Origin: Tritonibacter scottomollicae
GTDB taxonomy: Bacteria > Pseudomonadota > Alphaproteobacteria > Rhodobacterales > Rhodobacteraceae
DNA length: 64,000 bases
Direction: 5' to 3'
NCBI RefSeq assembly: GCF_003003215.1
Contig: NZ_PVUF01000002.1
Span: 372,001-436,000 of the forward strand
The notes beneath the pieces were generated by a model. The model searched no databases, had not been told where the DNA came from, and saw only the letters and a list, made by a program, of their open reading frames with translations. How positions within the stretch are numbered: position 1 is the first letter of the stretch; each line of letters starts with the position of its first letter. Position numbers and translations under genes: made by a program. This document shows, one piece after another, positions 1-64,000 of this stretch.

Positions 1-1294
1 AATGCAGCCCTTCCAAGGCAACAGGCACTATCTTTTCGAACGCTCCAAGGAAACACTGGGGCTCTTGTATGCGGACCATTTCCCCTATCGCCAGAAGGCC
101 AGCGCGCGTGGGGTGCGCCGCACGCCCTTCCATCATCAGCTGAAAGAACAGGGCGCGGTCTTTGGCGAGTTGGCGGGCTGGGAACGCGCCAACTGGTTTG
201 CCGCGCCGGGACAGGACAAGGATTATAAATACAGCTGGAAGCGCCAGAACTGGTTTGAGAACTCTGCCGAAGAACATCGTGCCGTGCGCGAGAATGTCGG
301 CATGTACGACATGTCCTCCTTTGGTAAGATCCGCGTCGAGGGGCCGGATGCGGAGGCCTTCCTGAACTACATCGGCGGTGGAGACTATTCGGTGCCTGTG
401 GGCAAGATCGTCTATACCCAATTCCTCAACCGCACTGGTGGGATCGAGGCGGATGTGACCGTCACCCGCCTGTCTGAGACGGCCTATCTTGTGGTCACGC
501 CCGCTGCGACGCGGCTGGCGGATCAGACCTGGATGATGCGCCACCGCGGTGCCTTCAACGTGGTCATCACCGATGTCACGGCGGGCGAGGGCGTGTTGGC
601 GGTGATGGGGCCCAATGCACGCGCGCTGCTGCGGAAGGTCTCGCCCAATGACTTTTACAACGCCGTGAACCCCTTTGGCACCGCGCAGGAGATCGAGATC
701 GGCATGGGCCTCGCCCGCATCCATCGGGTCACCTATGTGGGAGAGCTGGGCTGGGAGGTCTATGTCTCTTCCGACATGGCCGGTCATGTGTTCGAGACCC
801 TGTGGCAGGCCGGGCAGGACCTCGACCTGAAACTCTGCGGCATGCACATGATGGACAGTTGCCGGATCGAGAAGGGCTTTCGTCATTTCGGCCATGACAT
901 CACCTGCGAGGATCACGTGGTGGATGCGGGGCTCGGCTTTGCGGTGAAACTCGACAAGGGCTGTGATTTCATCGGCCGTGCTGCCGTGGCCGAACGCAAG
1001 GAGAGCGGACCGCACAATCGTCTGCTGCAATTCCGCCTGACCGATCCGGAGCCCCTGCTGTTTCACAACGAGCCGATCCTGCGGGACGGGGAATGCGTGG
1101 GCTACCTGTCGTCGGGCAACTACGGTCATACCCTTGGTGCGGCGATCGGCCTTGGCTATGTGCCGTGCAAGGGTGAGGCCGCGGCGGATGTGCTGGCCTC
1201 CACCTACGAGATTGATGTCTGCGGCACGAGGGTGCGGGCAGAGGTCTCTCTCAAACCGCTGTATGACCCCAAGTCGGAGCGTGTAAAAGCCTGA
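1..1294 (+). CDS. Dimethylglycine/sarcosine dehydrogenase-like protein, C-terminal part (5' truncated by window edge)
   Basis: The visible 430 residues are the C-terminal half of an FAD-dependent dimethylglycine/sarcosine dehydrogenase-family enzyme, which normally has about 800 residues. Such enzymes N-demethylate methylated glycines and pass the one-carbon unit to tetrahydrofolate. The first ~65 residues look like the linker after the oxidoreductase domain. The rest is an aminomethyltransferase (GcvT) fold with the motifs MGPNAR, GELGWEVYV and CRIEKGFRHFGHDIT. The reading frame is open to base 1, so the Met at base 2 is probably internal and the FAD domain lies outside the window. A strong hairpin terminator follows. 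Which methylated amine is used cannot be told from this part. Confidence 0.85.
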   Translation, partial: MQPFQGNRHYLFERSKETLGLLYADHFPYRQKASARGVRRTPFHHQLKEQGAVFGELAGWERANWFAAPGQDKDYKYSWKRQNWFENSAEEHRAVRENVGMYDMSSFGKIRVEGPDAEAFLNYIGGGDYSVPVGKIVYTQFLNRTGGIEADVTVTRLSETAYLVVTPAATRLADQTWMMRHRGAFNVVITDVTAGEGVLAVMGPNARALLRKVSPNDFYNAVNPFGTAQEIEIGMGLARIHRVTYVGELGWEVYVSSDMAGHVFETLWQAGQDLDLKLCGMHMMDSCRIEKGFRHFGHDITCEDHVVDAGLGFAVKLDKGCDFIGRAAVAERKESGPHNRLLQFRLTDPEPLLFHNEPILRDGECVGYLSSGNYGHTLGAAIGLGYVPCKGEAAADVLASTYEIDVCGTRVRAEVSLKPLYDPKSERVKA

Positions 1295-1315
1295 TACATC
1301 TGCTACGTCGACACG

Positions 1316-1357
1316 ACCGCAGCGCCCATATTTATGGCGGCGCTGCGGTTTTCTTTT
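1316..1357 (+). terminator. Rho-independent terminator after the dehydrogenase-like gene
   Basis: An 11-bp perfect stem pairs ACCGCAGCGCC (1317-1327 region) with GGCGCTGCGGT (1339-1349). It is followed by a T-rich run (TTTTCTTTT). It lies 22 bases after the stop codon and before the Shine-Dalgarno of rarD. Confidence 0.85.
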
Positions 1358-1421
1358 ATTTGTGAAGTCGTTGACGGCACGTTGCCGGACGGTCGATTCG
1401 GATTGGGGAGGAGGCCCGGCG

Positions 1422-2357
1422 ATGAGCAGCAAACCAGAAAACGTGGATACGCCCCAGGGCCTCGCCTTTGCGCTGACGGCCTATATCCTCTGGGGCTTTC
1501 TGCCGCTCTACATGAAGCTGCTGGCCCATATTCCCCCCACCGAAGTGGTCGCGCATCGGGTGATCTGGTCGGTGCCGATCGCCGGTATCCTCCTGATCAT
1601 GTTGGGCCGTCTGTCGGATCTGAAGGCTGCCTTGCGCAGCCCGCGCGTGCTGGCCATGGGCTGCGTCACCGCGGCGTTCGTCTCGGTGAACTGGGGCATC
1701 TATGTCTGGTCCGTCGGGTCGGGCTACGCGCTGGAGGCGGCGCTGGGGTATTACATCAACCCGCTGTTCTCGATTGCGCTGGGCGCGCTTCTGCTCGGTG
1801 AACGCCTCACTCGGGCGCAGTGGGTTGCGGTTGGCCTCGCCAGCCTTGCGGTGATCATCCTGACCGTGGAAACCGGGCGGTTGCCGCTGGCGGCGCTGGG
1901 GCTGACTGTATCCTGGGGCTTTTATGCCTTCTTCAAGAAGTCCCTGCCCATCGGTCCCAATCAGGGCTTCCTGCTGGAGGTGCTGATCCTCACCATTCCG
2001 GCGCTGGGCTACATCGGCTATCTGACCGCCACCGGGCAGAGTCATTTTGCCTCCGTGCAGTTCGACACGCTGCTGCTGCTGGGGTGCGGGGTGGTCACGG
2101 CGGTGCCGCTGATCATCTATGCCAATGGCGCCAAGCTGCTGAAGCTCTCCTCCATCGCAATTTTGCAGTATATTGCGCCGACGATGATCTTTCTCGTCGC
2201 GGTCTTTGTGTTCAAAGAGCCCTTTGGTGGTGCCCGCATGGTGGCCTTCCCGCTGATCTGGGTGGCGCTGGTGATCTATTCGGTCTCTCTGCTGCGGGAG
2301 ATGCGGCGCAAGGGACGCGCGGCCCTGACCGAGGCGGCGCCCGCGCGTGAGGCCTGA
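1422..2357 (+). CDS. rarD: EamA/RarD family transporter
   Basis: This is a 311-residue inner-membrane protein of the drug/metabolite transporter superfamily with about ten hydrophobic segments and two EamA repeats. The N-terminal motif LAFALTAYILWGFLPLYMK and HRVIWSVPIAG are typical of RarD. The start chosen is the ATG at 1422 because a strong GGGGAGGAGG ribosome site lies just upstream; an earlier in-frame ATG at 1362 has none. The substrate is unknown; RarD was named for a chloramphenicol phenotype, and export of a metabolite is the general family inference. The gene is followed after about 60 bases by the pseudouridine synthase on the same strand. Confidence 0.85.
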   Translation: MSSKPENVDTPQGLAFALTAYILWGFLPLYMKLLAHIPPTEVVAHRVIWSVPIAGILLIMLGRLSDLKAALRSPRVLAMGCVTAAFVSVNWGIYVWSVGSGYALEAALGYYINPLFSIALGALLLGERLTRAQWVAVGLASLAVIILTVETGRLPLAALGLTVSWGFYAFFKKSLPIGPNQGFLLEVLILTIPALGYIGYLTATGQSHFASVQFDTLLLLGCGVVTAVPLIIYANGAKLLKLSSIAILQYIAPTMIFLVAVFVFKEPFGGARMVAFPLIWVALVIYSVSLLREMRRKGRAALTEAAPAREA

Positions 2358-2414
2358 GGCCCGCGCGCAGACTGATGCTTGCTTGGCACGCCGATCACAG
2401 CTAGGCAGCGGCTC

Positions 2415-3068
2415 ATGACCGTATCCAGCGAATATTGCCCGCCGAGCGACCCGCTTGATGTTCTGCATCACGACTCGCAGTTGCTTGTGGTGAACAAACC
2501 TGCGGGCCTGCTTTCCGTGCCCGGCAAGGGAGAGCATCTGGCCGATTGCCTGATCTCCCGCATTCAGGCCGCCTTTCCGGAGGCGCTTTTGGTACATCGT
2601 TTGGATCGTGATACCTCGGGGGTGATGGTTTTTGCGATGACACCACATGCGCAACGGCATCTTGGCCTGCAGTTTGAAAAGCGCATGACGAAGAAAACCT
2701 ACGTCGCGCGTCTGGTTGGACATCTTGAACCGCGCAGCGGGACGGTCGATCTGCCGCTGATCGTGGATTGGCCTAACCGTCCGCTGCAAAAAGTCTGCAC
2801 TGAAACCGGCAAACCGGCGGAGACGGAGTGGAAGGTCGTCAGCTACGGCGAAAACGAAACCCGTGTGCGCTTGTCTCCCAAAACCGGCCGGTCGCATCAG
2901 TTGCGGGTTCATACGCTGTCACTTGGTCATCCAATCCTCGGGGATCCGCTCTATGCCAGCGGTGCGGCGAGAGAGCATTCACGTATGATGCTGCACTCGG
3001 AGGAGCTGCGGCTCAAACATCCCGAAGGTGGCGCCTCTCACAAGTTCCGTAGCAAAGCCCCATTCTAA
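2415..3068 (+). CDS. rluA: RluA-family pseudouridine synthase
   Basis: A 217-residue RluA-family enzyme that isomerises uridine to pseudouridine in structured RNA. The catalytic signature HRLDRDTSG is present with the catalytic Asp at about residue 64, and the C-terminal TGRSHQLRVH and GDPLY motifs match the family. The length fits RluA itself (about 220 residues, no S4 domain), the member that acts on 23S rRNA and some tRNAs; exact target positions are inferred. The ATG at 2415 is preferred over one at 2379 because it gives the usual family N-terminus. The stop codon overlaps the end of the convergent AraC-type gene by four bases. Confidence 0.82.
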   Translation: MTVSSEYCPPSDPLDVLHHDSQLLVVNKPAGLLSVPGKGEHLADCLISRIQAAFPEALLVHRLDRDTSGVMVFAMTPHAQRHLGLQFEKRMTKKTYVARLVGHLEPRSGTVDLPLIVDWPNRPLQKVCTETGKPAETEWKVVSYGENETRVRLSPKTGRSHQLRVHTLSLGHPILGDPLYASGAAREHSRMMLHSEELRLKHPEGGASHKFRSKAPF

Positions 3069-3772
3069 TCGACACGCCTTTGGGCGTGCTGTTTGATCCG
3101 GTACTTGCGCGGCGTCGTGCCGATCTGTCTGTGAAACTCGCGCTGAAAATGCGCCTGATCTGCATAGCCACAGTAAAATCCAACTTCCGCGAGGCTCAGG
3201 CTGCTGGTCCGCAAAAGTGCGGCTGCCCGGTCCGTTCGCGCCTGTCGCAAGGTGATCGAAAATGTTCCCCCTTCGGCGTGCAAATAGCGCTGCAGGCTGC
3301 GAGTGGAGAGGCCAAGATGCAGGGCTGCGTCCTCGATGCGCCAGGCGCGTGAAAGGTCCGAGGCGATCAATTGAACCAGATGATCCGTCAGTTGCGCAGA
3401 TTCGCAGGGAGGCGGCGTGGGAATGCCCGGGGCATTCTTCCACCGGATTTTCCGCCCTTGGGCCGAAACAAATTTGAACCCCGCCCGTTCCAGAACCCCC
3501 TGCAGAATTGCGGCGCATTTCAGGTCCGGTGGTTCGTCGTGTGGCTCGGCTGCCAGGGTGATGCCCTGCGCGGTCACCTCGGCGATCTCAAGGCGAGGAA
3601 CGATGCTGCAGTACCGTTGCAACCGCAGCAGTTTTTCGCAGATCAGCGCGGGGTCGGGGACTGCAACCAGTGCGGTGACCACGGGTGCCTCGGCACTGGC
3701 CACTGATCGGATAATTGTCTCCGCCCTCTGGTCGGCGGACAGATCCACGCCCAGAGCGTCGCTAAAATCCAT
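3065..3772 (-). CDS. AraC-family transcriptional regulator
   Basis: A 235-residue protein whose last ~100 residues form the double helix-turn-helix of AraC/XylS regulators (WRIEDAALHLGLSTRSLQRYL, then SLSLAEVGFYCGYADQAHFQREFHR and GTTPRKYR). The N-terminal ~130 residues are a divergent sensing domain with no recognisable ligand motif. The start is the ATG at 3772: GAGGAGGT sits five bases upstream, and the in-frame GTG at 3787 lies inside that ribosome site. It converges on the rluA gene with a 4-bp overlap. A terminator separates it from the upstream aldehyde dehydrogenase gene, so regulation of that gene is possible but not shown. Confidence 0.85.
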   Translation of the reverse strand: MDFSDALGVDLSADQRAETIIRSVASAEAPVVTALVAVPDPALICEKLLRLQRYCSIVPRLEIAEVTAQGITLAAEPHDEPPDLKCAAILQGVLERAGFKFVSAQGRKIRWKNAPGIPTPPPCESAQLTDHLVQLIASDLSRAWRIEDAALHLGLSTRSLQRYLHAEGGTFSITLRQARTDRAAALLRTSSLSLAEVGFYCGYADQAHFQREFHRQIGTTPRKYRIKQHAQRRVD

Positions 3773-3908
3773 TGCGCACCTCCTCACTGAGGCAAGCCTG
3801 GCGCAGGGCTGGGCTCAATCCACGGTGCTAAAACGCTGTACCGGTGCTCAAAGTCTTGCAAGTTTTGATGAACGTTTAAAGACGCCGTGCTGATGACTGC
3901 ACCACGGC

Positions 3909-3936
3909 AAAAAAGAACCGCCCCGAAGGGCGGTTC
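3909..3936 (-). terminator. Rho-independent terminator after the aldehyde dehydrogenase gene
   Basis: A 9-bp perfect stem, GAACCGCCC (3915-3923) with GGGCGGTTC (3928-3936), has a CGAA loop. Read on the minus strand it is followed by TTTTTT at 3914-3909. It lies just past the stop of the minus-strand aldehyde dehydrogenase. Confidence 0.88.
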
Positions 3937-3959
3937 CTGATGTCAATCTTCGTGCGGGA

Positions 3960-5402
3960 TCAGGCTTCTGGCGTCCAGCCGCCAACGGCCTTCACCTCGA
4001 GGAAGTCCTCAAGCCCCCAAACGCCGCCTTCGCGACCATTGCCGGATTGCTTCATGCCGCCAAAGGGCGCACCGGCGCTGCGGGATTTGCCGTTCATTTC
4101 CACCATGCCGGAGCGCAGAGCCCGCGCCAGACGGTTGGCGCGTGCGCCGTCCTGCGTCTGGACGTAGTTGGTCAGTCCATAAGGCGTATCATTGGCGATC
4201 TCGACCGCCTCTTCCTCGGTCTCGAACGGGATGATCGCCATCACCGGGCCAAAAATCTCTTCGCGCGCGATGGTCATCTGGTTGTTCACATCAGCAAAGA
4301 CCGTGGGCTTCACGTAGTACCCTTTGTTCAGCCCATCCGGGCGACCGGTGCCGCCTGCCACCAGACGTGCGCCCTCATCGATGCCCTGTTGGATCAGGTC
4401 CTGGATCTTGGTCCACTGCAGTTCATTGACGACGGGACCAATATGGCGGCCTTCCTGAGAGGCGGGGCCGACCTCGACCTTGTTGGCGACTGTGGCGGCT
4501 TCTTCGACCACACGGTCATAGATGCTCTTCTGGACCAGCATCCGCGAGGGTGCGTTACAGCTCTGGCCGGTGTTCTGCATCATATGCAGCACACCACGTT
4601 TCACCGCCTTCTCATCCGCATCCTCAAAGACGAGGTTTGCGCCTTTGCCACCAAGCTCCAGATGCACCTTCTTCAGCGTGTCAGCGGCCGCCTTGGAGAT
4701 CGCCGTACCCGCGCGGGTGGAGCCGGTGAAGGACACCATATCCACATCCGGGTGCGACGACAGCTGCGTGCCAACGCCCGCACCATCGCCGTTCACAAGG
4801 TTGAACACACCTGCAGGGAAGCCCGCCTCATGGACCATCTCGGCAAAGATCATCGCGTTCAGCGGGCTTTGTTCGGACGGCTTCAGTACCATGGTGCAGC
4901 CCGCAATTGCCGCGGCGCCAAACTTCAGCGTGATCTGGTTCATCGGCCAGTTCCACGGCGTGATCAGGGCCGTCACGCCGACCGCTTCGTAAATGATCCG
5001 GTCGTTGGGGGCATGATCGCCAAGGGGGCGTTCGAACTCGAAGTTTTTCGCTGCTTTCACAAACCCATCGAGGTGCCAGCTGCCCGCGCCGACCTGGCTG
5101 CTGCGGGACAGATCGATCGGCGCGCCCATCTCCGTGGACATGGATTGCGCAAGCTCTTCGGTACGGGTGTTATAGACCTCGATCAGTTTCTCAACGAGCG
5201 CGATACGTTCAGCAGGAGGGGTCGCCATCCAGCCGGGCAATGCTGCCTTCGCAGCAGCAACGGCAGCATCCGTGTCGGCCTGTGCGCCCAGAGAGATCAC
5301 CGTGCAGGCTTCTTCTGTGGATGGGTCTATGACGGCACAGTCGTTGGCTGCAGAGGGCGCAACCCACTGACCATTGATGTAAAAATCACGTTTCTCAAGC
5401 AT
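3960..5402 (-). CDS. NAD(P)-dependent aldehyde dehydrogenase
   Basis: A 480-residue single-domain aldehyde dehydrogenase that oxidises an aldehyde to the acid with NAD(P). The oxyanion-hole Asn is in TPWNWP (N151), the general base Glu in LELGGKG (E249), and the nucleophile Cys in NTGQSCN (C282). The cofactor-binding VSFTGST motif and the C-terminal PFGGMKQSG are also present. The ATG at 5402 has a GGGGAG ribosome site. It is transcribed alone, divergent from the peroxiredoxin gene across 289 bases, and ends in a strong terminator. The substrate is not evident from sequence; the AraC-type gene downstream hints at inducible catabolism. Confidence 0.92.
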   Translation of the reverse strand: MLEKRDFYINGQWVAPSAANDCAVIDPSTEEACTVISLGAQADTDAAVAAAKAALPGWMATPPAERIALVEKLIEVYNTRTEELAQSMSTEMGAPIDLSRSSQVGAGSWHLDGFVKAAKNFEFERPLGDHAPNDRIIYEAVGVTALITPWNWPMNQITLKFGAAAIAGCTMVLKPSEQSPLNAMIFAEMVHEAGFPAGVFNLVNGDGAGVGTQLSSHPDVDMVSFTGSTRAGTAISKAAADTLKKVHLELGGKGANLVFEDADEKAVKRGVLHMMQNTGQSCNAPSRMLVQKSIYDRVVEEAATVANKVEVGPASQEGRHIGPVVNELQWTKIQDLIQQGIDEGARLVAGGTGRPDGLNKGYYVKPTVFADVNNQMTIAREEIFGPVMAIIPFETEEEAVEIANDTPYGLTNYVQTQDGARANRLARALRSGMVEMNGKSRSAGAPFGGMKQSGNGREGGVWGLEDFLEVKAVGGWTPEA

Positions 5403-5691
5403 GTTTCAGCTCCCCTATCAGGTATGGAATCTGGCCGGTCTTCGGCGCGTTGCGGGCAGTGTGTCAGTGACCGCAGCTCTCTACAAGTCGGATTTTTGAT
5501 CAAATTCCGGCGTCAGATCTCGCGCCTCATGAAACCGTGTTTTGTCAGCGTATTGAACTTGTAATTTCTGTGGGAGATTTGGTGACCTGCGACAAAAATG
5601 GACGTGAATGGGCAATATGCTTTCACCCGGACAGAAACGGAGTAGGTTTGGCGCAGCGATTCACGCGACTTGATACAGGAGGAGCACTCAA

Positions 5692-6342
5692 ATGGGTTTG
5701 CGTATTAATGACGTAGTGCCGAACTTCACGGCAGAAACCGATCAGGGCACCATTACTTTTCATGATTGGATCGGCGACAGCTGGGCCATTCTGTTCTCTC
5801 ACCCCAAGGACTTTACTCCGGTTTGCACCACAGAGTTTTCTGCAGTGGCGCAACTGAGCACAGAGTGGGCGGAGCGCAACACCAAGGTCATCGGTGTATC
5901 TGTCGATAGCGCCGAGGACCACCGCAAGTGGAAGAGCGACATCGAGAGCTACGGCAAGTCCGAAGCTGGTTTCCCGATAATTGCGGATGAGGGTCTTGCG
6001 GTGTCCAAGGCCTTCGACATGCTGCCCGCCGAGGCCTATCTGCCTGATGGCCGTACCCCCGCCGACAGCGCAACCGTGCGGTCCGTCTTCATCATCGGTC
6101 CGGACAAGCAGCTGAAGCTGTCCATGACCTATCCGATGACTGTGGGCCGCAACTTCGCGGAAATTTTGCGGGCGTTGGACGGTTTGCAGATCTCCGCCAA
6201 GGGTGTTGCCACCCCGGCTAACTGGGTGCCGGGCGAAGATGTCATCATCCCACCGTCGGTGTCCAATGAGGATGCAAAAGCGAAATTCGGCGAGTTCGAG
6301 ACGATCTTCCCCTACCTGCGCAAGACAAAGGCGCCGGAGTGA
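5692..6342 (+). CDS. 1-Cys peroxiredoxin (Prx6 subfamily)
   Basis: A 216-residue cytoplasmic thiol peroxidase of the AhpC/TSA superfamily. The peroxidatic Cys is C45 in DFTPVCTTE. The C-terminal extension, with YPMTVGRNFAEILR and GEDVIIPPSV, is typical of the Prx6 subfamily, which reduces H2O2 and organic peroxides through a single active-site Cys. The ribosome site CAGGAGGAG precedes the ATG. The gene stands alone between divergent and convergent neighbours, with a hairpin just after the stop. The 289-base upstream region probably contains its promoter, but no operator was recognised there. Confidence 0.93.
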   Translation: MGLRINDVVPNFTAETDQGTITFHDWIGDSWAILFSHPKDFTPVCTTEFSAVAQLSTEWAERNTKVIGVSVDSAEDHRKWKSDIESYGKSEAGFPIIADEGLAVSKAFDMLPAEAYLPDGRTPADSATVRSVFIIGPDKQLKLSMTYPMTVGRNFAEILRALDGLQISAKGVATPANWVPGEDVIIPPSVSNEDAKAKFGEFETIFPYLRKTKAPE

Positions 6343-6351
6343 AATCTCAAT

Positions 6352-6380
6352 CGGTCACCGTGTGCTGCATGCGGTGACCG
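6352..6380. terminator. Inverted repeat between convergent genes, probable bidirectional terminator
   Basis: Perfect 9-bp arms CGGTCACCG (6352-6360) and CGGTGACCG (6372-6380) enclose an 11-base loop between the peroxiredoxin stop and the end of the minus-strand RgpF-like gene. Neither side has a clean T run, so termination is likely but not certain. Confidence 0.5.
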
Positions 6381-6391
6381 CTCTTGCCGCG

Positions 6392-7555
6392 TTATGCCGC
6401 GTCGGCTGAGGCAGCAAAAGCTTTGCCGCGGGTCCGTCTCAGGTTCAGGGCTTCGTCTCGGATCGTGTCACCAAACGGGCCGTCCAGATCGCGAACAAAG
6501 CGCAGCGTCAGATCGGAGGCGTCTTCGTCCAGCCAGATCGGCGATTTCTTCAGAAACGCGAAACCACGGCTTTGATGCATCAGGCGCGGCTGGGTGTAGC
6601 TGATCCCTTGACGGGCGACTGCCGTCAGGATGAAGCCGATCAATTCTTCCCGTGTGGCCGTACGGGACATGAAATCCTCTCTCAACGCCTTAGCGCGCGG
6701 CATTTCGGGAATGATGGTGTCCCGAGCGACGGCCTTCAATTCCGTGTCCGAGAGGCGGGCCAGCTCAGTATCGAGGTCCGAAATATCCAGCGTGCTACCA
6801 TGACTGAACCCATGTGAGATAATCCAGCTGCTCAACCCGATCTCGCCCCGACGAACGGTCACCGTCTTGTTGTTCGTCAGCGGGAATTTGCGCCAGAAGC
6901 GTCGGAAGGCCGGTGACTTCAGAACGTTTTCAGAGATCATCAGCGCAAATGAGCAATAGTGAAAGTTGCGGTGATCGCAACTATAGCTCCAGCGGATCTG
7001 CCTGTAGTCTTCGAGATCGACGCGCTCATGGCCATAGTTGCTGGCCGCACCGACAAAATCCAAATTCAACGCTTCGGCCTCATGCAACCAATCACCAGAG
7101 TTCGGGAGCGGGAACCAGGCGGAGTCGTTCAACAAGACAAGCCGTTCAACAGATTTGAACTCGTTGATGACCTCGAGCACCCCATCACGATACCCGCCAA
7201 AATCATAGCCGAAGTTCGGACGCTCGATGATGCGCGATGACAGTGCAGTCAACTCGTCCCTATCGGTGTCAGATAGCGGTAGGTTCGACACAACCACCGG
7301 GCTATAGCCATTGTCGATCAGATAGCGCAGTGCCACTTTGTGCGAGGCCAGAACGCCAGTTTGCGGGAAAATAAGGTAGATTGCGACCTTGTTGGTTTGT
7401 GGAGCAGCGCCGATGTGGGTCCGCTTTTTACGCGCCAAAATGTGATCATAGTACGGTTGCGCGAAGAACAGACTGCCGAGACGTGGTGGCAAACGGCTCA
7501 ATTGTTTGAAAGGCCGTATCAGTTCACGTTGGATTTTCCACAGGGACAGCGACAT
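6392..7555 (-). CDS. Rhamnan synthesis F (RgpF)-like protein
   Basis: A 387-residue protein resembling the RgpF/rhamnan-synthesis-F family, which contributes to rhamnose-containing polysaccharides in other bacteria. Family-like stretches include RPNFGYDFGGYRDGV, LVLLNDSAWFPL and HGSTLDI. There is no obvious signal peptide, which fits a cytoplasmic glycan-assembly enzyme. The ATG at 7555 is taken as the start; an in-frame TTG at 7606 would add 17 residues but has no better ribosome site. It follows the glycosyltransferase-2 gene by about 90 bases on the same strand, so the two probably form one transcription unit for a surface glycan. Substrate and product are unknown. Confidence 0.75.
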   Translation of the reverse strand: MSLSLWKIQRELIRPFKQLSRLPPRLGSLFFAQPYYDHILARKKRTHIGAAPQTNKVAIYLIFPQTGVLASHKVALRYLIDNGYSPVVVSNLPLSDTDRDELTALSSRIIERPNFGYDFGGYRDGVLEVINEFKSVERLVLLNDSAWFPLPNSGDWLHEAEALNLDFVGAASNYGHERVDLEDYRQIRWSYSCDHRNFHYCSFALMISENVLKSPAFRRFWRKFPLTNNKTVTVRRGEIGLSSWIISHGFSHGSTLDISDLDTELARLSDTELKAVARDTIIPEMPRAKALREDFMSRTATREELIGFILTAVARQGISYTQPRLMHQSRGFAFLKKSPIWLDEDASDLTLRFVRDLDGPFGDTIRDEALNLRRTRGKAFAASADAA

Positions 7556-7643
7556 CAGTTCACCAGAGACAAAGTAGGATAACGGGCGGCCAGAAGAGAG
7601 GCGCAATTCATAGCGTGTTGCCGAGGAGGCGACAACTGCGTGG

Positions 7644-8507
7644 TCAGCCCCAGGGCAGGGGCAGGTTGGCGGTGTTTTGCTGGTAAGCCGCGAGCACGCC
7701 GCGAAGATAGGCCCAATGTTTCGCGCGTTTGCGCTTCGACAGGAGCGTCAACGGTGACGCAAGCTGCAACAGCGCATCTGAAAGCGCGCGGGCATATGCC
7801 CCTGGCAGGGCGTGTTTGCGGGCCGCATAGACCCGCGACTGTCCCATGTACCAGGCCTTGAGCGCAGCGGTACGGGGAGAGCGCACGGTGGACTCTCCAA
7901 AGAGATGTGTCACCTCAGCGCCGGTGACCAAGCGCAAGGGGCCACAGTCCCGCGCCAATCTCAGGCTGAGGTCATCATCTTCGTGAAACAGAAAGATCTT
8001 CGGGTCGAACCCGCCGATGGTTTCAAATGCCGCGCGGCGCACAAATATGGCGGCACCTGACAGAACTGGAAGTTCGCAATCTGCCTCCGCGGCGGCGCGT
8101 GGCAACCAGTGGGATTTCGGGAGCAGCTTGCTGCGACGCTTGAACGCGAGCCTGCCATCCCCCTCGCGCAGGCGTGGGTTGAAGGCGCTGGCCTCAGGAT
8201 GGGCCTCTGCCGCCGCCAATAGCACCCGAATGGCGCCGGGGGCTAGACTGGCATCAGGGTTCACGAAAAACAGGAACTCACTGTTGGAGTGTGCAGCGCC
8301 CAGATTGCACCCTCGCCCGAAGCCGATATTCGTCTCAGAGACCACCAATTCCGCGCCATGGGTTTCTGCAAGCCAGCGGGTCGCATCGGTATCTGCCGAT
8401 CCGTTGTCCACCACGATGCAGCGCACGTCCTCAGGCAGGGAGGCCAACAACCCCGGCAGGATCTTGGACGAATTATAGGCAACGGTAATGACGGTGACGC
8501 GGCTCAT
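7644..8507 (-). CDS. Family 2 glycosyltransferase
   Basis: A 287-residue GT2-type, nucleotide-sugar-dependent glycosyltransferase. The N-terminus VTVITVAYNSS starts the Rossmann-like GT-A fold. VVDNGSADTD, the NIGFGRGCN loop and VNPDA (metal-binding region) follow, and FLFHEDDDLSLR carries the ED motif. The pattern is closest to rhamnosyltransferase-like members. The ATG at 8507 is chosen because GAGGATCT lies just before it; an upstream in-frame start at 8558 would run into the pnp terminator. It is likely co-transcribed with the RgpF-like gene. Donor and acceptor cannot be read from sequence. Confidence 0.85.
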   Translation of the reverse strand: MSRVTVITVAYNSSKILPGLLASLPEDVRCIVVDNGSADTDATRWLAETHGAELVVSETNIGFGRGCNLGAAHSNSEFLFFVNPDASLAPGAIRVLLAAAEAHPEASAFNPRLREGDGRLAFKRRSKLLPKSHWLPRAAAEADCELPVLSGAAIFVRRAAFETIGGFDPKIFLFHEDDDLSLRLARDCGPLRLVTGAEVTHLFGESTVRSPRTAALKAWYMGQSRVYAARKHALPGAYARALSDALLQLASPLTLLSKRKRAKHWAYLRGVLAAYQQNTANLPLPWG

Positions 8508-8538
8508 GAGATCCTCGGTCGGCGCGGCGGGCGCGCCA

Positions 8539-8572
8539 TAAAAAATGCCCGGGACCACCGGCCCCGGGCATC
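8539..8572 (-). terminator. Rho-independent terminator after pnp
   Basis: Stem ATGCCCGGG (8545-8553) with CCCGGGCAT (8563-8571). On the minus strand it is followed by a run of Ts ending near 8539. It lies about 35 bases past the pnp stop. Confidence 0.85.
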
Positions 8573-8604
8573 TTATGTCAGATCCGCATAATGCGGGGAA
8601 AGAC

Positions 8605-10740
<2,136 letters not shown>

Positions 10741-10765
10741 CTATCGTATCCTAAGTCGGAGCACT

Positions 10766-10782
10766 CCCAGGCGTATCCTGGG
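10766..10782 (-). other. Short hairpin in the pnp 5' leader
   Basis: Six-base arms CCCAGG (10766-10771) and CCTGGG (10777-10782) with a five-base loop lie 26 bases upstream of the pnp start. No T run follows, so it is not an obvious terminator. PNPase leaders in enteric bacteria contain RNase III-processed hairpins for autoregulation. A comparable role here is only a suggestion. Confidence 0.35.
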
Positions 10783-10934
10783 TCTCCATATTGCGTAGCG
10801 GCCCCATTGCCGCCGACCCCCTATGCTATCTTGCTTTCGCGTGCCGGGGTCTGGGCACATCGTCTCAGATAGATCCGCCCTTACAGGAGTTCGGCGCAAA
10901 AAGAAAGCGTTCGCTGTGGTGTCGCATTGCGCGC

Positions 10935-11195
10935 TCAGCGGTTGCGGGGCTGTGCCAGCGTCTTCTGTTCGACCGCATCGAGGTGGGCCAGAGCGTCCTC
11001 CTCGCCCAGACCGGCCCGGCGTGCCGCCTGCCAGATGCGGCGGCAGGACTGCGCCGACCACGGAAGAGAGGCCTCGCGCACCCAGGCCCGCAGGGGCGGC
11101 GGCAGCCGGTCATAGGCCGCCATCGGATCTTCGTGCCTGCGCCGGGTGGGCAGGGACACTGCCCCCCGGTTGCCATCCCGGTCCCGCCTGGCCAT
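10935..11195 (-). CDS. DUF6525 family protein
   Basis: A short 86-residue basic protein with the segment AYDRLPPPLRAWVREASLPWSAQSCRRIW, which matches my recollection of the small DUF6525 family of Rhodobacteraceae. Function is unknown. Its ATG (11195) lies two bases after the stop of the COG0523 gene, with AGGCGG upstream, so it is almost certainly translated from the same message. The same frame stays open further upstream inside the GTPase gene, but that part is not coding. The tight coupling suggests a role linked to the GTPase or simply shared regulation. Confidence 0.72.
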   Translation of the reverse strand: MARRDRDGNRGAVSLPTRRRHEDPMAAYDRLPPPLRAWVREASLPWSAQSCRRIWQAARRAGLGEEDALAHLDAVEQKTLAQPRNR

Positions 11196-11197
11196 GG

Positions 11198-12412
11198 TCA
11201 GGCCGCCTGTTCGGCGCGCCGCCACAGCGGAAAGGGATCTGCCAGGGTTTCGCAGTCTGGCAGGGTCTCGGCGGTGATCTCCGGCATCAGGCAGGCGTCC
11301 AGCTTGGCCGTCAGCGCCGGCCAGTCGATGCCGGCGCCGATAAAGACCAGTTCCTGCCGCCGGTCGCCAAAGGGCTCCTGCCAATGGGCGCGCATGTAGT
11401 CCCGCGCCTGTTGATGCGTAGGCCAGCGGTCCTGCGGCACCGAGGCCCACCAGGTGCCCAGCGGTGCCACGCTCGACAAGGCACCGGCGAGCGAGAACTC
11501 CGCGACCCAGTCGGGGCGGGTGGCGATCCAGAAATGCCCCTTGGCCCGGATCACCCCGGGCAGGCTGCCGTTCAGCACATCGTGGATCTTCTGCGGGTCG
11601 AAGGGCGCCCGGGCGCGGTAGACAAAAGAGGCAATGCCGTATTCCTCGGTCTCCGGCACGTGATCGGCAAAGCCATAGAGCTCCTTGGCCCACATCGGGT
11701 GCTCATGCGCCTTCTCGAAATCAAACAACCCTGTGTCGAGGATCCTGTCTGCGGGCACGGCGCTGAAATCCGCTTCGATGATGTCAGTATCCGCGTTGAG
11801 GCTGCGGATGATCTTGCGCGCCGCATCGACCTGCTCCGGCGTGGCCAGGCTCACCTTGTTCAGCACCACCACATCGGCAAATTCGATCTGATCGGTCAGC
11901 AGATGTACCAATGTGCGTTCGTCTTCCTCGCCCATCGTTTCGCCCCGGTCCGCCAGCAGGTCGTGGCTGGCAAAGTCGCGCAGCAGGTTTACCGCATCGA
12001 CCACGGTCACCATGGTATCGAGTCGGGCCACATCCGACAGGCTCTCGCCCTCGGCGTCGCGGAAATCAAAGGTCGCCGCGACGGGCAGCGGTTCCGAAAT
12101 GCCGGTGGATTCGATCAGTAGGTAGTCAAAGCGCCCCTCCTGCGCCAGGCGACGCACCTCCGCCAGCAGGTCATCGCGCAGGGTGCAGCAGATGCAGCCG
12201 TTGGACATCTCCACCAAGGTTTCCTCAGTCTGGCTCAGATCCGCGCCGCCCTCGCGCACCAGATCGGCGTCGATGTTGACCTCGGACATGTCGTTGACGA
12301 TGACCGCGACGCGACGGCCCTCGCGATTGTTGAGGATGCGGTTCAGCAGCGTGGTCTTGCCAGCGCCGAGAAAGCCGGAGAGCACGGTGACGGGAAGGCG
12401 GGGATCGGACAT
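11198..12412 (-). CDS. zigA: COG0523 metal-chaperone GTPase, ZigA-like
   Basis: A 404-residue G3E-family GTPase. The Walker A loop GFLGAGKTT is at residues 13-21, the metal-binding CxCC motif is in NGCICC (C73, C75, C76), and the ESTGISEP motif and NKVSL (guanine recognition) follow. The C-terminal CobW domain begins near [13 protein letters not shown]. The size and two-domain layout fit the ZigA/YeiR group, which handles zinc under starvation. A 15-bp palindrome with TGTTA/TAACA arms, resembling a Zur box, sits 20 bases upstream of the ATG and supports zinc control. Ribosome site AGGAG. The DUF6525 gene follows after two bases. Confidence 0.82.
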
Positions 12413-12431
12413 CTGCGACTCCTGTGTGATG

Positions 12432-12446
12432 TGTTATAACGTAACA
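12432..12446 (-). promoter_or_regulatory. Putative Zur operator upstream of the COG0523 gene
   Basis: TGTTATAACGTAACA has 5-base inverted arms TGTTA and TAACA around TAACG, and contains GTTATAAC, similar to known proteobacterial Zur sites. It lies 20 bases before the start of a zinc-type COG0523 gene, a classic Zur target. The wider GTGAT/ATCAC bases on either side add partial symmetry. Confidence 0.6.
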
Positions 12447-12583
12447 ATCACGAAGCGATTGCAATGACAAGTCCCCGAAATCAAAAAAGCCGCGCGCCGA
12501 TCCGGAACGCAATTCACGCCAGACTCACAATCGGGAGACACAGACAGCGCGTCACGCGTTTCGATCTGCCAATGCGGTTGGGG

Positions 12584-12620
12584 CAAAAAGAAACGCCCGC
12601 TCCTGTGCAGGAACGGGCGC
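12584..12620 (-). terminator. Rho-independent terminator after rpsO
   Basis: A 12-base stem with one mismatch, CGCCCG-C-TCCTG (12594-12605) with CAGGA-A-CGGGCG (12608-12619). On the minus strand it is followed by TTTCTTTTT. It separates rpsO from the COG0523/DUF6525 unit. Confidence 0.85.
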
Positions 12621-12648
12621 TCTTTGAACCGAAGTCCGGGCGGATGTC

Positions 12649-12918
12649 TTAGCGACGGATGCCCAGCTTCTTGATAATGTCCTGATAGCGCGCTTCTTCT
12701 TTGCCCTTCAGGTAGTCCAGCAGCTTACGGCGCTGAGCAACCATTTTCAGAAGGCCACGGCGACCGTGGTTATCTTTCTTGTGGGTTTTGAAGTGCTCTG
12801 TCAGCGTGGTGATACGCGAGGTCAGGATTGCAACCTGGACTTCCGGAGAACCGGTGTCGCCCTCTTTGGTCGCGAATTCTTTCATCAAGCGTGTTTTTTC
12901 TTCAGCTGTAATCGACAT
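12649..12918 (-). CDS. rpsO: 30S ribosomal protein S15
   Basis: The 89-residue ribosomal protein uS15, which binds 16S rRNA in the platform. The sequence starts [16 protein letters not shown] and holds the family core [27 protein letters not shown] and RRKLLDYLK. The ATG at 12918 is preferred to longer in-frame starts because AAGGAGA precedes it and the family N-terminus matches. It belongs to the rbfA-truB-rpsO-pnp cluster, but a DUF1643 gene and an RTX gene separate it from truB, and a terminator isolates it from the downstream genes. The 228 bases upstream may contain an S15 autoregulatory leader; none was identified. Confidence 0.98.
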
Positions 12919-13146
12919 CGGGGTCTCCTTCATAAGGTTAGAGTTGATGGCGCAGGCCGGGATGTCGTCCAGCACAGGCCCATGGAGAAATCCACGCACG
13001 AAGCTCACGAGGTTTGATTCCACGCGCGGATGCGGGTCACTACGGGATCGGGGGCAGTATTGCAAAGGAAAAGCGTGACAAGGACGTGAGCGCAGTCTGC
13101 CAATAGCGGTGGGGGCGTAAGGATCGGCAGGGCACGCGGGCGACTG

Positions 13147-14235
13147 TCAGGTCGGGATCGGCAGATAGGCGACGTCTTCGTCGTTTGCTTCGACCAGGAT
13201 GATGTCGTCAGCGGTCAACCCTTCGGCGCCCGTAAGGCGCATCGCTTCTTCACCATCAAGCCTGACGATGGTTTGTTCGGGCACATCCGGGTCTGCCTCG
13301 ACTTCGAGCGACGGTTGGTCCTCCGTGCCGTCGTAAACGAGCAGGAGCTGATCCTCTTCGCGGTCGAAGTCTATGAGGTCGACAGTGCCCTGCGCAATCC
13401 AATCGCCCAGCAGAAGTTGATCTGCTCCGTCGCCGCCGGTCAGCACGTCAGAGGCGCCCGCGATCAGGGTATCATCTCCGTCTCCGCCGTTTACGAAGTC
13501 ACGCGTGTCGCCATCATCGGCGCCATTGACCAGATCATCTCCGGCGCCACCAAACAGCGCATCTTCGCCTTCGCGGCCGGACAGGATGTCATTGCCATCG
13601 TTGCCATGCACCGCATCAGACCCTTCGCCACCGGTCAGTGTGTCATCGCCCTGACCGCCATGAAGCGTGTCGTCGCCGCTGCCACCCTGAAGCTGATCGC
13701 TGCCAAAGCCGCCATAGAGGGCATCATCGCCATCCTCGCCTGCCAGCGTGTCGGAACCTTCTTCGCCATGAAGTGTGTCGGCGCCGGTCCCCCCGGTCAG
13801 AGTGTCGTCTCCCTCATCGCCATAGAGGTCGTCATTGCCGCTGCCGCCATCGAGTGAATCATCTCCGGCGTAGCCATTAATCTGATCATCCCCGCCGAGG
13901 CCAAGGAGCGTATCATTCGTGGTGCTGCCTGACAGGTGATCGAGCGTGTCGGTGCCAATGTGAGTCGTGCCGAGATTGGTTGCGCTTCCCTCGGTCCCGT
14001 CCTCGTCGTTTGCCGCGCTCACATCTTCTGTGTCGCCGTCGGGATCGGAGCCAGAGAGAAATACGTCAGGTGACACAACGTTGTTTCCGGTGCGTGTCAC
14101 ACCCTCGTCAGAGGTCTCCTCATCGTCCTCGTCGGAGTCAAAATCGATCATGATCGCGCTGCCAACAGCAGCGATTCCAAGAATACTGGCCAACCACAAC
14201 ACGGTACTGGTCCACTTCGTACTAGATACACTCAA
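13147..14235 (-). CDS. Membrane-anchored calcium-binding RTX-repeat protein
   Basis: A 362-residue acidic protein. Residues ~10-30 form one hydrophobic segment, followed by an Asp/Glu-rich linker (31-90). Residues ~101-275 contain about fifteen GGxGxDxL-type RTX nonapeptides that form Ca2+-binding beta-rolls. A small C-terminal domain follows, containing TVDLIDFDREEDQLLL and an ADDIILV-type ending seen in Rhodobacterales RTX proteins. The frame closes upstream at a stop, and the only start that keeps the membrane segment is TTG at 14235, without a clear ribosome site, so the start is uncertain. It lies between the DUF1643 gene and rpsO. Cell-surface location is inferred; function is unknown. 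Confidence 0.75.
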   Translation of the reverse strand: MSVSSTKWTSTVLWLASILGIAAVGSAIMIDFDSDEDDEETSDEGVTRTGNNVVSPDVFLSGSDPDGDTEDVSAANDEDGTEGSATNLGTTHIGTDTLDHLSGSTTNDTLLGLGGDDQINGYAGDDSLDGGSGNDDLYGDEGDDTLTGGTGADTLHGEEGSDTLAGEDGDDALYGGFGSDQLQGGSGDDTLHGGQGDDTLTGGEGSDAVHGNDGNDILSGREGEDALFGGAGDDLVNGADDGDTRDFVNGGDGDDTLIAGASDVLTGGDGADQLLLGDWIAQGTVDLIDFDREEDQLLLVYDGTEDQPSLEVEADPDVPEQTIVRLDGEEAMRLTGAEGLTADDIILVEANDEDVAYLPIPT

Positions 14236-14302
14236 CCAGTATGAAGGATGGCACAGGATAGCTTAAAGCAGAATACAAAACAGGAACATCGGTTAATGAA
14301 CC

Positions 14303-14824
14303 CTATGGATCGACCTCCTGAAGCCAGATCCGGGGCGCTTCGGCATACGCGATATAAAGCGGGTGTTTGGGATGTCCGGCCTTGCTGAGACCGAGGTGAT
14401 GCAGGGAGCGACCGCTTTGGCGCAGAGTGGCGGCCACCTGCGGACCTTGATTGCGGTGCGCGCCATGCGTGCCCCAGGCGCAGATCACCATGTCGGCCCA
14501 GTCCACGCCCTGCAGCAGCACCTCCATATTATCCGGCCCTTCGGGGTCCGCCGCGGCGCGCATGTCGCGCGGATCCGTGGCCCGATAGGCAAAGATATTG
14601 GTGGCCTGAAATCCGCCGAATCCCAGCGCCCTGGCCCGACGTTCGCACCGCTCGATGGTGGGGTCGTTCTGTACCTCGGTGGCTTTCGAGGGGTTCAGCA
14701 TCACGAACATCACCTTCTGCCCAGCCGGATCCCAGATCCGGCTCAGGCTGTAGCGATAGGTCTCGCAATCGGAATAGACGGCGGTGGAGGGCGCATCGCC
14801 CTTGACGTGATGGCGGGTGATCAT
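14303..14824 (-). CDS. DUF1643 domain protein
   Basis: A 173-residue protein matching the DUF1643 family. Recognisable stretches are RYSLSRIWDP, VMFVMLNPSKATE, NDPTIERCERRA, TNIFAYRATDPRDM and ICAWGTHG. Members are found in many bacteria and phages with no settled function. The ATG at 14824 gives the usual family length; the frame is open to 14935, but that adds 37 residues without family similarity. The gene sits between truB and the RTX gene in the translation cluster, and nothing in the context assigns a role. Confidence 0.75.
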   Translation of the reverse strand: MITRHHVKGDAPSTAVYSDCETYRYSLSRIWDPAGQKVMFVMLNPSKATEVQNDPTIERCERRARALGFGGFQATNIFAYRATDPRDMRAAADPEGPDNMEVLLQGVDWADMVICAWGTHGAHRNQGPQVAATLRQSGRSLHHLGLSKAGHPKHPLYIAYAEAPRIWLQEVDP

Positions 14825-15015
14825 GCCAGCGGTTTTGCCGCATCCCGGCGGAATGCGCAATTCCCCCGGCGTTTTCACCGGAGGTCTGCAGGTATAGGTC
14901 AGCACAGTTGACGTTATGTTTCGCGCGCGAAACAATGGGTCAGGGAGTTTTCCCTATAATTTACAACATCTTAACTGATCTGTCGCGGGTGTGAGTGGCC
15001 TTCGATCCCCGGGTG

Positions 15016-15924
15016 TCAGTCCTGATTGAACACCCGGGAGGGATGCAATTCACCCGCCTTGTAGTTGCCCACGGCAACGGCCTTACCTTCCAGAGAGGCC
15101 CAGGCCTCTTCGCCGTACTCCACGTCGGAGGCAATCACCATGCCGGGGTTGCCGTTGCGCAGACGTACTGCGCCCTGCGCGGTGCATTTCAGTTCCGGCA
15201 GGTCGATCAGGCCCTCTTCGAGCGGGCGCAGGAACTGGTCGATTTCAGGGGATTTGGCCAGCGCGTCGATCTGCTCCAGCGTGACGCCATCCTCGGCATC
15301 AAACGGGCCAGACCAGACCCGCCGCAGCTGCTTCACATGGCCGAGGCAACCGAGTTTCTCGCCGAGGTCGCGTGCGATGGAGCGCACGTAGCCGCCCTTG
15401 CCACAGGTCATCTCCAGCACCACGTGATCGGCGTCGGGACGGTCCAGCATCACCAGCTCCTCGACCCAGAGGGCGCGGGCGGACAGCTCCACCTCTTCGC
15501 CATCACGGGCCAGCTTGTAGGCGCGTTGCCCGTCGATCTTCACCGCGGAGAACTTCGGCGGTACCTGCTGGATCTCGCCGATGAAGCCCTGCAACGCATT
15601 CTTGATGTCTGCATCGGTGGGGCGGGTTTCCGAGGTGGCCAGCACCTCGCCTTCAGCATCATCGGTGTTGGTGGCCGCGCCGAGGGTCACGGTAAAGGTA
15701 TAGGCCTTCATCGCGTCGGTGATATAGGGAACCGTCTTGGTGGCCTCGCCCAGGGCCACGGCAAGCACGCCGGTGGCTTCGGGATCGAGGGTGCCGGCGT
15801 GACCGGCCTTTTTTGCATCAAACGCCCAGCGGACCTTGTTCACGACGGCGGTCGAGGTCAGGCCTGCGGGTTTGTCCACCACCAGCCAGCCGGAAATATC
15901 GCGTCCCTTGCGTTTGCGTCCCAT
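15016..15924 (-). CDS. truB: tRNA pseudouridine(55) synthase
   Basis: A 302-residue TruB that makes pseudouridine 55 in the T-loop of tRNAs. The catalytic Asp is D47 in [41 protein letters not shown] and [15 protein letters not shown] are all family signatures. The ATG at 15924 follows AGGGGA. It is part of the conserved rbfA-truB-rpsO-pnp set, with a phosphodiester-glycosidase-like gene inserted between rbfA and truB and 57 bases upstream of this start. Confidence 0.97.
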
Positions 15925-15981
15925 CAGAGTCCCCTAAAATGTCGGATAAGGCGGGCGGGGTAACGCAGGACACGAGGGCTG

Positions 15982-16764
15982 TCAATTCTGCAGCGTGTCC
16001 GATTCCGTATCCGGGATATCTTCGACCACACCCACCACAGGCCCCATCATGAACCCCACATCCGAACGCCCCAGTTCCGGCGCGTGCAGGCGAGAGATAT
16101 TGCCATCGAAATAGAGCGCTTGCGGCAGGCCGAGATGATCGCGAAACAGGCTACCGAAATCGTGGAAGTTCACCGCGTTGCGCGAGATCGCAAAAACCAC
16201 GCGGCTGCCGTCCGCACTGGTGCCGACACCGTTGCGAATGTAGCGAGAATCGCTGTCCTCCAGGAACCGCGGGTGCAGATCGCCGTCGATCACCAGCATC
16301 GGCCCGGATTGGGTGGCGCTGGTGCAGGTGGTGTCGCTGGCCTCATAGGTCAAGGTCTCGATCACGTCGGCGCGGTTCGGGCGCAGACAGAACACCCCGT
16401 TGGGCACCAGGCCGAAGTTGCCGGGGCCGGGGTTGGTGACCAGCCGCATCTCTTCTACGCCGTCTTCGACATAGAGCCCGACCGGTGAGCGATCCGTGTG
16501 ATACATGCCCGCATTTGTGCCAAAGACGAGGCGTTTGCCGGAGGTCGCGAGATGCGCCTCGATGGTGGAGAAATGCCCCATAACCACGCCATCGTCATCG
16601 CGCAAGAACAGGCGCAGGTCTTCACTCGCGGCATCGACTTCACACAGGCTATAGCGATTGCCAGCGTAGCTCTCATCGCGACACTCCACGGCGCGGGCCG
16701 CATGTGCCCACAGAGACATGGACAGACTCAGCGACAGACCGAGCAGGGAGGCACGGGCCCACAT
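15982..16764 (-). CDS. Phosphodiester glycosidase (DUF2233/NAGPA-like) family protein, secreted
   Basis: A 260-residue exported protein. The N-terminus (MWARASLLGLSLSLSM...AHAARA) is a Sec-type signal peptide ending near residue 22. The mature part shows the DUF2233/NAGPA fold pattern: FGTNAGMYHTD, SPVGLYVEDG, FGLVPNGVFCL, ATQSGPMLVIDGDLHP, IRNGVGTS and ALYFDGNISRLH. Family members hydrolyse or bind phosphodiester-linked sugars; the substrate here is unknown. The ATG at 16764 lies only four bases after the rbfA stop, with GAGGACTGAAG upstream, so it is translated in the rbfA message. This cell-envelope gene in a translation operon is unusual. Confidence 0.78.
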   Translation of the reverse strand: MWARASLLGLSLSLSMSLWAHAARAVECRDESYAGNRYSLCEVDAASEDLRLFLRDDDGVVMGHFSTIEAHLATSGKRLVFGTNAGMYHTDRSPVGLYVEDGVEEMRLVTNPGPGNFGLVPNGVFCLRPNRADVIETLTYEASDTTCTSATQSGPMLVIDGDLHPRFLEDSDSRYIRNGVGTSADGSRVVFAISRNAVNFHDFGSLFRDHLGLPQALYFDGNISRLHAPELGRSDVGFMMGPVVGVVEDIPDTESDTLQN

Positions 16765-16768
16765 CGCT

Positions 16769-17164
16769 TCAGTCCTCGATGTCGCGGCGCACCGCGTCCT
16801 GCTCGAAGATCCGGCGGGTGTCGTCCATCCGGTCGAAGGTCTCGTCAATCTGAAAGCGCAGATCCGGTGTGAATTTCAGCCCGGTCTTCTTGCCGATGGC
16901 GCGGCGCAGCTCTCCCTTGTTGCGGGCCAGCAGCTGCAGCACGTCCTCTTGCCCCTTGCCGCCAAGCGGCAGCACATAGGCGGTGGCGATTTTCAGATCG
17001 GGGGAGGTGCGGACCTCGCCGACGGTGATCGAAAGACGGTTTAGCTCCGGGTCGTGGATATCACCGCGCGCCAGCACCTCGGACAAGGTGCGGCGGATCA
17101 CTTCGCCGACGCGAAGCTGACGTTGAGAGGGACCGGGACCGTCGTGAAATTTGTTCTTAGCCAT
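16769..17164 (-). CDS. rbfA: 30S ribosome-binding factor A
   Basis: A 131-residue RbfA, the cold-adaptive factor for late 30S subunit maturation. Typical parts are [18 protein letters not shown], the KH-like [21 protein letters not shown] and [17 protein letters not shown]. The ATG at 17164 gives the family N-terminus [18 protein letters not shown]; the frame stays open to 17242 but those residues do not fit. It is the first minus-strand gene of the cluster, divergent from dapB across 93 bases that must hold both promoters. Confidence 0.96.
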
Positions 17165-17257
17165 GAAACTCGATCTATGCCGAAACCCGCCCTTTGCCAA
17201 GCGGTCCCCGTCAGGGTAGGAGGATTCAAGCGGATAGTCCAATCAGAGAGTGAGGCC

Positions 17258-18067
17258 ATGACGGATAAACCAGGGATCGTGATCACCGGCGCTTCGGGGC
17301 GCATGGGGCAAATGTTGATCAAGACGGTGCTGGAGAGCGACAAGGCCGAGCTGGCGGGCGTGGTGGAGCGCAATGGCCACGACTGGATCGGGCAGGACAT
17401 CGGCATCGCCATGGGCGGCGCCGCGCGAGGCGTGATTGTCACTGATGACGCGCTGGAGGCTTTTTCCGGGGCGCAAGCGGTGATCGATTTTACCGCGCCT
17501 GAAGCAACGATCGCCTTTTCGCAACTCGCGGCACAGGCGCGCTGCGTGCATGTGATTGGCACAACCGGCATGACGGAAGAACAGATCGCGCGGTTGCAGC
17601 CAGCTGGTCGTCAGACAGTGCTGGTGCGGGCGGGCAATATGTCTCTGGGGGTGAACCTGCTGGTGCAGCTGACAAAAAAGGTCGCTGCCGCGCTGGATGA
17701 GGATTTCGACATCGAAGTGATCGAGGCCCATCACCACCACAAGGTCGACGCGCCTTCCGGCACTGCGTTGATGCTGGGCGAGGCCGCGGCCGAGGGCCGG
17801 GGTGTCACGCTTGCGGATGTTGCGGACCGGGGCCGCGATGGCATTACCGGCGCGCGCAAGTCAGGCGATATCGGCTTTACTGCCATTCGGGGCGGCGACA
17901 TCGTGGGCGAGCATGACGTGCTGTTTGCCGCCGCCGGCGAGCGTATCGTGCTGCGCCACATGGCCACTGACCGCGCGATCTTTGCCCGCGGTGCGCTGAA
18001 AGCGGCGCTCTGGGGGCAGGACAAGGCGCCTGGTGAGTATGACATGATCGACGTGCTCGGCCTCTGA
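17258..18067 (+). CDS. dapB: 4-hydroxy-tetrahydrodipicolinate reductase
   Basis: A 269-residue DapB, the NAD(P)H-dependent step of the diaminopimelate/lysine pathway. The nucleotide-binding loop is GASGRMGQM near the N-terminus. The DapB signature [16 protein letters not shown] and the substrate loop around [19 protein letters not shown] are intact. The ATG at 17258 has GAGTGAGG upstream and gives the standard length; the frame is open earlier over the divergent promoter region, which is not coding. Hairpins and an inverted repeat follow its stop. Confidence 0.97.
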
Positions 18068-18076
18068 GGTTTCTGG

Positions 18077-18207
18077 GCCGCCCTTGCGGGCGGCTGCCTC
18101 CGGCGGAGGTATTTGGCAAAAGATGAAATGTAGCGGCGCCCTGTTTCATCTTTTTGAAAATATCTCGGGGTGAGCGCCCGAGCCGGGCGCGAGGGGCAGC
18201 GCCCCTC
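18077..18207. repeat. Compound inverted-repeat block between convergent dapB and sdhAF4-like genes
   Basis: In order: hairpin GCCGCCC-TTGC-GGGCGGC (18077-18094); palindrome CCTCCGGCGGAGG (18097-18109); a long stem AAAGATGAAA (18119-18128) with TTTCATCTTT (18144-18153); hairpin GCGCCC...GGGCGC (18173-18190); and hairpin GAGGGGC-AGC-GCCCCTC (18191-18207). The block lies exactly between two converging genes and probably terminates both. The CCTCCGGCGGAGGTATTT-AAAGATGAA type of sequence is reminiscent of common Rhodobacteraceae gene-end repeats. Confidence 0.6.
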
Positions 18208-18218
18208 TGCGCGACGGC

Positions 18219-18413
18219 TCAGAAGTCGATAGCGATGCCCTTTTTCTCCCAATCACCATAGCGGGCCGGGTCGGGGCCGTCGCGACCGCCCAGTTCGATT
18301 GGCTGCGCTGATTCTGCTGCGCGGGCTTTGCGGCGCGCCTCGGCTTCGTCGAGCGCGCGCTGGGCGGCGGGGGGCAGATCCTCTGCGCGGGGGGCTTCAG
18401 GGGCGTCGCTCAT
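18219..18413 (-). CDS. SdhAF4-like (DUF1674) succinate dehydrogenase assembly factor
   Basis: A 64-residue protein whose C-terminus GGRDGPDPARYGDWEKKGIAIDF is the hallmark of the DUF1674/SDHAF4 family. SDHAF4 binds flavinylated SdhA before complex II assembly in mitochondria and in some bacteria. The N-terminal half is Ala/Glu/Arg-rich and probably disordered. The ATG at 18413 begins MSDAPEAPRAEDLPP. It is divergent from rsmB across 98 bases and converges on dapB. Confidence 0.85.
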   Translation of the reverse strand: MSDAPEAPRAEDLPPAAQRALDEAEARRKARAAESAQPIELGGRDGPDPARYGDWEKKGIAIDF

Positions 18414-18511
18414 GGGGTCTTCTCCGCAGGGTGGGTTTCATTATGCTTGCGCCATGATATACGCCCGCGTCCGCTGTGGACAAGCCGATGCCCCATCAGG
18501 AGAGCAATTGC

Positions 18512-19786
18512 ATGAGTGACCGCCCAACATCCGCAACCGATGCCCGCCGCGCGGCGGTAGCGCTTCTCGACAAGGTTCTGGGTGAGGGGCTGTTGCTGTC
18601 CGAGTGTCAGGCGCAGGTTCTGGATAAGCTGGAACCGGCGGACCGCGCCCGGGCGCAGCGGTTGACGCTGGAGGTGCTCCGGTCCTTGGAGCGAGCGGAC
18701 CGGGTGTTGCAGAAACACTTACGCAAACCACCGGCGCTGTTTGTGCGCAATGCCTTGCGTCTGGGCACGGTGGAGCTGTGCTCGGGCGGTGCGGCGCATG
18801 GGGTTGTGAATGACATCGTCAATCTGGTGGCGCGCCATCGCCGCCACGGTCAGCTCAAGGGGCTGGTCAATGCGGTCCTGCGCAAGGTCGCCGAGGAGGG
18901 TCCGGCGGAATGGGCCAAGCTGCGGGTGCCACGCCTGCCGAAATGGCTGCGCAGCCCGCTGGCGCAGGCCTGGGGCAGCGAGGCCATGCTGGGGATCGAG
19001 GCGGCTCATCTGCGGGGGGCGCCGCTGGACCTGAGCGCCAAGCCCGGCGCGGATCTGTCGGCATTGGGCGGCGGGCTGACGCTAACCGGCAGCTTGCGGC
19101 TGGAAGAGGCCGGCCAGGTCTCAGCCTTGCCGGGGTTCGAGCGGGGCGATTGGTGGGTGCAGGATGCTGCGGCAGCACTCCCCGCGCGGATCCTCAATGC
19201 GCAGCCCGGCGAGCGGGTACTTGATCTGTGTGCAGCACCTGGCGGCAAGACCTTGCAGATGGCGGCTTCGGGGGCGGATGTCACGGCGGTGGATATCTCG
19301 GAAGGCCGTCTGGCACGTTTGCAAGAGAACCTGGCGCGCACCGGATTGTCGGCGAATGTGATCGCCGGTGATGTCATGGCGCAGAGCGGGCAATACGATG
19401 CGGTACTGCTGGATGCGCCCTGCTCCGCCACGGGCACCATCCGTCGCCACCCGGATCTGCCCCATGCCAAGGACGGTGCCGGGTTTGGTGCGCTGATCGA
19501 GCTGCAAGCGCAGATGCTGGCGCATGCCTGGACGCTGGTGAAACCCGGTGGCCGCTTGGTCTATTGCACCTGTTCGCTGTTGCCGGATGAAGGCGAGTGT
19601 CAGATCGAGGATGCGTTGGAGATGTTCCCGGAGGCGCGGGTTGGCGATGGCGTCAGGACGTTGGAGGGAATCGATGCAAGCTGGATCACTGAGGAAGGCG
19701 GTCTGCGTCTGCGTCCGGACTACTGGCCGGAGGTCGGCGGCATGGACGGGTTCTACATGGCGGAGCTTGTGAAAGCGGACGTCTAG
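18512..19786 (+). CDS. rsmB: 16S rRNA (cytosine(967)-C5)-methyltransferase-like protein
   Basis: A 424-residue RsmB-type methyltransferase. The N-terminal NusB-like domain covers about residues 5-130 (DARRAAVALLDKVL, AHGVVNDIVNLV). The SAM site is LDLCAAPGGKT. The two catalytic cysteines are in DAPCSATGTIRRHPD and YCTCSLLPDE, the pair typical of m5C RNA methyltransferases. The ATG at 18512 has AGGAG nine bases upstream; other in-frame ATGs at 18476 and 18488 lack this. It starts the plus-strand run that leads to the heparinase-like gene and purH. Confidence 0.92.
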   Translation: MSDRPTSATDARRAAVALLDKVLGEGLLLSECQAQVLDKLEPADRARAQRLTLEVLRSLERADRVLQKHLRKPPALFVRNALRLGTVELCSGGAAHGVVNDIVNLVARHRRHGQLKGLVNAVLRKVAEEGPAEWAKLRVPRLPKWLRSPLAQAWGSEAMLGIEAAHLRGAPLDLSAKPGADLSALGGGLTLTGSLRLEEAGQVSALPGFERGDWWVQDAAAALPARILNAQPGERVLDLCAAPGGKTLQMAASGADVTAVDISEGRLARLQENLARTGLSANVIAGDVMAQSGQYDAVLLDAPCSATGTIRRHPDLPHAKDGAGFGALIELQAQMLAHAWTLVKPGGRLVYCTCSLLPDEGECQIEDALEMFPEARVGDGVRTLEGIDASWITEEGGLRLRPDYWPEVGGMDGFYMAELVKADV

Positions 19787-19813
19787 CGACTGACTTTTTT
19801 CGGCAACATCAGT

Positions 19814-20009
19814 TACCGGGGGAGGGCTCCCGCGCCCGCAGGTGCCTTCCCGGCGGCAAGCCCCCTTGGCGGTCTTGGGCCCGGCCCTTGACCCTCCCAT
19901 GGAGGGTCAAGGGACCCGCCTTGCGGGCCATCCGGCCTGCAAGGCGCCAGGCCCAACGGGAGCGGATCATCTCCGCATGATCCGGCGACGGGCGGGAGCA
20001 TCCCCGACG
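19814..20009 (-). repeat. Structured intergenic repeat, copy A
   Basis: This copy fills most of the 340-base gap between rsmB and the heparinase-like gene. Read on the minus strand it has GTCGGG, an outer arm CTCCCGC (19998-19992), a hairpin with GGATCAT/ATGATCC arms, the block CGCTCCCGTTGGGC, a hairpin with CGCCTTGC/GCAAGGCG arms, a hairpin with CCCTTGACCCT/AGGGTCAAGGG arms, GCCCAA closing against TTGGGC, the block CCGCCAAG, and an outer arm GCGGGAG (19833-19827). The same order and blocks recur at 44160-44338. No coding frame is convincing here. The nature (RNA, mobile, or DNA fold) is unknown. Confidence 0.85.
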
Positions 20010-20127
20010 GTGTGCCAGCTCTGGTTTCATGGTTCTCCGACGCAGCTGTGACACAGAGCGCATGACACCTGCGCCACCGCGCGTTATCCTCTGGCCAAAA
20101 CGCCAAAGGCGTGTGAGGCAAGAGAGC

Positions 20128-21873
20128 ATGTCCAGATACGATCGAATGGCCAGTCGCGGAACGCGTCTGCTGAACCGCTATACCGCCTGGAAGGCGCGCA
20201 AGCAGCCTGCGGCCACGGGATTCGTGTCGCAGCCGGAGCCGCGCACCATCGGCAGCTTTGCGCGCGGGCGCCAGCTAGTGGCCGGCAACCTGCTGCTTGC
20301 GGGCTACCTGGTCGAGAGCAGTACCACGGGGCTGTGGGATGTCGACGCGCCGGATTTTGCCTTCGAGGCGGAGCGGCAAGGCTGCACCTGGCTCGATGAT
20401 CTGGCAGCCGTCGGCGACATCAAGGCACGTCGCAAGGCGCAGCATTGGGTCTGGGGCTGGATCGACGAGTTTGGCAATGGCACCGGCCCGGGCTGGTCAC
20501 CGGATCTGACCGGACGACGGGTGATTCGATGGATCAACCACGCGCTGTTCCTGCTTAGTGGCCAGGACAAGCCAGCCTCGGACGCCTTTTACCGGTCACT
20601 GTCGCAGCAAACCTGGTTCCTGTCGCAGCGCTGGAAAGGGGCTTCGCCGGGGCTGCCAAGGTTCGAGGCACTCACCGGGCTGATCTATGCCGGGCTGGCG
20701 CTCAAAGGCTGCGAGGAGCTGGCGGACCCGGCGGTGCGGGCATTGGCACAGGATTGCGAAACGCAGATCAATGCCGACGGAGGTCTGCCCACTCGCAACC
20801 CGGAAGAATTGCTCGATGTCTTCACCCTGCTGACCTGGGCGGCGGCGGCCCTGCACGAGGCCGGGCGCTCGGTGCCCCGCGAACATCACGCCGCTCTGGA
20901 CAGGATCGCGCCCACCCTGCGCGCGTTGCGCCATAGCGATGGGGGGCTTGCGCGGTTTCACGGCGGTGGGCGTGGGCAGGAAGGCTGGCTCGATCATGCC
21001 TTGGCGGCCTCACATGTGCCAGCGCGTGCCTTTGATGGATTGGCGATGGGGTTTGCCCGGCTGTCCGCAAGGCGGACTTCGGTGATTGTTGATGCCACCG
21101 TACCGCCGGTGAGCAAAGCGTCCTATAACGGACATGCCTCAACCTTGGCGTTCGAGCTGACTTCTGGTCGGCGTCCGTTGATCGTGAACTGCGGCGCGGG
21201 TGAGAACTTTGGTCTCGAGTGGCGTCGCGCCGGGCGGGCGACACCATCGCATTCTGCCCTCTGTGTCGAAGGGCATTCCAGCGCCCGGCTGGCGCAACCG
21301 CAGAAGGGCACCGGCCATGAATTCCTGATCGAGCCGCCCACTAAGGTGCCGATCGAGCGCGACGACCTTGATGATGGCTACCGGTTTCAGGGCGCTCATG
21401 ATGGTTATGCCCGCCACTTCGGGGTAACTGTCGCCCGCGCATTGGAGCTGTCCGTGGATGGGCGGATGGTTTCGGGCGAGGATATGTTGCTCGCGCTGGA
21501 TGGGGCAGCCAAGAAACGCTTCGACAAGGCGCTGGATTCCGGCGGGCTGCAGGGAATCGGTTATGATTTGCGGTTCCATCTGCACCCGGATGTGGACGCG
21601 GCCCTTGACTTGGGGGGCGCGGCAGTATCCATGGCGCTCAAGAGTGGGGAAATCTGGGTATTCCGTCACGATGGTCAATGCGACCTGAAGCTGGAAACCA
21701 GCGTTTACCTGGAAAAGACCCGCTTGAAGCCGCGTCAATCGCTGCAAATTGTCCTGTCGGGCCGGGCCATTCAATACGCGACCCAGATCCGCTGGACCCT
21801 CAGCAAGGCGCAGGAAACGGCCGTGGCCGTGCGCGATCTGGCCCGCGACGAACCCATGGCCTACGAAGAGTGA
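20128..21873 (+). CDS. Heparinase II/III family protein
   Basis: A 581-residue protein with an alpha-helical N-terminal half (toroid-like, containing FGNGTGPGWSPDLTGRRVIRWINHA) and a C-terminal beta-rich Hepar_II_III domain. That domain includes ASYNGHASTLAFELTSGRRPLIVNCGAG, then PSHSALCVEGHSSA and DDGYRFQGAHDGYARHFGVTVARALEL. Family members cleave uronate-containing polysaccharides. No signal peptide is evident, so the site of action is unclear. The ATG at 20128 (MSRYDRMAS) has GAGGC upstream; the frame is open from 20029 but there overlaps the edge of the repeat region. It lies 24 bases before purH, and the order rsmB-heparinase-purH is, to my knowledge, common in Rhodobacteraceae. Confidence 0.85.
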   Translation: MSRYDRMASRGTRLLNRYTAWKARKQPAATGFVSQPEPRTIGSFARGRQLVAGNLLLAGYLVESSTTGLWDVDAPDFAFEAERQGCTWLDDLAAVGDIKARRKAQHWVWGWIDEFGNGTGPGWSPDLTGRRVIRWINHALFLLSGQDKPASDAFYRSLSQQTWFLSQRWKGASPGLPRFEALTGLIYAGLALKGCEELADPAVRALAQDCETQINADGGLPTRNPEELLDVFTLLTWAAAALHEAGRSVPREHHAALDRIAPTLRALRHSDGGLARFHGGGRGQEGWLDHALAASHVPARAFDGLAMGFARLSARRTSVIVDATVPPVSKASYNGHASTLAFELTSGRRPLIVNCGAGENFGLEWRRAGRATPSHSALCVEGHSSARLAQPQKGTGHEFLIEPPTKVPIERDDLDDGYRFQGAHDGYARHFGVTVARALELSVDGRMVSGEDMLLALDGAAKKRFDKALDSGGLQGIGYDLRFHLHPDVDAALDLGGAAVSMALKSGEIWVFRHDGQCDLKLETSVYLEKTRLKPRQSLQIVLSGRAIQYATQIRWTLSKAQETAVAVRDLARDEPMAYEE

Positions 21874-21897
21874 ACCTGAACAAGGATTCTGACACCT

Positions 21898-23487
21898 ATG
21901 ACCGACCTCCACCCCGTCCGCCGCGCCCTTCTGTCCGTCTCTGAAAAAACCGGGCTGATCGAGCTGGGCAAATCCCTCGCTGAGCGCGGGGTTGAACTGC
22001 TCTCGACCGGTGGCACTGCAAAAGCGCTGCGTGATGCGGGTCTCGCCGTTCGGGACGTGTCTGATGTGACCGGCTTCCCGGAAATGATGGACGGTCGTGT
22101 GAAAACCCTGCACCCGATGGTGCATGGCGGTCTGCTGGCGCTGCGCGACAATGACGCCCATGTGGCGGCGATGACCGAGCATGGCATCGGCGAGATCGAC
22201 CTGTTGGTGGTGAACCTTTACCCGTTCGAGGCGGCGCTGAAGCGGGGCGCGGCCTATGACGAAATGATCGAGAACATCGACATTGGCGGCCCGGCGATGA
22301 TCCGTGCGGCGGCGAAGAACCACGCGTTCGTCAACACCGTGGTGGATGTCGAAGACTACGGCGTACTCTTGGAGGAACTGGACCAGAACGACGGTCAGAC
22401 CTCTTTCGTGTTCCGTCAGTGGCTGGCGCAGAACGCCTATGCTCGCACAGCGGCCTATGATGCGGCGGTGTCGAACTGGATGGCCGGTGCCATCGGCCTG
22501 GAAGCGCCGCGTCGCCGCGCCTTTGCTGGACAGATCGCGCAGACGCTGCGCTATGGCGAGAACCCGCATCAGGACGCAGCTTTCTACACCGATGGCAGCG
22601 ACCGCGTGGGCGTTGCCACCGCACAGCAGCTGCAGGGCAAGGAGCTGTCCTACAATAACATCAACGACACCGACGCGGCCTTTGAGCTGGTGAGTGAATT
22701 CGCCCCCGAGGACGGCCCTGCGGTGGCGATCATCAAACACGCCAACCCTTGCGGTGTGGCCCGGGGCGCGACCTTGATTGAGGCCTACACAAAGGCCTTC
22801 GACTGCGACCGCACCTCGGCCTTTGGCGGCATCGTGGCGCTGAACCAACCGCTGGATGGCGAAACCGCTGAGGCGATCGCCCAGATCTTTACCGAGGTGG
22901 TTATCGCGCCGGGCGCATCCGACGAGGCCAAGGCGATCTTTGCCGCCAAAAAGAACCTGCGCCTGCTGATCACCGATGGTCTGCCCAACCCGCAGGACGC
23001 AGGCCTGACCACCCGTCAGGTCTCGGGCGGCATGCTGGTGCAGGACAAGGACATTGGCCACCGCGCTATGGATGACCTCAAGGTGGTGACCGAAAAAGCC
23101 CCCACCGAGGCACAGATGGCGGATCTGCTGTTTGCCTGGAAAGTTGCCAAACACGTGAAATCCAATGCGATCGTCTACGTGAAGGACGGTCAGACCGTGG
23201 GCGTTGGTGCAGGCCAGATGAGCCGTGTCGACTCTGCCACCATCGCCGGCGTCAAGGCGCAGCGGATGGCGGATGCGATGGAGCTGCCCGCAAGCCTCGC
23301 GAAAGGGTCTGCTGTGGCGTCCGATGCGTTCTTCCCCTTTGCCGACGGTCTGATGGAAGCGGCGGCCAATGGCGCCACCTGCGTCATCCAGCCCGGTGGC
23401 TCGATGCGCGATGATGAGGTCATCAAGGCCGCCAATGAGGCGGGTCTGGCGATGGTCTTCACCGGCATGCGTCACTTCCGTCACTGA
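21898..23487 (+). CDS. purH: Bifunctional AICAR formyltransferase/IMP cyclohydrolase
   Basis: A 529-residue PurH for the last two steps of purine synthesis. The N-terminal MGS-like cyclohydrolase domain includes [21 protein letters not shown] and [10 protein letters not shown]. The C-terminal formyltransferase domain includes [24 protein letters not shown] and [12 protein letters not shown]. Length is standard. The ATG at 21898 follows AAGGATT. Neighbours on both sides are on the same strand and close (24 bases upstream, 19 downstream), which suggests a shared transcript with the heparinase-like gene and lspA. Confidence 0.98.
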
Positions 23488-23506
23488 GTCCGGAGCAGTA
23501 ACTGAT

Positions 23507-23989
23507 ATGCGGAGCTACGTGCTTTACCTTGCCGCCTTTGTTGCGTTGATCATTGATCAGGCAACCAAGATCGGGGTCGTGTTCGGCCTGGATCTGGTCA
23601 ATCGGCTGCGACTCGACGTGGCTCCGCCGCTCCTGACCTTTCGGTATGGCGAAAACCGCGGTATCAACTTCGGCCTGTTCGACGGCGGCAGCGATGCAAG
23701 TCGCTGGGCGCTGGTGGTGATCTCACTGGTGATCTGCGTTGCGGTGTTCCTCTGGGTGCGCCGCAGCCATGGCCAGAGCCGGATGATGCAGCTCTGTGCC
23801 GGTCTTGTGATCGGCGGTGCGCTGGGCAATGTGGTGGATCGGGTGCTTTATGGTTATGTGCTCGACTTTCTCAACATGTCCTGCTGCGGCGTGAACAATC
23901 CCTTTGTTTTCAACGTCGCGGATATCTTTATCTTTGCGGGCGCGGCGGGGTTGATCCTGTTCGAAGGCCGCGCGAAAAAGCCCGCGTGA
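23507..23989 (+). CDS. lspA: Lipoprotein signal peptidase
   Basis: A 160-residue aspartic protease of the inner membrane that removes signal peptides from prolipoproteins. Four hydrophobic segments are visible. The catalytic aspartates are in YGYVLDFL (D120) and FNVADIF (D139), and the RYGENRGINFGLF and GGALGNVVDR motifs match the family. The ATG at 23507 gives the family N-terminus; the longer frame back to 23369 overlaps purH out of phase. The next gene encodes a lipoprotein, a plausible substrate. Confidence 0.95.
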   Translation: MRSYVLYLAAFVALIIDQATKIGVVFGLDLVNRLRLDVAPPLLTFRYGENRGINFGLFDGGSDASRWALVVISLVICVAVFLWVRRSHGQSRMMQLCAGLVIGGALGNVVDRVLYGYVLDFLNMSCCGVNNPFVFNVADIFIFAGAAGLILFEGRAKKPA

Positions 23990-24044
23990 CCTCCTGCGCG
24001 ATATGCGCTAGAGGTGACTGAAACGTCTAAGAGGACCGCGCCCC

Positions 24045-24551
24045 ATGCGCTTTGCGACTGCACCGATCATTCTGGGTTCCGTTTTGCTGTTGTCGGCCTG
24101 TGGCAACAAACCGCTGCATGATCTTGATGCGCGCCGCAACAGTCCTGATGAGTTTCTTGTGCTGCCCAGCAAGCCGCTGGAAGAACCGGCAAGCTATGCG
24201 GCTCTGCCGGAGCCGACCCCCGGCGGACGCAACCGCACGGATCGAGACCCTAAGGCAGAAGCCGTGGTGGCCCTGGGCGGACGCCCGAGCGGCACGGATA
24301 TTCCTGCCGGCGATGGCGCGCTTGTGACGGCCGCCAGCCGATATGGCGTGCAGGGTGATATTCGCGAGTCGCTGGCAACAGAGGATGCGAAGTATCGCAA
24401 ACGGGCCGGTATTCTTGCCAACATCAAGCTGTTCCCGGTCGACCGCTACGCCGAGACCTACGAGCGTCAGGCGCTGGACCCTCAGGATGTGAGTACGGCG
24501 TACCGTCGGGCCGGTGTGCCGACCCCCTCTTCGCCGCCAGAAGGCGAATAA
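24045..24551 (+). CDS. DUF3035 lipoprotein
   Basis: A 168-residue lipoprotein. The signal peptide is MRFATAPIILGSVLLLSAC with lipobox LSAC, so Cys19 would be lipidated. The mature protein matches the DUF3035 family: LHDLDARRNSPDEFLVLPSKPLEEP, the TPGGRNRTDRDPKAEAVVALGG segment and a disordered C-terminus. Function is unknown. It sits between lspA and an M16 protease pair, an order I recall from other Rhodobacteraceae, which hints at an envelope role. AAGAGGA precedes the ATG. Confidence 0.85.
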   Translation: MRFATAPIILGSVLLLSACGNKPLHDLDARRNSPDEFLVLPSKPLEEPASYAALPEPTPGGRNRTDRDPKAEAVVALGGRPSGTDIPAGDGALVTAASRYGVQGDIRESLATEDAKYRKRAGILANIKLFPVDRYAETYERQALDPQDVSTAYRRAGVPTPSSPPEGE

Positions 24552-24639
24552 TCCTTCACAATTTCGGCAAACCGGCTTGTGGCGGGCGTTTTGCACCGTA
24601 ACTTGATCTTCAGCAGACGAAACCGACTCTGCGCCGGGG

Positions 24640-24653
24640 CATGCCATGGCATG
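24640..24653. promoter_or_regulatory. 14-bp perfect palindrome upstream of the M16 pair
   Basis: CATGCCATGGCATG is fully self-complementary and lies 32 bases before the M16 start codon, inside the 134-base gap. It could be an operator, but no regulator family is suggested and chance cannot be excluded. Confidence 0.3.
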
Positions 24654-24685
24654 TGCCGGAATGATCGATCTGGAGGATAGAACAT

Positions 24686-26119
24686 ATGACATCTGTGGCA
24701 GCGTTTCCGTCCGGGCTTCGGGCCAGCTGGCGGGTTGCGCTTTGTGCCCTGGCGATGACGGCGGGTCTTGGTGCGCCCATGCTGTCCGCCCAGGAGACCG
24801 CACCCGCTGCTGAGGCCGCGCCCGCAGAGGCACAGTCAGGGGCCGAAATGGTGACAACCTTCACGCTGGAAAACGGCATGATGGTTGTGGTTGTCGAGGA
24901 TCATCGGGCCCCGGTTGTTCAGCATATGGTCTGGTATCGCGCCGGATCGGCGGATGAACCCGTAGGGCAGAGCGGTGTTGCGCATTTTCTCGAACACCTG
25001 CTGTTCAAAGGCACCGATACGCTGGAGGCGGGTGAGCTGTCGGCCACCGTGGCGCGCAATGGTGGCCGCGACAATGCCTTCACCAGCTATGATTACACCG
25101 CCTATTTTCAGCGGGTTGCGGCGGATCGCCTTGAGTTGATGATGCAGATGGAATCGGATCGGATGCGGAACCTGCGCCTGACCGAGACTGACATCGTGAC
25201 AGAACGCGAAGTGATCCTTGAGGAGCGCAATCAGCGCACCGACAATGATCCTTCGGCGCTGTTCCGGGAGCAGATGCGGGCGGTTCAGTATCTCAATCAT
25301 CGCTACGGCCAGCCAGTCATTGGCTGGCGTCACGAGATGGAAACGCTGTCGATGGAGGACGCGCTGTCCTACTACGGCACCTACTATGCGCCCAATAACG
25401 CGATTCTGGTGGTCTCCGGGGATGTGAGGCCAGACGAGGTGCGGGCCTTGGCCGAGACATACTACGGTGTCATTCCCGCCAATCCCGATTTGCCCGAACG
25501 CCTGCGCAGTCAGGAACCGCCGCAGAGCGCGGCGCGGCGTCTAGCCTTTGCCGACGCGCGGGTGGCGCAGCCTTATGTGCAGCGCTCTTATTTGGCACCG
25601 GAAAGGGATCACGCCAGCCAAGAGAAAGCTGCGGCGCTCTATTTGTTGTCGGAATTGCTGGGCGGGGGCACGACTTCCTATCTCGCCAACGCACTGCAAT
25701 TCGAGCAGCAGGTCGCGGTCTATACGGCTGCTTTCTATTCCGGGGTATCACTGGATGACACGACGTTTGATTTTGTTGTCGTGCCTGCCGACGGTGTGAC
25801 GCTTGAGGAAGCAGAGGCTGCGCTGGACCGGACCGTGACACAGTTTTTGGCCGAAGGCGTCGACAGTCAGCAGTTGGAGCGGATCAAGTTGCAGCTGCGC
25901 GCCTCCGAAATCTATGCCCGTGATGACGTGGACCGGATCGCCAACCGTTACGGCCGCGCGCTGACCTCGGGGCTAACGGTGGAGGATGTGCAGGATTGGC
26001 CGCGTGTGCTGCAGTCAATCACCGAGGATGAGATCATCGCCGTCGCGCGCGAGGTGATGCGCCCCGAGACCTCTGTCACCGGATATCTGACCCAGAGCCA
26101 GCAGGAGGCTGACCAATGA
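24686..26119 (+). CDS. M16-family zinc metallopeptidase, active subunit type
   Basis: A 477-residue M16B (pitrilysin/processing-peptidase-like) protease. The N-terminal signal sequence ends near LSAQE, so it acts in the periplasm. The inverted zinc motif HxxEH is intact (HFLEH, H100, E103, H104), with the downstream Glu in VTEREVILEERNQR. The C-terminal M16 domain begins near YVQRSYLAPE. The ATG at 24686 has GGAGGAT upstream. Its stop overlaps the start of the next gene (ATGA), which encodes a homologue without the zinc motif. The two probably form a heterodimer. Confidence 0.93.
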   Translation: MTSVAAFPSGLRASWRVALCALAMTAGLGAPMLSAQETAPAAEAAPAEAQSGAEMVTTFTLENGMMVVVVEDHRAPVVQHMVWYRAGSADEPVGQSGVAHFLEHLLFKGTDTLEAGELSATVARNGGRDNAFTSYDYTAYFQRVAADRLELMMQMESDRMRNLRLTETDIVTEREVILEERNQRTDNDPSALFREQMRAVQYLNHRYGQPVIGWRHEMETLSMEDALSYYGTYYAPNNAILVVSGDVRPDEVRALAETYYGVIPANPDLPERLRSQEPPQSAARRLAFADARVAQPYVQRSYLAPERDHASQEKAAALYLLSELLGGGTTSYLANALQFEQQVAVYTAAFYSGVSLDDTTFDFVVVPADGVTLEEAEAALDRTVTQFLAEGVDSQQLERIKLQLRASEIYARDDVDRIANRYGRALTSGLTVEDVQDWPRVLQSITEDEIIAVAREVMRPETSVTGYLTQSQQEADQ

Positions 26120-27489
26120 GCCGGAACATGACAACCCTGCGCGCAAAAACTGTGGATCTGCGCCCGCTGAAGCGTGCGGTGCTGGCGCTCGTGGCCGGGT
26201 TTGCCCTGCTGATGGCGGCCCAGATGGCGCGGGCGGAGATCGACATCCAGGAGGTCACCTCGCCGGGCGGTATCAAGGCATGGCTGGTGGAGGATCACAC
26301 GATCCCCTTCTCCGCACTGGAGATGCGCTTTCGCGGCGGGACATCACTGGATGCGCCCGGAAAGCGGGGCGCGGTACATCTGATGGGCGGATTGCTTGAG
26401 GAGGGCTCGGGCGAGCTGCGCGCGCAGGATTACGCACGCGCGCTCGAAGCGCTGGCTGCGAATTTCTCCTATGATGCAGATAAGGACACGGTCTCCATTT
26501 CTGCTCGCTTTCTGAGTGAGAACAGCGAAGAGGTGGTGGAGCTGCTGCGTCAGACGATTCAGGAACCGAGATTCGATCAGGATGCGTTGGATCGCGTCCG
26601 GGCGCAGGTTCTGGTGGGACTACGTTCGGATGAGAGCGATCCCAATGCGATCGCCGGGCGCAAATTTGCCGAACTTGCCTTTGGGGACCATCCCTATGGG
26701 ACAAACGGCATCGGCACCGTGGAGAGCGTTTCAACGCTGACACGTCAGGACATGTTTGCGGCACATGAGGCGGTTTTTGCTCGCGACAGGCTCTATGTCA
26801 GTGCTGTTGGCGACATCACGCCCGAGGAGCTGGGCATGATGCTGGACGAGTTGCTGGGCGATCTGCCCGCTGAGGGCAGCCCTATGCCTGGTCCGGCTGA
26901 GGTGATGATCGAAGGTGGCGTCACGGTGGTGCCCTTTGCCACGCCGCAATCGGTCGCGTTGTTTGGCCAGAAGGGCATTGACCGGACGGATTCGGATTTC
27001 TTTGCCGCCTATGTGTTGAACCAGATCCTGGGTGGGGGCTCGTTCGAGACCCGGTTGATGCAGGAAGTGCGCACCAAGCGTGGGCTGACCTATGGCGTCT
27101 ACAGCTATCTGGTGCCGCGCGATCTGGCCGCGACCTATATGGGGTCGCTCGCCTCGGCGAATGAGAAGATGGCAGAGGCCGTCGGAGTAGTACGTGATCA
27201 ATGGGCCTCTTTGGTGGCGGACGGCGTGACCGAGGCCGAATTGCAGGATGCCAAGACCTATTTGACCGGCGCCTACCCGCTGCGGTTCAACGGCAATGGT
27301 CAGATCGCATCAATCCTTGTGGCGATGCAGATGGACGATCTTCCGACTGATTATGTGCTGACTCGCAATGAGAAGATCGACGCGGTGACGCTGGAGGATG
27401 TGAACCGGGTGGCACGGGAGCTGCTGGACCCGGATGGCCTGCGTTTTGTGGTCGTCGGTGAGCCCGTTGGGCTGAAGACGACGGACTGA
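26116..27489 (+). CDS. M16-family peptidase homologue, non-catalytic partner
   Basis: A 457-residue M16 protein with an N-terminal hydrophobic export signal (AVLALVAGFALLMAAQMARA). At the zinc site the usual HFLEHMLFKG becomes HLMGGLLEEGSGEL, so both the second His and the catalytic Glu of HxxEH are missing. The C-terminal half keeps LGGGSFETRLMQEVRTKRGLTYGVYS, the substrate-contacting region. Translation is coupled to the active subunit through a four-base overlap. Active/inactive M16B pairs like this form heterodimers in other bacteria, which fits an alpha/beta processing-peptidase arrangement. Substrate unknown. Confidence 0.9.
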   Translation: MSRNMTTLRAKTVDLRPLKRAVLALVAGFALLMAAQMARAEIDIQEVTSPGGIKAWLVEDHTIPFSALEMRFRGGTSLDAPGKRGAVHLMGGLLEEGSGELRAQDYARALEALAANFSYDADKDTVSISARFLSENSEEVVELLRQTIQEPRFDQDALDRVRAQVLVGLRSDESDPNAIAGRKFAELAFGDHPYGTNGIGTVESVSTLTRQDMFAAHEAVFARDRLYVSAVGDITPEELGMMLDELLGDLPAEGSPMPGPAEVMIEGGVTVVPFATPQSVALFGQKGIDRTDSDFFAAYVLNQILGGGSFETRLMQEVRTKRGLTYGVYSYLVPRDLAATYMGSLASANEKMAEAVGVVRDQWASLVADGVTEAELQDAKTYLTGAYPLRFNGNGQIASILVAMQMDDLPTDYVLTRNEKIDAVTLEDVNRVARELLDPDGLRFVVVGEPVGLKTTD

Positions 27490-27547
27490 TCTGCGGCACT
27501 CGGCAGTGAGGTTGCGTGCAGATCAACACCCGAGCAACGCAAAATGA

Positions 27548-27585
27548 AAACGGCGCGGTCCCAAGTCTGGGCCGCGCCGTTTCTG
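27548..27585. terminator. Bidirectional terminator between the M16 pair and the ALDH16-type gene
   Basis: An 11-bp perfect stem AAACGGCGCGG (27548-27558) with CCGCGCCGTTT (27572-27582) has A- and T-rich flanks on either side. It lies between two convergent genes. Confidence 0.85.
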
Positions 27586-27604
27586 TGTTGATTGATTCTC
27601 GAAG

Positions 27605-29947
27605 TCACTCGCCGTAGGGGATCCAGACCGTCTTGACCTCGGTTGCGGCTTGCAGGAAGCGCTTGCTGTGATCGCGCGCCCAGTCCGTCGCCTGACCATT
27701 GTTGACCCAGGTGCGTTTCAGATTTCCGGCAGAGGCGACCTCGATCAATTGTGACAGATCGGTGGAGGAGAAGCTCCAGACCGCATCGAGGTTGAGGTGT
27801 TTGGCCATGGTGTCGCCAAGGTCCTTGTGCGCGCCGGTCAGGATGTTGACCACACCGGCAGGCAGATCGGAGGTTTCCAGCACCTGGTAAAGATCCGTGG
27901 CAGCCAGCGGAAACGCTTGTGAGGCCGCCAGAACCACCCGATTGCCCATGGCGATTGCGGGTGCCATGGCGGAAATCAGACCCAGCAGCGGCGCCTCGTC
28001 CGCGCAGAGCACGCCGATGGTGCCGACCGGTTCCTTCATGCCAAGCGCGACGCCGCGGATCGGCACACCATGCGCCAGGCCATCGTATTTGTCGGCCCAG
28101 GCAGCGGCGGAGAACAGGCGCTGCAACGAGGCTTCGACCTCGGCGGTGCCTTCCCCCTTGCCGGTCATCGCGTCGATGCGGGCGGCAAATTCACCAGCCC
28201 GCGCGGCGAGGTTCTCGGCCATGTAATAGAGGATCTGAGCGCGCAGGTGGCCAGTGGTCTTGGACCAGCCCTTGGCGGCATGGGCGGCCTCGACCGCGTT
28301 GCGCACATCCTTGCGGCTGCCAGCGCCGACATGGCCCAGCAGGTTGCCCTTTGGCCCGTAGACAGGCTTGGAGTAACCGCTGTCGGGGCGTGCCTGCTTG
28401 CCGCCAATGTACATCTTGGCAGTGCGGTCGATGCCTGCGGGGGCGGTCGCGGTCTCTGCGCCCTCAAAGGCGGCAATCGGTGTCAGGGCCTTGGTCTCGC
28501 CCTTGGGTCGGGTGTAGGCCATCAGCCCCTCGATACCGCCCTCGCGGCCAAAGCCGCTTTCGCGCACGCCACCAAACGGGGCGGCGGCGTCGAACATGTT
28601 GGTGCCATTGACCCAGACTACGCCGGCGACCAACTTCGGCGCGATATCCAGCGCCAGGTTCACATTCTCGGTCCAGAGCGTCGCGGCCAGCCCGTAGCGG
28701 GTGTTGTTGGCCAGCTCGACCGCCTCGGACGGCGTGCGGAAGGTGGTGGTGACCAGCACCGGGCCAAAGATCTCTTCCTGCATCAGGGGATCGGCGGGCG
28801 ACAGACCCTCGATCAGGGTCGGCGGGAAGAAGCAGCCCTTCGCGGGCATGTTGACCTTGCTCTGATGCACGGTGCAATTCTTGGCAGTGGCCACCAGACG
28901 GGTGATCTCGGCATGTTGCACGGGATCGACCACGGCACCTACATCGATGCATTTGTCGAGCGGATCGCCGAGGCGCAGGGTCTTCATCCGGGCGCGCAGT
29001 TTCTTGTGGAACCGCTCGGAGACGCTCTCCTGCACCAGGAGACGCGAGCCAGCGCAGCAAACCTGGCCCTGGTTGAACCAGATCGCATCCACCAGCCCTT
29101 CGATGGCGCTGTCCAGATCAGCGTCGTCAAAGACGATGTAGGGGCTCTTGCCTCCCAGCTCCAGCGTCAGCGCCTTGCCGGTGCCTGCGGTGGCTTCGCG
29201 AATCTTGCGGCCGACGTCGGTCGAGCCGGTGAAGGCGATCTTGTCCACATCCGCATTGACGATCATCTCGCCCACGGCGCCATCGCCGGTGACGATGTTG
29301 ACCACGCCCTTGGGCAGGCCGGCCTGACGGCAAATGTCGGCAAACAGTAGCGCGGTGAGCGAGGTATACTCCGCTGGTTTCAGCACCACGGTATTGCCCA
29401 TGGCCAGCGCTGGCGCGACCTTCCACGCGAGCATCAAGAGCGGAAAATTCCACGGGATGATCTGGCCACAGACGCCGAGCGCCTCACGACCCGACATCTC
29501 CTCGTCCATCAACTGGGCGTGGCCAGCGTGGTGGTAGAAGTGGCGCTGTACAAGCGGGATATCGATGTCGCGGCTTTCGCGGATCGGTTTGCCGTTGTCC
29601 AGCGTCTCCAGCACCGCAAACAGGCGGCTGTGTTTCTGCAGCAGACGTGCGATCGCATAGAGGTAGGTGGCACGGCCAGATCCACCCATCGCGGCCCAGG
29701 GGCTTTGCGCGGTGCGGGCGGCTTTTACCGCTGCGTCCACGTCCTTTTTTGTCGCTTGGCTCAATTCCGCCAGCACCTCGCCGGTGGCCGGGTTCTTGCT
29801 CTCGAACCCCTTGCCCGGGGTGGTGAAGTCACCGTTGATGAAATGACCAAACCGGCTGCCCTGATCGACCAGCCATGCAAAGGCGTCTGCGGCGCTTTCG
29901 GGAGCGGGGCCATAGTCCATGGTGTCGAAGATCTCTTTGATTGTCAT
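27605..29947 (-). CDS. Two-domain aldehyde dehydrogenase, ALDH16 type
   Basis: A 780-residue protein with two tandem aldehyde-dehydrogenase folds. Domain 1 (about 1-500) is complete: IIPWNFP, IAFTGSTDVG, general base E263 in LELGGKSPY and nucleophile C297 in NQGQVCCAGSR. Domain 2 (about 530-770; MYIGGKQARPDSG, GTIGVLCADEAPLLGLISAM) retains the cofactor-domain pattern but shows no GQxC catalytic motif. This layout is that of ALDH16, for which a bacterial structure from Loktanella (same family) is known. The ATG at 29947 follows GAGGA and lies ten bases after deoC. Oxidation of acetaldehyde made by DeoC is the natural guess. Confidence 0.88.
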   Translation of the reverse strand: MTIKEIFDTMDYGPAPESAADAFAWLVDQGSRFGHFINGDFTTPGKGFESKNPATGEVLAELSQATKKDVDAAVKAARTAQSPWAAMGGSGRATYLYAIARLLQKHSRLFAVLETLDNGKPIRESRDIDIPLVQRHFYHHAGHAQLMDEEMSGREALGVCGQIIPWNFPLLMLAWKVAPALAMGNTVVLKPAEYTSLTALLFADICRQAGLPKGVVNIVTGDGAVGEMIVNADVDKIAFTGSTDVGRKIREATAGTGKALTLELGGKSPYIVFDDADLDSAIEGLVDAIWFNQGQVCCAGSRLLVQESVSERFHKKLRARMKTLRLGDPLDKCIDVGAVVDPVQHAEITRLVATAKNCTVHQSKVNMPAKGCFFPPTLIEGLSPADPLMQEEIFGPVLVTTTFRTPSEAVELANNTRYGLAATLWTENVNLALDIAPKLVAGVVWVNGTNMFDAAAPFGGVRESGFGREGGIEGLMAYTRPKGETKALTPIAAFEGAETATAPAGIDRTAKMYIGGKQARPDSGYSKPVYGPKGNLLGHVGAGSRKDVRNAVEAAHAAKGWSKTTGHLRAQILYYMAENLAARAGEFAARIDAMTGKGEGTAEVEASLQRLFSAAAWADKYDGLAHGVPIRGVALGMKEPVGTIGVLCADEAPLLGLISAMAPAIAMGNRVVLAASQAFPLAATDLYQVLETSDLPAGVVNILTGAHKDLGDTMAKHLNLDAVWSFSSTDLSQLIEVASAGNLKRTWVNNGQATDWARDHSKRFLQAATEVKTVWIPYGE

Positions 29948-29957
29948 CTGTTCGTCC

Positions 29958-30974
29958 TCACGCCATCGGGTGGCGGTAGCCGGCGGAATAGGCACCGGTC
30001 ACGTGGTGTTCGAGCTGGCGTTCGATATCGCCCAGCAGGCTGGACGCGCCAAAGCGGAACAGGTCGGGCTGGACCCAGCGGTTGCCCAGTTCCTCTTTCA
30101 TCAGGGAGAGGTAGACCAGCGCGTCCTTGGCCTTTGAGATGCCGCCTGCGGGTTTGTAGCCGACGAGAAAGCCGGTGCGCGCGTAGTAGTCGCGGATGGC
30201 GCGGATCATCACCAGCGAAACGGGCAGGGTGGCGTTCACCCCTTCCTTGCCGGTGGACGTCTTGATGAAATCGGCGCCCGCCATCATGCAGATCATCGAG
30301 GCACGGGCGACGTTGCGCAGGGTGCCCAGCTCGCCGGTCGCCAGGATCGCCTTGACATGCGCCTCGCCGCAGGCCTCGCGGAAGGCCTTCATCTCGTCGT
30401 AGAGCGCCTGCCAGTTGCCAGAGAGCACATGGCGGCGGGAGATCACGATGTCGATCTCGCGGGCCCCGGCGCTCACGCTTTCGCGGATCTCTTCGACCCG
30501 CAGGTGAAAGGGCGACAGGCCTGCAGGAAAGCCGGTGGAGACGGCGGCGACCGGGATCTGGGTGCCGTGCAACGCCCGCGCAGCGGCCGGGATCATGTCG
30601 TGATAGACACAGACCGCGCCGGTTGTGATGCCCTCCATACCGAGTTGCGACAGAATTTCTGCGCGCACCGGCTGACGTGCCTTGGCGCAGAGACGCCGCA
30701 CGCGGGCCTCGGTGTCGTCGCCTGCAAGCGTCGTGAGGTCGATGCAGGTGATCGCCTTCAGAAGCCATGCGGCCTGATGGTCTTTTTTGACCGACCGGCG
30801 CCCGGGAAGGCTGGCGCAGCGGCGTTCGATGGCGGAGGTGTTGGCCTCCATCCCAAGTGCCCAATCCAGGTCCAGCTCCATGCCGGGGTTGCGGGGCAGA
30901 TGTACGCCGGCACCGTCCCCTGAGGGCGATGCAGCGGCGGCTTTGGCAGGGGCGTCTGCGGTTTGGCTGTCCAT
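29958..30974 (-). CDS. deoC: Deoxyribose-phosphate aldolase
   Basis: A 338-residue class I aldolase that splits 2-deoxyribose 5-phosphate into glyceraldehyde 3-phosphate and acetaldehyde. The Schiff-base Lys is K238 in DFIKTSTGK, the assisting Lys lies in GYKPAGGI, and EIDIVI holds the conserved Asp. The ~60-residue N-terminal extension is Ala-rich and not conserved. The ATG at 30974 has GAGGA about ten bases upstream; the frame stays open to 31235 across the divergent promoter region, which is not coding. It precedes the ALDH16-type gene in a two-gene operon for deoxynucleoside catabolism. Confidence 0.95.
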   Translation of the reverse strand: MDSQTADAPAKAAAASPSGDGAGVHLPRNPGMELDLDWALGMEANTSAIERRCASLPGRRSVKKDHQAAWLLKAITCIDLTTLAGDDTEARVRRLCAKARQPVRAEILSQLGMEGITTGAVCVYHDMIPAAARALHGTQIPVAAVSTGFPAGLSPFHLRVEEIRESVSAGAREIDIVISRRHVLSGNWQALYDEMKAFREACGEAHVKAILATGELGTLRNVARASMICMMAGADFIKTSTGKEGVNATLPVSLVMIRAIRDYYARTGFLVGYKPAGGISKAKDALVYLSLMKEELGNRWVQPDLFRFGASSLLGDIERQLEHHVTGAYSAGYRHPMA

Positions 30975-31092
30975 GTGCGGGAGTCCTCGAAAGATTTGCC
31001 CCAAAATCGCACGCCAAACCGCGTTGATGCAAGGTTTCCCATGGGTTTTCCGCAATCTGTTTTGACCAAAAGGACAAAAAATTGACCTTTCT

Positions 31093-31138
31093 TGAGAATA
31101 ATTCGCATTTTCATTGACGAAGTTGAGAATCGTTCTCA
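31093..31138 (+). promoter_or_regulatory. Two tandem Mur/Fur-type operators before the sitABCD-like operon
   Basis: TGAGAATCGTTCTCA (31124-31138) has perfect 6-base arms, and TGAGAATAATTCGCA (31093-31107) matches it with one arm mismatch. Their starts are 31 bases apart, close to three helical turns. The proximal site ends 48 bases before the binding-protein start. In alphaproteobacteria such sites upstream of sitABCD are typically bound by Mur, the manganese-responsive Fur homologue. Confidence 0.72.
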
Positions 31139-31186
31139 TATTGCTGGAAAGAGAAACGAGATTTTGCGAGCAGGGAGCACGTATAT

Positions 31187-32152
31187 ATGCTGAGCCGACG
31201 TCATACTCTTCTGGGGCTGGGTGCTGTGGCCGCACTGGCCAGTGCGACTTCGGGGCTTGCGGCCGAGGGAAAGCTTACCGTTGTGGCCACCACCGGCATG
31301 ATCGCAGATGCGGCGCGCCAGATCGGCGGCGGCGAGGTCGAGGTGACCGAATTGATGGGCGCGGGCGTGGATCCGCATGCCTATCGCCAGACCCGCACCG
31401 ATATCGCCGCCATGACCCGCGCCGATCTGGTGCTGTGGCACGGGCTCTACCTTGAGGCGCAGATGGAAGACTTCTTCCATTCGCTGGCGCGCAAGCGTGT
31501 TGTGGTGCCGGTGGCCGAGGCGATGCCCAAGGACCTGTTGCGCGGCCATGATGACTACGCTGACAAATTCGACCCCCACGTCTGGATGAGCCCGGAGATG
31601 TGGAAGCATGTGGTGCGCGAAGTGGCGCGGGCGCTCACCGAGGCCCGCCCGGCGGCGGCAGACCTCTTTGCCGCCAATCTGGAGCGTCACTTGGGCGAGC
31701 TGGACCGCCTGTCGGACTACGGCCGCAGGGTTGTCGCCGGCGTGCCGGATGACAACCGGGTGCTGGTCACCGCGCATGACGCCTTTGGCTATTTCGGGCG
31801 CGACTACGGGTTTGACGTGCTGGGCATTCAGGGCATTTCCACACAGTCCGAGGCCGGTCTGAACCGTATCGGCGAATTGGTCGACGTGCTGGTGGACCGC
31901 CAGGTCAAGGCGGTGTTTGTCGAAACCTCGGTGGCGGATCGCTCCATGCGTGCCTTGATCGAGGGCGCGGCGGCCAAGGATCATGAGGTGGTCATCGGCG
32001 GCGAGCTGTTTTCCGACGCCATGGGCGCGGAGGGCACCTATGAGGCAACCTATCTTGGTATGCTGGACCACAACTTTACCACCATCGCCGGCGCGTTGGG
32101 CGCGGATGTTCCCACCGGCGGCATGGATGGCAAACTCGGGGCGGGACACTGA
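31187..32152 (+). CDS. sitA: Mn/Zn/Fe ABC transporter substrate-binding protein (cluster A-I)
   Basis: A 321-residue periplasmic metal-binding protein. The N-terminus MLSRRHTLLGLG has a twin-arginine pair and a hydrophobic core ending near LAAEG, so Tat or Sec export is possible. The metal ligands expected from TroA/PsaA-type structures are H64 (DPHAYRQT), H131 (FDPHVWMSP), H197 (TAHDAFGYF) and D277 (LFSDAMG). Three His plus Asp is the TroA-like set rather than the His2-Glu-Asp set of strict Mn-binding PsaA, so metal choice is not fixed by sequence. Mur-like operators upstream favour manganese. It is the first gene of a four-gene operon. Confidence 0.88.
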   Translation: MLSRRHTLLGLGAVAALASATSGLAAEGKLTVVATTGMIADAARQIGGGEVEVTELMGAGVDPHAYRQTRTDIAAMTRADLVLWHGLYLEAQMEDFFHSLARKRVVVPVAEAMPKDLLRGHDDYADKFDPHVWMSPEMWKHVVREVARALTEARPAAADLFAANLERHLGELDRLSDYGRRVVAGVPDDNRVLVTAHDAFGYFGRDYGFDVLGIQGISTQSEAGLNRIGELVDVLVDRQVKAVFVETSVADRSMRALIEGAAAKDHEVVIGGELFSDAMGAEGTYEATYLGMLDHNFTTIAGALGADVPTGGMDGKLGAGH

Positions 32153-32154
32153 AC

Positions 32155-32958
32155 ATGCAACTTTCACTGGCCAGCCAGAACGGACAGGCTGCGCGCGAGC
32201 CGGGGCTGGAGACCAGTCCGCTCGCCATCCGTGGCCTCACCGTCAGCTATGGCGAGAAACCGGCGGTGTTCTCCGTCGACATGACCGTGGTTCCGGGGCA
32301 GATGACCGCAATTATCGGTCCCAACGGCGCCGGCAAATCCACCCTGTTGAAGGCCGCCCTGGGCATCGTGCCGCCGGTCTCGGGCCGGGTGCAGGTCTTT
32401 GGCCGCCCGCTGGACCATCAGCGCGGGCGCATTGCCTATGTGCCGCAGCGCGCCTCGGTGGATTGGGATTTCCCGACCCGGGTGATCGACGTGGTGATGA
32501 TGGGGCTTTATCGCGAGCTGGGACTGCTGGGTCGTATCCGCGGCACCCATCGCCAAATCGCATCGGATTGTCTGGATCGCGTCGGCATGAGCGAGTTTGC
32601 CGACCGGCAGATCGGTCAGCTCTCCGGTGGGCAGCAGCAACGGGTGTTTCTGGCGCGTGCGCTGGCACAGGGGGCGGATCTCTACCTGCTGGACGAGCCC
32701 TTTGCCGGGGTGGATGCGGCGACGGAGAAGGCGATCATCGGCGTGCTGAAGGCGCTCCGGGCCGAGGGCAAGACCGTGGTCGTGGTACATCATGACCTGG
32801 CGACGGTGCGGGACTACTTCGACAATGTGTTCCTGATCAACACCCGCAAGGTCGCCGAAGGCTCGGTGGCTGAGGCCTTTACTCCGGACACGTTGCAATC
32901 GGCCTATGGCGGACGTCTGGCCACCGCGCAGATCGACCAGATCGCGCGGCCGGCGTGA
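32155..32958 (+). CDS. sitB: Mn/Zn/Fe ABC transporter ATPase
   Basis: A 267-residue ABC ATPase. Walker A is GPNGAGKST, the signature is LSGGQQQRVFLARAL, Walker B is LYLLDEPFAG, and the H-loop is VVVHHDL. The first ~20 residues are an extra hydrophilic tail compared with shorter family members. It begins two bases after the binding-protein stop with only a weak ribosome site, so translation is probably coupled. It powers the two permeases that follow. Confidence 0.93.
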   Translation: MQLSLASQNGQAAREPGLETSPLAIRGLTVSYGEKPAVFSVDMTVVPGQMTAIIGPNGAGKSTLLKAALGIVPPVSGRVQVFGRPLDHQRGRIAYVPQRASVDWDFPTRVIDVVMMGLYRELGLLGRIRGTHRQIASDCLDRVGMSEFADRQIGQLSGGQQQRVFLARALAQGADLYLLDEPFAGVDAATEKAIIGVLKALRAEGKTVVVVHHDLATVRDYFDNVFLINTRKVAEGSVAEAFTPDTLQSAYGGRLATAQIDQIARPA

Positions 32959-33006
32959 CTGCCACTGCGACCTGACATATCTAATTGATACAGAGAGAGG
33001 CGGAGC

Positions 33007-34209
33007 ATGCTGATTGACGCGCTGTTCCTGCAAATGGGCTATAACGCCACTTTGGTGGCGATCGGGGCGGCGCTGCTGGGCGCGGCCTCGGGGATCACGG
33101 GGACCTTCCTGTTCCTGCGCAAGCGGGCGCTGGTGTCCGATGCCGTGAGCCATGCCACCCTGCCCGGCGTCTGCGTTGCGTTCCTGGTCCTCGTGGCGCT
33201 GGGCGGGGATGGCCGCAATCTTGCCGCTTTGCTGACCGGCTCTGCCGTATCAGCTGGCCTCGGTCTGCTGTGCATGAATTGGCTGACCCGCAACACGCGC
33301 CTGGCCGAAGATGCGGCGATCGGTGCGGTGCTATCGGTGTTCTTCGGCTTTGGCGTGGTGCTGTTGACTGTGATCCAGACGCTGGGTGTCGGACGGCAGG
33401 CGGGGCTTGAGGGGTTCCTGTTGGGCTCCACCGCTGGCATGCTCTACACCGATGCGCTGGTGATCGCAGGGGGAGGTGCGGCGGTGCTGTTCCTCGTCCT
33501 GTTGACGCGACGCCCCATGACCATGGTGGCCTTTGATCCCGAATATGCCGCTGCGCGTGGCCTGCCGGTCAGCAAGATCGACATGCTGATGATGGGGCTG
33601 GTGATGGCGGTCACCGTGGTGGGCCTCAAGGTGGTGGGGCTGATCCTGATCGTGGCGCTGCTGATCATTCCGCCTGTTGCTGCGCGATTCTGGACTGAAC
33701 GCGCCGACCAGGTGGTGATCCTTGCAGGCGTTCTGGGTGCTTTGGCGGCCTATCTCGGCGCGGCCATCTCCGCCTCTGCGCCTAACCTGCCCACCGGGCC
33801 GATCATCGTTCTGATGAGCTTTGCGCTCTTTGCCCTGTCGCTGCTGGTGGCGCCCAACAGAGGTGTGCTCGCCGCCGTGCTGCGACATCAAAGGTTCCAG
33901 CGCCGCTTGCATATGCGACAGGGTCTGCTGGCGCTGGCGCAAGACCAGACCATCTATGAACCGCTCACCCTGCGTCTGTTGTCCCGAGCTGGGTTGGTGC
34001 GCGCCGATGGTGTTGCGACACGGTCCGGCCAAGCCCGCGCCGCCAAGGCGCTGCGCGACGAACGCCGCTGGGACATCCTGCGCCGCGATCAGGCACAGGA
34101 GGCAGCGGCAGCGCTTTATGATGGGCTGCGCGAGATTGAAACCGTGCTGACCCCGGACCAGATCGCCGCAATTGATCGCGAGATCGGCACCCCCAAGGAG
34201 GCCTTCTGA
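33007..34209 (+). CDS. sitC: Mn/Zn/Fe ABC transporter permease with C-terminal soluble domain
   Basis: A 400-residue protein. Residues ~1-285 form the ABC-3 (ZnuB/TroC-type) permease with about eight hydrophobic segments and the FLFLRKRALVSDAVSHATLPGV loop. Residues ~290-400 are an added hydrophilic region. It has the look of a winged helix (LLALAQDQTIYEPLTLRLLSRAGLVRADGVATRSGQARAAKAL) followed by a helical tail. A permease fused to a DtxR-like regulator domain is known in Chlamydia (YtgCR), and the resemblance here is inferred from pattern only. The ATG follows GAGAGGCGGAG. Its stop overlaps the next start (TGATG). Confidence 0.87.
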   Translation: MLIDALFLQMGYNATLVAIGAALLGAASGITGTFLFLRKRALVSDAVSHATLPGVCVAFLVLVALGGDGRNLAALLTGSAVSAGLGLLCMNWLTRNTRLAEDAAIGAVLSVFFGFGVVLLTVIQTLGVGRQAGLEGFLLGSTAGMLYTDALVIAGGGAAVLFLVLLTRRPMTMVAFDPEYAAARGLPVSKIDMLMMGLVMAVTVVGLKVVGLILIVALLIIPPVAARFWTERADQVVILAGVLGALAAYLGAAISASAPNLPTGPIIVLMSFALFALSLLVAPNRGVLAAVLRHQRFQRRLHMRQGLLALAQDQTIYEPLTLRLLSRAGLVRADGVATRSGQARAAKALRDERRWDILRRDQAQEAAAALYDGLREIETVLTPDQIAAIDREIGTPKEAF

Positions 34210-35135
34210 TGGGCAGCGAATTCGTCACCCTCTCCCTCACGCCGCTGCTGATCGGGATTTTTGCGGCGGTGGCCTGCGCGCTGCCGGGGAATTTCCTGCT
34301 GCTGCGCAAGCAGGCGCTGATCGGCGATGCCATCAGCCATGTGGCGCTGCCGGGCATTGTCGTGGCCTTCCTGCTGACCGGCGCAATCTCCACCTGGCCG
34401 ATGATGCTGGGTGCGGCGGGCGCGGCGGTGGTCGCGGTGGTGATGATCGAGGCGATCCGCCGCCTCGGCCGCATCGAACCCGGTGCGGCCATGGGCGTTG
34501 TCTTCACCACGCTGTTCGCCGCCGGGGTGCTTCTGCTGGAGCAGAGCGATACGTCCTCCGTTCATCTGGACGTGGAACATGCGCTCTATGGCAACTTGGA
34601 GAGCCTGATTTGGCTCGATGGCACCGGCTGGGGATCGCTGCTGGATCCGCAGGCGCTTGCCTATCTGCCAGTCGAACTGCCGCGCATGGCAGCGACGCTG
34701 GTGGTGGTGGCGGGCTTCATCGCGCTGTTCTGGCGTCCGCTGAAGATTGCGACCTTCGACGAAAGTTTCGCCCGTACCATCGGGATGCGGACTGATCTGC
34801 TGGGGTTAGCGCTGGTGATCACGGCGGCGATCGCGGCCGTGGCGGCCTTTGATGCAGTGGGCTCGATCATCGTGATCGCCATGTTCATCTGCCCGCCGGC
34901 CGCAGCGCGGATGATGACCAACCGGCTCGAATTGCAGATCGCTTGGAGCGTCGCTTTCGCCACCCTATCGGCCATCATTGGCTATGTTTTGGCGGGTTAC
35001 GGTCCGCTCTGGATTGGCATGGGGGATGCGGTCAGCGCGGCGGGCATGATCGCCACCATCTCCGGCGTGATTCTGGCGATTGCCGCGATGTTCGGCCCCT
35101 GCCGTGGGCGTGCGGGGGCGCCGTCGGGCGTGTAG
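34209..35135 (+). CDS. sitD: Mn/Zn/Fe ABC transporter permease, second subunit
   Basis: A 308-residue ABC-3 permease with eight or so membrane segments. The cytoplasmic coupling loop FLLLRKQALIGDAISHVALPGIV parallels that of the preceding subunit, and FDAVGSIIVIAMFICPPAAARM is the conserved late segment. Unlike its partner it has no soluble C-terminal domain. The start overlaps the preceding stop by one base, so the two permeases are translationally coupled and probably form a heterodimeric channel. Confidence 0.92.
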   Translation: MGSEFVTLSLTPLLIGIFAAVACALPGNFLLLRKQALIGDAISHVALPGIVVAFLLTGAISTWPMMLGAAGAAVVAVVMIEAIRRLGRIEPGAAMGVVFTTLFAAGVLLLEQSDTSSVHLDVEHALYGNLESLIWLDGTGWGSLLDPQALAYLPVELPRMAATLVVVAGFIALFWRPLKIATFDESFARTIGMRTDLLGLALVITAAIAAVAAFDAVGSIIVIAMFICPPAAARMMTNRLELQIAWSVAFATLSAIIGYVLAGYGPLWIGMGDAVSAAGMIATISGVILAIAAMFGPCRGRAGAPSGV

Positions 35136-35225
35136 CCGCCGAGGGCTGCGCGCTCGCTGCACGGGCCACCTAGCGCGCGTATTCCGGGTGGCAGAATCGT
35201 GCTCGCGCATGCTAAATCTTGGGCT

Positions 35226-37163
35226 ATGTATACTATCGCCCCCCAAATCAGCGAAAATCCCGTGACTCAGGCTGCGTCTGCCCCTCTTCCCGTCATTCGC
35301 CAGCTGGACGACAGCGCCATCAACCGCATTGCCGCGGGGGAGGTGGTCGAACGTCCGGCCTCGGCGGTGAAGGAGCTGGTGGAGAACGCCATCGACGCCG
35401 GGGCGACCCGCATCACGGTCGAGATCGCCGATGGCGGCAAGACGCTGATCCGGGTGACCGACAATGGCTGTGGCATGACGCCTCAGGATCTGCCGCTGGC
35501 CCTGTCGCGCCATGCGACCTCCAAGATCGACGGCTCGGATCTGCTGAACATCCACACCTTCGGCTTTCGCGGTGAGGCGCTGCCCAGCCTTGGCGCGGTT
35601 GGGCGGCTGACCATTACCAGTCGTGCCGAGGGTCATGACGCGGCGCAGATCCGCGTTGCCGGCGGCCAGATGGAGGGGGTGAAACCCGCCGCCCTGCGTC
35701 AGGGTACCATCGTGGAGCTGCGCGATCTGTTCTTTGCCACGCCGGCGCGGCTGAAATTCATGCGCACCGACCGGGCCGAAAGCCAGGCAATCTCCGACAC
35801 CGTGAAGCGGCTGGCGATGGCGGAGCCTGCGGTAGGGTTCACCCTGCGCGATGTGTCCGGCGGTGGCGAGGGGCGCGTGACCTTCCGGGCCGACCCCCTG
35901 AGCGGCGATCTGTTTGACGCGCTGCATGGGCGCCTGGCGCATGTCATTGGCCGGGAGTTCGCCGAAAACGCGCTGAAGATCGACGCCACACGTGAGGGCA
36001 TTCGCCTCTACGGCTATGCGGCGCTGCCGACCTATTCGCGCGGTGCGGCGGTGACGCAGTTCCTGTTCGTGAACACGCGGCCGGTGAAGGACAAGATGCT
36101 CACGGGGGCGCTGCGGGCCGCCTATATGGATTTCCTCAGCCGCGACCGGCACCCGGCGGCGGCGCTGTTCATCGATTGCGAGCCGACGCTGGTCGACGTG
36201 AACGTACATCCGGCAAAATCAGAGGTGCGTTTTCGCGATCCGGGTCTGGCGCGCGGGCTGATCGTCTCCTCCTTGCGCCATGCGCTGGCGGAGGCTGGTC
36301 ATCGCGCCTCCAGCACCGTGGCGGGGGCTACGCTGGGGGCGATGCGACCCGAACAGCCCACTGCGAGTGGGGCACCACGGGTCTACCAGATGGACCGGCC
36401 CTCTCTCGGCGCGCGCAACAGTGCCTATGCGGCGCAGTCCCCCGGGCTGCCGCCCGCACCGTCCTATCCTGCGCCGCCACCGGCAGAGGCAAACGCGGGC
36501 TTTGCAGAGTTTTCTGCCGCCTATAGTGGCCGTCTGGTCGAAGAGCCTGTCAGCGCCGAGCCGGAGACGCAGCCCGTCGAGGATCTGCCGCTGGGGGCCG
36601 CGCGGGGTCAGGTGCATGAGAATTACATTATCGCCCAGACCCGCGACGGCATGGTGATCGTCGACCAGCACGCCGCGCACGAACGATTGGTCTATGAAAA
36701 GCTGAAACACCAGATGGCGAACACTGGCGTCGCCGCGCAGGCGTTGCTGATCCCGGAGATCATCGAGCTGTCGGAGGGGGACTGTGCCCGGCTGCTGGAG
36801 GTGGCGGAGGATTTGGCGAAATTCGGCCTTGGCATCGAGGCCTTCGGTGGCAACGCCGTGGCAGTAAGAGAAACTCCTGCAATCCTCGGCGAGGTCAATG
36901 CAGAGGCGATGATCCGCGACATCCTTGACGAGCTGGCCGATCAGGGCGAGAGCCAGCTGGTGCAGGCGCGTCTGGAAGCGATCCTGAGTCGGGTGGCCTG
37001 TCACGGCTCCATCCGCTCGGGCCGGCGCATGCGCGGCGAAGAGATGAACGCGTTGTTGCGCGAGATGGAAGAGACTCCCCATTCCGGCCAGTGCAACCAT
37101 GGTCGTCCGACCTATGTGGAACTCAAACTTGCTGACATCGAACGCCTGTTTGGTCGCAGCTGA
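35226..37163 (+). CDS. mutL: DNA mismatch repair protein MutL
   Basis: A 645-residue MutL. The GHKL ATPase core shows [15 protein letters not shown] and [13 protein letters not shown] proline/alanine-rich linker spans about residues 330-440. The C-terminal domain carries [12 protein letters not shown], which fits the metal-binding DQHA(x)2E(x)4E motif of endonuclease-type MutL, as expected in bacteria without MutH. The start is uncertain: ATG at 35226 is used, but a GTG at 35262 would begin [10 protein letters not shown], closer to related proteins, and neither has a good ribosome site. rmuC follows after 11 bases. Confidence 0.95.
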
Positions 37164-37174
37164 AGGAACATCTG

Positions 37175-38410
37175 ATGGAAGGCATGGATGACGCCATCGC
37201 CAATATGGATACGCTGGGGCTGATCCTGCTGGGCGCAGGGGCCGGGCTGCTGCTGTTGGTGGTTCTCCTTGTGCAGTCGATGCGCGGCGCCGCGCGCACC
37301 GCTCGCGCGATTGAGCCGCTGGGTCAGCAGATGAGCACCCTCAGCCAGGTGGCGCAGCAGCTCTCTTCGGGACAGGAGGCGCTGCGCGGCAATCTGCAGA
37401 CCGTGTCGGACACTCAGGCCAATGCGCAGCTGCAGATTTTGCAAACGATGGAATCCCGTCTGGGCGATGTGCAGCAGCGCATGAATGATCGGCTGGCGGA
37501 CAATGCGATGAAACAGGCCCGCGCGATCTCCGATATGCAGGAACGCATGAGCGAGAGCCTGCATGGCAATGCCAAACGCACCGCCACCTCACTGACGCAG
37601 CTGCAGGAGCGGCTGGCGGTGATCGACAAGGCGCAGGACAATATCACCAAGCTGTCGGGCGATGTGCTGTCGCTGCAGGATATCCTGTCCAACAAGCAGA
37701 CACGCGGGGCATTCGGGGAAATCCAGCTCAACGATATCGTGTCCAAGGCGTTGCCGACGGATGCCTATGCGTTTCAATACACGCTGTCGAACGGCAAGCG
37801 CGCGGACTGCCTGATCCATCTGCCCAACCCGCCGGGGCCAATCGTGATCGACAGTAAGTTCCCGTTGGAGCCCTATGAGGCGTTGCGCAATGCCGAGACG
37901 CAGGACGCGCGCGCGCAGGCGGCGCGGCTGCTGAAGGGTGCGCTCAGGAAGCACATTCGGGACATCTCGGAAAAATACATCCTGGATGGCGAGACAGCCG
38001 ATGGCGCGCTGTTGTTCCTGCCCTCGGAGGCAGTCTATGCCGAATTGCATGCCAATTTCTCTGATGTGGTGCGCGAAGGGTTTGCGCTCAAGGTCTGGAT
38101 CGTCTCGCCCACCACCTGCATGGCGACGCTGAACACCATGCGCGCCATCCTCAAGGACGCGCGCATGCGCGAGCAGGCTGGCGCCATCCGCAAGGAATTG
38201 GGCCTGCTGCACAAGGATGTGGAGCGGCTTGGGGATCGGGTCGGCAATCTTGATCGCCACTTCAGCCAGGCGCAAAAGGATATTTCCGACATCAAGATCA
38301 GCGCCGACAAGGCCGGGCGCCGGGCGCAGCGGCTGGATAATTTCGACTTCGAGGAGCTGAGCCAGGACAGCGTCAGCCAGGTGGTCGCACTGGAAACTCC
38401 AGGCGAATGA
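37175..38410 (+). CDS. rmuC: DNA recombination protein RmuC
   Basis: A 411-residue RmuC family protein. An N-terminal membrane anchor (LGLILLGAGAGLLLLVVLLVQ) is followed by a coiled-coil region (about 45-170) and then the RmuC domain with RGAFGEIQLNDIV, VIDSKFPLEPYEAL, EAVYAELHANFSDV and IVSPTTCMATLNTMRAIL. RmuC limits inversions at short repeats in E. coli, and the fold is nuclease-like. It follows mutL closely, giving a genome-stability pair. The stop overlaps the ATG of the cyclase gene. Ribosome site AAGGAAC. Confidence 0.93.
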   Translation: MEGMDDAIANMDTLGLILLGAGAGLLLLVVLLVQSMRGAARTARAIEPLGQQMSTLSQVAQQLSSGQEALRGNLQTVSDTQANAQLQILQTMESRLGDVQQRMNDRLADNAMKQARAISDMQERMSESLHGNAKRTATSLTQLQERLAVIDKAQDNITKLSGDVLSLQDILSNKQTRGAFGEIQLNDIVSKALPTDAYAFQYTLSNGKRADCLIHLPNPPGPIVIDSKFPLEPYEALRNAETQDARAQAARLLKGALRKHIRDISEKYILDGETADGALLFLPSEAVYAELHANFSDVVREGFALKVWIVSPTTCMATLNTMRAILKDARMREQAGAIRKELGLLHKDVERLGDRVGNLDRHFSQAQKDISDIKISADKAGRRAQRLDNFDFEELSQDSVSQVVALETPGE

Positions 38411-39726
38411 GGGTCTTGCCGAAACGGCGGCGGATTGCACCTGATGCGGCCCTGTTGCGCGAGGCAGAGCTGAGAGCCGAAAAAGTTGTCTCGATCCTTC
38501 GGATGTTCGTGGCACTGGGGCTGATGGTTGTCTTCTTCCTCGCGGTCGGCGAACCGCCGGAGGAGATCGCGGACTTTCTGCGTAAACAGTGGATCTTTGC
38601 GGTCCTGTCGATGTTCTCGTATCTGTTGCTGGGCGCGCTGACGCTCTGGCTGGCGCGCAGTGGACGCTTCCGGCGCTGGATGGTCTGGCCCGTCGTGACG
38701 CTGGATTGCCTGTTCATGTTGGTGAACGCCTGGGTTGGTCTGGAGAACGTTTCGATGCCCGGTGCCTTGACCTTCCTGCTGCCTCCGACCTGGCTGGTGC
38801 CGCTTGTGCTGGCCTTTGCGGTGTTGCGGTTCAACCCTTATTTGCAGGCCTATTGCGTGGCGCTGGTCGTTGGTGGCCTCGGTTATCTCAGTTTTGTCAC
38901 GGAGGTTACCATCACACCTGATATCGCCAGCCGTGTGCAGCATCTGGTGGCGGTGCCGCCCAATATCGTGCGACTGGCGATGATCCTGCTCGCGGGGGTG
39001 GTGCTGGTGGTGGCGGCCGCAGCGCTGCGGGGCCTGTTGCATCGCGCCCTGATCGAGACAGAAAAACGCCTGTTGCTGACCCGGTACCTGCCTGCGCGGT
39101 TGGCCGAGCGTATGCAGACAGAGGATCTGGACGATCTGCGTCAGGGGAAGCGGCAGGACATGGCGGTGATGTTCATCGACATCCGTGGTTTCACCTCCTG
39201 GGCAGAGGGACGTGACCCGGCGGAAGTCGGCGCCTTTGTCACCGAATATCGCATCCGCGTTCAACGCGCAGCCCGCCAGACACATGGTATGGTCGACAAG
39301 TTCATCGGCGACGGTGCCATGCTGTTGTTTGATGGCGCAGAGGCGCCGAAACGGGCGCTGCAATGTGCCATGCAATTGTCGGCAGAGATGCAGGAGTGGT
39401 CCATGCTGCGGCATGCTGAGGGGCGTCCGGATGTGCATGTCGGCATTGGGCTGCATTGGGGCGAGGTGTTCTCCGGCGTGGTCGGAGACGAAGACCGGCT
39501 TGAGTATACTGCGCTTGGCGACACGGTGAATACTGCGTCGCGGCTGGAGCAGATGACCAAGACCAATGACATGGAAATCATCGTGTCTGCAGCCGTTCTG
39601 GAGGCCGCCAATCTGCTCATGTCCGAGCGCGAAGACTGGGTGACGCTGGATCCCGAGCCGCTACGCGGGCGCAGTCAGCCGCTCGCGCTTTTTGGGCGAC
39701 CACGGGGCGCGTCGGCTCAGGTCTGA
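38407..39726 (+). CDS. Membrane-bound class III adenylate/guanylate cyclase
   Basis: A 439-residue protein with six hydrophobic segments in residues ~30-215, followed by a class III nucleotide cyclase domain (about 235-430). The metal-binding aspartates are in FIDIRGFTSW and KFIGDGAMLLF. The transition-state Asn/Arg motif is ALGDTVNTASRLE. It probably makes cAMP, but base specificity cannot be settled by eye. It overlaps rmuC by four bases (ATGA), so it is translated in the mutL-rmuC message or its tail. The membrane domain has no recognisable sensor fold. Confidence 0.9.
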   Translation: MRVLPKRRRIAPDAALLREAELRAEKVVSILRMFVALGLMVVFFLAVGEPPEEIADFLRKQWIFAVLSMFSYLLLGALTLWLARSGRFRRWMVWPVVTLDCLFMLVNAWVGLENVSMPGALTFLLPPTWLVPLVLAFAVLRFNPYLQAYCVALVVGGLGYLSFVTEVTITPDIASRVQHLVAVPPNIVRLAMILLAGVVLVVAAAALRGLLHRALIETEKRLLLTRYLPARLAERMQTEDLDDLRQGKRQDMAVMFIDIRGFTSWAEGRDPAEVGAFVTEYRIRVQRAARQTHGMVDKFIGDGAMLLFDGAEAPKRALQCAMQLSAEMQEWSMLRHAEGRPDVHVGIGLHWGEVFSGVVGDEDRLEYTALGDTVNTASRLEQMTKTNDMEIIVSAAVLEAANLLMSEREDWVTLDPEPLRGRSQPLALFGRPRGASAQV

Positions 39727-39805
39727 CTTGTCGCAGATCAAGGACACACGACGGACATTGCAGCACCATCTGACCTCAGCAGCGAGACAGCAGGAGGCAA
39801 ACAAG

Positions 39806-40129
39806 ATGGTTGATATTGCAACAAACAAAGCGGAGCAGGTGGCGCTGATGGCGCGCGAAATCAGCCGTGCAGAGCCGGAGCTGCGCGCCTTTATTGCCGA
39901 TATGAATGAGGATGAGCAGGCCGAGCTGGTGGCGATCCTCTGGGTCGGGCGCGGGGTTTTCGAGGCGGAGGAATTCACTCAGGCTGTGGACACGGCGCGC
40001 CAGGAGAAGACCACGCCAACCGAGGATTACCTGATGGCAACGCCGATCCTGGCCTATGACATCGAGGCGGGGCTGGAGGCCTTGGGCGTTGATGTCTCGG
40101 CACTTGCCGAGGATGTCATGGGGCGCTGA
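39806..40129 (+). CDS. DUF3775 family protein
   Basis: A 107-residue acidic protein matching DUF3775: LRAFIADMNEDEQAELVAILWVGRGVF and EDYLMATPILAYDIEAGLEALG. Function unknown. The ATG at 39806 has CAGGAGG upstream; the longer open frame back to 39692 overlaps the cyclase gene end and is not supported. A terminator follows, closing the mutL-rmuC-cyclase run. Confidence 0.78.
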   Translation: MVDIATNKAEQVALMAREISRAEPELRAFIADMNEDEQAELVAILWVGRGVFEAEEFTQAVDTARQEKTTPTEDYLMATPILAYDIEAGLEALGVDVSALAEDVMGR

Positions 40130-40182
40130 GCGGGTTTGGGGCGCGATATTTCACAGGGTCGGGCCGCCAGACTGTGAACAGG

Positions 40183-40216
40183 AAAAAAAGCCCCACCAAA
40201 TTGGCGGGGCTTTTTA
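40183..40216. terminator. Bidirectional terminator after the DUF3775 gene
   Basis: AGCCCC-A-CC pairs with GG-C-GGGGCT (40189-40210 region), flanked by AAAAAA on the left and TTTTT on the right. It serves both the plus-strand run and the convergent saccharopine-enzyme operon. Confidence 0.88.
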
Positions 40217-40242
40217 TAGTGTCAAGTCGTGGATGGTACGCC

Positions 40243-41385
40243 TCAGGAGCGGTGTGACACCACCTGAAGGTGCTGCGCGAGCGCACCGATACGGCCCATC
40301 CAGCTGTCGACCAGCGCGGCATCGCTGGGCGCAGCGCTGACGCCGGGGGCGATCTTGCCATTCATTGCCGCCTCGATGGCGAAGGAGACCGGGTAGGACA
40401 CCAGACGCGCCATGGCGCTGCCGCGATCATCGCCCCAGGCATCCATCACATAAGTCTTGTGCCACTTGGTCTCGCCGTCTTTTTCTGCCTTGAGATCCAC
40501 GCAGAGGACCACGCGGTCCGGCTCGCCCTCGTCATAGGCGTTGTCCTGCCAGAACTGGTCGGACATCTCCTTGAGACGGGCGTCGCCTGCCTCACCTTCG
40601 AGGGTTTCGACCTCCTTGAAGACATCGGCCCAGGCCTCTGACCAGCCATCCAGACGCAGGGTCCCGCGCACGAAAGTCTTCACCTTCCAGTCCGCGCCGA
40701 AATGATACTGCTCCATGAAGGGCAGCGAGTCGCGGTTGGGATAAACTTGGAAGGTTTCCGGCGTGGCCAGCGGCGCGTCGTAGGTGGAGAGCGCGTCCCA
40801 GGGGCGGGCGACATCGTAGGTTTCGAAGTTGCGGATCGAGCGCGACGGTGAGCGCAGTGCCTTCAGCACGCCAAGGGGCGACCAGCTGAACTTGTAGCGG
40901 AACGGGTTTGGGGTCTTGGGAATGCCACCGCAATAGGACAGGAAACTGATCTCGTTGTCCGCGTCGAAGGACGGAGATTCGGCATATTCCGCCACCAGCG
41001 CATGAGCCATCAGGTGGTCGATGCCCGGATCAAGACCAACCTCGTTCACCAGCGCGACACCGGCATCCTTGGCCTTTTGATCCAGCGCCCGCATCTCGGG
41101 CGAGATATAGGAGGAGGACACAAAATGCGCGCCGTTGTTGATCGCCAGTTCCGCAAGCTCCACATGCCAGTCACCGGGCAGCATGGAGACCACGACGTCG
41201 GCGGGGCTCAGCAGCTCGGACAGGCGCGCGATGGAGAATTTGTGGATATTGGTGGTCAGATCGCCGATCGCCTCGGCGGCCTTTTCGGGCGTGCGGTTCC
41301 AGACGGCGACGTCGTGACCCGCTTCGAGCAGGCGACGCAGGCCGGGAATGGCGGAGAGGCCGGTGCCGCACCAGTGAATAGTCAT
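40243..41385 (-). CDS. Saccharopine dehydrogenase/reductase-family protein
   Basis: A 380-residue NAD(P)-dependent enzyme of the saccharopine dehydrogenase superfamily. The Rossmann start is MTIHWCGTGLSAIPGLRRLLEAG (GxGxxxxG-like, slightly degenerate), followed by ADVVVSMLPGDWH, NEVGLDPGIDHLMA and SYCGGIPKT. The GLDPGIDH and CGGIP stretches are typical of saccharopine reductase-type members, which interconvert aminoadipate semialdehyde plus glutamate and saccharopine. The ATG has AAGGAG upstream. It follows the LYS1-like gene by 29 bases, so the two probably act in one lysine-related pathway. Confidence 0.87.
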   Translation of the reverse strand: MTIHWCGTGLSAIPGLRRLLEAGHDVAVWNRTPEKAAEAIGDLTTNIHKFSIARLSELLSPADVVVSMLPGDWHVELAELAINNGAHFVSSSYISPEMRALDQKAKDAGVALVNEVGLDPGIDHLMAHALVAEYAESPSFDADNEISFLSYCGGIPKTPNPFRYKFSWSPLGVLKALRSPSRSIRNFETYDVARPWDALSTYDAPLATPETFQVYPNRDSLPFMEQYHFGADWKVKTFVRGTLRLDGWSEAWADVFKEVETLEGEAGDARLKEMSDQFWQDNAYDEGEPDRVVLCVDLKAEKDGETKWHKTYVMDAWGDDRGSAMARLVSYPVSFAIEAAMNGKIAPGVSAAPSDAALVDSWMGRIGALAQHLQVVSHRS

Positions 41386-41414
41386 GTCAGTTCTCCTTGG
41401 TCGGGGCAGGCCGC

Positions 41415-42467
41415 TTAGCCTGCCACATGTTCGTCAAAGACCGCCTTGGCCCGGCCCCAGACGCCCGAATTCAGATCGGGCAGGGTCAGGAGGCTGGCCA
41501 GAAGCTGGTCCGCATAGTCCTCGGAGCTTTCCGCGGGCAGCATCGAGGGCAGATTGTCGATCGCCATCACGTCGAGCACGGGCGCCTCTGCAACCCTTAG
41601 GGCCGGCGCGTCCCACGTGGTGGCACGGTCATAAACAGGAACCGGATTGTAGTCGCTATCCGGGTCGCAGGCCACATCACCAATTGCGGTGAGTTTACGG
41701 ACCGCGCCAAGCGCCTCCTGCGGCACGAACACCGGTGTGCCGGGGCGGGCAAAGATGCAGTTCAGGAACAGGTCATGGTCGAGGATTTGTGGGAAAGGGC
41801 CGCCGCTTGCGGTCTCGGCCATGTCCCATTTGGTGACACTGACCCCCATCGCTTCGCACAGGTCGGCAGCGCCGGTGCCGACACGGCCAAGCGCGCCGAT
41901 GACGATGGCAGTGGGGCGGTCCATGCTGATCGCGTCCAACTCGCCAGCCAGATCGGCCAGCAGGGCATGTTTGTCTTTGTAGACACCAACGGGGCCGCAG
42001 ATCTCGTCGCGTTGCTGCGCGGCCCAGGCCTTGAGCGTGACGGCAGCGCCAGCATAGCCCGCCCAATAGCCGAAGGCGGCAACCCGGCGGCCGGTCTCGT
42101 CCACCAGATACTCCAGATCATACAGCGTGCCACCGCCTTCGCGGAACCGGCGCAGCAGTTCCTTGCCGGAGTGCTGGCCCTTGAACGCATGGCCGAACAT
42201 GATGTGGCGATGGGTCAGGGGCGTGCCGTCGTCCGGCAGCTCCTTGAGGCCAAAGATGATCGCGTCTGGCGGGGCGTCGGGCCAGGAATTCTCTGCCGCG
42301 ATCTCGCAGCCTGCGTCGATGTAGCCCTGCAGCGGAATGGCGCGACTGGCGCTTTCTTCAACGGTGACGCGGAGGCCGGCCTCCAGAAGCGCCGCTGCGC
42401 CGGCCGGGGTCAGCCCGACGCGATCCTCGTTCTGGCGCTGTTCGGCGCGGACCCAGAGATGTGTCAT
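41415..42467 (-). CDS. Saccharopine dehydrogenase (LYS1-like, lysine-forming type)
   Basis: A 350-residue enzyme with an alanine-dehydrogenase-type N-terminal domain (HLWVRAEQRQNEDRVGLTP, FGLKELPDD, HRHIMFGHAFKGQ) and a Rossmann part (AIVIGALGRVGTGAADLCEAMG). These match NAD-dependent saccharopine dehydrogenase (lysine-forming), which acts reversibly on saccharopine. The ATG at 42467 has AAGGAC upstream and is preferred to an in-frame TTG at 42482. In marine Roseobacter relatives the saccharopine route is used for lysine degradation, so catabolism is likely; direction is inferred. It lies between a GST gene and the saccharopine-reductase-like gene. Confidence 0.88.
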   Translation of the reverse strand: MTHLWVRAEQRQNEDRVGLTPAGAAALLEAGLRVTVEESASRAIPLQGYIDAGCEIAAENSWPDAPPDAIIFGLKELPDDGTPLTHRHIMFGHAFKGQHSGKELLRRFREGGGTLYDLEYLVDETGRRVAAFGYWAGYAGAAVTLKAWAAQQRDEICGPVGVYKDKHALLADLAGELDAISMDRPTAIVIGALGRVGTGAADLCEAMGVSVTKWDMAETASGGPFPQILDHDLFLNCIFARPGTPVFVPQEALGAVRKLTAIGDVACDPDSDYNPVPVYDRATTWDAPALRVAEAPVLDVMAIDNLPSMLPAESSEDYADQLLASLLTLPDLNSGVWGRAKAVFDEHVAG

Positions 42468-42478
42468 AGTTTTGTCCT

Positions 42479-43093
42479 TCAAAGCATATCCTTGGCGCGC
42501 ACGGCTTTGACGCTGTCGCGTGCCTCCATCGCCGCCATGAAGGCGGTGAGTTTCGGAAAACGTGCGATCTTGACCCCGTCGCCTTCGAGCCAGGTGCAGA
42601 CCACATAGAGGTAGCAGTCGGCGAGGCTGGGGCTGTCGCCCAGAACAAAAGGACCGCGCAGGCCGTGGTTGCAGATGTAGTCGCAGGAGGCGGCCATGGT
42701 CTCGGGCACCTTGCGGGCCATGTCCTTGAACGAGGCCGGATTGGAGGCCCAGCGGGCGCCGCGCAGCTTGTGGGCGTGGTTCACATGCATGGTGGAAGCG
42801 AGATAGAACATCACCTCACGCATGCGGGCGGCCAGCACCGGATCATTGGGGCGCAGACCCGCCTCGGGGGCCATGTCGGCGATCAATTCCAGCAGAGCGC
42901 CGGTTTCGGTCAGGATACCGCCCTCGACCACCAGTGCGGGCACCCGGCCCTTGGGGTTGATCTGGTGATAGGCTCTGGTGGTTTGCTGACGTTCGGCAAA
43001 ATCGATCCTGATCGCCTCATACTCCAGACCGGCTTCCTCAAGCGCGATGGCCACGGCGATAGAGATGGTATTGGGCGCGTAGTAGAGTTGCAT
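42479..43093 (-). CDS. Glutathione S-transferase
   Basis: A 204-residue GST with a thioredoxin-like N-terminal domain (MQLYYAPNTISIAVAIALEEAG, NPKGRVPALVVEGGILTETGALLELIAD) and a helical C-terminal domain (PFVLGDSPSLADCYLY). The N-terminal Tyr/Ser region is compatible with beta-class or related bacterial GSTs, but the class is not certain. The ATG follows CAGGAGA. Stop and next start are 11 bases apart, so it belongs to the saccharopine-enzyme operon. Its role there is unknown. Confidence 0.9.
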   Translation of the reverse strand: MQLYYAPNTISIAVAIALEEAGLEYEAIRIDFAERQQTTRAYHQINPKGRVPALVVEGGILTETGALLELIADMAPEAGLRPNDPVLAARMREVMFYLASTMHVNHAHKLRGARWASNPASFKDMARKVPETMAASCDYICNHGLRGPFVLGDSPSLADCYLYVVCTWLEGDGVKIARFPKLTAFMAAMEARDSVKAVRAKDML

Positions 43094-43116
43094 GGCGGTC
43101 TCCTGTGCGGGGCGAT

Positions 43117-43773
43117 CTAGAGGTGAGTGCGCGCGTATTGCCGGTCGGGCTCTTCCAGATGCGGCACCGCGTTGAAGAGGACCGGCGCATAGTGCCCGCC
43201 GATATTGTGCAGGCGGTGCAGCGAGGTGTTCATGATGGCAAGGGCGATGCGGGCGGTGGCGGCAGTATCCAGCCCGAGGCAGTGGCGCATTACCATGGAG
43301 ATTAAGCCACCCGAGGTCACGACCAGCGCCGGGCCGTCGCCTTTGGCGATTTCCGACAGGGCGGCCTTGGTGCGGCTCTCAAAGTCGCGCCAGCTTTCAT
43401 AGGGGGCGGCAATGCGATCCGCTTCCCAAGCGGCAAAGACCTGCGGCAAATGGGCGACAAAACCTTCGCGCTCCTGCGGGATCGCCAGACCGTGCTGGGC
43501 CTCCATCGCCTGGGCGAGGGTGAAATATTCCATCTCGTTGAGGCGTGGATCGCGGATCAACTGTCCGGCGTCAAAGCCCATGGCGCGGGCGGTTTCCTCG
43601 TGCCGGGTGAGGGTGCCGCAGTAGATGCGGGCATAGTGATCCTTGCAGCTGCGCAGGTGATCGCCCAGCCATTGGGCCTGCTGGTGGCCAAGCGGACTCA
43701 GCTTGTCGTAGCTGATTTCGTCCCGTGCCCCGGTATTGGCCTGGCCGTGGCGGACCAGCGTGATCTCTGACAT
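43117..43773 (-). CDS. Histidine phosphatase (phosphoglycerate mutase-like) family protein
   Basis: A 218-residue member of the histidine phosphatase superfamily. The phosphorylated His is in the N-terminal ITLVRHGQAN motif (RHG). The downstream Arg region is SGTLTRHEETA, and the second catalytic His lies in VVTSGGLISMVMRHCLG, where the usual SHGG is changed to TSGG. That change may weaken or alter catalysis. The ATG has AAAGAGG upstream. It is the first gene of the minus-strand operon with GST and the two saccharopine-type enzymes. Confidence 0.87.
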   Translation of the reverse strand: MSEITLVRHGQANTGARDEISYDKLSPLGHQQAQWLGDHLRSCKDHYARIYCGTLTRHEETARAMGFDAGQLIRDPRLNEMEYFTLAQAMEAQHGLAIPQEREGFVAHLPQVFAAWEADRIAAPYESWRDFESRTKAALSEIAKGDGPALVVTSGGLISMVMRHCLGLDTAATARIALAIMNTSLHRLHNIGGHYAPVLFNAVPHLEEPDRQYARTHL

Positions 43774-43892
43774 GCGCGCCTCTTTGATCCTGTCGCAGAA
43801 TTACTAGGGGAGGGGCGCCCGGGTTGAAAGGGGCAAACTGCAAGCGATTCAGAGGAGCGGGATGCGGGGCCGTCCGGAGCGGCCCGCGGCCA

Positions 43893-44120
43893 TCAGGCGC
43901 GGTTGTAGCCGCGTTTCAACATCCGGTGGCGATGACGGTCTGCTGCCACCGAGGCTTCGCGCAGGTTGCCGAAGATATTGATGGTCGTTCGCCCCTTGCC
44001 ACCCTTCACGCCCCATTCGCGCAGGAGGGAGACCTCGTCGAAGAGGTTCATCGCGAGCTCGATCCGGTAGAACCGAGGAGGGCGGGTTTCAGCGCGATTA
44101 TAGAGCAGACAGGTGGCCAT
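43893..44120 (-). CDS. Stand-alone WGR-domain protein
   Basis: A 75-residue protein that is almost entirely a WGR domain: RFYRIELAMNLFDEVSLLREWGVKGGKGRTTINIFGNLREA. WGR domains occur in PARP-type enzymes and some bacterial proteins, where they contact nucleic acid or protein. Here the name-giving WGR reads WGV. The C-terminal tail is basic (RHRHRMLKRGYNR). The ATG at 44120 opens directly downstream of the structured repeat copy B. Function unknown. Confidence 0.8.
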   Translation of the reverse strand: MATCLLYNRAETRPPRFYRIELAMNLFDEVSLLREWGVKGGKGRTTINIFGNLREASVAADRHRHRMLKRGYNRA

Positions 44121-44159
44121 ATTGTCTTTTTACGCGAGCCGAATCATCGCCGCAAGAGG

Positions 44160-44338
44160 TCGGGTGTACTCCCGCCCGTCGCCGGAGGAGAAAATCCTCC
44201 GCTCCCGTTGGGCGTGGCGCCGCGCCTGTGGCGCGGCGCTGCCGCTTGCCCCGAATAGGGGCAAGCGGCCCGGCCCAACTCCGCCAAGAGGATTTGCCGC
44301 AGGCAAGGCCTCTGTGGCGGCGGGAGCGCCCCTCCTCC
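44160..44338 (+). repeat. Structured intergenic repeat, copy B
   Basis: Plus-strand order: GTCGGG, outer arm CTCCCGC (44169-44175), hairpin GGAGGA-GAAAA-TCCTCC, block CGCTCCCGTTGGGC, hairpin GCGCCGCGCC/GGCGCGGCGC, hairpin CCGCTTGCCCC/GGGGCAAGCGG, GCCCAA closing against TTGGGC, block CCGCCAAG with a fourth hairpin (CCTCTGTGGCGG side), and outer arm GCGGGAG (44320-44326). It occupies the gap between the response-regulator stop and the WGR start. The block order and spacing match copy A at 19814-20009, inverted. Confidence 0.85.
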
Positions 44339-44365
44339 CTCACACCGGATTTGTGGCAGGCCGGG

Positions 44366-45085
44366 TTAACTCCAGCTGACATCTCCGAGGAAAATATACC
44401 CGGCGCCATAAATCGTCTTTATCAGGCGCGGGTTCTTGGGATCCTCGCGCAGTTTGGTGCGCAGGCGGGAAATGCGCACATCCATTGCCCGGTCAAAACT
44501 GTCCCCGGCCCCGCCGCCTAGTCGTTCCATCATCTGTGCGCGGGAAATCAGCCGCTTTGGGCTTTCCAGAAACAGGCGCAACACTTCTCCTTCGGCGTGG
44601 GAAAAGGCGGTTTCCTCCCCGGCCTCGTCTTCCAGCGCGTAGCGGTCGAAATGCGCGGTCCAGCCTGAAAACTGTGCCCGATCTCCAGACGGCGCCTGCC
44701 CGCCCCGGGGGGCATCGCGCAGGCGTACGCGGATACGGGCGACAACCTCCGCCGGATCAAAGGGTTTGGTGATATAGTCATCGGCGCCGAGCTCCAACCC
44801 AGTGACCCGATCCTGCACTTGCGCCCGACCCGAAATGATAATGACACTGGCCCCCTGTTCCAGCGCCAGCCGGTGCACCAGCGCCAGCCCGTCGGTATCC
44901 GGCAGCGACAGATCCACCAGGCAGACGTCTGGTGTCACCCGTTTCAAGGCAACCTCGAAATCGCGGGCGCGGGAAAAGCTCTGGGTGCGATAGCCGGCGT
45001 CCTCCAGCGTTTCCGTCAGCAGCTGGCGGATCTCCGGCTCGTCATCGAGGATCGTCACGAGAGGGGATTGATTGGCATCACGCAT
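44366..45085 (-). CDS. OmpR-family response regulator
   Basis: A 239-residue response regulator. The receiver domain has the acidic pair in ILDDEP, phospho-acceptor D58 in CLVDLSLPD and the Lys in DDYITKPFDP. The C-terminal winged helix (AHFDRYALEDE ... RAMDVRISRLRTKLREDPKNPRLIKTIYGAGYIF) is the OmpR/PhoB type that binds DNA repeats. Its first bases overlap the end of the hybrid kinase gene by eight bases, so the two are co-translated. Likely targets are the palindromes upstream of the ligase/ABC operon. Confidence 0.93.
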   Translation of the reverse strand: MRDANQSPLVTILDDEPEIRQLLTETLEDAGYRTQSFSRARDFEVALKRVTPDVCLVDLSLPDTDGLALVHRLALEQGASVIIISGRAQVQDRVTGLELGADDYITKPFDPAEVVARIRVRLRDAPRGGQAPSGDRAQFSGWTAHFDRYALEDEAGEETAFSHAEGEVLRLFLESPKRLISRAQMMERLGGGAGDSFDRAMDVRISRLRTKLREDPKNPRLIKTIYGAGYIFLGDVSWS

Positions 45086-46982
45086 GGTCGGCCTTTTGTT
45101 GCAGGAGCGCCATCAGATGGGAGCTGTCAAAGGGTTTCGGCAAGAGCGGCGCTGCGGCCAATGCGGCGCGGTAGAGCGGGTCAGTGTGCGGCAACGAGGT
45201 CATCAAGACCACAGGCGGAGCATTTGACCCGAGGCGCGTGCAGAAATCCACACCTGTGGCCTCGCCCTCCAGCTTGATGTCGGACAGGATCAGGGCAATG
45301 CCCTCGACATCGGCGACCAGCGCCACCGCCTCGTCGACGCTGGTGGCTTCCAGCACAGAATAGCCGAGGTCCATCAACAGCTGGCGATAGGTGGCCCTCA
45401 GCCCGTCGCTGTCCTCGACCAGCAGCGCGATGCCACCGGTGGCCGAGGGCGCGGCGCGATAGGGCAGTCGCAGGGTGACCATGGCGCCGGAGACCGTATT
45501 GCCGATGCGGATATCGCCGCCGGCGGATTTGACCATGTCATAGACCATCGACAGACCCAGCCCGGATCCCTCCTGACCCTTGGTGGTGAAAAACGGGTTG
45601 AGCGCATTGTCGAGCGCGTCGCGCGAAAAACCGGACCCGGTGTCGCCGACAGAGAATTCGATCCAGGTCTGCCCCACCAGATGCGCGGCCACGGTGATCT
45701 GGCCGCTGGTGCCACAGGCGTCGCGGGCATTCAGGATCAGGTTCAACAGCGCGTCCTGCAATCGTCCAGGGTCGAGCAGAAAGCGCCCGTCGCCGGTGTT
45801 GTCGAGCACGCTGAGGCCGATGCCCTGCGGCAAGGAGGGCGTGGCGAGGATCTTCATCTCGTCCAGCAGCGCATGCAGGTCGGTGGCCTGCGGGCGCAAG
45901 CCCCGGTGGCTTGTCATCTCCGCCATCCGGTCCAGCAGACGCCCGCCCCGGCGGGCCGCCGACAGCGTTGCCTCCACCAGCTCCCCGGCGCCCTCCGGCA
46001 GGGCGCTGCGGGAGAGCTTTGTCTGCATGCCGAGGATGATGGTCAGGAGGTTCGAGAAATCATGCGCCAGCCCGCTGGTCATCTGCGCCGCGATCTCGCG
46101 TTTGCGGGATTGTTGCAGGGCAACGCGGGCCTGGGTTTCCTCGGTCACATCCATCGACAGGATGAACACACCGCCCTCATGGTCAGGGGTGAAGGCCACG
46201 CGCAGGCGGCGGCTATCGTGATCTTCGGTGAATTCGAACACCGGGTTCTCACCCTGATAGGCGGCCTCGAGATGTGGCGCGATGCGCGCATAGGCCGCCG
46301 GCCCCAGTGCGTCCGAGATATGCTGGCCCAGGATATCGGAGGGACGACCGGGAAACACCCGGCTGAGCCGCCCGTTGGTGAAGGTATAATGCCCTTCACT
46401 GTCCACATGGGCGATATGGGCGGGCATCATCTCGGTGGTCAGGCGGGTGCGGGCCTCGGTCTGTTTCAGTTGGCGCTGGGTTTCCTCCAGCGTCTTGATG
46501 GTTGCGGCCAGCTTGCGGTTGGTGGCGGAGAGTTCTTCGGTATAGCCGGTCACCTGATCCGACAGTTCCTCGGAGCGGGCGCGCAGCAGCGCCTCCACCC
46601 GTTTGGTGCGGGTGATGTCGGTGTAGACGGTGACCCAGCCACCCTGGGGCAGGGGCGCCCCCTCGATGGAAATCACCTGCCCATTGGCCCGCTGACGTTC
46701 GACATAATGCGGAACGAAAGCGCGGGCCTGATCGACCCGCTGCTGCACAAACTGGTCGATGTCGTCGATCAGCCCATAGTCGCCCTGTTCGGCGATAAAG
46801 CGAATGGTGGCGGCAAAGCTCGCGCCCTCCTCGACCAGTTCGGGCGGCAGGTTGAACATTTCACGAAACCTGTTGTTGCAGGCCGACAGGCGCAGGTCGC
46901 TGTCATAGATCGACAGGGCCTGTGCGATCAGGTTGAGGCCTGCGTCCACCATCGTCGTGCGCTGTGCGTGTGTTTGTCTCAT
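45078..46982 (-). CDS. PAS-containing hybrid histidine kinase
   Basis: A 634-residue soluble kinase without membrane segments. Two PAS-like regions (about 13-128 and 182-285) are joined by a coiled coil. A HisKA/HATPase core follows, with the phospho-His in SGLAHDFSNLLTII (H307), NLILNARDA (N box), VGDTGSGF and GSGLGLSMVYDM. A C-terminal receiver (about 510-630) has its Asp in LILSDIKLEG. The ATG at 46982 has GGGGAG upstream; an in-frame TTG at 47027 is not needed. It precedes the response regulator and diverges from the ligase/ABC operon, suggesting sensing of its substrate or of cell state. Confidence 0.92.
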   Translation of the reverse strand: MRQTHAQRTTMVDAGLNLIAQALSIYDSDLRLSACNNRFREMFNLPPELVEEGASFAATIRFIAEQGDYGLIDDIDQFVQQRVDQARAFVPHYVERQRANGQVISIEGAPLPQGGWVTVYTDITRTKRVEALLRARSEELSDQVTGYTEELSATNRKLAATIKTLEETQRQLKQTEARTRLTTEMMPAHIAHVDSEGHYTFTNGRLSRVFPGRPSDILGQHISDALGPAAYARIAPHLEAAYQGENPVFEFTEDHDSRRLRVAFTPDHEGGVFILSMDVTEETQARVALQQSRKREIAAQMTSGLAHDFSNLLTIILGMQTKLSRSALPEGAGELVEATLSAARRGGRLLDRMAEMTSHRGLRPQATDLHALLDEMKILATPSLPQGIGLSVLDNTGDGRFLLDPGRLQDALLNLILNARDACGTSGQITVAAHLVGQTWIEFSVGDTGSGFSRDALDNALNPFFTTKGQEGSGLGLSMVYDMVKSAGGDIRIGNTVSGAMVTLRLPYRAAPSATGGIALLVEDSDGLRATYRQLLMDLGYSVLEATSVDEAVALVADVEGIALILSDIKLEGEATGVDFCTRLGSNAPPVVLMTSLPHTDPLYRAALAAAPLLPKPFDSSHLMALLQQKADHA

Positions 46983-47099
46983 ACGTGCTCCCCGCGTCTT
47001 GGCTAGCAGTTTGACCGAGACAGGCAAAGCGGCTTGTGACCTTTGTGCGCTTGGAGGCTATGTCGTCCTGTGGCCGTTCGCCCCTGTAGTCTGCGGCGC

Positions 47100-47154
47100 T
47101 TGTTACAATTTGATAGATTTCAGAAATCTTCGCGAAAAACTTGCTTTGTTACAA
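47100..47154 (+). promoter_or_regulatory. Three palindromes in the divergent promoter of the kinase and the ligase/ABC operon
   Basis: TTGTTACAA occurs at 47100-47108 and again at 47146-47154, the second inside a longer CTTTGTTACAAAG. Between them lies AGATTTCAGAAATCT (47115-47129), a perfect 7+1+7 inverted repeat. All fall in the 270-base gap between the kinase start and the ligase start. They are good candidates for operators of the adjacent OmpR-type regulator or another regulator. Confidence 0.5.
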
Positions 47155-47252
47155 AGGTGCTGTCCTACTGAGGACATAAGGGTTGCGCCCCACAGATGTG
47201 GGAGATGCGATCAATCCGGTCGGGGAGGACCGGATATGGGAGGAGTAAATAC

Positions 47253-49238
47253 GTGTCTCAGACCGCTGCGCAGACATCGTCTGGCGCCGGGCAGCTTCTG
47301 TCTGTTCCGGCCCTGCTGGAGAAGAACGCAACTGTCCATGCCAACCGCCCGGCCTACCGGGAAAAGGAATTTGGCATCTGGCAAAGCTGGACCTGGAAGG
47401 AAACCGCCGAGGAGATCGACGCGCTTGCGTTGGGTCTGTTGAACCTCGGGGTCTCTGAAGGGGATTTCATCGCCGTCATCGGTCGCAACCGGCCCTCGCT
47501 CTACTGGTCGATGGTGGCCGCGCAGAGCGTCGGTGCGGTGCCGGTGCCGATCTATCAGGATTCCGGCGCCGAGGAGATGGCCTATGTGCTGGATCACTGC
47601 GGCGCGGCCTATGTGATCGCCGGGGATCAGGAGCAGGTCGACAAGGTGGTCGAGATCAAGGACCAGCTGACCAACCTGAAACACATGATCTATATCGACC
47701 CACGCGGGTTGCGCAAATATGATCACAGCCATCTGCATCAGTATAGCCATGTGCAGGAGCAGGGGCGCGCCGCGCGCGATGAGCTGAGCGCCGAGCTGGC
47801 GGCCCGTCGCGGCAAGCTCGACTACGAGTCGACCTGCGTGATGCTCTACACTTCGGGGACCACCGGACGGCCCAAGGGCGTGGTATTGTCGAACCGCAAC
47901 GTGATCGAGAGCGCCAAGAACGCAAGCGAGTTCGATCATCTGACGGCGCAAGAGGACATTCTCTCTTATCTGCCGATGGCCTGGGTGGGGGATTTCATCT
48001 TCTCGCTGGGGCAGGCGTTCTGGTGCGGGTTCTGCGTAAACTGCCCAGAGAGCGAAGACACCATGATGACGGATCTGCGCGAGATCGGTCCGACTTATTT
48101 CTTTGCCCCGCCGCGGGTGTTCGAGGGCCAGCTGACCAATGTGATGATCCGCATGGAAGACGCCGGAAAGCTGAAGCGGCGCATGTTCCATCACTTTCTG
48201 GCGCATGCAAAGAAGGTCGGCGGGTTGATCCTGGATGGCAAGACCGTCAGCACGATGGACCGGCTGAAATATGCGCTGGGCGATATGTTGGTTTATGGAC
48301 CGCTGAAAGACACGCTGGGCTATGGCCGCATTCGTGTCGGCTATACCGCAGGCGAGGCGATCGGGCCGGAGATCTTTGATTTCTATCGCTCTCTCGGCAT
48401 CAATCTGAAGCAGCTCTATGGTCAGACCGAGGCGACGGTTTTCATCACCGTACAGCCCGACGGACAGGTTCGTGCGGACACTGTAGGGGTGCCCGCGCCG
48501 GACGTGGAGCTCCGCATCGCCGACAATGGCGAGATCTTCTATCGCTCACCCGGCACCTTTGTCGAATATTACAAGAACGCGGAATCTACCGCGTCGACCA
48601 AGGATGCCGAGGGCTGGGTCGCCACCGGGGACGCGGGCTTCATTGAAGAAAGCTCCGGCCACCTGCGGATCATCGACCGGGCTAAGGACGTGGGCAAGAT
48701 GGCCAATGGCGCGTTGTTTGCCCCCAAATATGTCGAGAACAAGCTGAAGTTCTACCCGGATATCCTGGAGGCGGTGGTGTTCGGCAATGAGCGGGATCGC
48801 TGCGTGGCTTTCATCAACATCGACCTGACGGCGGTGGGCAACTGGGCTGAGCGCAACAATATCGCCTATGCCTCCTATCAGGAGCTGGCCGGGCACCCGC
48901 GGGTGCTGGAGACCATTCGCAACCATGTGGAGGCGGTCAATGTCTCGGTGGCGCAGGACGAGATGCTGTCGGGTTGCCAGATCCACCGGTTCGTGATCCT
49001 GCACAAGGAACTCGACGCCGATGACGGCGAGATGACACGGACCCGCAAGGTGCGCCGTCGCATCGTCGAGGAGAAATTCGCTGATATCATTGCCGCGCTC
49101 TACGACGGCTCCGATCAGGTTTCGACCCGCACAGAGGTCACCTATGAGGATGGGCGCAAGGGGGCGATCAGCGCGACGCTGACTTGCGTCGACGCCAAGG
49201 TGCAATCGGCGATCACCCGGGCGGTGGCCGCAGAATGA
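47253..49238 (+). CDS. AMP-dependent long-chain-type acyl-CoA ligase
   Basis: A 661-residue member of the adenylate-forming superfamily that converts a carboxylic acid to its CoA thioester with ATP. The P-loop-like motif is MLYTSGTTGRPKG, followed by YGQTEAT, EGWVATGDAGFI and the C-terminal hinge IDRAKDVGKMANG. The start is GTG at 47253, because GGGAGGAG lies eight bases upstream; the open frame back to 47196 has no such site. It heads the operon with livG-, livH-, livM-, SBP- and livF-like genes and a second ligase. Activation of an imported acid is inferred from this. Confidence 0.9.
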   Translation: MSQTAAQTSSGAGQLLSVPALLEKNATVHANRPAYREKEFGIWQSWTWKETAEEIDALALGLLNLGVSEGDFIAVIGRNRPSLYWSMVAAQSVGAVPVPIYQDSGAEEMAYVLDHCGAAYVIAGDQEQVDKVVEIKDQLTNLKHMIYIDPRGLRKYDHSHLHQYSHVQEQGRAARDELSAELAARRGKLDYESTCVMLYTSGTTGRPKGVVLSNRNVIESAKNASEFDHLTAQEDILSYLPMAWVGDFIFSLGQAFWCGFCVNCPESEDTMMTDLREIGPTYFFAPPRVFEGQLTNVMIRMEDAGKLKRRMFHHFLAHAKKVGGLILDGKTVSTMDRLKYALGDMLVYGPLKDTLGYGRIRVGYTAGEAIGPEIFDFYRSLGINLKQLYGQTEATVFITVQPDGQVRADTVGVPAPDVELRIADNGEIFYRSPGTFVEYYKNAESTASTKDAEGWVATGDAGFIEESSGHLRIIDRAKDVGKMANGALFAPKYVENKLKFYPDILEAVVFGNERDRCVAFINIDLTAVGNWAERNNIAYASYQELAGHPRVLETIRNHVEAVNVSVAQDEMLSGCQIHRFVILHKELDADDGEMTRTRKVRRRIVEEKFADIIAALYDGSDQVSTRTEVTYEDGRKGAISATLTCVDAKVQSAITRAVAAE

Positions 49239-49334
49239 CGGTTGAGACGACGCTCGTGCAGGCCAGCTGCACATCGCCCCGCCCACCGTCCCTTGCCACC
49301 CTATCATGTGGCGCGAATTCCCAAGGAGTGACCC

Positions 49335-50153
49335 ATGCTTGATGCCTCCGACAGCTTTGTGACCGAGGATGGCCGCACCATCGGTGGCGTGGTCATGGAA
49401 ATGAAGAATATCACCCTGCGCTTTGGCGGTGTGGTGGCGATCAAGGATATCTCTTTCGACATCCGCGAGGGCGAAATTCGCGCTATCATCGGTCCAAATG
49501 GGGCTGGCAAATCTTCGATGCTGAACGTGATTTCCGGCTTCTATGTGCCGCAGGAGGGCGAGGTGCTGTTCCACGGCAAGCAGCGCCCGCCGATGCGCCC
49601 TTATGAGGTGGCGCGTCAGGGGATTGCCCGCACGTTCCAGAATATCGCCCTTTTCGAGGGCATGAGCGTTCTGGACAACGTTATGACCGGGCGCCTGAAC
49701 AATATGAAAGCAGGCCTGTTCCAGCAGGCCTTCTGGAAGGGCCGTGCGGAAAAGGAAGAGGTCGCGAACCGCGAAGTCGTTGAAAAGATCATCGACTTCC
49801 TGGAGATCCAGGCGATCCGCAAGACGCCGGTGTCACGCCTGCCCTACGGGTTGAAGAAACGCGTCGAATTGGCCCGGGCGTTGGCCGCCGAGCCGAAGCT
49901 GTTGCTGCTGGACGAGCCGATGGCGGGCATGAACGTTGAGGAGAAGGAGGACATGTCCCGCTTCATCCTCGATGTGAACGACGAATTCGGCACCACCATC
50001 GCGCTGATCGAACACGACATGGGCGTGGTTATGGACCTGTCGGATCGTGTCGTGGTGATGGATTACGGCAAGAAGATCGGCGACGGCACACCGGACGAGG
50101 TGCGCAACAATCAGAACGTCATCGACGCCTATCTGGGGGTGTCTCATGACTGA
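49335..50153 (+). CDS. livG: LivG-type ABC transporter ATPase
   Basis: A 272-residue ABC ATPase of the branched-chain amino acid (HAAT) group. Walker A is GPNGAGKSS, the family-specific signature is RLPYGLKKRVELARAL, and Walker B is LLLLDEPMAGM, with ALIEHDM as the H-loop. A ~20-residue N-terminal tail precedes the domain. AAGGAG precedes the ATG. The substrate may not be an amino acid, as the operon carries two acyl-CoA ligases. The symbol marks the family only. Confidence 0.92.
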   Translation: MLDASDSFVTEDGRTIGGVVMEMKNITLRFGGVVAIKDISFDIREGEIRAIIGPNGAGKSSMLNVISGFYVPQEGEVLFHGKQRPPMRPYEVARQGIARTFQNIALFEGMSVLDNVMTGRLNNMKAGLFQQAFWKGRAEKEEVANREVVEKIIDFLEIQAIRKTPVSRLPYGLKKRVELARALAAEPKLLLLDEPMAGMNVEEKEDMSRFILDVNDEFGTTIALIEHDMGVVMDLSDRVVVMDYGKKIGDGTPDEVRNNQNVIDAYLGVSHD

Positions 50154-50191
50154 TCTTGGCCGCAAGCAAGCAATGAACAAGGAGGCGCACC

Positions 50192-51178
50192 ATGCCTGAT
50201 CAACTGATCTTTGCCATGGAGGTGACGCTGAACGGGCTGATGGCCGGGGTGCTTTATGCGCTGGTCGCGCTGGGCTTCGTGCTGATCTACAAGGCGTCGG
50301 GAATTTTCAACTATGCGCAAGGGGTTATGGCGCTGTTCGCGGCTATGACCCTGGTCGGTATCATGGAAGGGCAGGTGCCGTTCTCGCATCTGATCAATGC
50401 CCTGTTCGGTGGGCATATCACCCATTTCGGCTGGAGCGTTCCGTCCTTCGTGGCGATCCTGATGACGGTGGCCGTGATGGTACTGCTGGCCTGGCTGGTG
50501 CAGGTGTTGGTGATGAAGCATCTGGTCGGGCAGGAACCGATCATCCTATTCATGGCGACCATCGGTCTGGCCTATTTCCTCGAAGGGGTGGCGGACCTGA
50601 TGTGGGGCTCCGAGATCAAGACGCTGGACGTCGGCCTGCCGCAGGGCATCAACCTGTGGATCGACGAGACGACCTTCGGGATCTTCGGATATGGCTTCTT
50701 CATCGACAATCTTGATATCGTGGCGACGGTGATCGCGGCGCTGCTGGTGACCGGCCTTGTGCTGTTCAGCCAGTATACCAAACAAGGGCGTGCGATGCGG
50801 GCGGTGGCGGATGACCACCAGGCGGCGCTGTCGGTGGGGATCTCGCTGAACTTCATCTGGGTGCTGGTCTGGTCGGTTGCGGGCTTTGTCGCGCTGGTGG
50901 CCGGCATCATGTGGGGCACAAAGTCCGGCGTGCAGTTCTCGCTGTCACTGATCGCGCTGAAGGCACTGCCGGTGCTGATGCTCGGGGGCTTCACCTCGAT
51001 CCCCGGAGCCATCGTCGGCGGTCTGATCATCGGCGTGGGCGAGAAACTGTTCGAGTTCCTCATCGGCCCGATGGTCGGTGGTGCAACCGAGAATTGGTTC
51101 GCCTATGTGCTGGCGCTGATCTTCCTGGTGTTCCGCCCGCAGGGCCTGTTTGGCGAGAAGATCATTGAACGCGTTTGA
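50192..51178 (+). CDS. livH: LivH-type ABC transporter permease
   Basis: A 328-residue permease with about eight membrane segments. Family stretches are LNGLMAGVLYALVALGFVLIYKASGIFNYAQGVMALFAA near the start, MRAVADDHQAALSVGISL (cytoplasmic coupling loop) and LKALPVLMLGGFTSIPGAIVGGLIIGVGE. The ATG follows AAGGAGG. A minus-strand SHOCT-like gene lies between it and the rest of the operon. Confidence 0.92.
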   Translation: MPDQLIFAMEVTLNGLMAGVLYALVALGFVLIYKASGIFNYAQGVMALFAAMTLVGIMEGQVPFSHLINALFGGHITHFGWSVPSFVAILMTVAVMVLLAWLVQVLVMKHLVGQEPIILFMATIGLAYFLEGVADLMWGSEIKTLDVGLPQGINLWIDETTFGIFGYGFFIDNLDIVATVIAALLVTGLVLFSQYTKQGRAMRAVADDHQAALSVGISLNFIWVLVWSVAGFVALVAGIMWGTKSGVQFSLSLIALKALPVLMLGGFTSIPGAIVGGLIIGVGEKLFEFLIGPMVGGATENWFAYVLALIFLVFRPQGLFGEKIIERV

Positions 51179-51214
51179 CCCGCATATCCGCCCCGCTTGC
51201 CAATGCCTGCAGCG

Positions 51215-51628
51215 TCAGCCCTGCATGCGTTGGAAGGCGGCGATGACCACAGCGGCAAACACCGTGACGGCCAATGTCAGCGCGATGGTGATGTCACCGA
51301 TCAACTGCCCCACCAGGAAGGTCATCAGCCCCGCGGCACAGAGCCCGACAAGGCATAGCCCCCAGAAAAACGACATGTCGCTGTTCTCGGCCGTGTCTGA
51401 TCGACGGGCCTCGGCAGGCATTGCACTTGGTGCGGCCCGGCTGGATGCCGCAGCTGGTGCAGGGCGGCGCGGCCGCGGGCGAGAGGGCTTTGATCCCGCA
51501 GGCTCAAGGTCGGCGTCTTCAACCAGAGACAAAAGCTTTGACCGCGCGTCTGCGTATTGCGCGTCCGTCAGCTCCCCTCGCTTCCGCGCAGCATCCAGCT
51601 GCCGGAGTCTCTCCAACATTACGGTCAT
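51215..51628 (-). CDS. SHOCT-like small membrane protein, antisense within the liv-type operon
   Basis: A 137-residue protein. The first ~35 residues (MLERLRQLDAARKRGELTDAQYADARSKLLSL) look like a SHOCT short helical domain. A basic Pro/Ala linker (about 45-85) follows, then two hydrophobic segments (FFWGLCLVGLCAAGLMTFLVG and ITIALTLAVTVFAAVVIAAF). Function unknown. The ATG at 51628 is preferred to GTG at 51637. It lies on the opposite strand between livH- and livM-like genes, so transcription of the ABC operon would run antisense through it. Confidence 0.72.
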   Translation of the reverse strand: MTVMLERLRQLDAARKRGELTDAQYADARSKLLSLVEDADLEPAGSKPSRPRPRRPAPAAASSRAAPSAMPAEARRSDTAENSDMSFFWGLCLVGLCAAGLMTFLVGQLIGDITIALTLAVTVFAAVVIAAFQRMQG

Positions 51629-51730
51629 ATCACCCACTCACTTTTCCCACGGGCAACGTGCCGCTGAGATTTGGGCAAAATGTGGCGAAATGCAGAAACC
51701 TGACGAAATGGTTAACGGGAGGAGCCTCTG

Positions 51731-51991
51731 ATGACGAAATTTCTGGCCCTGCTCAACGTCATTGCCTGGTCCGGTTTCTGGGCCTTCGGGTACCTCGCCG
51801 TGACGGGCGATGGCTACACCAAAGGGCAGGTGACAATGGCCACGATACTTGCGGCCGCCGGTCTGTTTGCGGGTCTCTTCGCCTATCTGAAGCTGGTCCG
51901 GATTTCAGAGCGCAAAGGCTACGCCCAACCCTCAAACCGCATGACGCGTGATCAGCGCGATGCAGCCCAGTCGAATTGGGGAGAGGTTTGA
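51731..51991 (+). CDS. Small membrane protein in the liv-type operon
   Basis: An 86-residue protein with two hydrophobic segments (LALLNVIAWSGFWAFGYLAV and MATILAAAGLFAGLFAYLKLV) and a hydrophilic C-terminus. GGGAGGAG lies before the ATG. It is followed after 38 bases by the LivM-type permease with the same orientation. I do not recognise a family. Its position suggests an accessory subunit of the transporter or an unrelated passenger. Confidence 0.68.
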   Translation: MTKFLALLNVIAWSGFWAFGYLAVTGDGYTKGQVTMATILAAAGLFAGLFAYLKLVRISERKGYAQPSNRMTRDQRDAAQSNWGEV

Positions 51992-52029
51992 TGCAAAACG
52001 ATAAATTCAACCAAGGGAGCCTCTGAATC

Positions 52030-53106
52030 ATGTTCTACCGTGAAGCCGGGGATTTCAAAGCCTCCTATGTCGAGGACAGCCAGACCTTTCCCATCAAGTT
52101 CGACCGATATCGCTACTATGCGGTGCTGGCGCTGGCCTTCGGGGTGATCCCGTTCCTCGTGAATGACTACTGGGTCAATGCGATCCTGCTGCCGTTCCTG
52201 ATCTATGCGATCGCGGCGATCGGGCTCAACATACTTGTTGGTTACTGCGGGCAGGTCTCGTTGGGGACCGGGGGCTTCATGGCGGTGGGGGCCTATGCCT
52301 GCTACAAGCTTATGACGGCCTTTCCTGAGATTTCGATGTTTATCCACGTGTTGCTGGCGGGGGGAATCACCGGGCTGGTCTGCGTGTTGTTCGGTCTGCC
52401 GAGCCTGCGTATCAAGGGGTTCTACCTCGCGGTGGCGACGTTGGCGGCGCAGTTCTTTCTGGTGTGGCTCTTCAACCGGGTGCCTTGGTTCTACAACTAC
52501 TCCGCCTCCGGCCAGATCAACGCGCCGGAACGCGAGGTGTTCGGCATCATCATCACCGGCCCTCATGCGCCGGCCTGGGCGACTTATATGTTCTGCCTGA
52601 TCTTTCTGACCTTCTGCGCGATCGTCGCCCGCAATCTGACCCGTGGCACCCAAGGGCGCAGCTGGATGGCAATCCGCGACATGGACATCGCCGCGGAGAT
52701 CATCGGGGTCAATCCGATGAAGGCGAAAATGACCGCATTTGCAGTCTCCGGCTTCTTTGTCGGCATCTCGGGGGCGCTGTTCTTTTCGGTCTACCTCGGT
52801 GCGGTCGAAGTGGGAGAAGCCTTTGGCATCAACAAGTCATTCCTGGTGCTGTTCATGGTCATCATCGGTGGTTTGGGCTCGATCTTTGGCTCCTTTGCGG
52901 GCGCGGCCTTCCTGGTGCTGCTGCCGGTGGTGCTGAAGGTTGTCGGCGTCGACATGCTGGGCTGGCCCACTGATATCGTGGCGCATTTCCAGCTGGTCAT
53001 CGTGGGCGCGCTGATCGTGACATTCCTGATCCTGGAGCCGCACGGGCTTGCGCAGCTCTGGCGTGTGACCAAGGAGAAGCTCCGGCTCTGGCCCTTCCCG
53101 CACTGA
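52030..53106 (+). CDS. livM: LivM-type ABC transporter permease
   Basis: A 358-residue permease with about nine membrane segments. Family features are IYAIAAIGLNILVGYCGQVSLGTGGFMAVGAYA, PSLRIKGFYLAVATLAAQF, WMAIRDMDIAAEIIGVNPMKAKM (coupling loop) and MVIIGGLGSIFGSFAGAAFLVLLP. The N-terminal ~30 residues are cytoplasmic. A GGGAGCC-type ribosome site lies just upstream. It pairs with the LivH-type permease although two small genes separate them. Confidence 0.92.
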   Translation: MFYREAGDFKASYVEDSQTFPIKFDRYRYYAVLALAFGVIPFLVNDYWVNAILLPFLIYAIAAIGLNILVGYCGQVSLGTGGFMAVGAYACYKLMTAFPEISMFIHVLLAGGITGLVCVLFGLPSLRIKGFYLAVATLAAQFFLVWLFNRVPWFYNYSASGQINAPEREVFGIIITGPHAPAWATYMFCLIFLTFCAIVARNLTRGTQGRSWMAIRDMDIAAEIIGVNPMKAKMTAFAVSGFFVGISGALFFSVYLGAVEVGEAFGINKSFLVLFMVIIGGLGSIFGSFAGAAFLVLLPVVLKVVGVDMLGWPTDIVAHFQLVIVGALIVTFLILEPHGLAQLWRVTKEKLRLWPFPH

Positions 53107-53201
53107 TCGGGGTGGGCGACGACCTCGCCGGGTCCAGCGAAGGAGGAGGCTGGGCTCGATCACGACACCATCGGAATAAATTCAAGGGAGGATGATACCC
53201 G

Positions 53202-54485
53202 ATGACACTGAAACTGACGACTCTGGCGCTGAGTGCGCTGATGGCCGCAGGTCCTGCAATGGCGGACCTCGTATTCCCGGACCTGAGCTATCGGACCGGT
53301 CCCTATGCAGCGGGCGGCATCCCGTTCTCTGACGGCTACAACGACTACTTCACGCTGGTAAACGAGCGGGACGGCGGCATCGGCGGTGTCAAGGCACGCG
53401 TGATCGAATGCGAGACCGGCTACAACACCGAAAAGGGTGTGGAGTGCTATGAATCCACCAAAGGCGAAGGCGCGCTGGTCTATCAGCCGCTGTCCACCGG
53501 CATCACCTATCAGCTGATCCCCAAGGTCACGGCAGACGGCATTGCGCTGCACACCATGGGGTATGGCCGGACGTCGGCTGCCAACGGCAAGGTGTTTTCC
53601 AACGTCTTCAACTATCCCGCGAACTATTGGGATGGGGCGTCCGGCGTCATCAATCACCTGCTGGAAGAAAACGGCGGTGACCTGAACGGCAAGAAGGTCG
53701 CGCTGGTCTATCACAACTCCGCCTATGGCAAGGAGCCGATCCGCACGCTGGAAGAGCTGGGCAAGAAGCATGGTTTCGAGCTGAGCCTGCTGCCGGTTGA
53801 CCATCCCGGTCAGGAGCAGAAATCCCAGTGGCTGCAGATCCGCCGCCAGCAACCCGACTATGTCGTGATGTGGGGCTGGGGCGTGATGAACCAGGTTGCC
53901 ATTCAGGAAGCTGCCAACATTCGCTTCCCGATGGAGAACTTCATCGGCGTGTGGTGGTCCGGCTCCGATCACGATGTGATCCCGGCGGGTGCCAAGGCGG
54001 ATGGCTACAAGGCCGTGACCTTCCACAACGTCGGCGATGACTTCCCGGTCTTTGACGACATCCAGACGCATGTGGTCGACAAAGGTCTCGCCGCAGGTGC
54101 GGGCGATCAGATCGGCAAAGTGGCCTATAACCGCGGCATGTATGCGGCGATGCTGGCGGTCGAGGCTGCCAAGACCGCACAGGAGATCCACGGCACTGCG
54201 GAGATCGACGCCGCGATGATGATCGACGGCATGGAAGGTCTGGAACTCACGGCTGAAAAGATGACGGCACTGGGCATGCAGAACTTCGGCCCTGCTTTCA
54301 ACGTGTCCTGTGAAAACCACGGCGGTCCGGGGCTTGTCGGGGTGACGCAATGGGATGCGGATACGCAGACCTGGTCGCTGATCTCGGGCTTCAACCCAAC
54401 CGACTCTGATGTGATCGGTGCATTGGTGGCCGAGGACTCCGCGTCCTATGCAGCCGAAAACAACATCGAAGAACGCTGCAACTAA
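53202..54485 (+). CDS. ABC transporter substrate-binding protein (HAAT family)
   Basis: A 427-residue periplasmic binding protein with a Sec signal peptide (MTLKLTTLALSALMAAGPAMA, cleavage near residue 21). The mature protein fits the Peripla_BP_6 / branched-chain amino acid group, including YRTGPYAAGGIPFSDGYNDYF, CYESTKGEGALVYQPLSTG and KVALVYHNSAYGKEP. It is longer than LivK (about 370 residues). Ligand is unknown; the neighbouring ligases suggest an organic acid. GGGAGGATG precedes the start. A strong hairpin follows its stop. Confidence 0.9.
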   Translation: MTLKLTTLALSALMAAGPAMADLVFPDLSYRTGPYAAGGIPFSDGYNDYFTLVNERDGGIGGVKARVIECETGYNTEKGVECYESTKGEGALVYQPLSTGITYQLIPKVTADGIALHTMGYGRTSAANGKVFSNVFNYPANYWDGASGVINHLLEENGGDLNGKKVALVYHNSAYGKEPIRTLEELGKKHGFELSLLPVDHPGQEQKSQWLQIRRQQPDYVVMWGWGVMNQVAIQEAANIRFPMENFIGVWWSGSDHDVIPAGAKADGYKAVTFHNVGDDFPVFDDIQTHVVDKGLAAGAGDQIGKVAYNRGMYAAMLAVEAAKTAQEIHGTAEIDAAMMIDGMEGLELTAEKMTALGMQNFGPAFNVSCENHGGPGLVGVTQWDADTQTWSLISGFNPTDSDVIGALVAEDSASYAAENNIEERCN

Positions 54486-54495
54486 GCGGTCCTGT

Positions 54496-54521
54496 CGCGC
54501 CGGGAGAGGTCTCTCGGCGCG
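54496..54521 (+). other. Hairpin after the binding-protein gene
   Basis: CGCGCCGGGAGAG pairs with CTCTC-GGCGCG around a GT loop. No T run follows. Such hairpins after binding-protein genes in ABC operons often protect the upstream message or partly stop transcription, giving more binding protein than permease. Confidence 0.5.
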
Positions 54522-54606
54522 GCTTCAATAACTCACATGATGTGGCGCAGGGCCGCCGCATCGGTTCCGTCCCAAACGGACACTGGCGAAAGGGATAGCT
54601 TTCGAG

Positions 54607-55443
54607 ATGCTGGACGCGGCGAACACCACAGATGTGCAGGCGGAGACGCTGCTCGAGGTCAATAATATCGAGGTGATCTACAACCACGTGATCCTCGTGC
54701 TGAAAGGCGTGAGTCTGAACGTGCCCAAGGGCGGGATCACCGCGCTTCTGGGGGGCAACGGGGCTGGCAAGACCACGACCCTGAAAGCAATTTCCAGCCT
54801 GCTGCATTCCGAACGCGGCGAGGTCACCAAGGGTTCGGTGCGCTATCGCGGCAAGGACGTGCATGCGCAGGATCCGGCGGATCTGGTGCGCAAGGGGGTG
54901 ATCCAGGTGATGGAGGGCCGCCATTGTTTTGAACACCTGACGGTCGAGGAAAACCTGCTGACCGGCGCCTATACGCGCGGCGATGGCAGTGCCAAAATTC
55001 AAGACGATCTGGAGATGGTCTATACTTATTTCCCCCGGCTGAAGGAGCGCCGCAAAAGTCAGGCAGGCTACACCTCCGGCGGGGAGCAACAGATGGTCGC
55101 TATGGGGCGCGCCTTGATGAGCCGCCCGGAGACGATCCTGCTTGATGAGCCATCAATGGGCCTGGCGCCGCAGCTTGTGGAGCAGATCTTTCAGATCGTG
55201 AAGTCGATCAACGAGAACGAAGGCGTGACCTTCCTGCTGGCTGAGCAGAACACCAACGTGGCGCTGCGTTATGCCCACTATGGCTACATTCTGGAATCCG
55301 GCCGGGTGGTAATGGACGGCCCGGCGGCGGAGCTGCGCGAGAACCCGGATGTGAAGGAATTCTACCTCGGGATGTCCGAAGAAGGCCGCAAGAGTTTCCG
55401 TGACGTGCGGTCCTACCGCCGTCGCAAGAGGTGGCTGAGCTGA
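54607..55443 (+). CDS. livF: LivF-type ABC transporter ATPase
   Basis: A 278-residue ABC ATPase of the HAAT group. Walker A is GGNGAGKTT, the signature is YTSGGEQQMVAMGRALMSRP, Walker B is ILLDEPSMGL, and the H-loop region is LLAEQNTNVAL. The C-terminus GPAAELRENPDVKEFYLG is typical of LivF. It starts after a 121-base gap containing a hairpin and precedes the PaaK-like ligase by 17 bases. Confidence 0.93.
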   Translation: MLDAANTTDVQAETLLEVNNIEVIYNHVILVLKGVSLNVPKGGITALLGGNGAGKTTTLKAISSLLHSERGEVTKGSVRYRGKDVHAQDPADLVRKGVIQVMEGRHCFEHLTVEENLLTGAYTRGDGSAKIQDDLEMVYTYFPRLKERRKSQAGYTSGGEQQMVAMGRALMSRPETILLDEPSMGLAPQLVEQIFQIVKSINENEGVTFLLAEQNTNVALRYAHYGYILESGRVVMDGPAAELRENPDVKEFYLGMSEEGRKSFRDVRSYRRRKRWLS

Positions 55444-55460
55444 GGCGGGGAGAGATGACC

Positions 55461-56678
55461 ATGACTTATTTTGATGCATTGGAAACCCGCAGCGCAGATG
55501 AGCGGGCCGCAGATCTGGCCAAACTTTTGCCAGAGCAGATCGCCCGCGCAAAATCGGCGCCCGGCTTTGCCGCCCTGCTGAGCGATGTGGACCCGGCGCA
55601 GATCACGACAGTTGCGGATCTTGCGCGCTTGCCCGTTCTGCGCAAGGCGGAGCTGAGCGCGGCGCAGGCGGCGCATCCACCCTTTGGTGGTTTCACCGTG
55701 AAACCGGCGCATGGCTTTGCCCATATCTTTCAGTCACCGGGGCCGATCTATGAACCCGGTGGGGTGGACCACGACTGGTGGCGCATGGGGCGGTTTCTGC
55801 ATGCCGCGGGCGTGGGTCCCGGGGATGTGGTGCAGAACTGCTTTGGATATCACCTGACGCCTGCCGGGATGATCTTTGAGAACGGTGCCCGCACGGTGGG
55901 GGCTGCAGTTCTGCCTGCTGGTACGGGCCAGACCGAATTGCAGGTCACGGCTGCGCGCGATGTGGGCGCGACCACCTATGCCGGCACGCCGGATTACCTG
56001 AAGGTGATCCTCGACAAGGCGGAGGCTATGGGGGTGACACTGGGGTTCAAGAAAGCTGCGGTTGGTGGCGGCGCCCTGTTCCCCAGCTTGCGTCAGGATT
56101 ACGCGGATCGCGGCATTGCGTGTCTGCAGTGCTATGCCACCGCAGATTTGGGCAATATCGCCTATGAGAGCGCCGCGATGGAGGGGATGATTGTCGACGA
56201 ACAGGTCATCGTTGAGATCGTCACGCCCGGCACCGGCACCCCGGTTGCACCGGGTGAAGTCGGCGAGGTGGTGGTGACCACGCTCAACCGCGATTACCCG
56301 CTGATCCGCTTTGCCACCGGCGACCTGAGCGCGGTGATGCCCGGTGAGAGCCCCTGTGGCCGCACGAACCTGCGTATCAAGGGCTGGATGGGGCGCGCCG
56401 ATCAGACCACCAAGATCAAGGGCATGTTCGTACGCCCCGAGCAGGTGGCAGCGCTGGTTGAAAAACATGACGAGATCGTCAAGGCGCGCGTCGTGGCCTC
56501 CCGCGAGGGCGAGATGGATGTGATGACCGTCCAGATCGAGGCCGAAGGCGGCGACGAGATCAGCTTTGCCCGCTCGGTTATTGATGTGCTGAAGATGAAG
56601 GGCGCCGTGGATGTGGTTGCCCCGGGGAGCCTGCCCAAGGATGGCCTCGTGATCGAGGATCAGCGCAGCTACGACTGA
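55461..56678 (+). CDS. PaaK-like phenylacetate-CoA ligase family protein
   Basis: A 405-residue member of the phenylacetate-CoA ligase branch of adenylate-forming enzymes. Visible features are FGGFTVKPAHGFAHIFQSPG, CYATADLGNIAYES, VVTTLNRDYPLIRFATGDLSAV and the hinge GWMGRADQTTKIKGMFVRPEQV. Related enzymes activate aromatic acids. Of two nearby ATGs, 55461 is preferred, eight bases after GGGGAG (55455 is too close). It ends the ligase/ABC operon and is followed by a terminator. Its presence next to a separate long-chain-type ligase suggests two related substrates or a substrate and a product. Confidence 0.87.
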   Translation: MTYFDALETRSADERAADLAKLLPEQIARAKSAPGFAALLSDVDPAQITTVADLARLPVLRKAELSAAQAAHPPFGGFTVKPAHGFAHIFQSPGPIYEPGGVDHDWWRMGRFLHAAGVGPGDVVQNCFGYHLTPAGMIFENGARTVGAAVLPAGTGQTELQVTAARDVGATTYAGTPDYLKVILDKAEAMGVTLGFKKAAVGGGALFPSLRQDYADRGIACLQCYATADLGNIAYESAAMEGMIVDEQVIVEIVTPGTGTPVAPGEVGEVVVTTLNRDYPLIRFATGDLSAVMPGESPCGRTNLRIKGWMGRADQTTKIKGMFVRPEQVAALVEKHDEIVKARVVASREGEMDVMTVQIEAEGGDEISFARSVIDVLKMKGAVDVVAPGSLPKDGLVIEDQRSYD

Positions 56679-56707
56679 TCTGAAGCCTCTTGCTGGACCC
56701 GACAGTG

Positions 56708-56742
56708 CCGCCGCTGCCGACATGCCGTCGCAGCGGCGGTTT
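56708..56742 (+). terminator. Terminator of the ligase/ABC operon
   Basis: A perfect 10-bp stem CCGCCGCTGC (56708-56717) with GCAGCGGCGG (56730-56739), then TTTCG. It lies 30 bases after the PaaK-like stop. Confidence 0.72.
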
Positions 56743-56804
56743 CGCGCTGGAATTTCCGACAGAAATGCTTGAAACAGGTGCGACTCTGTTCAAAGGCAGG
56801 ATGA

Positions 56805-58484
56805 ATGACGCAAGCAAGCCAGACACAGGCGCCAGTAGCCCACCGCCAAAGCGCCGCCCGGAGCAGGGGCACACGCGGCTTTGCACTGCTGGCCTGGATC
56901 GTCGCGCTGTCCTGCCTGCTGCCGATGGTGGCGGTTGGTATCGCGGCGCTGACGGGCGGGGTGGAGACGATCTCGCATCTCGCGGATACTGTGCTGCCCC
57001 GCTATGCGCGTACCACGATCTATCTGGTGCTGCTGGTGTCGTTGGGCACATTTTCCATCGGCGTGGGGGCGGCCTGGCTGGTCACCATGACCCGGTTTCC
57101 CGGCGTGCGGTTCTTCGAGGTGGCGTTGGTGCTGCCGCTGGCGTTTCCGGCCTATGTTCTGGCCTATGCCTATACATTTCTGCTCGACCATCCGGGGATC
57201 GTGCAGTCGACCCTGCGGGATGTGACAGGCTGGGGGCCGCGCGACTACTGGTTCCCGGAAATCCGGTCTCTTGGCGGTGCGGCGCTGATGCTGGTGCTGG
57301 TGCTTTACCCATATGTCTACCTGCTGGCGCGAGCCGCCTTCCTGCAGCAAAGCTCCAGCGCGTTTCTTGCGGCGCGGGCGTTGGGGGATAGCTCCTGGCG
57401 CGCGTTTTGGCGTGTCAGCCTGCCGATGGCGCGGCCTGCAGTGGCCTCGGGCGTGTTGCTGGCGGTTATGGAGACCATCGCGGATTACGGCACAGTGGCC
57501 TATTTCGGGGTGCAGACCTTTGCCACGGGCATCTACACCAGCTGGTTTTCGCTGGGAGATCGTGGGGGAGCTGCGCAACTTGCCCTCTGTCTGTTGGGGT
57601 TTGCATTGATGCTCGCGGTGGCTGAGCGTGTCAGCCGCGGCAAGGCGCGCTACCACCACGCCGGAAAACAACAAGCCGCACTGCCCCCGGCGACACTGAG
57701 CGGCGGCAATGTGATTGCGGCTTGGGTGCTTTGCGCACTGCCGGTGATCTTTGGGTTCCTGGTGCCGTTGGTGAGCCTGACGTTGATGGGGCTTGAGTCG
57801 GAACAGAACCTGCTGAGCAGCCGCTATATTGCCTTCATCAAGAACTCGCTGACGCTGGCGAGCATGGCGGCGCTTATAACGCTGCTGGCGGCGGTCAGCC
57901 TTGGATTTTACCAACGTCTCCGCCCGGGCAAGTTATCGAGCGCAGCGGCGAATTTTTCGCGCCTTGGCTATGCGGTGCCGGGCGGAGTGATCGCGGTGGG
58001 TTTGATGGTGCCATTTGCCGCGTTCGACAACGCGCTTGACGCCTGGATGCGCGCCAACTTCGGCATTCGGACAGGGCTGCTGGTCACCGGTTCGATCTGG
58101 CTTCTGGTGATGGCGTATGTTGTGCGCTTCATGGCGGCAGCGCTGGGGGCGTATGAAGGAGGGCAGGCAACGGTTCATGCCAATATGGACGCGGCTGCGC
58201 GTTCATTGGGGCAGAGCCCATTTGGCATGCTGCGCCGGGTGCATCTGCCGATCCTGACGCCAAGCCTGCTGACGGCGCTGCTGATCGTCTTTGTCGACGT
58301 CATGAAGGAGCTGCCTGCAACATTGATCATGCGGCCGTTCAATTTCGATACGCTGGCGGTGCAGGCGCACCGGCTGGCGGCGGATGAACGGCTCGAAGGG
58401 GCCGCTGTACCATCACTGGTGATCATGGCGGTGGGGTTGCTTCCGGTGATCCTGGTCTGTCGGCAAGTGCGACGCCGGACTTAA
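56805..58484 (+). CDS. Fe(III)-type ABC transporter permease (FbpB-like)
   Basis: A 559-residue fused permease with about twelve membrane segments in two homologous halves. Each half has a cytoplasmic EAA loop: AARALGDSSWRAFWRVSLPMARPAV and AARSLGQSPFGMLRRVHLPILTPSL. This matches the FbpB/AfuB permeases of ferric-ion ABC transporters. ATG at 56805 follows AAGGCAGG; an overlapping ATG at 56801 is out of frame. The ATPase is not in the window. The binding protein for the same system lies about 1.2 kb away on the other strand, with a COG0523 gene between. Confidence 0.88.
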   Translation: MTQASQTQAPVAHRQSAARSRGTRGFALLAWIVALSCLLPMVAVGIAALTGGVETISHLADTVLPRYARTTIYLVLLVSLGTFSIGVGAAWLVTMTRFPGVRFFEVALVLPLAFPAYVLAYAYTFLLDHPGIVQSTLRDVTGWGPRDYWFPEIRSLGGAALMLVLVLYPYVYLLARAAFLQQSSSAFLAARALGDSSWRAFWRVSLPMARPAVASGVLLAVMETIADYGTVAYFGVQTFATGIYTSWFSLGDRGGAAQLALCLLGFALMLAVAERVSRGKARYHHAGKQQAALPPATLSGGNVIAAWVLCALPVIFGFLVPLVSLTLMGLESEQNLLSSRYIAFIKNSLTLASMAALITLLAAVSLGFYQRLRPGKLSSAAANFSRLGYAVPGGVIAVGLMVPFAAFDNALDAWMRANFGIRTGLLVTGSIWLLVMAYVVRFMAAALGAYEGGQATVHANMDAAARSLGQSPFGMLRRVHLPILTPSLLTALLIVFVDVMKELPATLIMRPFNFDTLAVQAHRLAADERLEGAAVPSLVIMAVGLLPVILVCRQVRRRT

Positions 58485-58494
58485 GGCGCAGAGG

Positions 58495-59358
58495 TTAGGA
58501 GCCGCTCCACCAGGCCTCTATCTCGGCGTGGCTCACGCGTTGCTCCGGGCCAAGGGCAACCAGAAGCGTTTCATCTGCATCACAGCGGCGTGCCTCAACA
58601 TGACGACCGACAATATGCAACTCATAGGCACCACCTGAGGTCAGCACGAAGCCTTTCATCCGGTAGAGCCCCTCTGGCCGGTCGGCCAGTTTGTCACCCA
58701 ATGCCCGACGGTCCATGACCGTTTTGCTGCGATGTTGCCAGCTGACGTATCCGGGGTGCGGCGCAGGGGTCGTGCCGCGCGGGAGCGGCACTATATCGAA
58801 TAGCATGCGAGACAACTCCATATCGGCGATCCGCGTTGGAGTTCGAGCACCCACCTGACGGAGCTGATCGAGCAATTCTGTTTCGGGCGTGCTGTCGAGT
58901 TTGCTGAGAAGAACCAGATCTGCCGCGCAGATTTGCTGCGCCACCTGAGGTTTCAGCAGTGGATCATCCATCAAGGTGGAAAAGCTGGAACCATCCACCA
59001 CGGTGACAATACCTGCATAGCTAAGGCGGCTGTCGTTGAGCAATGCATTGGCGATCGCAACTGGCTCGGCGACACCACTGGCTTCGATCAGGATATGATC
59101 AGGCTGTGTCCCGCGGGTCAGGATCTCATTGACGCTCAAGGCTAGGTCATCACCAAGCGAGCAACACACGCAGCCGTTGGTCAACGCAATCCTGTCGACA
59201 TCCGCATCTGCAATAAGCGAGGCATCGATATTGATGCTGCCGAAGTCATTGACCAAAACGGCCAGACGCAAGCCGTGATCCTCGCCAAGCAGCGCGTTGA
59301 TCAGAGTTGTCTTACCCGCGCCGAGATATCCACTGATGATCGTAGCTGGCGTGCGCAT
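58495..59358 (-). CDS. COG0523 (CobW/P47K) GTPase
   Basis: A 287-residue G3E GTPase with Walker A GYLGAGKTT (residues 10-18), a CxCC metal motif in NGCVCCSLGDD (C63, C65, C66), EASGVAEP and SKLD (guanine recognition). It is shorter than ZigA, as the C-terminal domain is reduced. It converges on the ABC permease with an 11-base gap and lies in an iron-transport neighbourhood, so an iron or other metal-handling role is possible. No Zur-like site was seen upstream. Confidence 0.85.
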   Translation of the reverse strand: MRTPATIISGYLGAGKTTLINALLGEDHGLRLAVLVNDFGSINIDASLIADADVDRIALTNGCVCCSLGDDLALSVNEILTRGTQPDHILIEASGVAEPVAIANALLNDSRLSYAGIVTVVDGSSFSTLMDDPLLKPQVAQQICAADLVLLSKLDSTPETELLDQLRQVGARTPTRIADMELSRMLFDIVPLPRGTTPAPHPGYVSWQHRSKTVMDRRALGDKLADRPEGLYRMKGFVLTSGGAYELHIVGRHVEARRCDADETLLVALGPEQRVSHAEIEAWWSGS

Positions 59359-59712
59359 CAGGACATGCCCCTGCGCATCAAGTGCATCGCAATCGGCATG
59401 TCAACCGAGCTCCCCGCTTTATGAATTTGCAATCTCTATGTCTTGCTTGGCGCGACTCTATAGGTTCTGAAGACGGCTTGGTCCAGACAAAGATTCGGCA
59501 GAAGCTGGGAGCAAATCACCTGTTTCGAGCTTGCTCCCTGATTTCACATCAGAAAAATTGTATGAAAATTCAAATTTCTGGTGCTTGGCTTCAGTTCTCT
59601 GCATTTGTTCACGCGCTGCAGATTGGGAATCCCGCTCCCGATTCTTACAAAGCGGATGCAAAAAAGGGCGCAGCCGAAACTGCGCCCTCTCTCTTGAATA
59701 CGCTAGAGCTGC
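59359..59712. other. Intergenic region with no gene found, 354 bases
   Basis: The stretch between the COG0523 gene start and the ferric-binding-protein stop is relatively AT-rich around 59500-59650. Apart from the terminator at its right end (59659-59688), only short unsupported frames and weak inverted repeats (for example around 59550-59582) are visible. It probably contains the COG0523 promoter. Confidence 0.6.
59659..59688 (-). terminator. Rho-independent terminator after the Fe(III)-binding-protein gene
   Basis: Stem GGGCGCAG (59666-59673) with CTGCGCCC (59680-59687). On the minus strand it is followed by TTTTTT. It lies 25 bases past the stop. Confidence 0.88.
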
Positions 59713-60723
59713 TTATTCCCAGCCAACCTCATTGAAGATCTTCTGCGCGGTCGGAAGGTTCAGAGCAACTTTGGACAGTTCGACATCGTCGGCGACAAAT
59801 TCACCCAGCTTTGCCACGCTTTCAGACTTTTCGACCGAAGGAACGGCAGGGAACTCGTCGTTGCCACCGGAGAAATACTGTTGCGCCTGATCGGATGCGA
59901 GATACTCAAGAAACTTGACCGCGTTGTCACGGTTCGGTGCATGGGCCGCAACGCCGCCACCGGACAGGTTCATATGCGCACCTTCCGCGTCCTGAGACGG
60001 GAAAACCCACGCAATCTTGTCGATGTCGGCTGAGAGGCCTTTGACATCCTTCCGCAGCGCGCGGGCAAAGTAATAGGAGTTGGCAACCGAGACATCACAT
60101 TCGCCGGAGATGATTCCGCGCAGCTGATCGGTGTCGCCACCCTGCGGCGCGCGCGCAAAGTTCTCCACCATGCCAGCGGCCCATTCACGTGCCTTTTCCT
60201 CACCGTGGTTTTCGATGATCGCAGAGAGTAGCGTCTGGGCATAGACGTTGCTGGAGGACCGGTGGCAGACCATGCCTTTGTACTCGGGCTTGATCAGATC
60301 CATGTAGGTCGCCGGCGGGTTGTCCACGTCGGCCTTGTCGTAGAACACGATGCGGGCGCGCTGTGAAAAGCCGAACCACTGGTTGTCGGCGTCCTGCAGG
60401 TTGGACGGGATCCGGTCTTCGAGAACGCTGCTGTCGATCGATTGAAGAACCCCTGCGTCCTTCGCGCGCGCCAGACGGGAGGTATCCACTGTCAGCAGGA
60501 TGTCCGCCGGAGAGTTTGCACCCTCGGCCTGCATCCGGGCGATCAGCTCATCAGCCTTGCCTTCGATGCGGTTGATGGTGATGCCGGTGGCCTCTTCGAA
60601 GTCGGAGTAGAGGCGTTCATCGGTGTCGTAGTGGCGAGAGGAGTACAGGTTTACTACTCCGTCAGCGACGGCAGTGGTCGCAAGACTCGCGGCGATTACA
60701 GTTGCAAAAACGTTGATTTTCAT
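59713..60723 (-). CDS. Fe(III) ABC transporter substrate-binding protein (FbpA/FutA-like)
   Basis: A 336-residue periplasmic protein. The signal peptide MKINVFATVIAASLATTAVA ends at residue 20. The mature protein matches the ferric-ion-binding group: VVNLYSSRHYDTDERLYSDFEEATGI at the start, ADILLTVDTSRLARAKDAGVLQ and the Tyr-Tyr pair in VANSYYFARAL that coordinates Fe(III) in FbpA/FutA. ATG at 60723 follows GAGGGGTG. It probably works with the permease at 56805-58484. A TAGT-N5-ACTA palindrome upstream may be an iron-responsive operator. Confidence 0.92.
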   Translation of the reverse strand: MKINVFATVIAASLATTAVADGVVNLYSSRHYDTDERLYSDFEEATGITINRIEGKADELIARMQAEGANSPADILLTVDTSRLARAKDAGVLQSIDSSVLEDRIPSNLQDADNQWFGFSQRARIVFYDKADVDNPPATYMDLIKPEYKGMVCHRSSSNVYAQTLLSAIIENHGEEKAREWAAGMVENFARAPQGGDTDQLRGIISGECDVSVANSYYFARALRKDVKGLSADIDKIAWVFPSQDAEGAHMNLSGGGVAAHAPNRDNAVKFLEYLASDQAQQYFSGGNDEFPAVPSVEKSESVAKLGEFVADDVELSKVALNLPTAQKIFNEVGWE

Positions 60724-60791
60724 GAGCTTTTCACCCCTCTGAATGTCGCTTGTTCCTGGGTGGCACCTCCTCGCGCCAAACCCAAGTTGTT

Positions 60792-60804
60792 TAGTCAATT
60801 ACTA
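60792..60804 (-). promoter_or_regulatory. Palindrome upstream of the Fe(III)-binding-protein gene
   Basis: TAGTCAATTACTA has inverted TAGT/ACTA arms around a 5-base AT-rich centre, 69 bases before the start codon. The position fits an operator for an iron-responsive regulator, but I cannot assign RirA, Irr or IscR. Confidence 0.35.
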
Positions 60805-60952
60805 CACTGCGCGCGAAATGTAAGGGGTAACTGATTAATTCTGTCAGAAAATTCTACGGTCGCGAAGGTCATGCCTCACGATTGAATGACGCCCCCTGGC
60901 CAGGCGGCGTGTCAGACAACTTCTGTGGGAGATACTGGGGGCACAAAAACAA

Positions 60953-60978
60953 AAAACCGCATCCGAAGATGCGGTTTT
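60953..60978. terminator. Terminator after rpmJ
   Basis: Perfect 11-bp arms AAAACCGCATC (60953-60963) and GATGCGGTTTT (60968-60978) with a CGAA loop, reading as a terminator on the minus strand for rpmJ. The flanks permit both directions. Confidence 0.88.
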
Positions 60979-61012
60979 CCGGAGCCCCGTGAGAGGCGTC
61001 ATATGCTGTATG

Positions 61013-61138
61013 TCAGCCCTGACGAGCTTTGAACCGACGCTGGGTCTTGTTGATCACGTAGACGCGACCTTTGCGACGCACAACCCGGCAATCACGGTGC
61101 CGGTTCTTCAGCGAACGGAGCGAGTTCTTGACCTTCAT
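61013..61138 (-). CDS. rpmJ: 50S ribosomal protein L36
   Basis: A 41-residue bL36 read directly from the sequence: it starts [20 protein letters not shown] and continues with [21 protein letters not shown]. It is the longer YkgO-like form without the four zinc-binding cysteines, as only one Cys is present. AAGGAGAGAG lies six bases before the ATG. A tRNA-Val gene is upstream on the same strand and a terminator follows. Confidence 0.95.
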
Positions 61139-61219
61139 GGTCTCTCTCCTTGTCTGCGGCGCGAACCAGCGCCTGGGTTAGCGGGCGTTCCGGCGCCTGA
61201 GCCCGAAACAATGAAATCA

Positions 61220-61294
61220 TGGTGGGCGGTACAAGGATCGAACTTGTGACCCCTTCGATGTCAACGAAGTGCTCTACCGCTGAGCTAACCGCCC
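61220..61294 (-). tRNA. tRNA-Val (anticodon GAC)
   Basis: The minus strand gives a complete cloverleaf. The acceptor pairs GGGCGGT with ACCGCCC, the D arm is GCTC...GAGC, and the anticodon arm is CTTCG-TTGACAT-CGAAG with anticodon GAC. The T arm is ACAAG-TTCGATC-CTTGT, and CCA is encoded at the 3' end (61222-61220). Length 75. Confidence 0.97.
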
Positions 61295-61450
61295 ATGATG
61301 CCAACAACAAAACAATTTGCTACGCCGTTTGGCGCATCGCTTCGCGTCAGTGAAAAGGCGTATAAAAGGAGTCGATTGTGGGCGCAAGAGCTTTTGCCAC
61401 AGAAATATAAACTCTATGCTGTGACTCTCAGGCGGGAAAGTGGAGCTGGC

Positions 61451-62311
61451 ATGTCACGTCAGGCATATTCGGTTGAAATGCCACAGATGTGGCAGTCCCC
61501 GGTGGTGATCGCATCGCCGCATAGCGGCTCGAACTATCTGAAAACCTTTGTTTCTCAGTCGGTTCTCGACGCAAAACGCTTGCGCAGCAGCGAGGATGCA
61601 TTTGTCGACCAGCTGTTCGCTGTCGCGCCTGAGTTCGGGATGCCCATGCTGACGGCGCAGATGCCGCGGGCATTTGTCGATCTGAACCGTTCGTCCGGTG
61701 AATTGGATCCTGCCCTGATCGAAGGGGTGCGGCGGCGCGGACAAAATCCCCGCGTGGCCTCCGGACTGGGTGTGATTCCCCGAGTCGTTTCCAACGGGCG
61801 TTCCATCTATCGCGGCAAGATCAGCATGGCCGAGGCGCAGGCGCGAATCGATCAGTACTGGACGCCCTATCACGCGGCTCTGCAGCAGTTGCTTGATGCC
61901 TCTCATGCGCGGTTCGGCGAAACCATTCTGGTTGATTGCCATTCAATGCCGCATGAGGCGGTCGAAGGCGTGTCGCCGAAACGAGCATTGCGACCGGAAA
62001 TCGTTTTGGGGGATCGGTTCGGTGCGGCCGCTGACGGCTGGATCGTGGATTTGATCGAAGCGGCCTTTGCGGAGGCAGGGTTCCGTGTGGCGCGAAACGC
62101 GCCGTTTGCAGGGGCCTATATCACCCAGACCTATGGGCGACCGGCGCGGCGGCAGCATGCCATTCAGGTCGAGATTGATCGCTCTCTCTATATGGACGAG
62201 ACCGACATCACGCCAAATGCGCAATTTGCAACTGTAAAAGCACAGCTCACACGTGCGCTCAGTCGTGTTGCGACCCTCGGCTCTGACAGAAAGCCGATGG
62301 CTGCAGAATAA
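61451..62311 (+). CDS. N-formylglutamate amidohydrolase family protein
   Basis: A 286-residue enzyme of the FGase family, which hydrolyses N-formylglutamate (the last step of one histidine degradation route) or related N-acyl compounds. The metal-binding stretches are VVIASPHSGSNY and ILVDCHSMPHEA, and the family motif VDLNRSSGELDP is also present. The ATG at 61451 has GTGGAG upstream; the open frame back to 61295 would overlap the tRNA promoter region. No hut genes are nearby, so the physiological substrate is uncertain. Confidence 0.88.
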   Translation: MSRQAYSVEMPQMWQSPVVIASPHSGSNYLKTFVSQSVLDAKRLRSSEDAFVDQLFAVAPEFGMPMLTAQMPRAFVDLNRSSGELDPALIEGVRRRGQNPRVASGLGVIPRVVSNGRSIYRGKISMAEAQARIDQYWTPYHAALQQLLDASHARFGETILVDCHSMPHEAVEGVSPKRALRPEIVLGDRFGAAADGWIVDLIEAAFAEAGFRVARNAPFAGAYITQTYGRPARRQHAIQVEIDRSLYMDETDITPNAQFATVKAQLTRALSRVATLGSDRKPMAAE

Positions 62312-62318
62312 ACCTAAC

Positions 62319-63590
62319 TCAGCGTAGCGCGCGTCCCTTCAGGATGGCTTCCTTGCCAAACCGTTTGCGGATCTCGTCTGTCGCACGTTCGGCACTTGCC
62401 CGTTTTTCCGCGTTGGGATCGAGCAGATCGCCCGTGGTGTCGGCCTGTGCCTCTGGTCCAAGTTCGCTGATGCCGCATCCAAGCAGCCGGAAGGGGCCTT
62501 GGTTTACTGACTGATCCAGCAGGTGGCGCGCGGTGCGGTAGATCTGATCGGCGATCTGAGTCGGGCTGTGCAGGGATTGGCGCCGGGTGAGCGTTGAATG
62601 GTTCGCGCGTTTTAGTTTCAGCGTGACCACTCGACCGGCGAGCTCCTTGGCTTTGGCCCGGTCCGAAACTTGTTCTGCAAGGCGCCACAGATGCCCATCG
62701 AGCACGTCCATTTGCATCGTGTCCTCAAAGAAGGTGGTTTCCTTGGATATGGATTTCACCGGGGTACGCGCGGACACCTTGCGGCGGTCTTCGCCGCGCG
62801 CCAAATGCCAGAGCCGGTCCCCCATGCTGCCAAAGCGCTCATGCAGGTCACGACGATCCCAACGCAACAGGTCCGAGAAGGCGCGAATCCCTGCTTTTTC
62901 CAGTGATGCTTGTGCGGCGGGGCCAATACCCCAGATGAGGCGCACGGGTTTATCGCGCAGGAATTCCCCTGTTTCGGCTTCACCAATCACTGAAAAGCCG
63001 CGTGGTTTGTCGAGGTCGGAGGCGACCTTGGCCAAGAATTTGTTGTGGCTCAGCCCGATCGAGCCGGTGACGCCGAGCTCATCCTTCATCCGCCTGACCA
63101 ACCGCGCCAGCATGACCGCGGGGGGCGCGCCGTGTAGCCGCTCGGTGCCAGACAGATCCATGAAGGCCTCATCCAGTGACAGGGGTTCCACCTCTGGTGT
63201 CAGCTCATCCATCATGGCCCGGATTGCGCGGCTGGTTTCCACATAGGCATGCATCCGTGGTTTGATGACCACCGCGTCAGGACAGAGCTTCAGCGCCTGA
63301 AACATCGGCATGGCAGAGCGGACCCCCCGAATGCGGGCCACGTAGCAGGCGGTCGAAACCACGCCGCGATGTGCGCCGCCGATGATTACCGGCTTGTCCG
63401 CCAATTCCGGATTGTCGCGTTTCTCGACGCTGGCATAGAAGGCATCGCAATCCATATGCGCGATGGAGAGCGTGAACAGCTCGTCATGAGCCTTGATGCG
63501 CGGGCTGCGACAAGCAGGACAGCGGCGGTGCCCCGGACGCAGCGCGCCGGGATCAAAGCAGTGCAGACAGTCGCGGCAGAGGGCTGGCAT
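62319..63590 (-). CDS. dinB: DNA polymerase IV with N-terminal zinc-ribbon-like segment
   Basis: A 423-residue Y-family polymerase for lesion bypass. The N-terminus has two CxxC pairs (C5/C8 and C24/C27), a putative zinc ribbon not found in E. coli DinB. The catalytic region is intact: IAHMDCDAFYASVE (first Asp) and EPLSLDEAFMDLSG (Asp-Glu). GSIGLSHNKFLAKVASDLDKPRG is the fingers/palm motif, and the little-finger domain is complete. The ATG at 63590 starts just before the ribbon. It is divergent from a NUDIX gene. A LexA box was not recognised. Confidence 0.93.
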   Translation of the reverse strand: MPALCRDCLHCFDPGALRPGHRRCPACRSPRIKAHDELFTLSIAHMDCDAFYASVEKRDNPELADKPVIIGGAHRGVVSTACYVARIRGVRSAMPMFQALKLCPDAVVIKPRMHAYVETSRAIRAMMDELTPEVEPLSLDEAFMDLSGTERLHGAPPAVMLARLVRRMKDELGVTGSIGLSHNKFLAKVASDLDKPRGFSVIGEAETGEFLRDKPVRLIWGIGPAAQASLEKAGIRAFSDLLRWDRRDLHERFGSMGDRLWHLARGEDRRKVSARTPVKSISKETTFFEDTMQMDVLDGHLWRLAEQVSDRAKAKELAGRVVTLKLKRANHSTLTRRQSLHSPTQIADQIYRTARHLLDQSVNQGPFRLLGCGISELGPEAQADTTGDLLDPNAEKRASAERATDEIRKRFGKEAILKGRALR

Positions 63591-63696
63591 GGCGGACTCG
63601 ACAAAAAAGCGCAGAAACGGGGTGTGCGCGACGCCCGCTCCGGTTAGCGTGCACCCGGCGTCAACGGGGCGCCTCTGCGCAGAGGTGAAATATACC

Positions 63697-64000
63697 ATGA
63701 GCTTCACGGGAACGAAACTGGCGCTGTTTCTCGGTCCGCGTCTGCTGGTGATCCTGCGCGACGAGACAGTCGATATTCCCTTTCCCGGTCATTGGGATTT
63801 CCCCGGGGGTGGGCGAGAGAACGGCGAGACCCCGCAGGAATGCACTCTGCGAGAGACCTATGAGGAGGTCGGGCTCGCCCTGGCGCCCGAAGAGCTGACC
63901 TACGCGCGCTGTTATCCCCGGCCGGATGGCGACAGCTGGTTCTTTGCCGCCCACCTTTCAGAAGCGACGGTGGCGGATATCCGGTTTGGTGATGAAGGGC
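63697..64000 (+). CDS. NUDIX hydrolase, N-terminal part (truncated by window edge)
   Basis: About 101 residues are visible. The NUDIX box is GGGRENGETPQECTLRETYEEVGL (G-x5-E-x7-REU-x-EE-x-GU pattern), preceded by LVILRDETVDIPFPGHWDFPGG. The enzyme would hydrolyse a nucleoside diphosphate derivative. AGAGGTG lies nine bases before the ATG. Being divergent from dinB, it could be a sanitising (MutT-like) enzyme, but the substrate is not determinable. Confidence 0.85.
   Translation, partial: MSFTGTKLALFLGPRLLVILRDETVDIPFPGHWDFPGGGRENGETPQECTLRETYEEVGLALAPEELTYARCYPRPDGDSWFFAAHLSEATVADIRFGDEG

Follow-up and report, generated by a model that had tools for sequence, protein, structure and literature searches.

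REP and BIME elements of Escherichia coli lie at the 3' ends of genes and in convergent regions, occur in alternating orientation, and have a proposed role at the ends of transcription units. Caulobacter CIR repeats are intergenic inverted repeats of alphaproteobacteria, more than 100 bp in length and centred on CcrM GANTC sites. GTAG REPs and REPINs, which are served by a RAYT (TnpA-REP), are extragenic palindromic units that occur in inverted pairs, carry a mismatch inside the stem, and depend on their fold. CGTC-REPs of alphaproteobacteria are defined by a CGTC tag, an 8-9 bp stem that follows the tag directly and starts with A-T pairs, and a 3-nt tail that is mostly CCA; they form head-to-head dimers, lie behind genes and between genes that converge, and have no linked transposase (Di Nocera et al. 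2013, PMC3733652).

Two intergenic sequences in a 64,000-nt stretch of the Tritonibacter scottomollicae genome (the window) are members of a family, so far unlisted, of about 90 repeats rich in hairpins that lie between genes in marine Rhodobacteraceae, mostly a short way past a stop codon. The family shares each of the features just listed for BIME/REP elements, but no sequence relation to these was seen, and it differs in that its unpaired blocks are conserved while its hairpins vary freely. Like CIR repeats, full copies are long intergenic inverted repeats; CIR was rejected as an identity, GANTC being absent from both window copies and occurring in just 4 of the 43 full-length candidates found by regular expression. 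The resemblance to GTAG REPs covers extragenic palindromic units, inverted pairs, an in-stem mismatch and fold dependence, but the unit is a larger mosaic and has no GTAG tag. A RAYT-driven REP (GTAG REP/REPtron) was rejected because the T. scottomollicae genome yielded no match to the Y1 transposase family PF01797 and because the conserved flank is CTCCCGCC-CGTC instead of a GTAG tag. Of 18 congeneric genomes, all of them with the repeat, 16 likewise lack a Y1 transposase.

Copies A and B and the unit that builds them

The first-pass annotation had noted blocks shared in the same order by copy A (minus strand, 19814-20009) and copy B (plus strand, 44160-44338), separated by three hairpins that differ in sequence yet keep their pairing. 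Every one of these blocks and hairpins was recovered at its place and on its strand. The larger closing arms it proposed reappear in the predicted fold of copy B, which pairs both the outer stem and the GTTGGGC/GCCCAAC arm. The features of the two copies, with hairpins lettered hpA to hpD, are as follows.

19814..20009, minus: copy A, full (two-unit) element, between two plus-strand genes, 18476-19786 and 20146-21873
19987..19998, minus: copy A, conserved block 1, CTCCCGCCCGTC
19964..19983, minus: copy A, hpA, GGATCAT...ATGATCC, predicted fold
19951..19962, minus: copy A, conserved block 2, CTCCCGTTGGGC
19918..19945, minus: copy A, hpB, GCCTTGC...GCAAGGC, predicted fold
19885..19913, minus: copy A, hpC, CCCTTGACCCT...AGGGTCAAGGG, predicted fold
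19833..19872, minus: copy A, hpD, compound hairpin in the inverted second unit, less strongly paired than that of copy B
19818..19833, minus: copy A, 3' outer arm, GCGGGAG-CCCTCCCCC
44160..44338, plus: copy B, full (two-unit) element, between two minus-strand genes, with the stop codon of 44366-45085 on the right
44169..44180, plus: copy B, conserved block 1, CTCCCGCCCGTC
44184..44200, plus: copy B, hpA, GGAGGA...TCCTCC, predicted fold
44202..44213, plus: copy B, conserved block 2, CTCCCGTTGGGC
44216..44239, plus: copy B, hpB, GGCGCCGCGCC...GGCGCGGCGC, predicted fold and covariance model
44242..44268, plus: copy B, hpC, CCGCTTGCCCC...GGGGCAAGCGG, predicted fold
44271..44279, plus: copy B, CGGCCCAAC, pairs with GTTGGGC and equals block 2 of the inverted second unit
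44281..44320, plus: copy B, hpD, compound hairpin in the inverted second unit, predicted fold
44319..44332, plus: copy B, 3' outer arm, GGCGGGAG-CGCCCC

The fold predicted for copy B is multi-branched, with an outer stem CTCCCGCC/GGCGGGAG, hpA, the GTTGGGC/GCCCAAC arm around two further hairpins, and a compound hairpin as the fourth. Its energy, -125.6 kcal/mol (z -8.6), was equalled by none of 200 shuffles. Copy A folds with z -4.1; its fourth hairpin is weaker, and there the minimum-energy fold departs from that of copy B. Within the window, the exact 17-mer CTCCCGCCCGTCGCCGG occurs only at these two copies.

Side-by-side reading of the blastn matches of copy B in its own genome brought out a basic unit of about 80 nt: a G-rich start, block 1 (CTCCCGCC-CGTC), the variable hairpin hpA, block 2 (CTCCCGTTGGGC) and the GC-rich hairpin hpB. 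The two conserved blocks, CTCCCGCCCGTC and CTCCCGTTGGGC, are nearly invariant and unpaired, and flank hpA. The first-pass annotation had overlooked both this mosaic of smaller units and the half-size majority: most copies are half elements, made of a single unit. Full copies, about 170-220 bp long, consist of two units head to head, the second inverted and with its own compound hpD; their outer ends, the inverted-repeat arms GCTCCCGCC/GGCGGGAGC, pair with each other, as do the inner GTTGGGC/GCCCAAC. Units can also be joined through their outer ends (locus L016). In form, with inverted-repeat ends, no ORF and dispersed copies, the repeat is MITE-like. No T run follows hpB in the units read, which thus lack the U tract of an intrinsic terminator.

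Details of the unit bear on whether this is simply a plain member of the CGTC-tagged REP super-family of alphaproteobacteria, which we regard as improbable. CGTC does precede hpA in 91 of 163 confident units, and the head-to-head dimers, the 3' location and the missing transposase are as described for that family (PMC3733652). In these 163 units, however, the stem mostly starts 2-5 nt past CGTC and begins with GG, GC, CG or GA, not with an AT start, and the tail ahead of GTTGGGC is CTCCC in 64, with mostly other C-rich tails among the rest, rather than CCA. A unit of two blocks and two hairpins, moreover, exceeds a single 8-9 bp stem by a second block and a second hairpin, and Rhodobacterales are not named in the CGTC-REP description. 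The canonical CGTC-REP was rejected as an identity, since the stem and tail definitions failed and none occurs in 864 kb of the T. scottomollicae genome.

Several neighbouring sequences were seen along the way. Longer full elements (L074, L086, L111, L127, L174, L286) carry an extra inner motif, GGTTGCG...CGCAACCGCGCC, flanking a variable centre of about 35-50 nt, which suggests a third conserved block. Elements at L018 (contig C3 of T. scottomollicae, near 375.1 kb), L027, L097 and L129 have next to them or within them another Rhodobacteraceae repeat, CATCTTT..AAATA(T/C)CTCGGGGG...GAGGGGCAGCGCCCCT; at L018 it stands between hpB and the remainder of the element. At C1:68235-68611 in T. scottomollicae and at L064 in a congener (G015), a conserved stretch of about 250 bp with a palindrome, TTCAGGRGCAGATCTGCCCCTGAAG, separates the two units of an element; a similar palindrome occurs on C1 near 104.45 kb, and the stretch may be the gene of a small RNA or a different repeat. 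Abutting copy B (window 44080-44160), upstream of the minus-strand gene that starts near 44119, is a congener-conserved sequence, CTCTTGC(A/G)GCGGTGATTCGGCTGGCGTAAAAA, that may be the promoter of that gene.

Distribution and position among genes

The likeness of the two copies goes beyond chance. With copy B as query, blastn found 51 places in its own genome at E<=10 and about 30 at E<=0.01, and a covariance model of the unit found about 90 unit places at E<0.01. The same model answered the question of further intergenic copies in related genomes, of which there are many: all 17 congeners carry units, 8-71 each. Beyond the genus the distribution is patchy, with 16 of 120 Rhodobacteraceae (one genome per genus) above a strict cut, and units were found in none of 24 genomes from other alphaproteobacterial families. 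Almost every named match to the exact pattern belongs to the Rhodobacteraceae (Leisingera, Phaeobacter, Ruegeria, Tropicibacter, Epibacterium, Tritonibacter, Tropicimonas, Gemmobacter, Pararhodobacter and others). The pattern scan also matched an Oscillospiraceae MAG (L082) and Roseospirillum (L146), the latter without confirmation by the covariance model. Carriage by phages or plasmids was rejected: phage and viral contigs gave no match, and the only plasmids to do so were two Tritonibacter chromids.

An existing annotation was, like a lack of further copies or a loss of pairing, an outcome that the first-pass annotation had named as refuting its reading, and Rfam supplied none. Neither the copies nor the unit matched at gathering score, matches below threshold being at chance level, and a known RNA family was rejected on that ground. 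No earlier description of the repeat was found in literature that excludes most subscription journals.

Gene context was taken from 864 kb of the T. scottomollicae genome with a simple home-made gene caller; loose regular expressions matched coding DNA too (41 of 105), so the statistics refer to filtered units. None of 43 elements overlaps a gene. Twenty-six of the 43 lie between convergent genes, against 106 of 553 in the background (p 2e-8), and only one lies between divergent genes. Single units are oriented: 36 of 44 have the end of a gene on the side of block 1, usually at a distance of 20-50 nt. T-tailed terminators are rarer at convergent ends that have an element (9/52 versus 40/116, p 0.03). 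REPs in general show a location pattern like this one (PMC3733652).

Orthologous sites and inversion in place

Comparison of orthologous sites shows gain or loss of the element at particular sites from one species to another, and inheritance in place otherwise. The site of copy B is filled in four congeneric genomes, T. scottomollicae included, and empty in 11. That of copy A holds a full element in T. scottomollicae, a half element in three congeners, a remnant in one and nothing in the others. Another site is empty in T. scottomollicae and filled directly after the stop codon in three other genomes, among them Leisingera aquaemixtae and Tritonibacter multivorans. In two congeners, most of the top copies lie at sites orthologous to T. 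scottomollicae copies. Nothing points to recent copying, as the most similar copy elsewhere in the genome is 74% identical over the full length, and no target-site duplication was recognisable in comparison with empty sites that have diverged. Over 11 orthologous sites, identity is 98% in the two blocks, against 61% in neighbouring intergenic DNA and 48% for random sequence. This shows constraint on the blocks, although the comparison is biased to copies good enough for detection, and those in an advanced state of decay would have escaped it.

Full copies also occur inverted in place between species. The element at C3:133074-133208 in T. scottomollicae is 96% identical to its ortholog in genome G005 when one of them is inverted and 62% identical in direct comparison; the flanking genes are colinear (84-89%). 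The six substitutions that remain after inversion form exactly three compensatory pairs. At C1:101197-101322, the element of G005 is inverted and that of G016 is not; in all, inversion was seen at two of the four full-element sites that could be compared. Co-changing arms together with in-place flipping suggest that the DNA strand itself, and not only RNA, folds.

Folding in DNA or RNA and upkeep of the element

Pairing is kept well beyond the two window copies: 102 units show 391 double changes, against 110 in shuffles, with 91.6% paired. The family sits at gene 3' ends and keeps its blocks and its pairing. The first-pass annotation had offered a folded RNA or a fold-dependent mobile or DNA element, and this pair of options stands, although compensatory change alone is no evidence for RNA, and inversions and DNA-type loops favour the DNA side. 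A structured RNA would be expected to covary and to tolerate G.U on the transcribed strand; covariation is strong here and G.U scarce. In hpA the ratio of G.U to A.C is 7:37 in the model alignment and 4:26 with a strand-symmetric stem finder on the CGTC subset, although many of these hpA cases come from a few related sequence types and are not all independent; hpB gives 12:14. The T-tailed terminators of the same genome, read with a like finder, give 27:4 (Fisher p 4e-9 and 1e-3). Nearly all loops have 3-4 nt. Read on the strand that carries block 1 at the 3' end, 53 of 112 tetraloops are GNNA, and just 12 of these are GNRA; the terminators use UNCG and GNRA loops. GNA and GNNA loops form exceptionally stable DNA mini-hairpins (PMC4686876). 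Template switching, for its part, homogenises the arms of inverted repeats and inverts spacers (PMC8604942), and creates and maintains hairpins with instant double changes (PMC8794818). The scarcity of G.U, the DNA-type loops, the in-place inversions and this known mechanism together favour folding and re-matching at the level of DNA. RNA could still play a part, above all RNA of the opposite strand, on which the A.C mismatches of hpA would read as U.G.

A single C.A mismatch (C in the 5' arm, A in the 3' arm) recurs in hpA 3-5 bp from the loop, for example on contig C3 of T. scottomollicae and at L073, L099 and L110, in several sequence types. It resembles the mismatch in REPs recognised by RAYTs.

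The reading we put forward, and give roughly even chances of being right, is a new REP/BIME-like, fold-dependent extragenic DNA repeat family of Rhodobacteraceae, remodelled by template switching, whose blocks are kept by selection at transcription-unit ends. The folding strand would be DNA that replication or transcription exposes as a single strand or cruciform; polymerase switching template between arms would re-match the hairpins and at times flip the spacer or the whole element. The unpaired blocks would be kept through binding by a putative host protein, and the net benefit may lie in marking or insulating transcription-unit ends, a role also proposed for REP/BIME elements. A more specific version is offered tentatively, as less likely than this general form: a host-kept element that folds as single-stranded DNA, whose CTCCCG blocks a putative non-Y1 Rhodobacteraceae protein would recognise on the folded strand at transcription-unit ends, while template switching in replication would re-match the arms and flip the element, so giving strong RNA-like covariation at the level of DNA.

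Some points count against the general reading. Template switching accounts for arm matching without selection on the fold, and the sense position behind stop codons, with fewer T-tailed terminators, fits an RNA terminator or stabiliser equally well. A cis-acting RNA, in which the unit is co-transcribed with the upstream gene as a structured 3' end (a Rho-assisted terminator or a barrier to 3'-5' exonucleases) and symmetrical full copies serve both convergent genes, would explain the tight 20-50 nt spacing after stop codons in sense orientation, the avoidance of divergent regions, the partial replacement of T-tailed terminators, the constraint at orthologous sites and the very stable predicted RNA fold. 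It fits less well with stems that lack the G.U excess of the genome's own terminators, loops other than GNRA or UNCG, the missing U tract and patchiness across genera, and we rate its chances as clearly below even. Possible rather than probable, and partly compatible with the DNA-repeat reading, is a non-autonomous mobile element (MITE- or REPIN-like) with its transposase in trans, whose position behind genes would reflect purging from genes and promoters, not benefit. Presence and absence at orthologous sites, patchy distribution, inverted-repeat ends and head-to-head dimers are what such an element would leave, but the Y1 transposase is missing from most of the congeneric genomes, near-identical recent copies and target duplications were not seen (the latter against diverged empty sites), the blocks are conserved at inherited sites, and phages and viral contigs are free of the repeat, with only the two chromids among plasmids. 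A MITE would also be expected to have an autonomous relative; in a search that was not exhaustive, the match lists contained no convincing outward-facing pair of units around a transposase-sized gap, and spacings of 2-5 kb looked accidental.

Through this finding a well-studied family of marine bacteria gains a large repeat family that had not been listed. The repeat is also a natural example of very strong covariation that is possibly better explained by matching of DNA arms and inversion than by RNA, and it bears both on reading covariation as proof of a functional RNA and on how REPs without a transposase persist.
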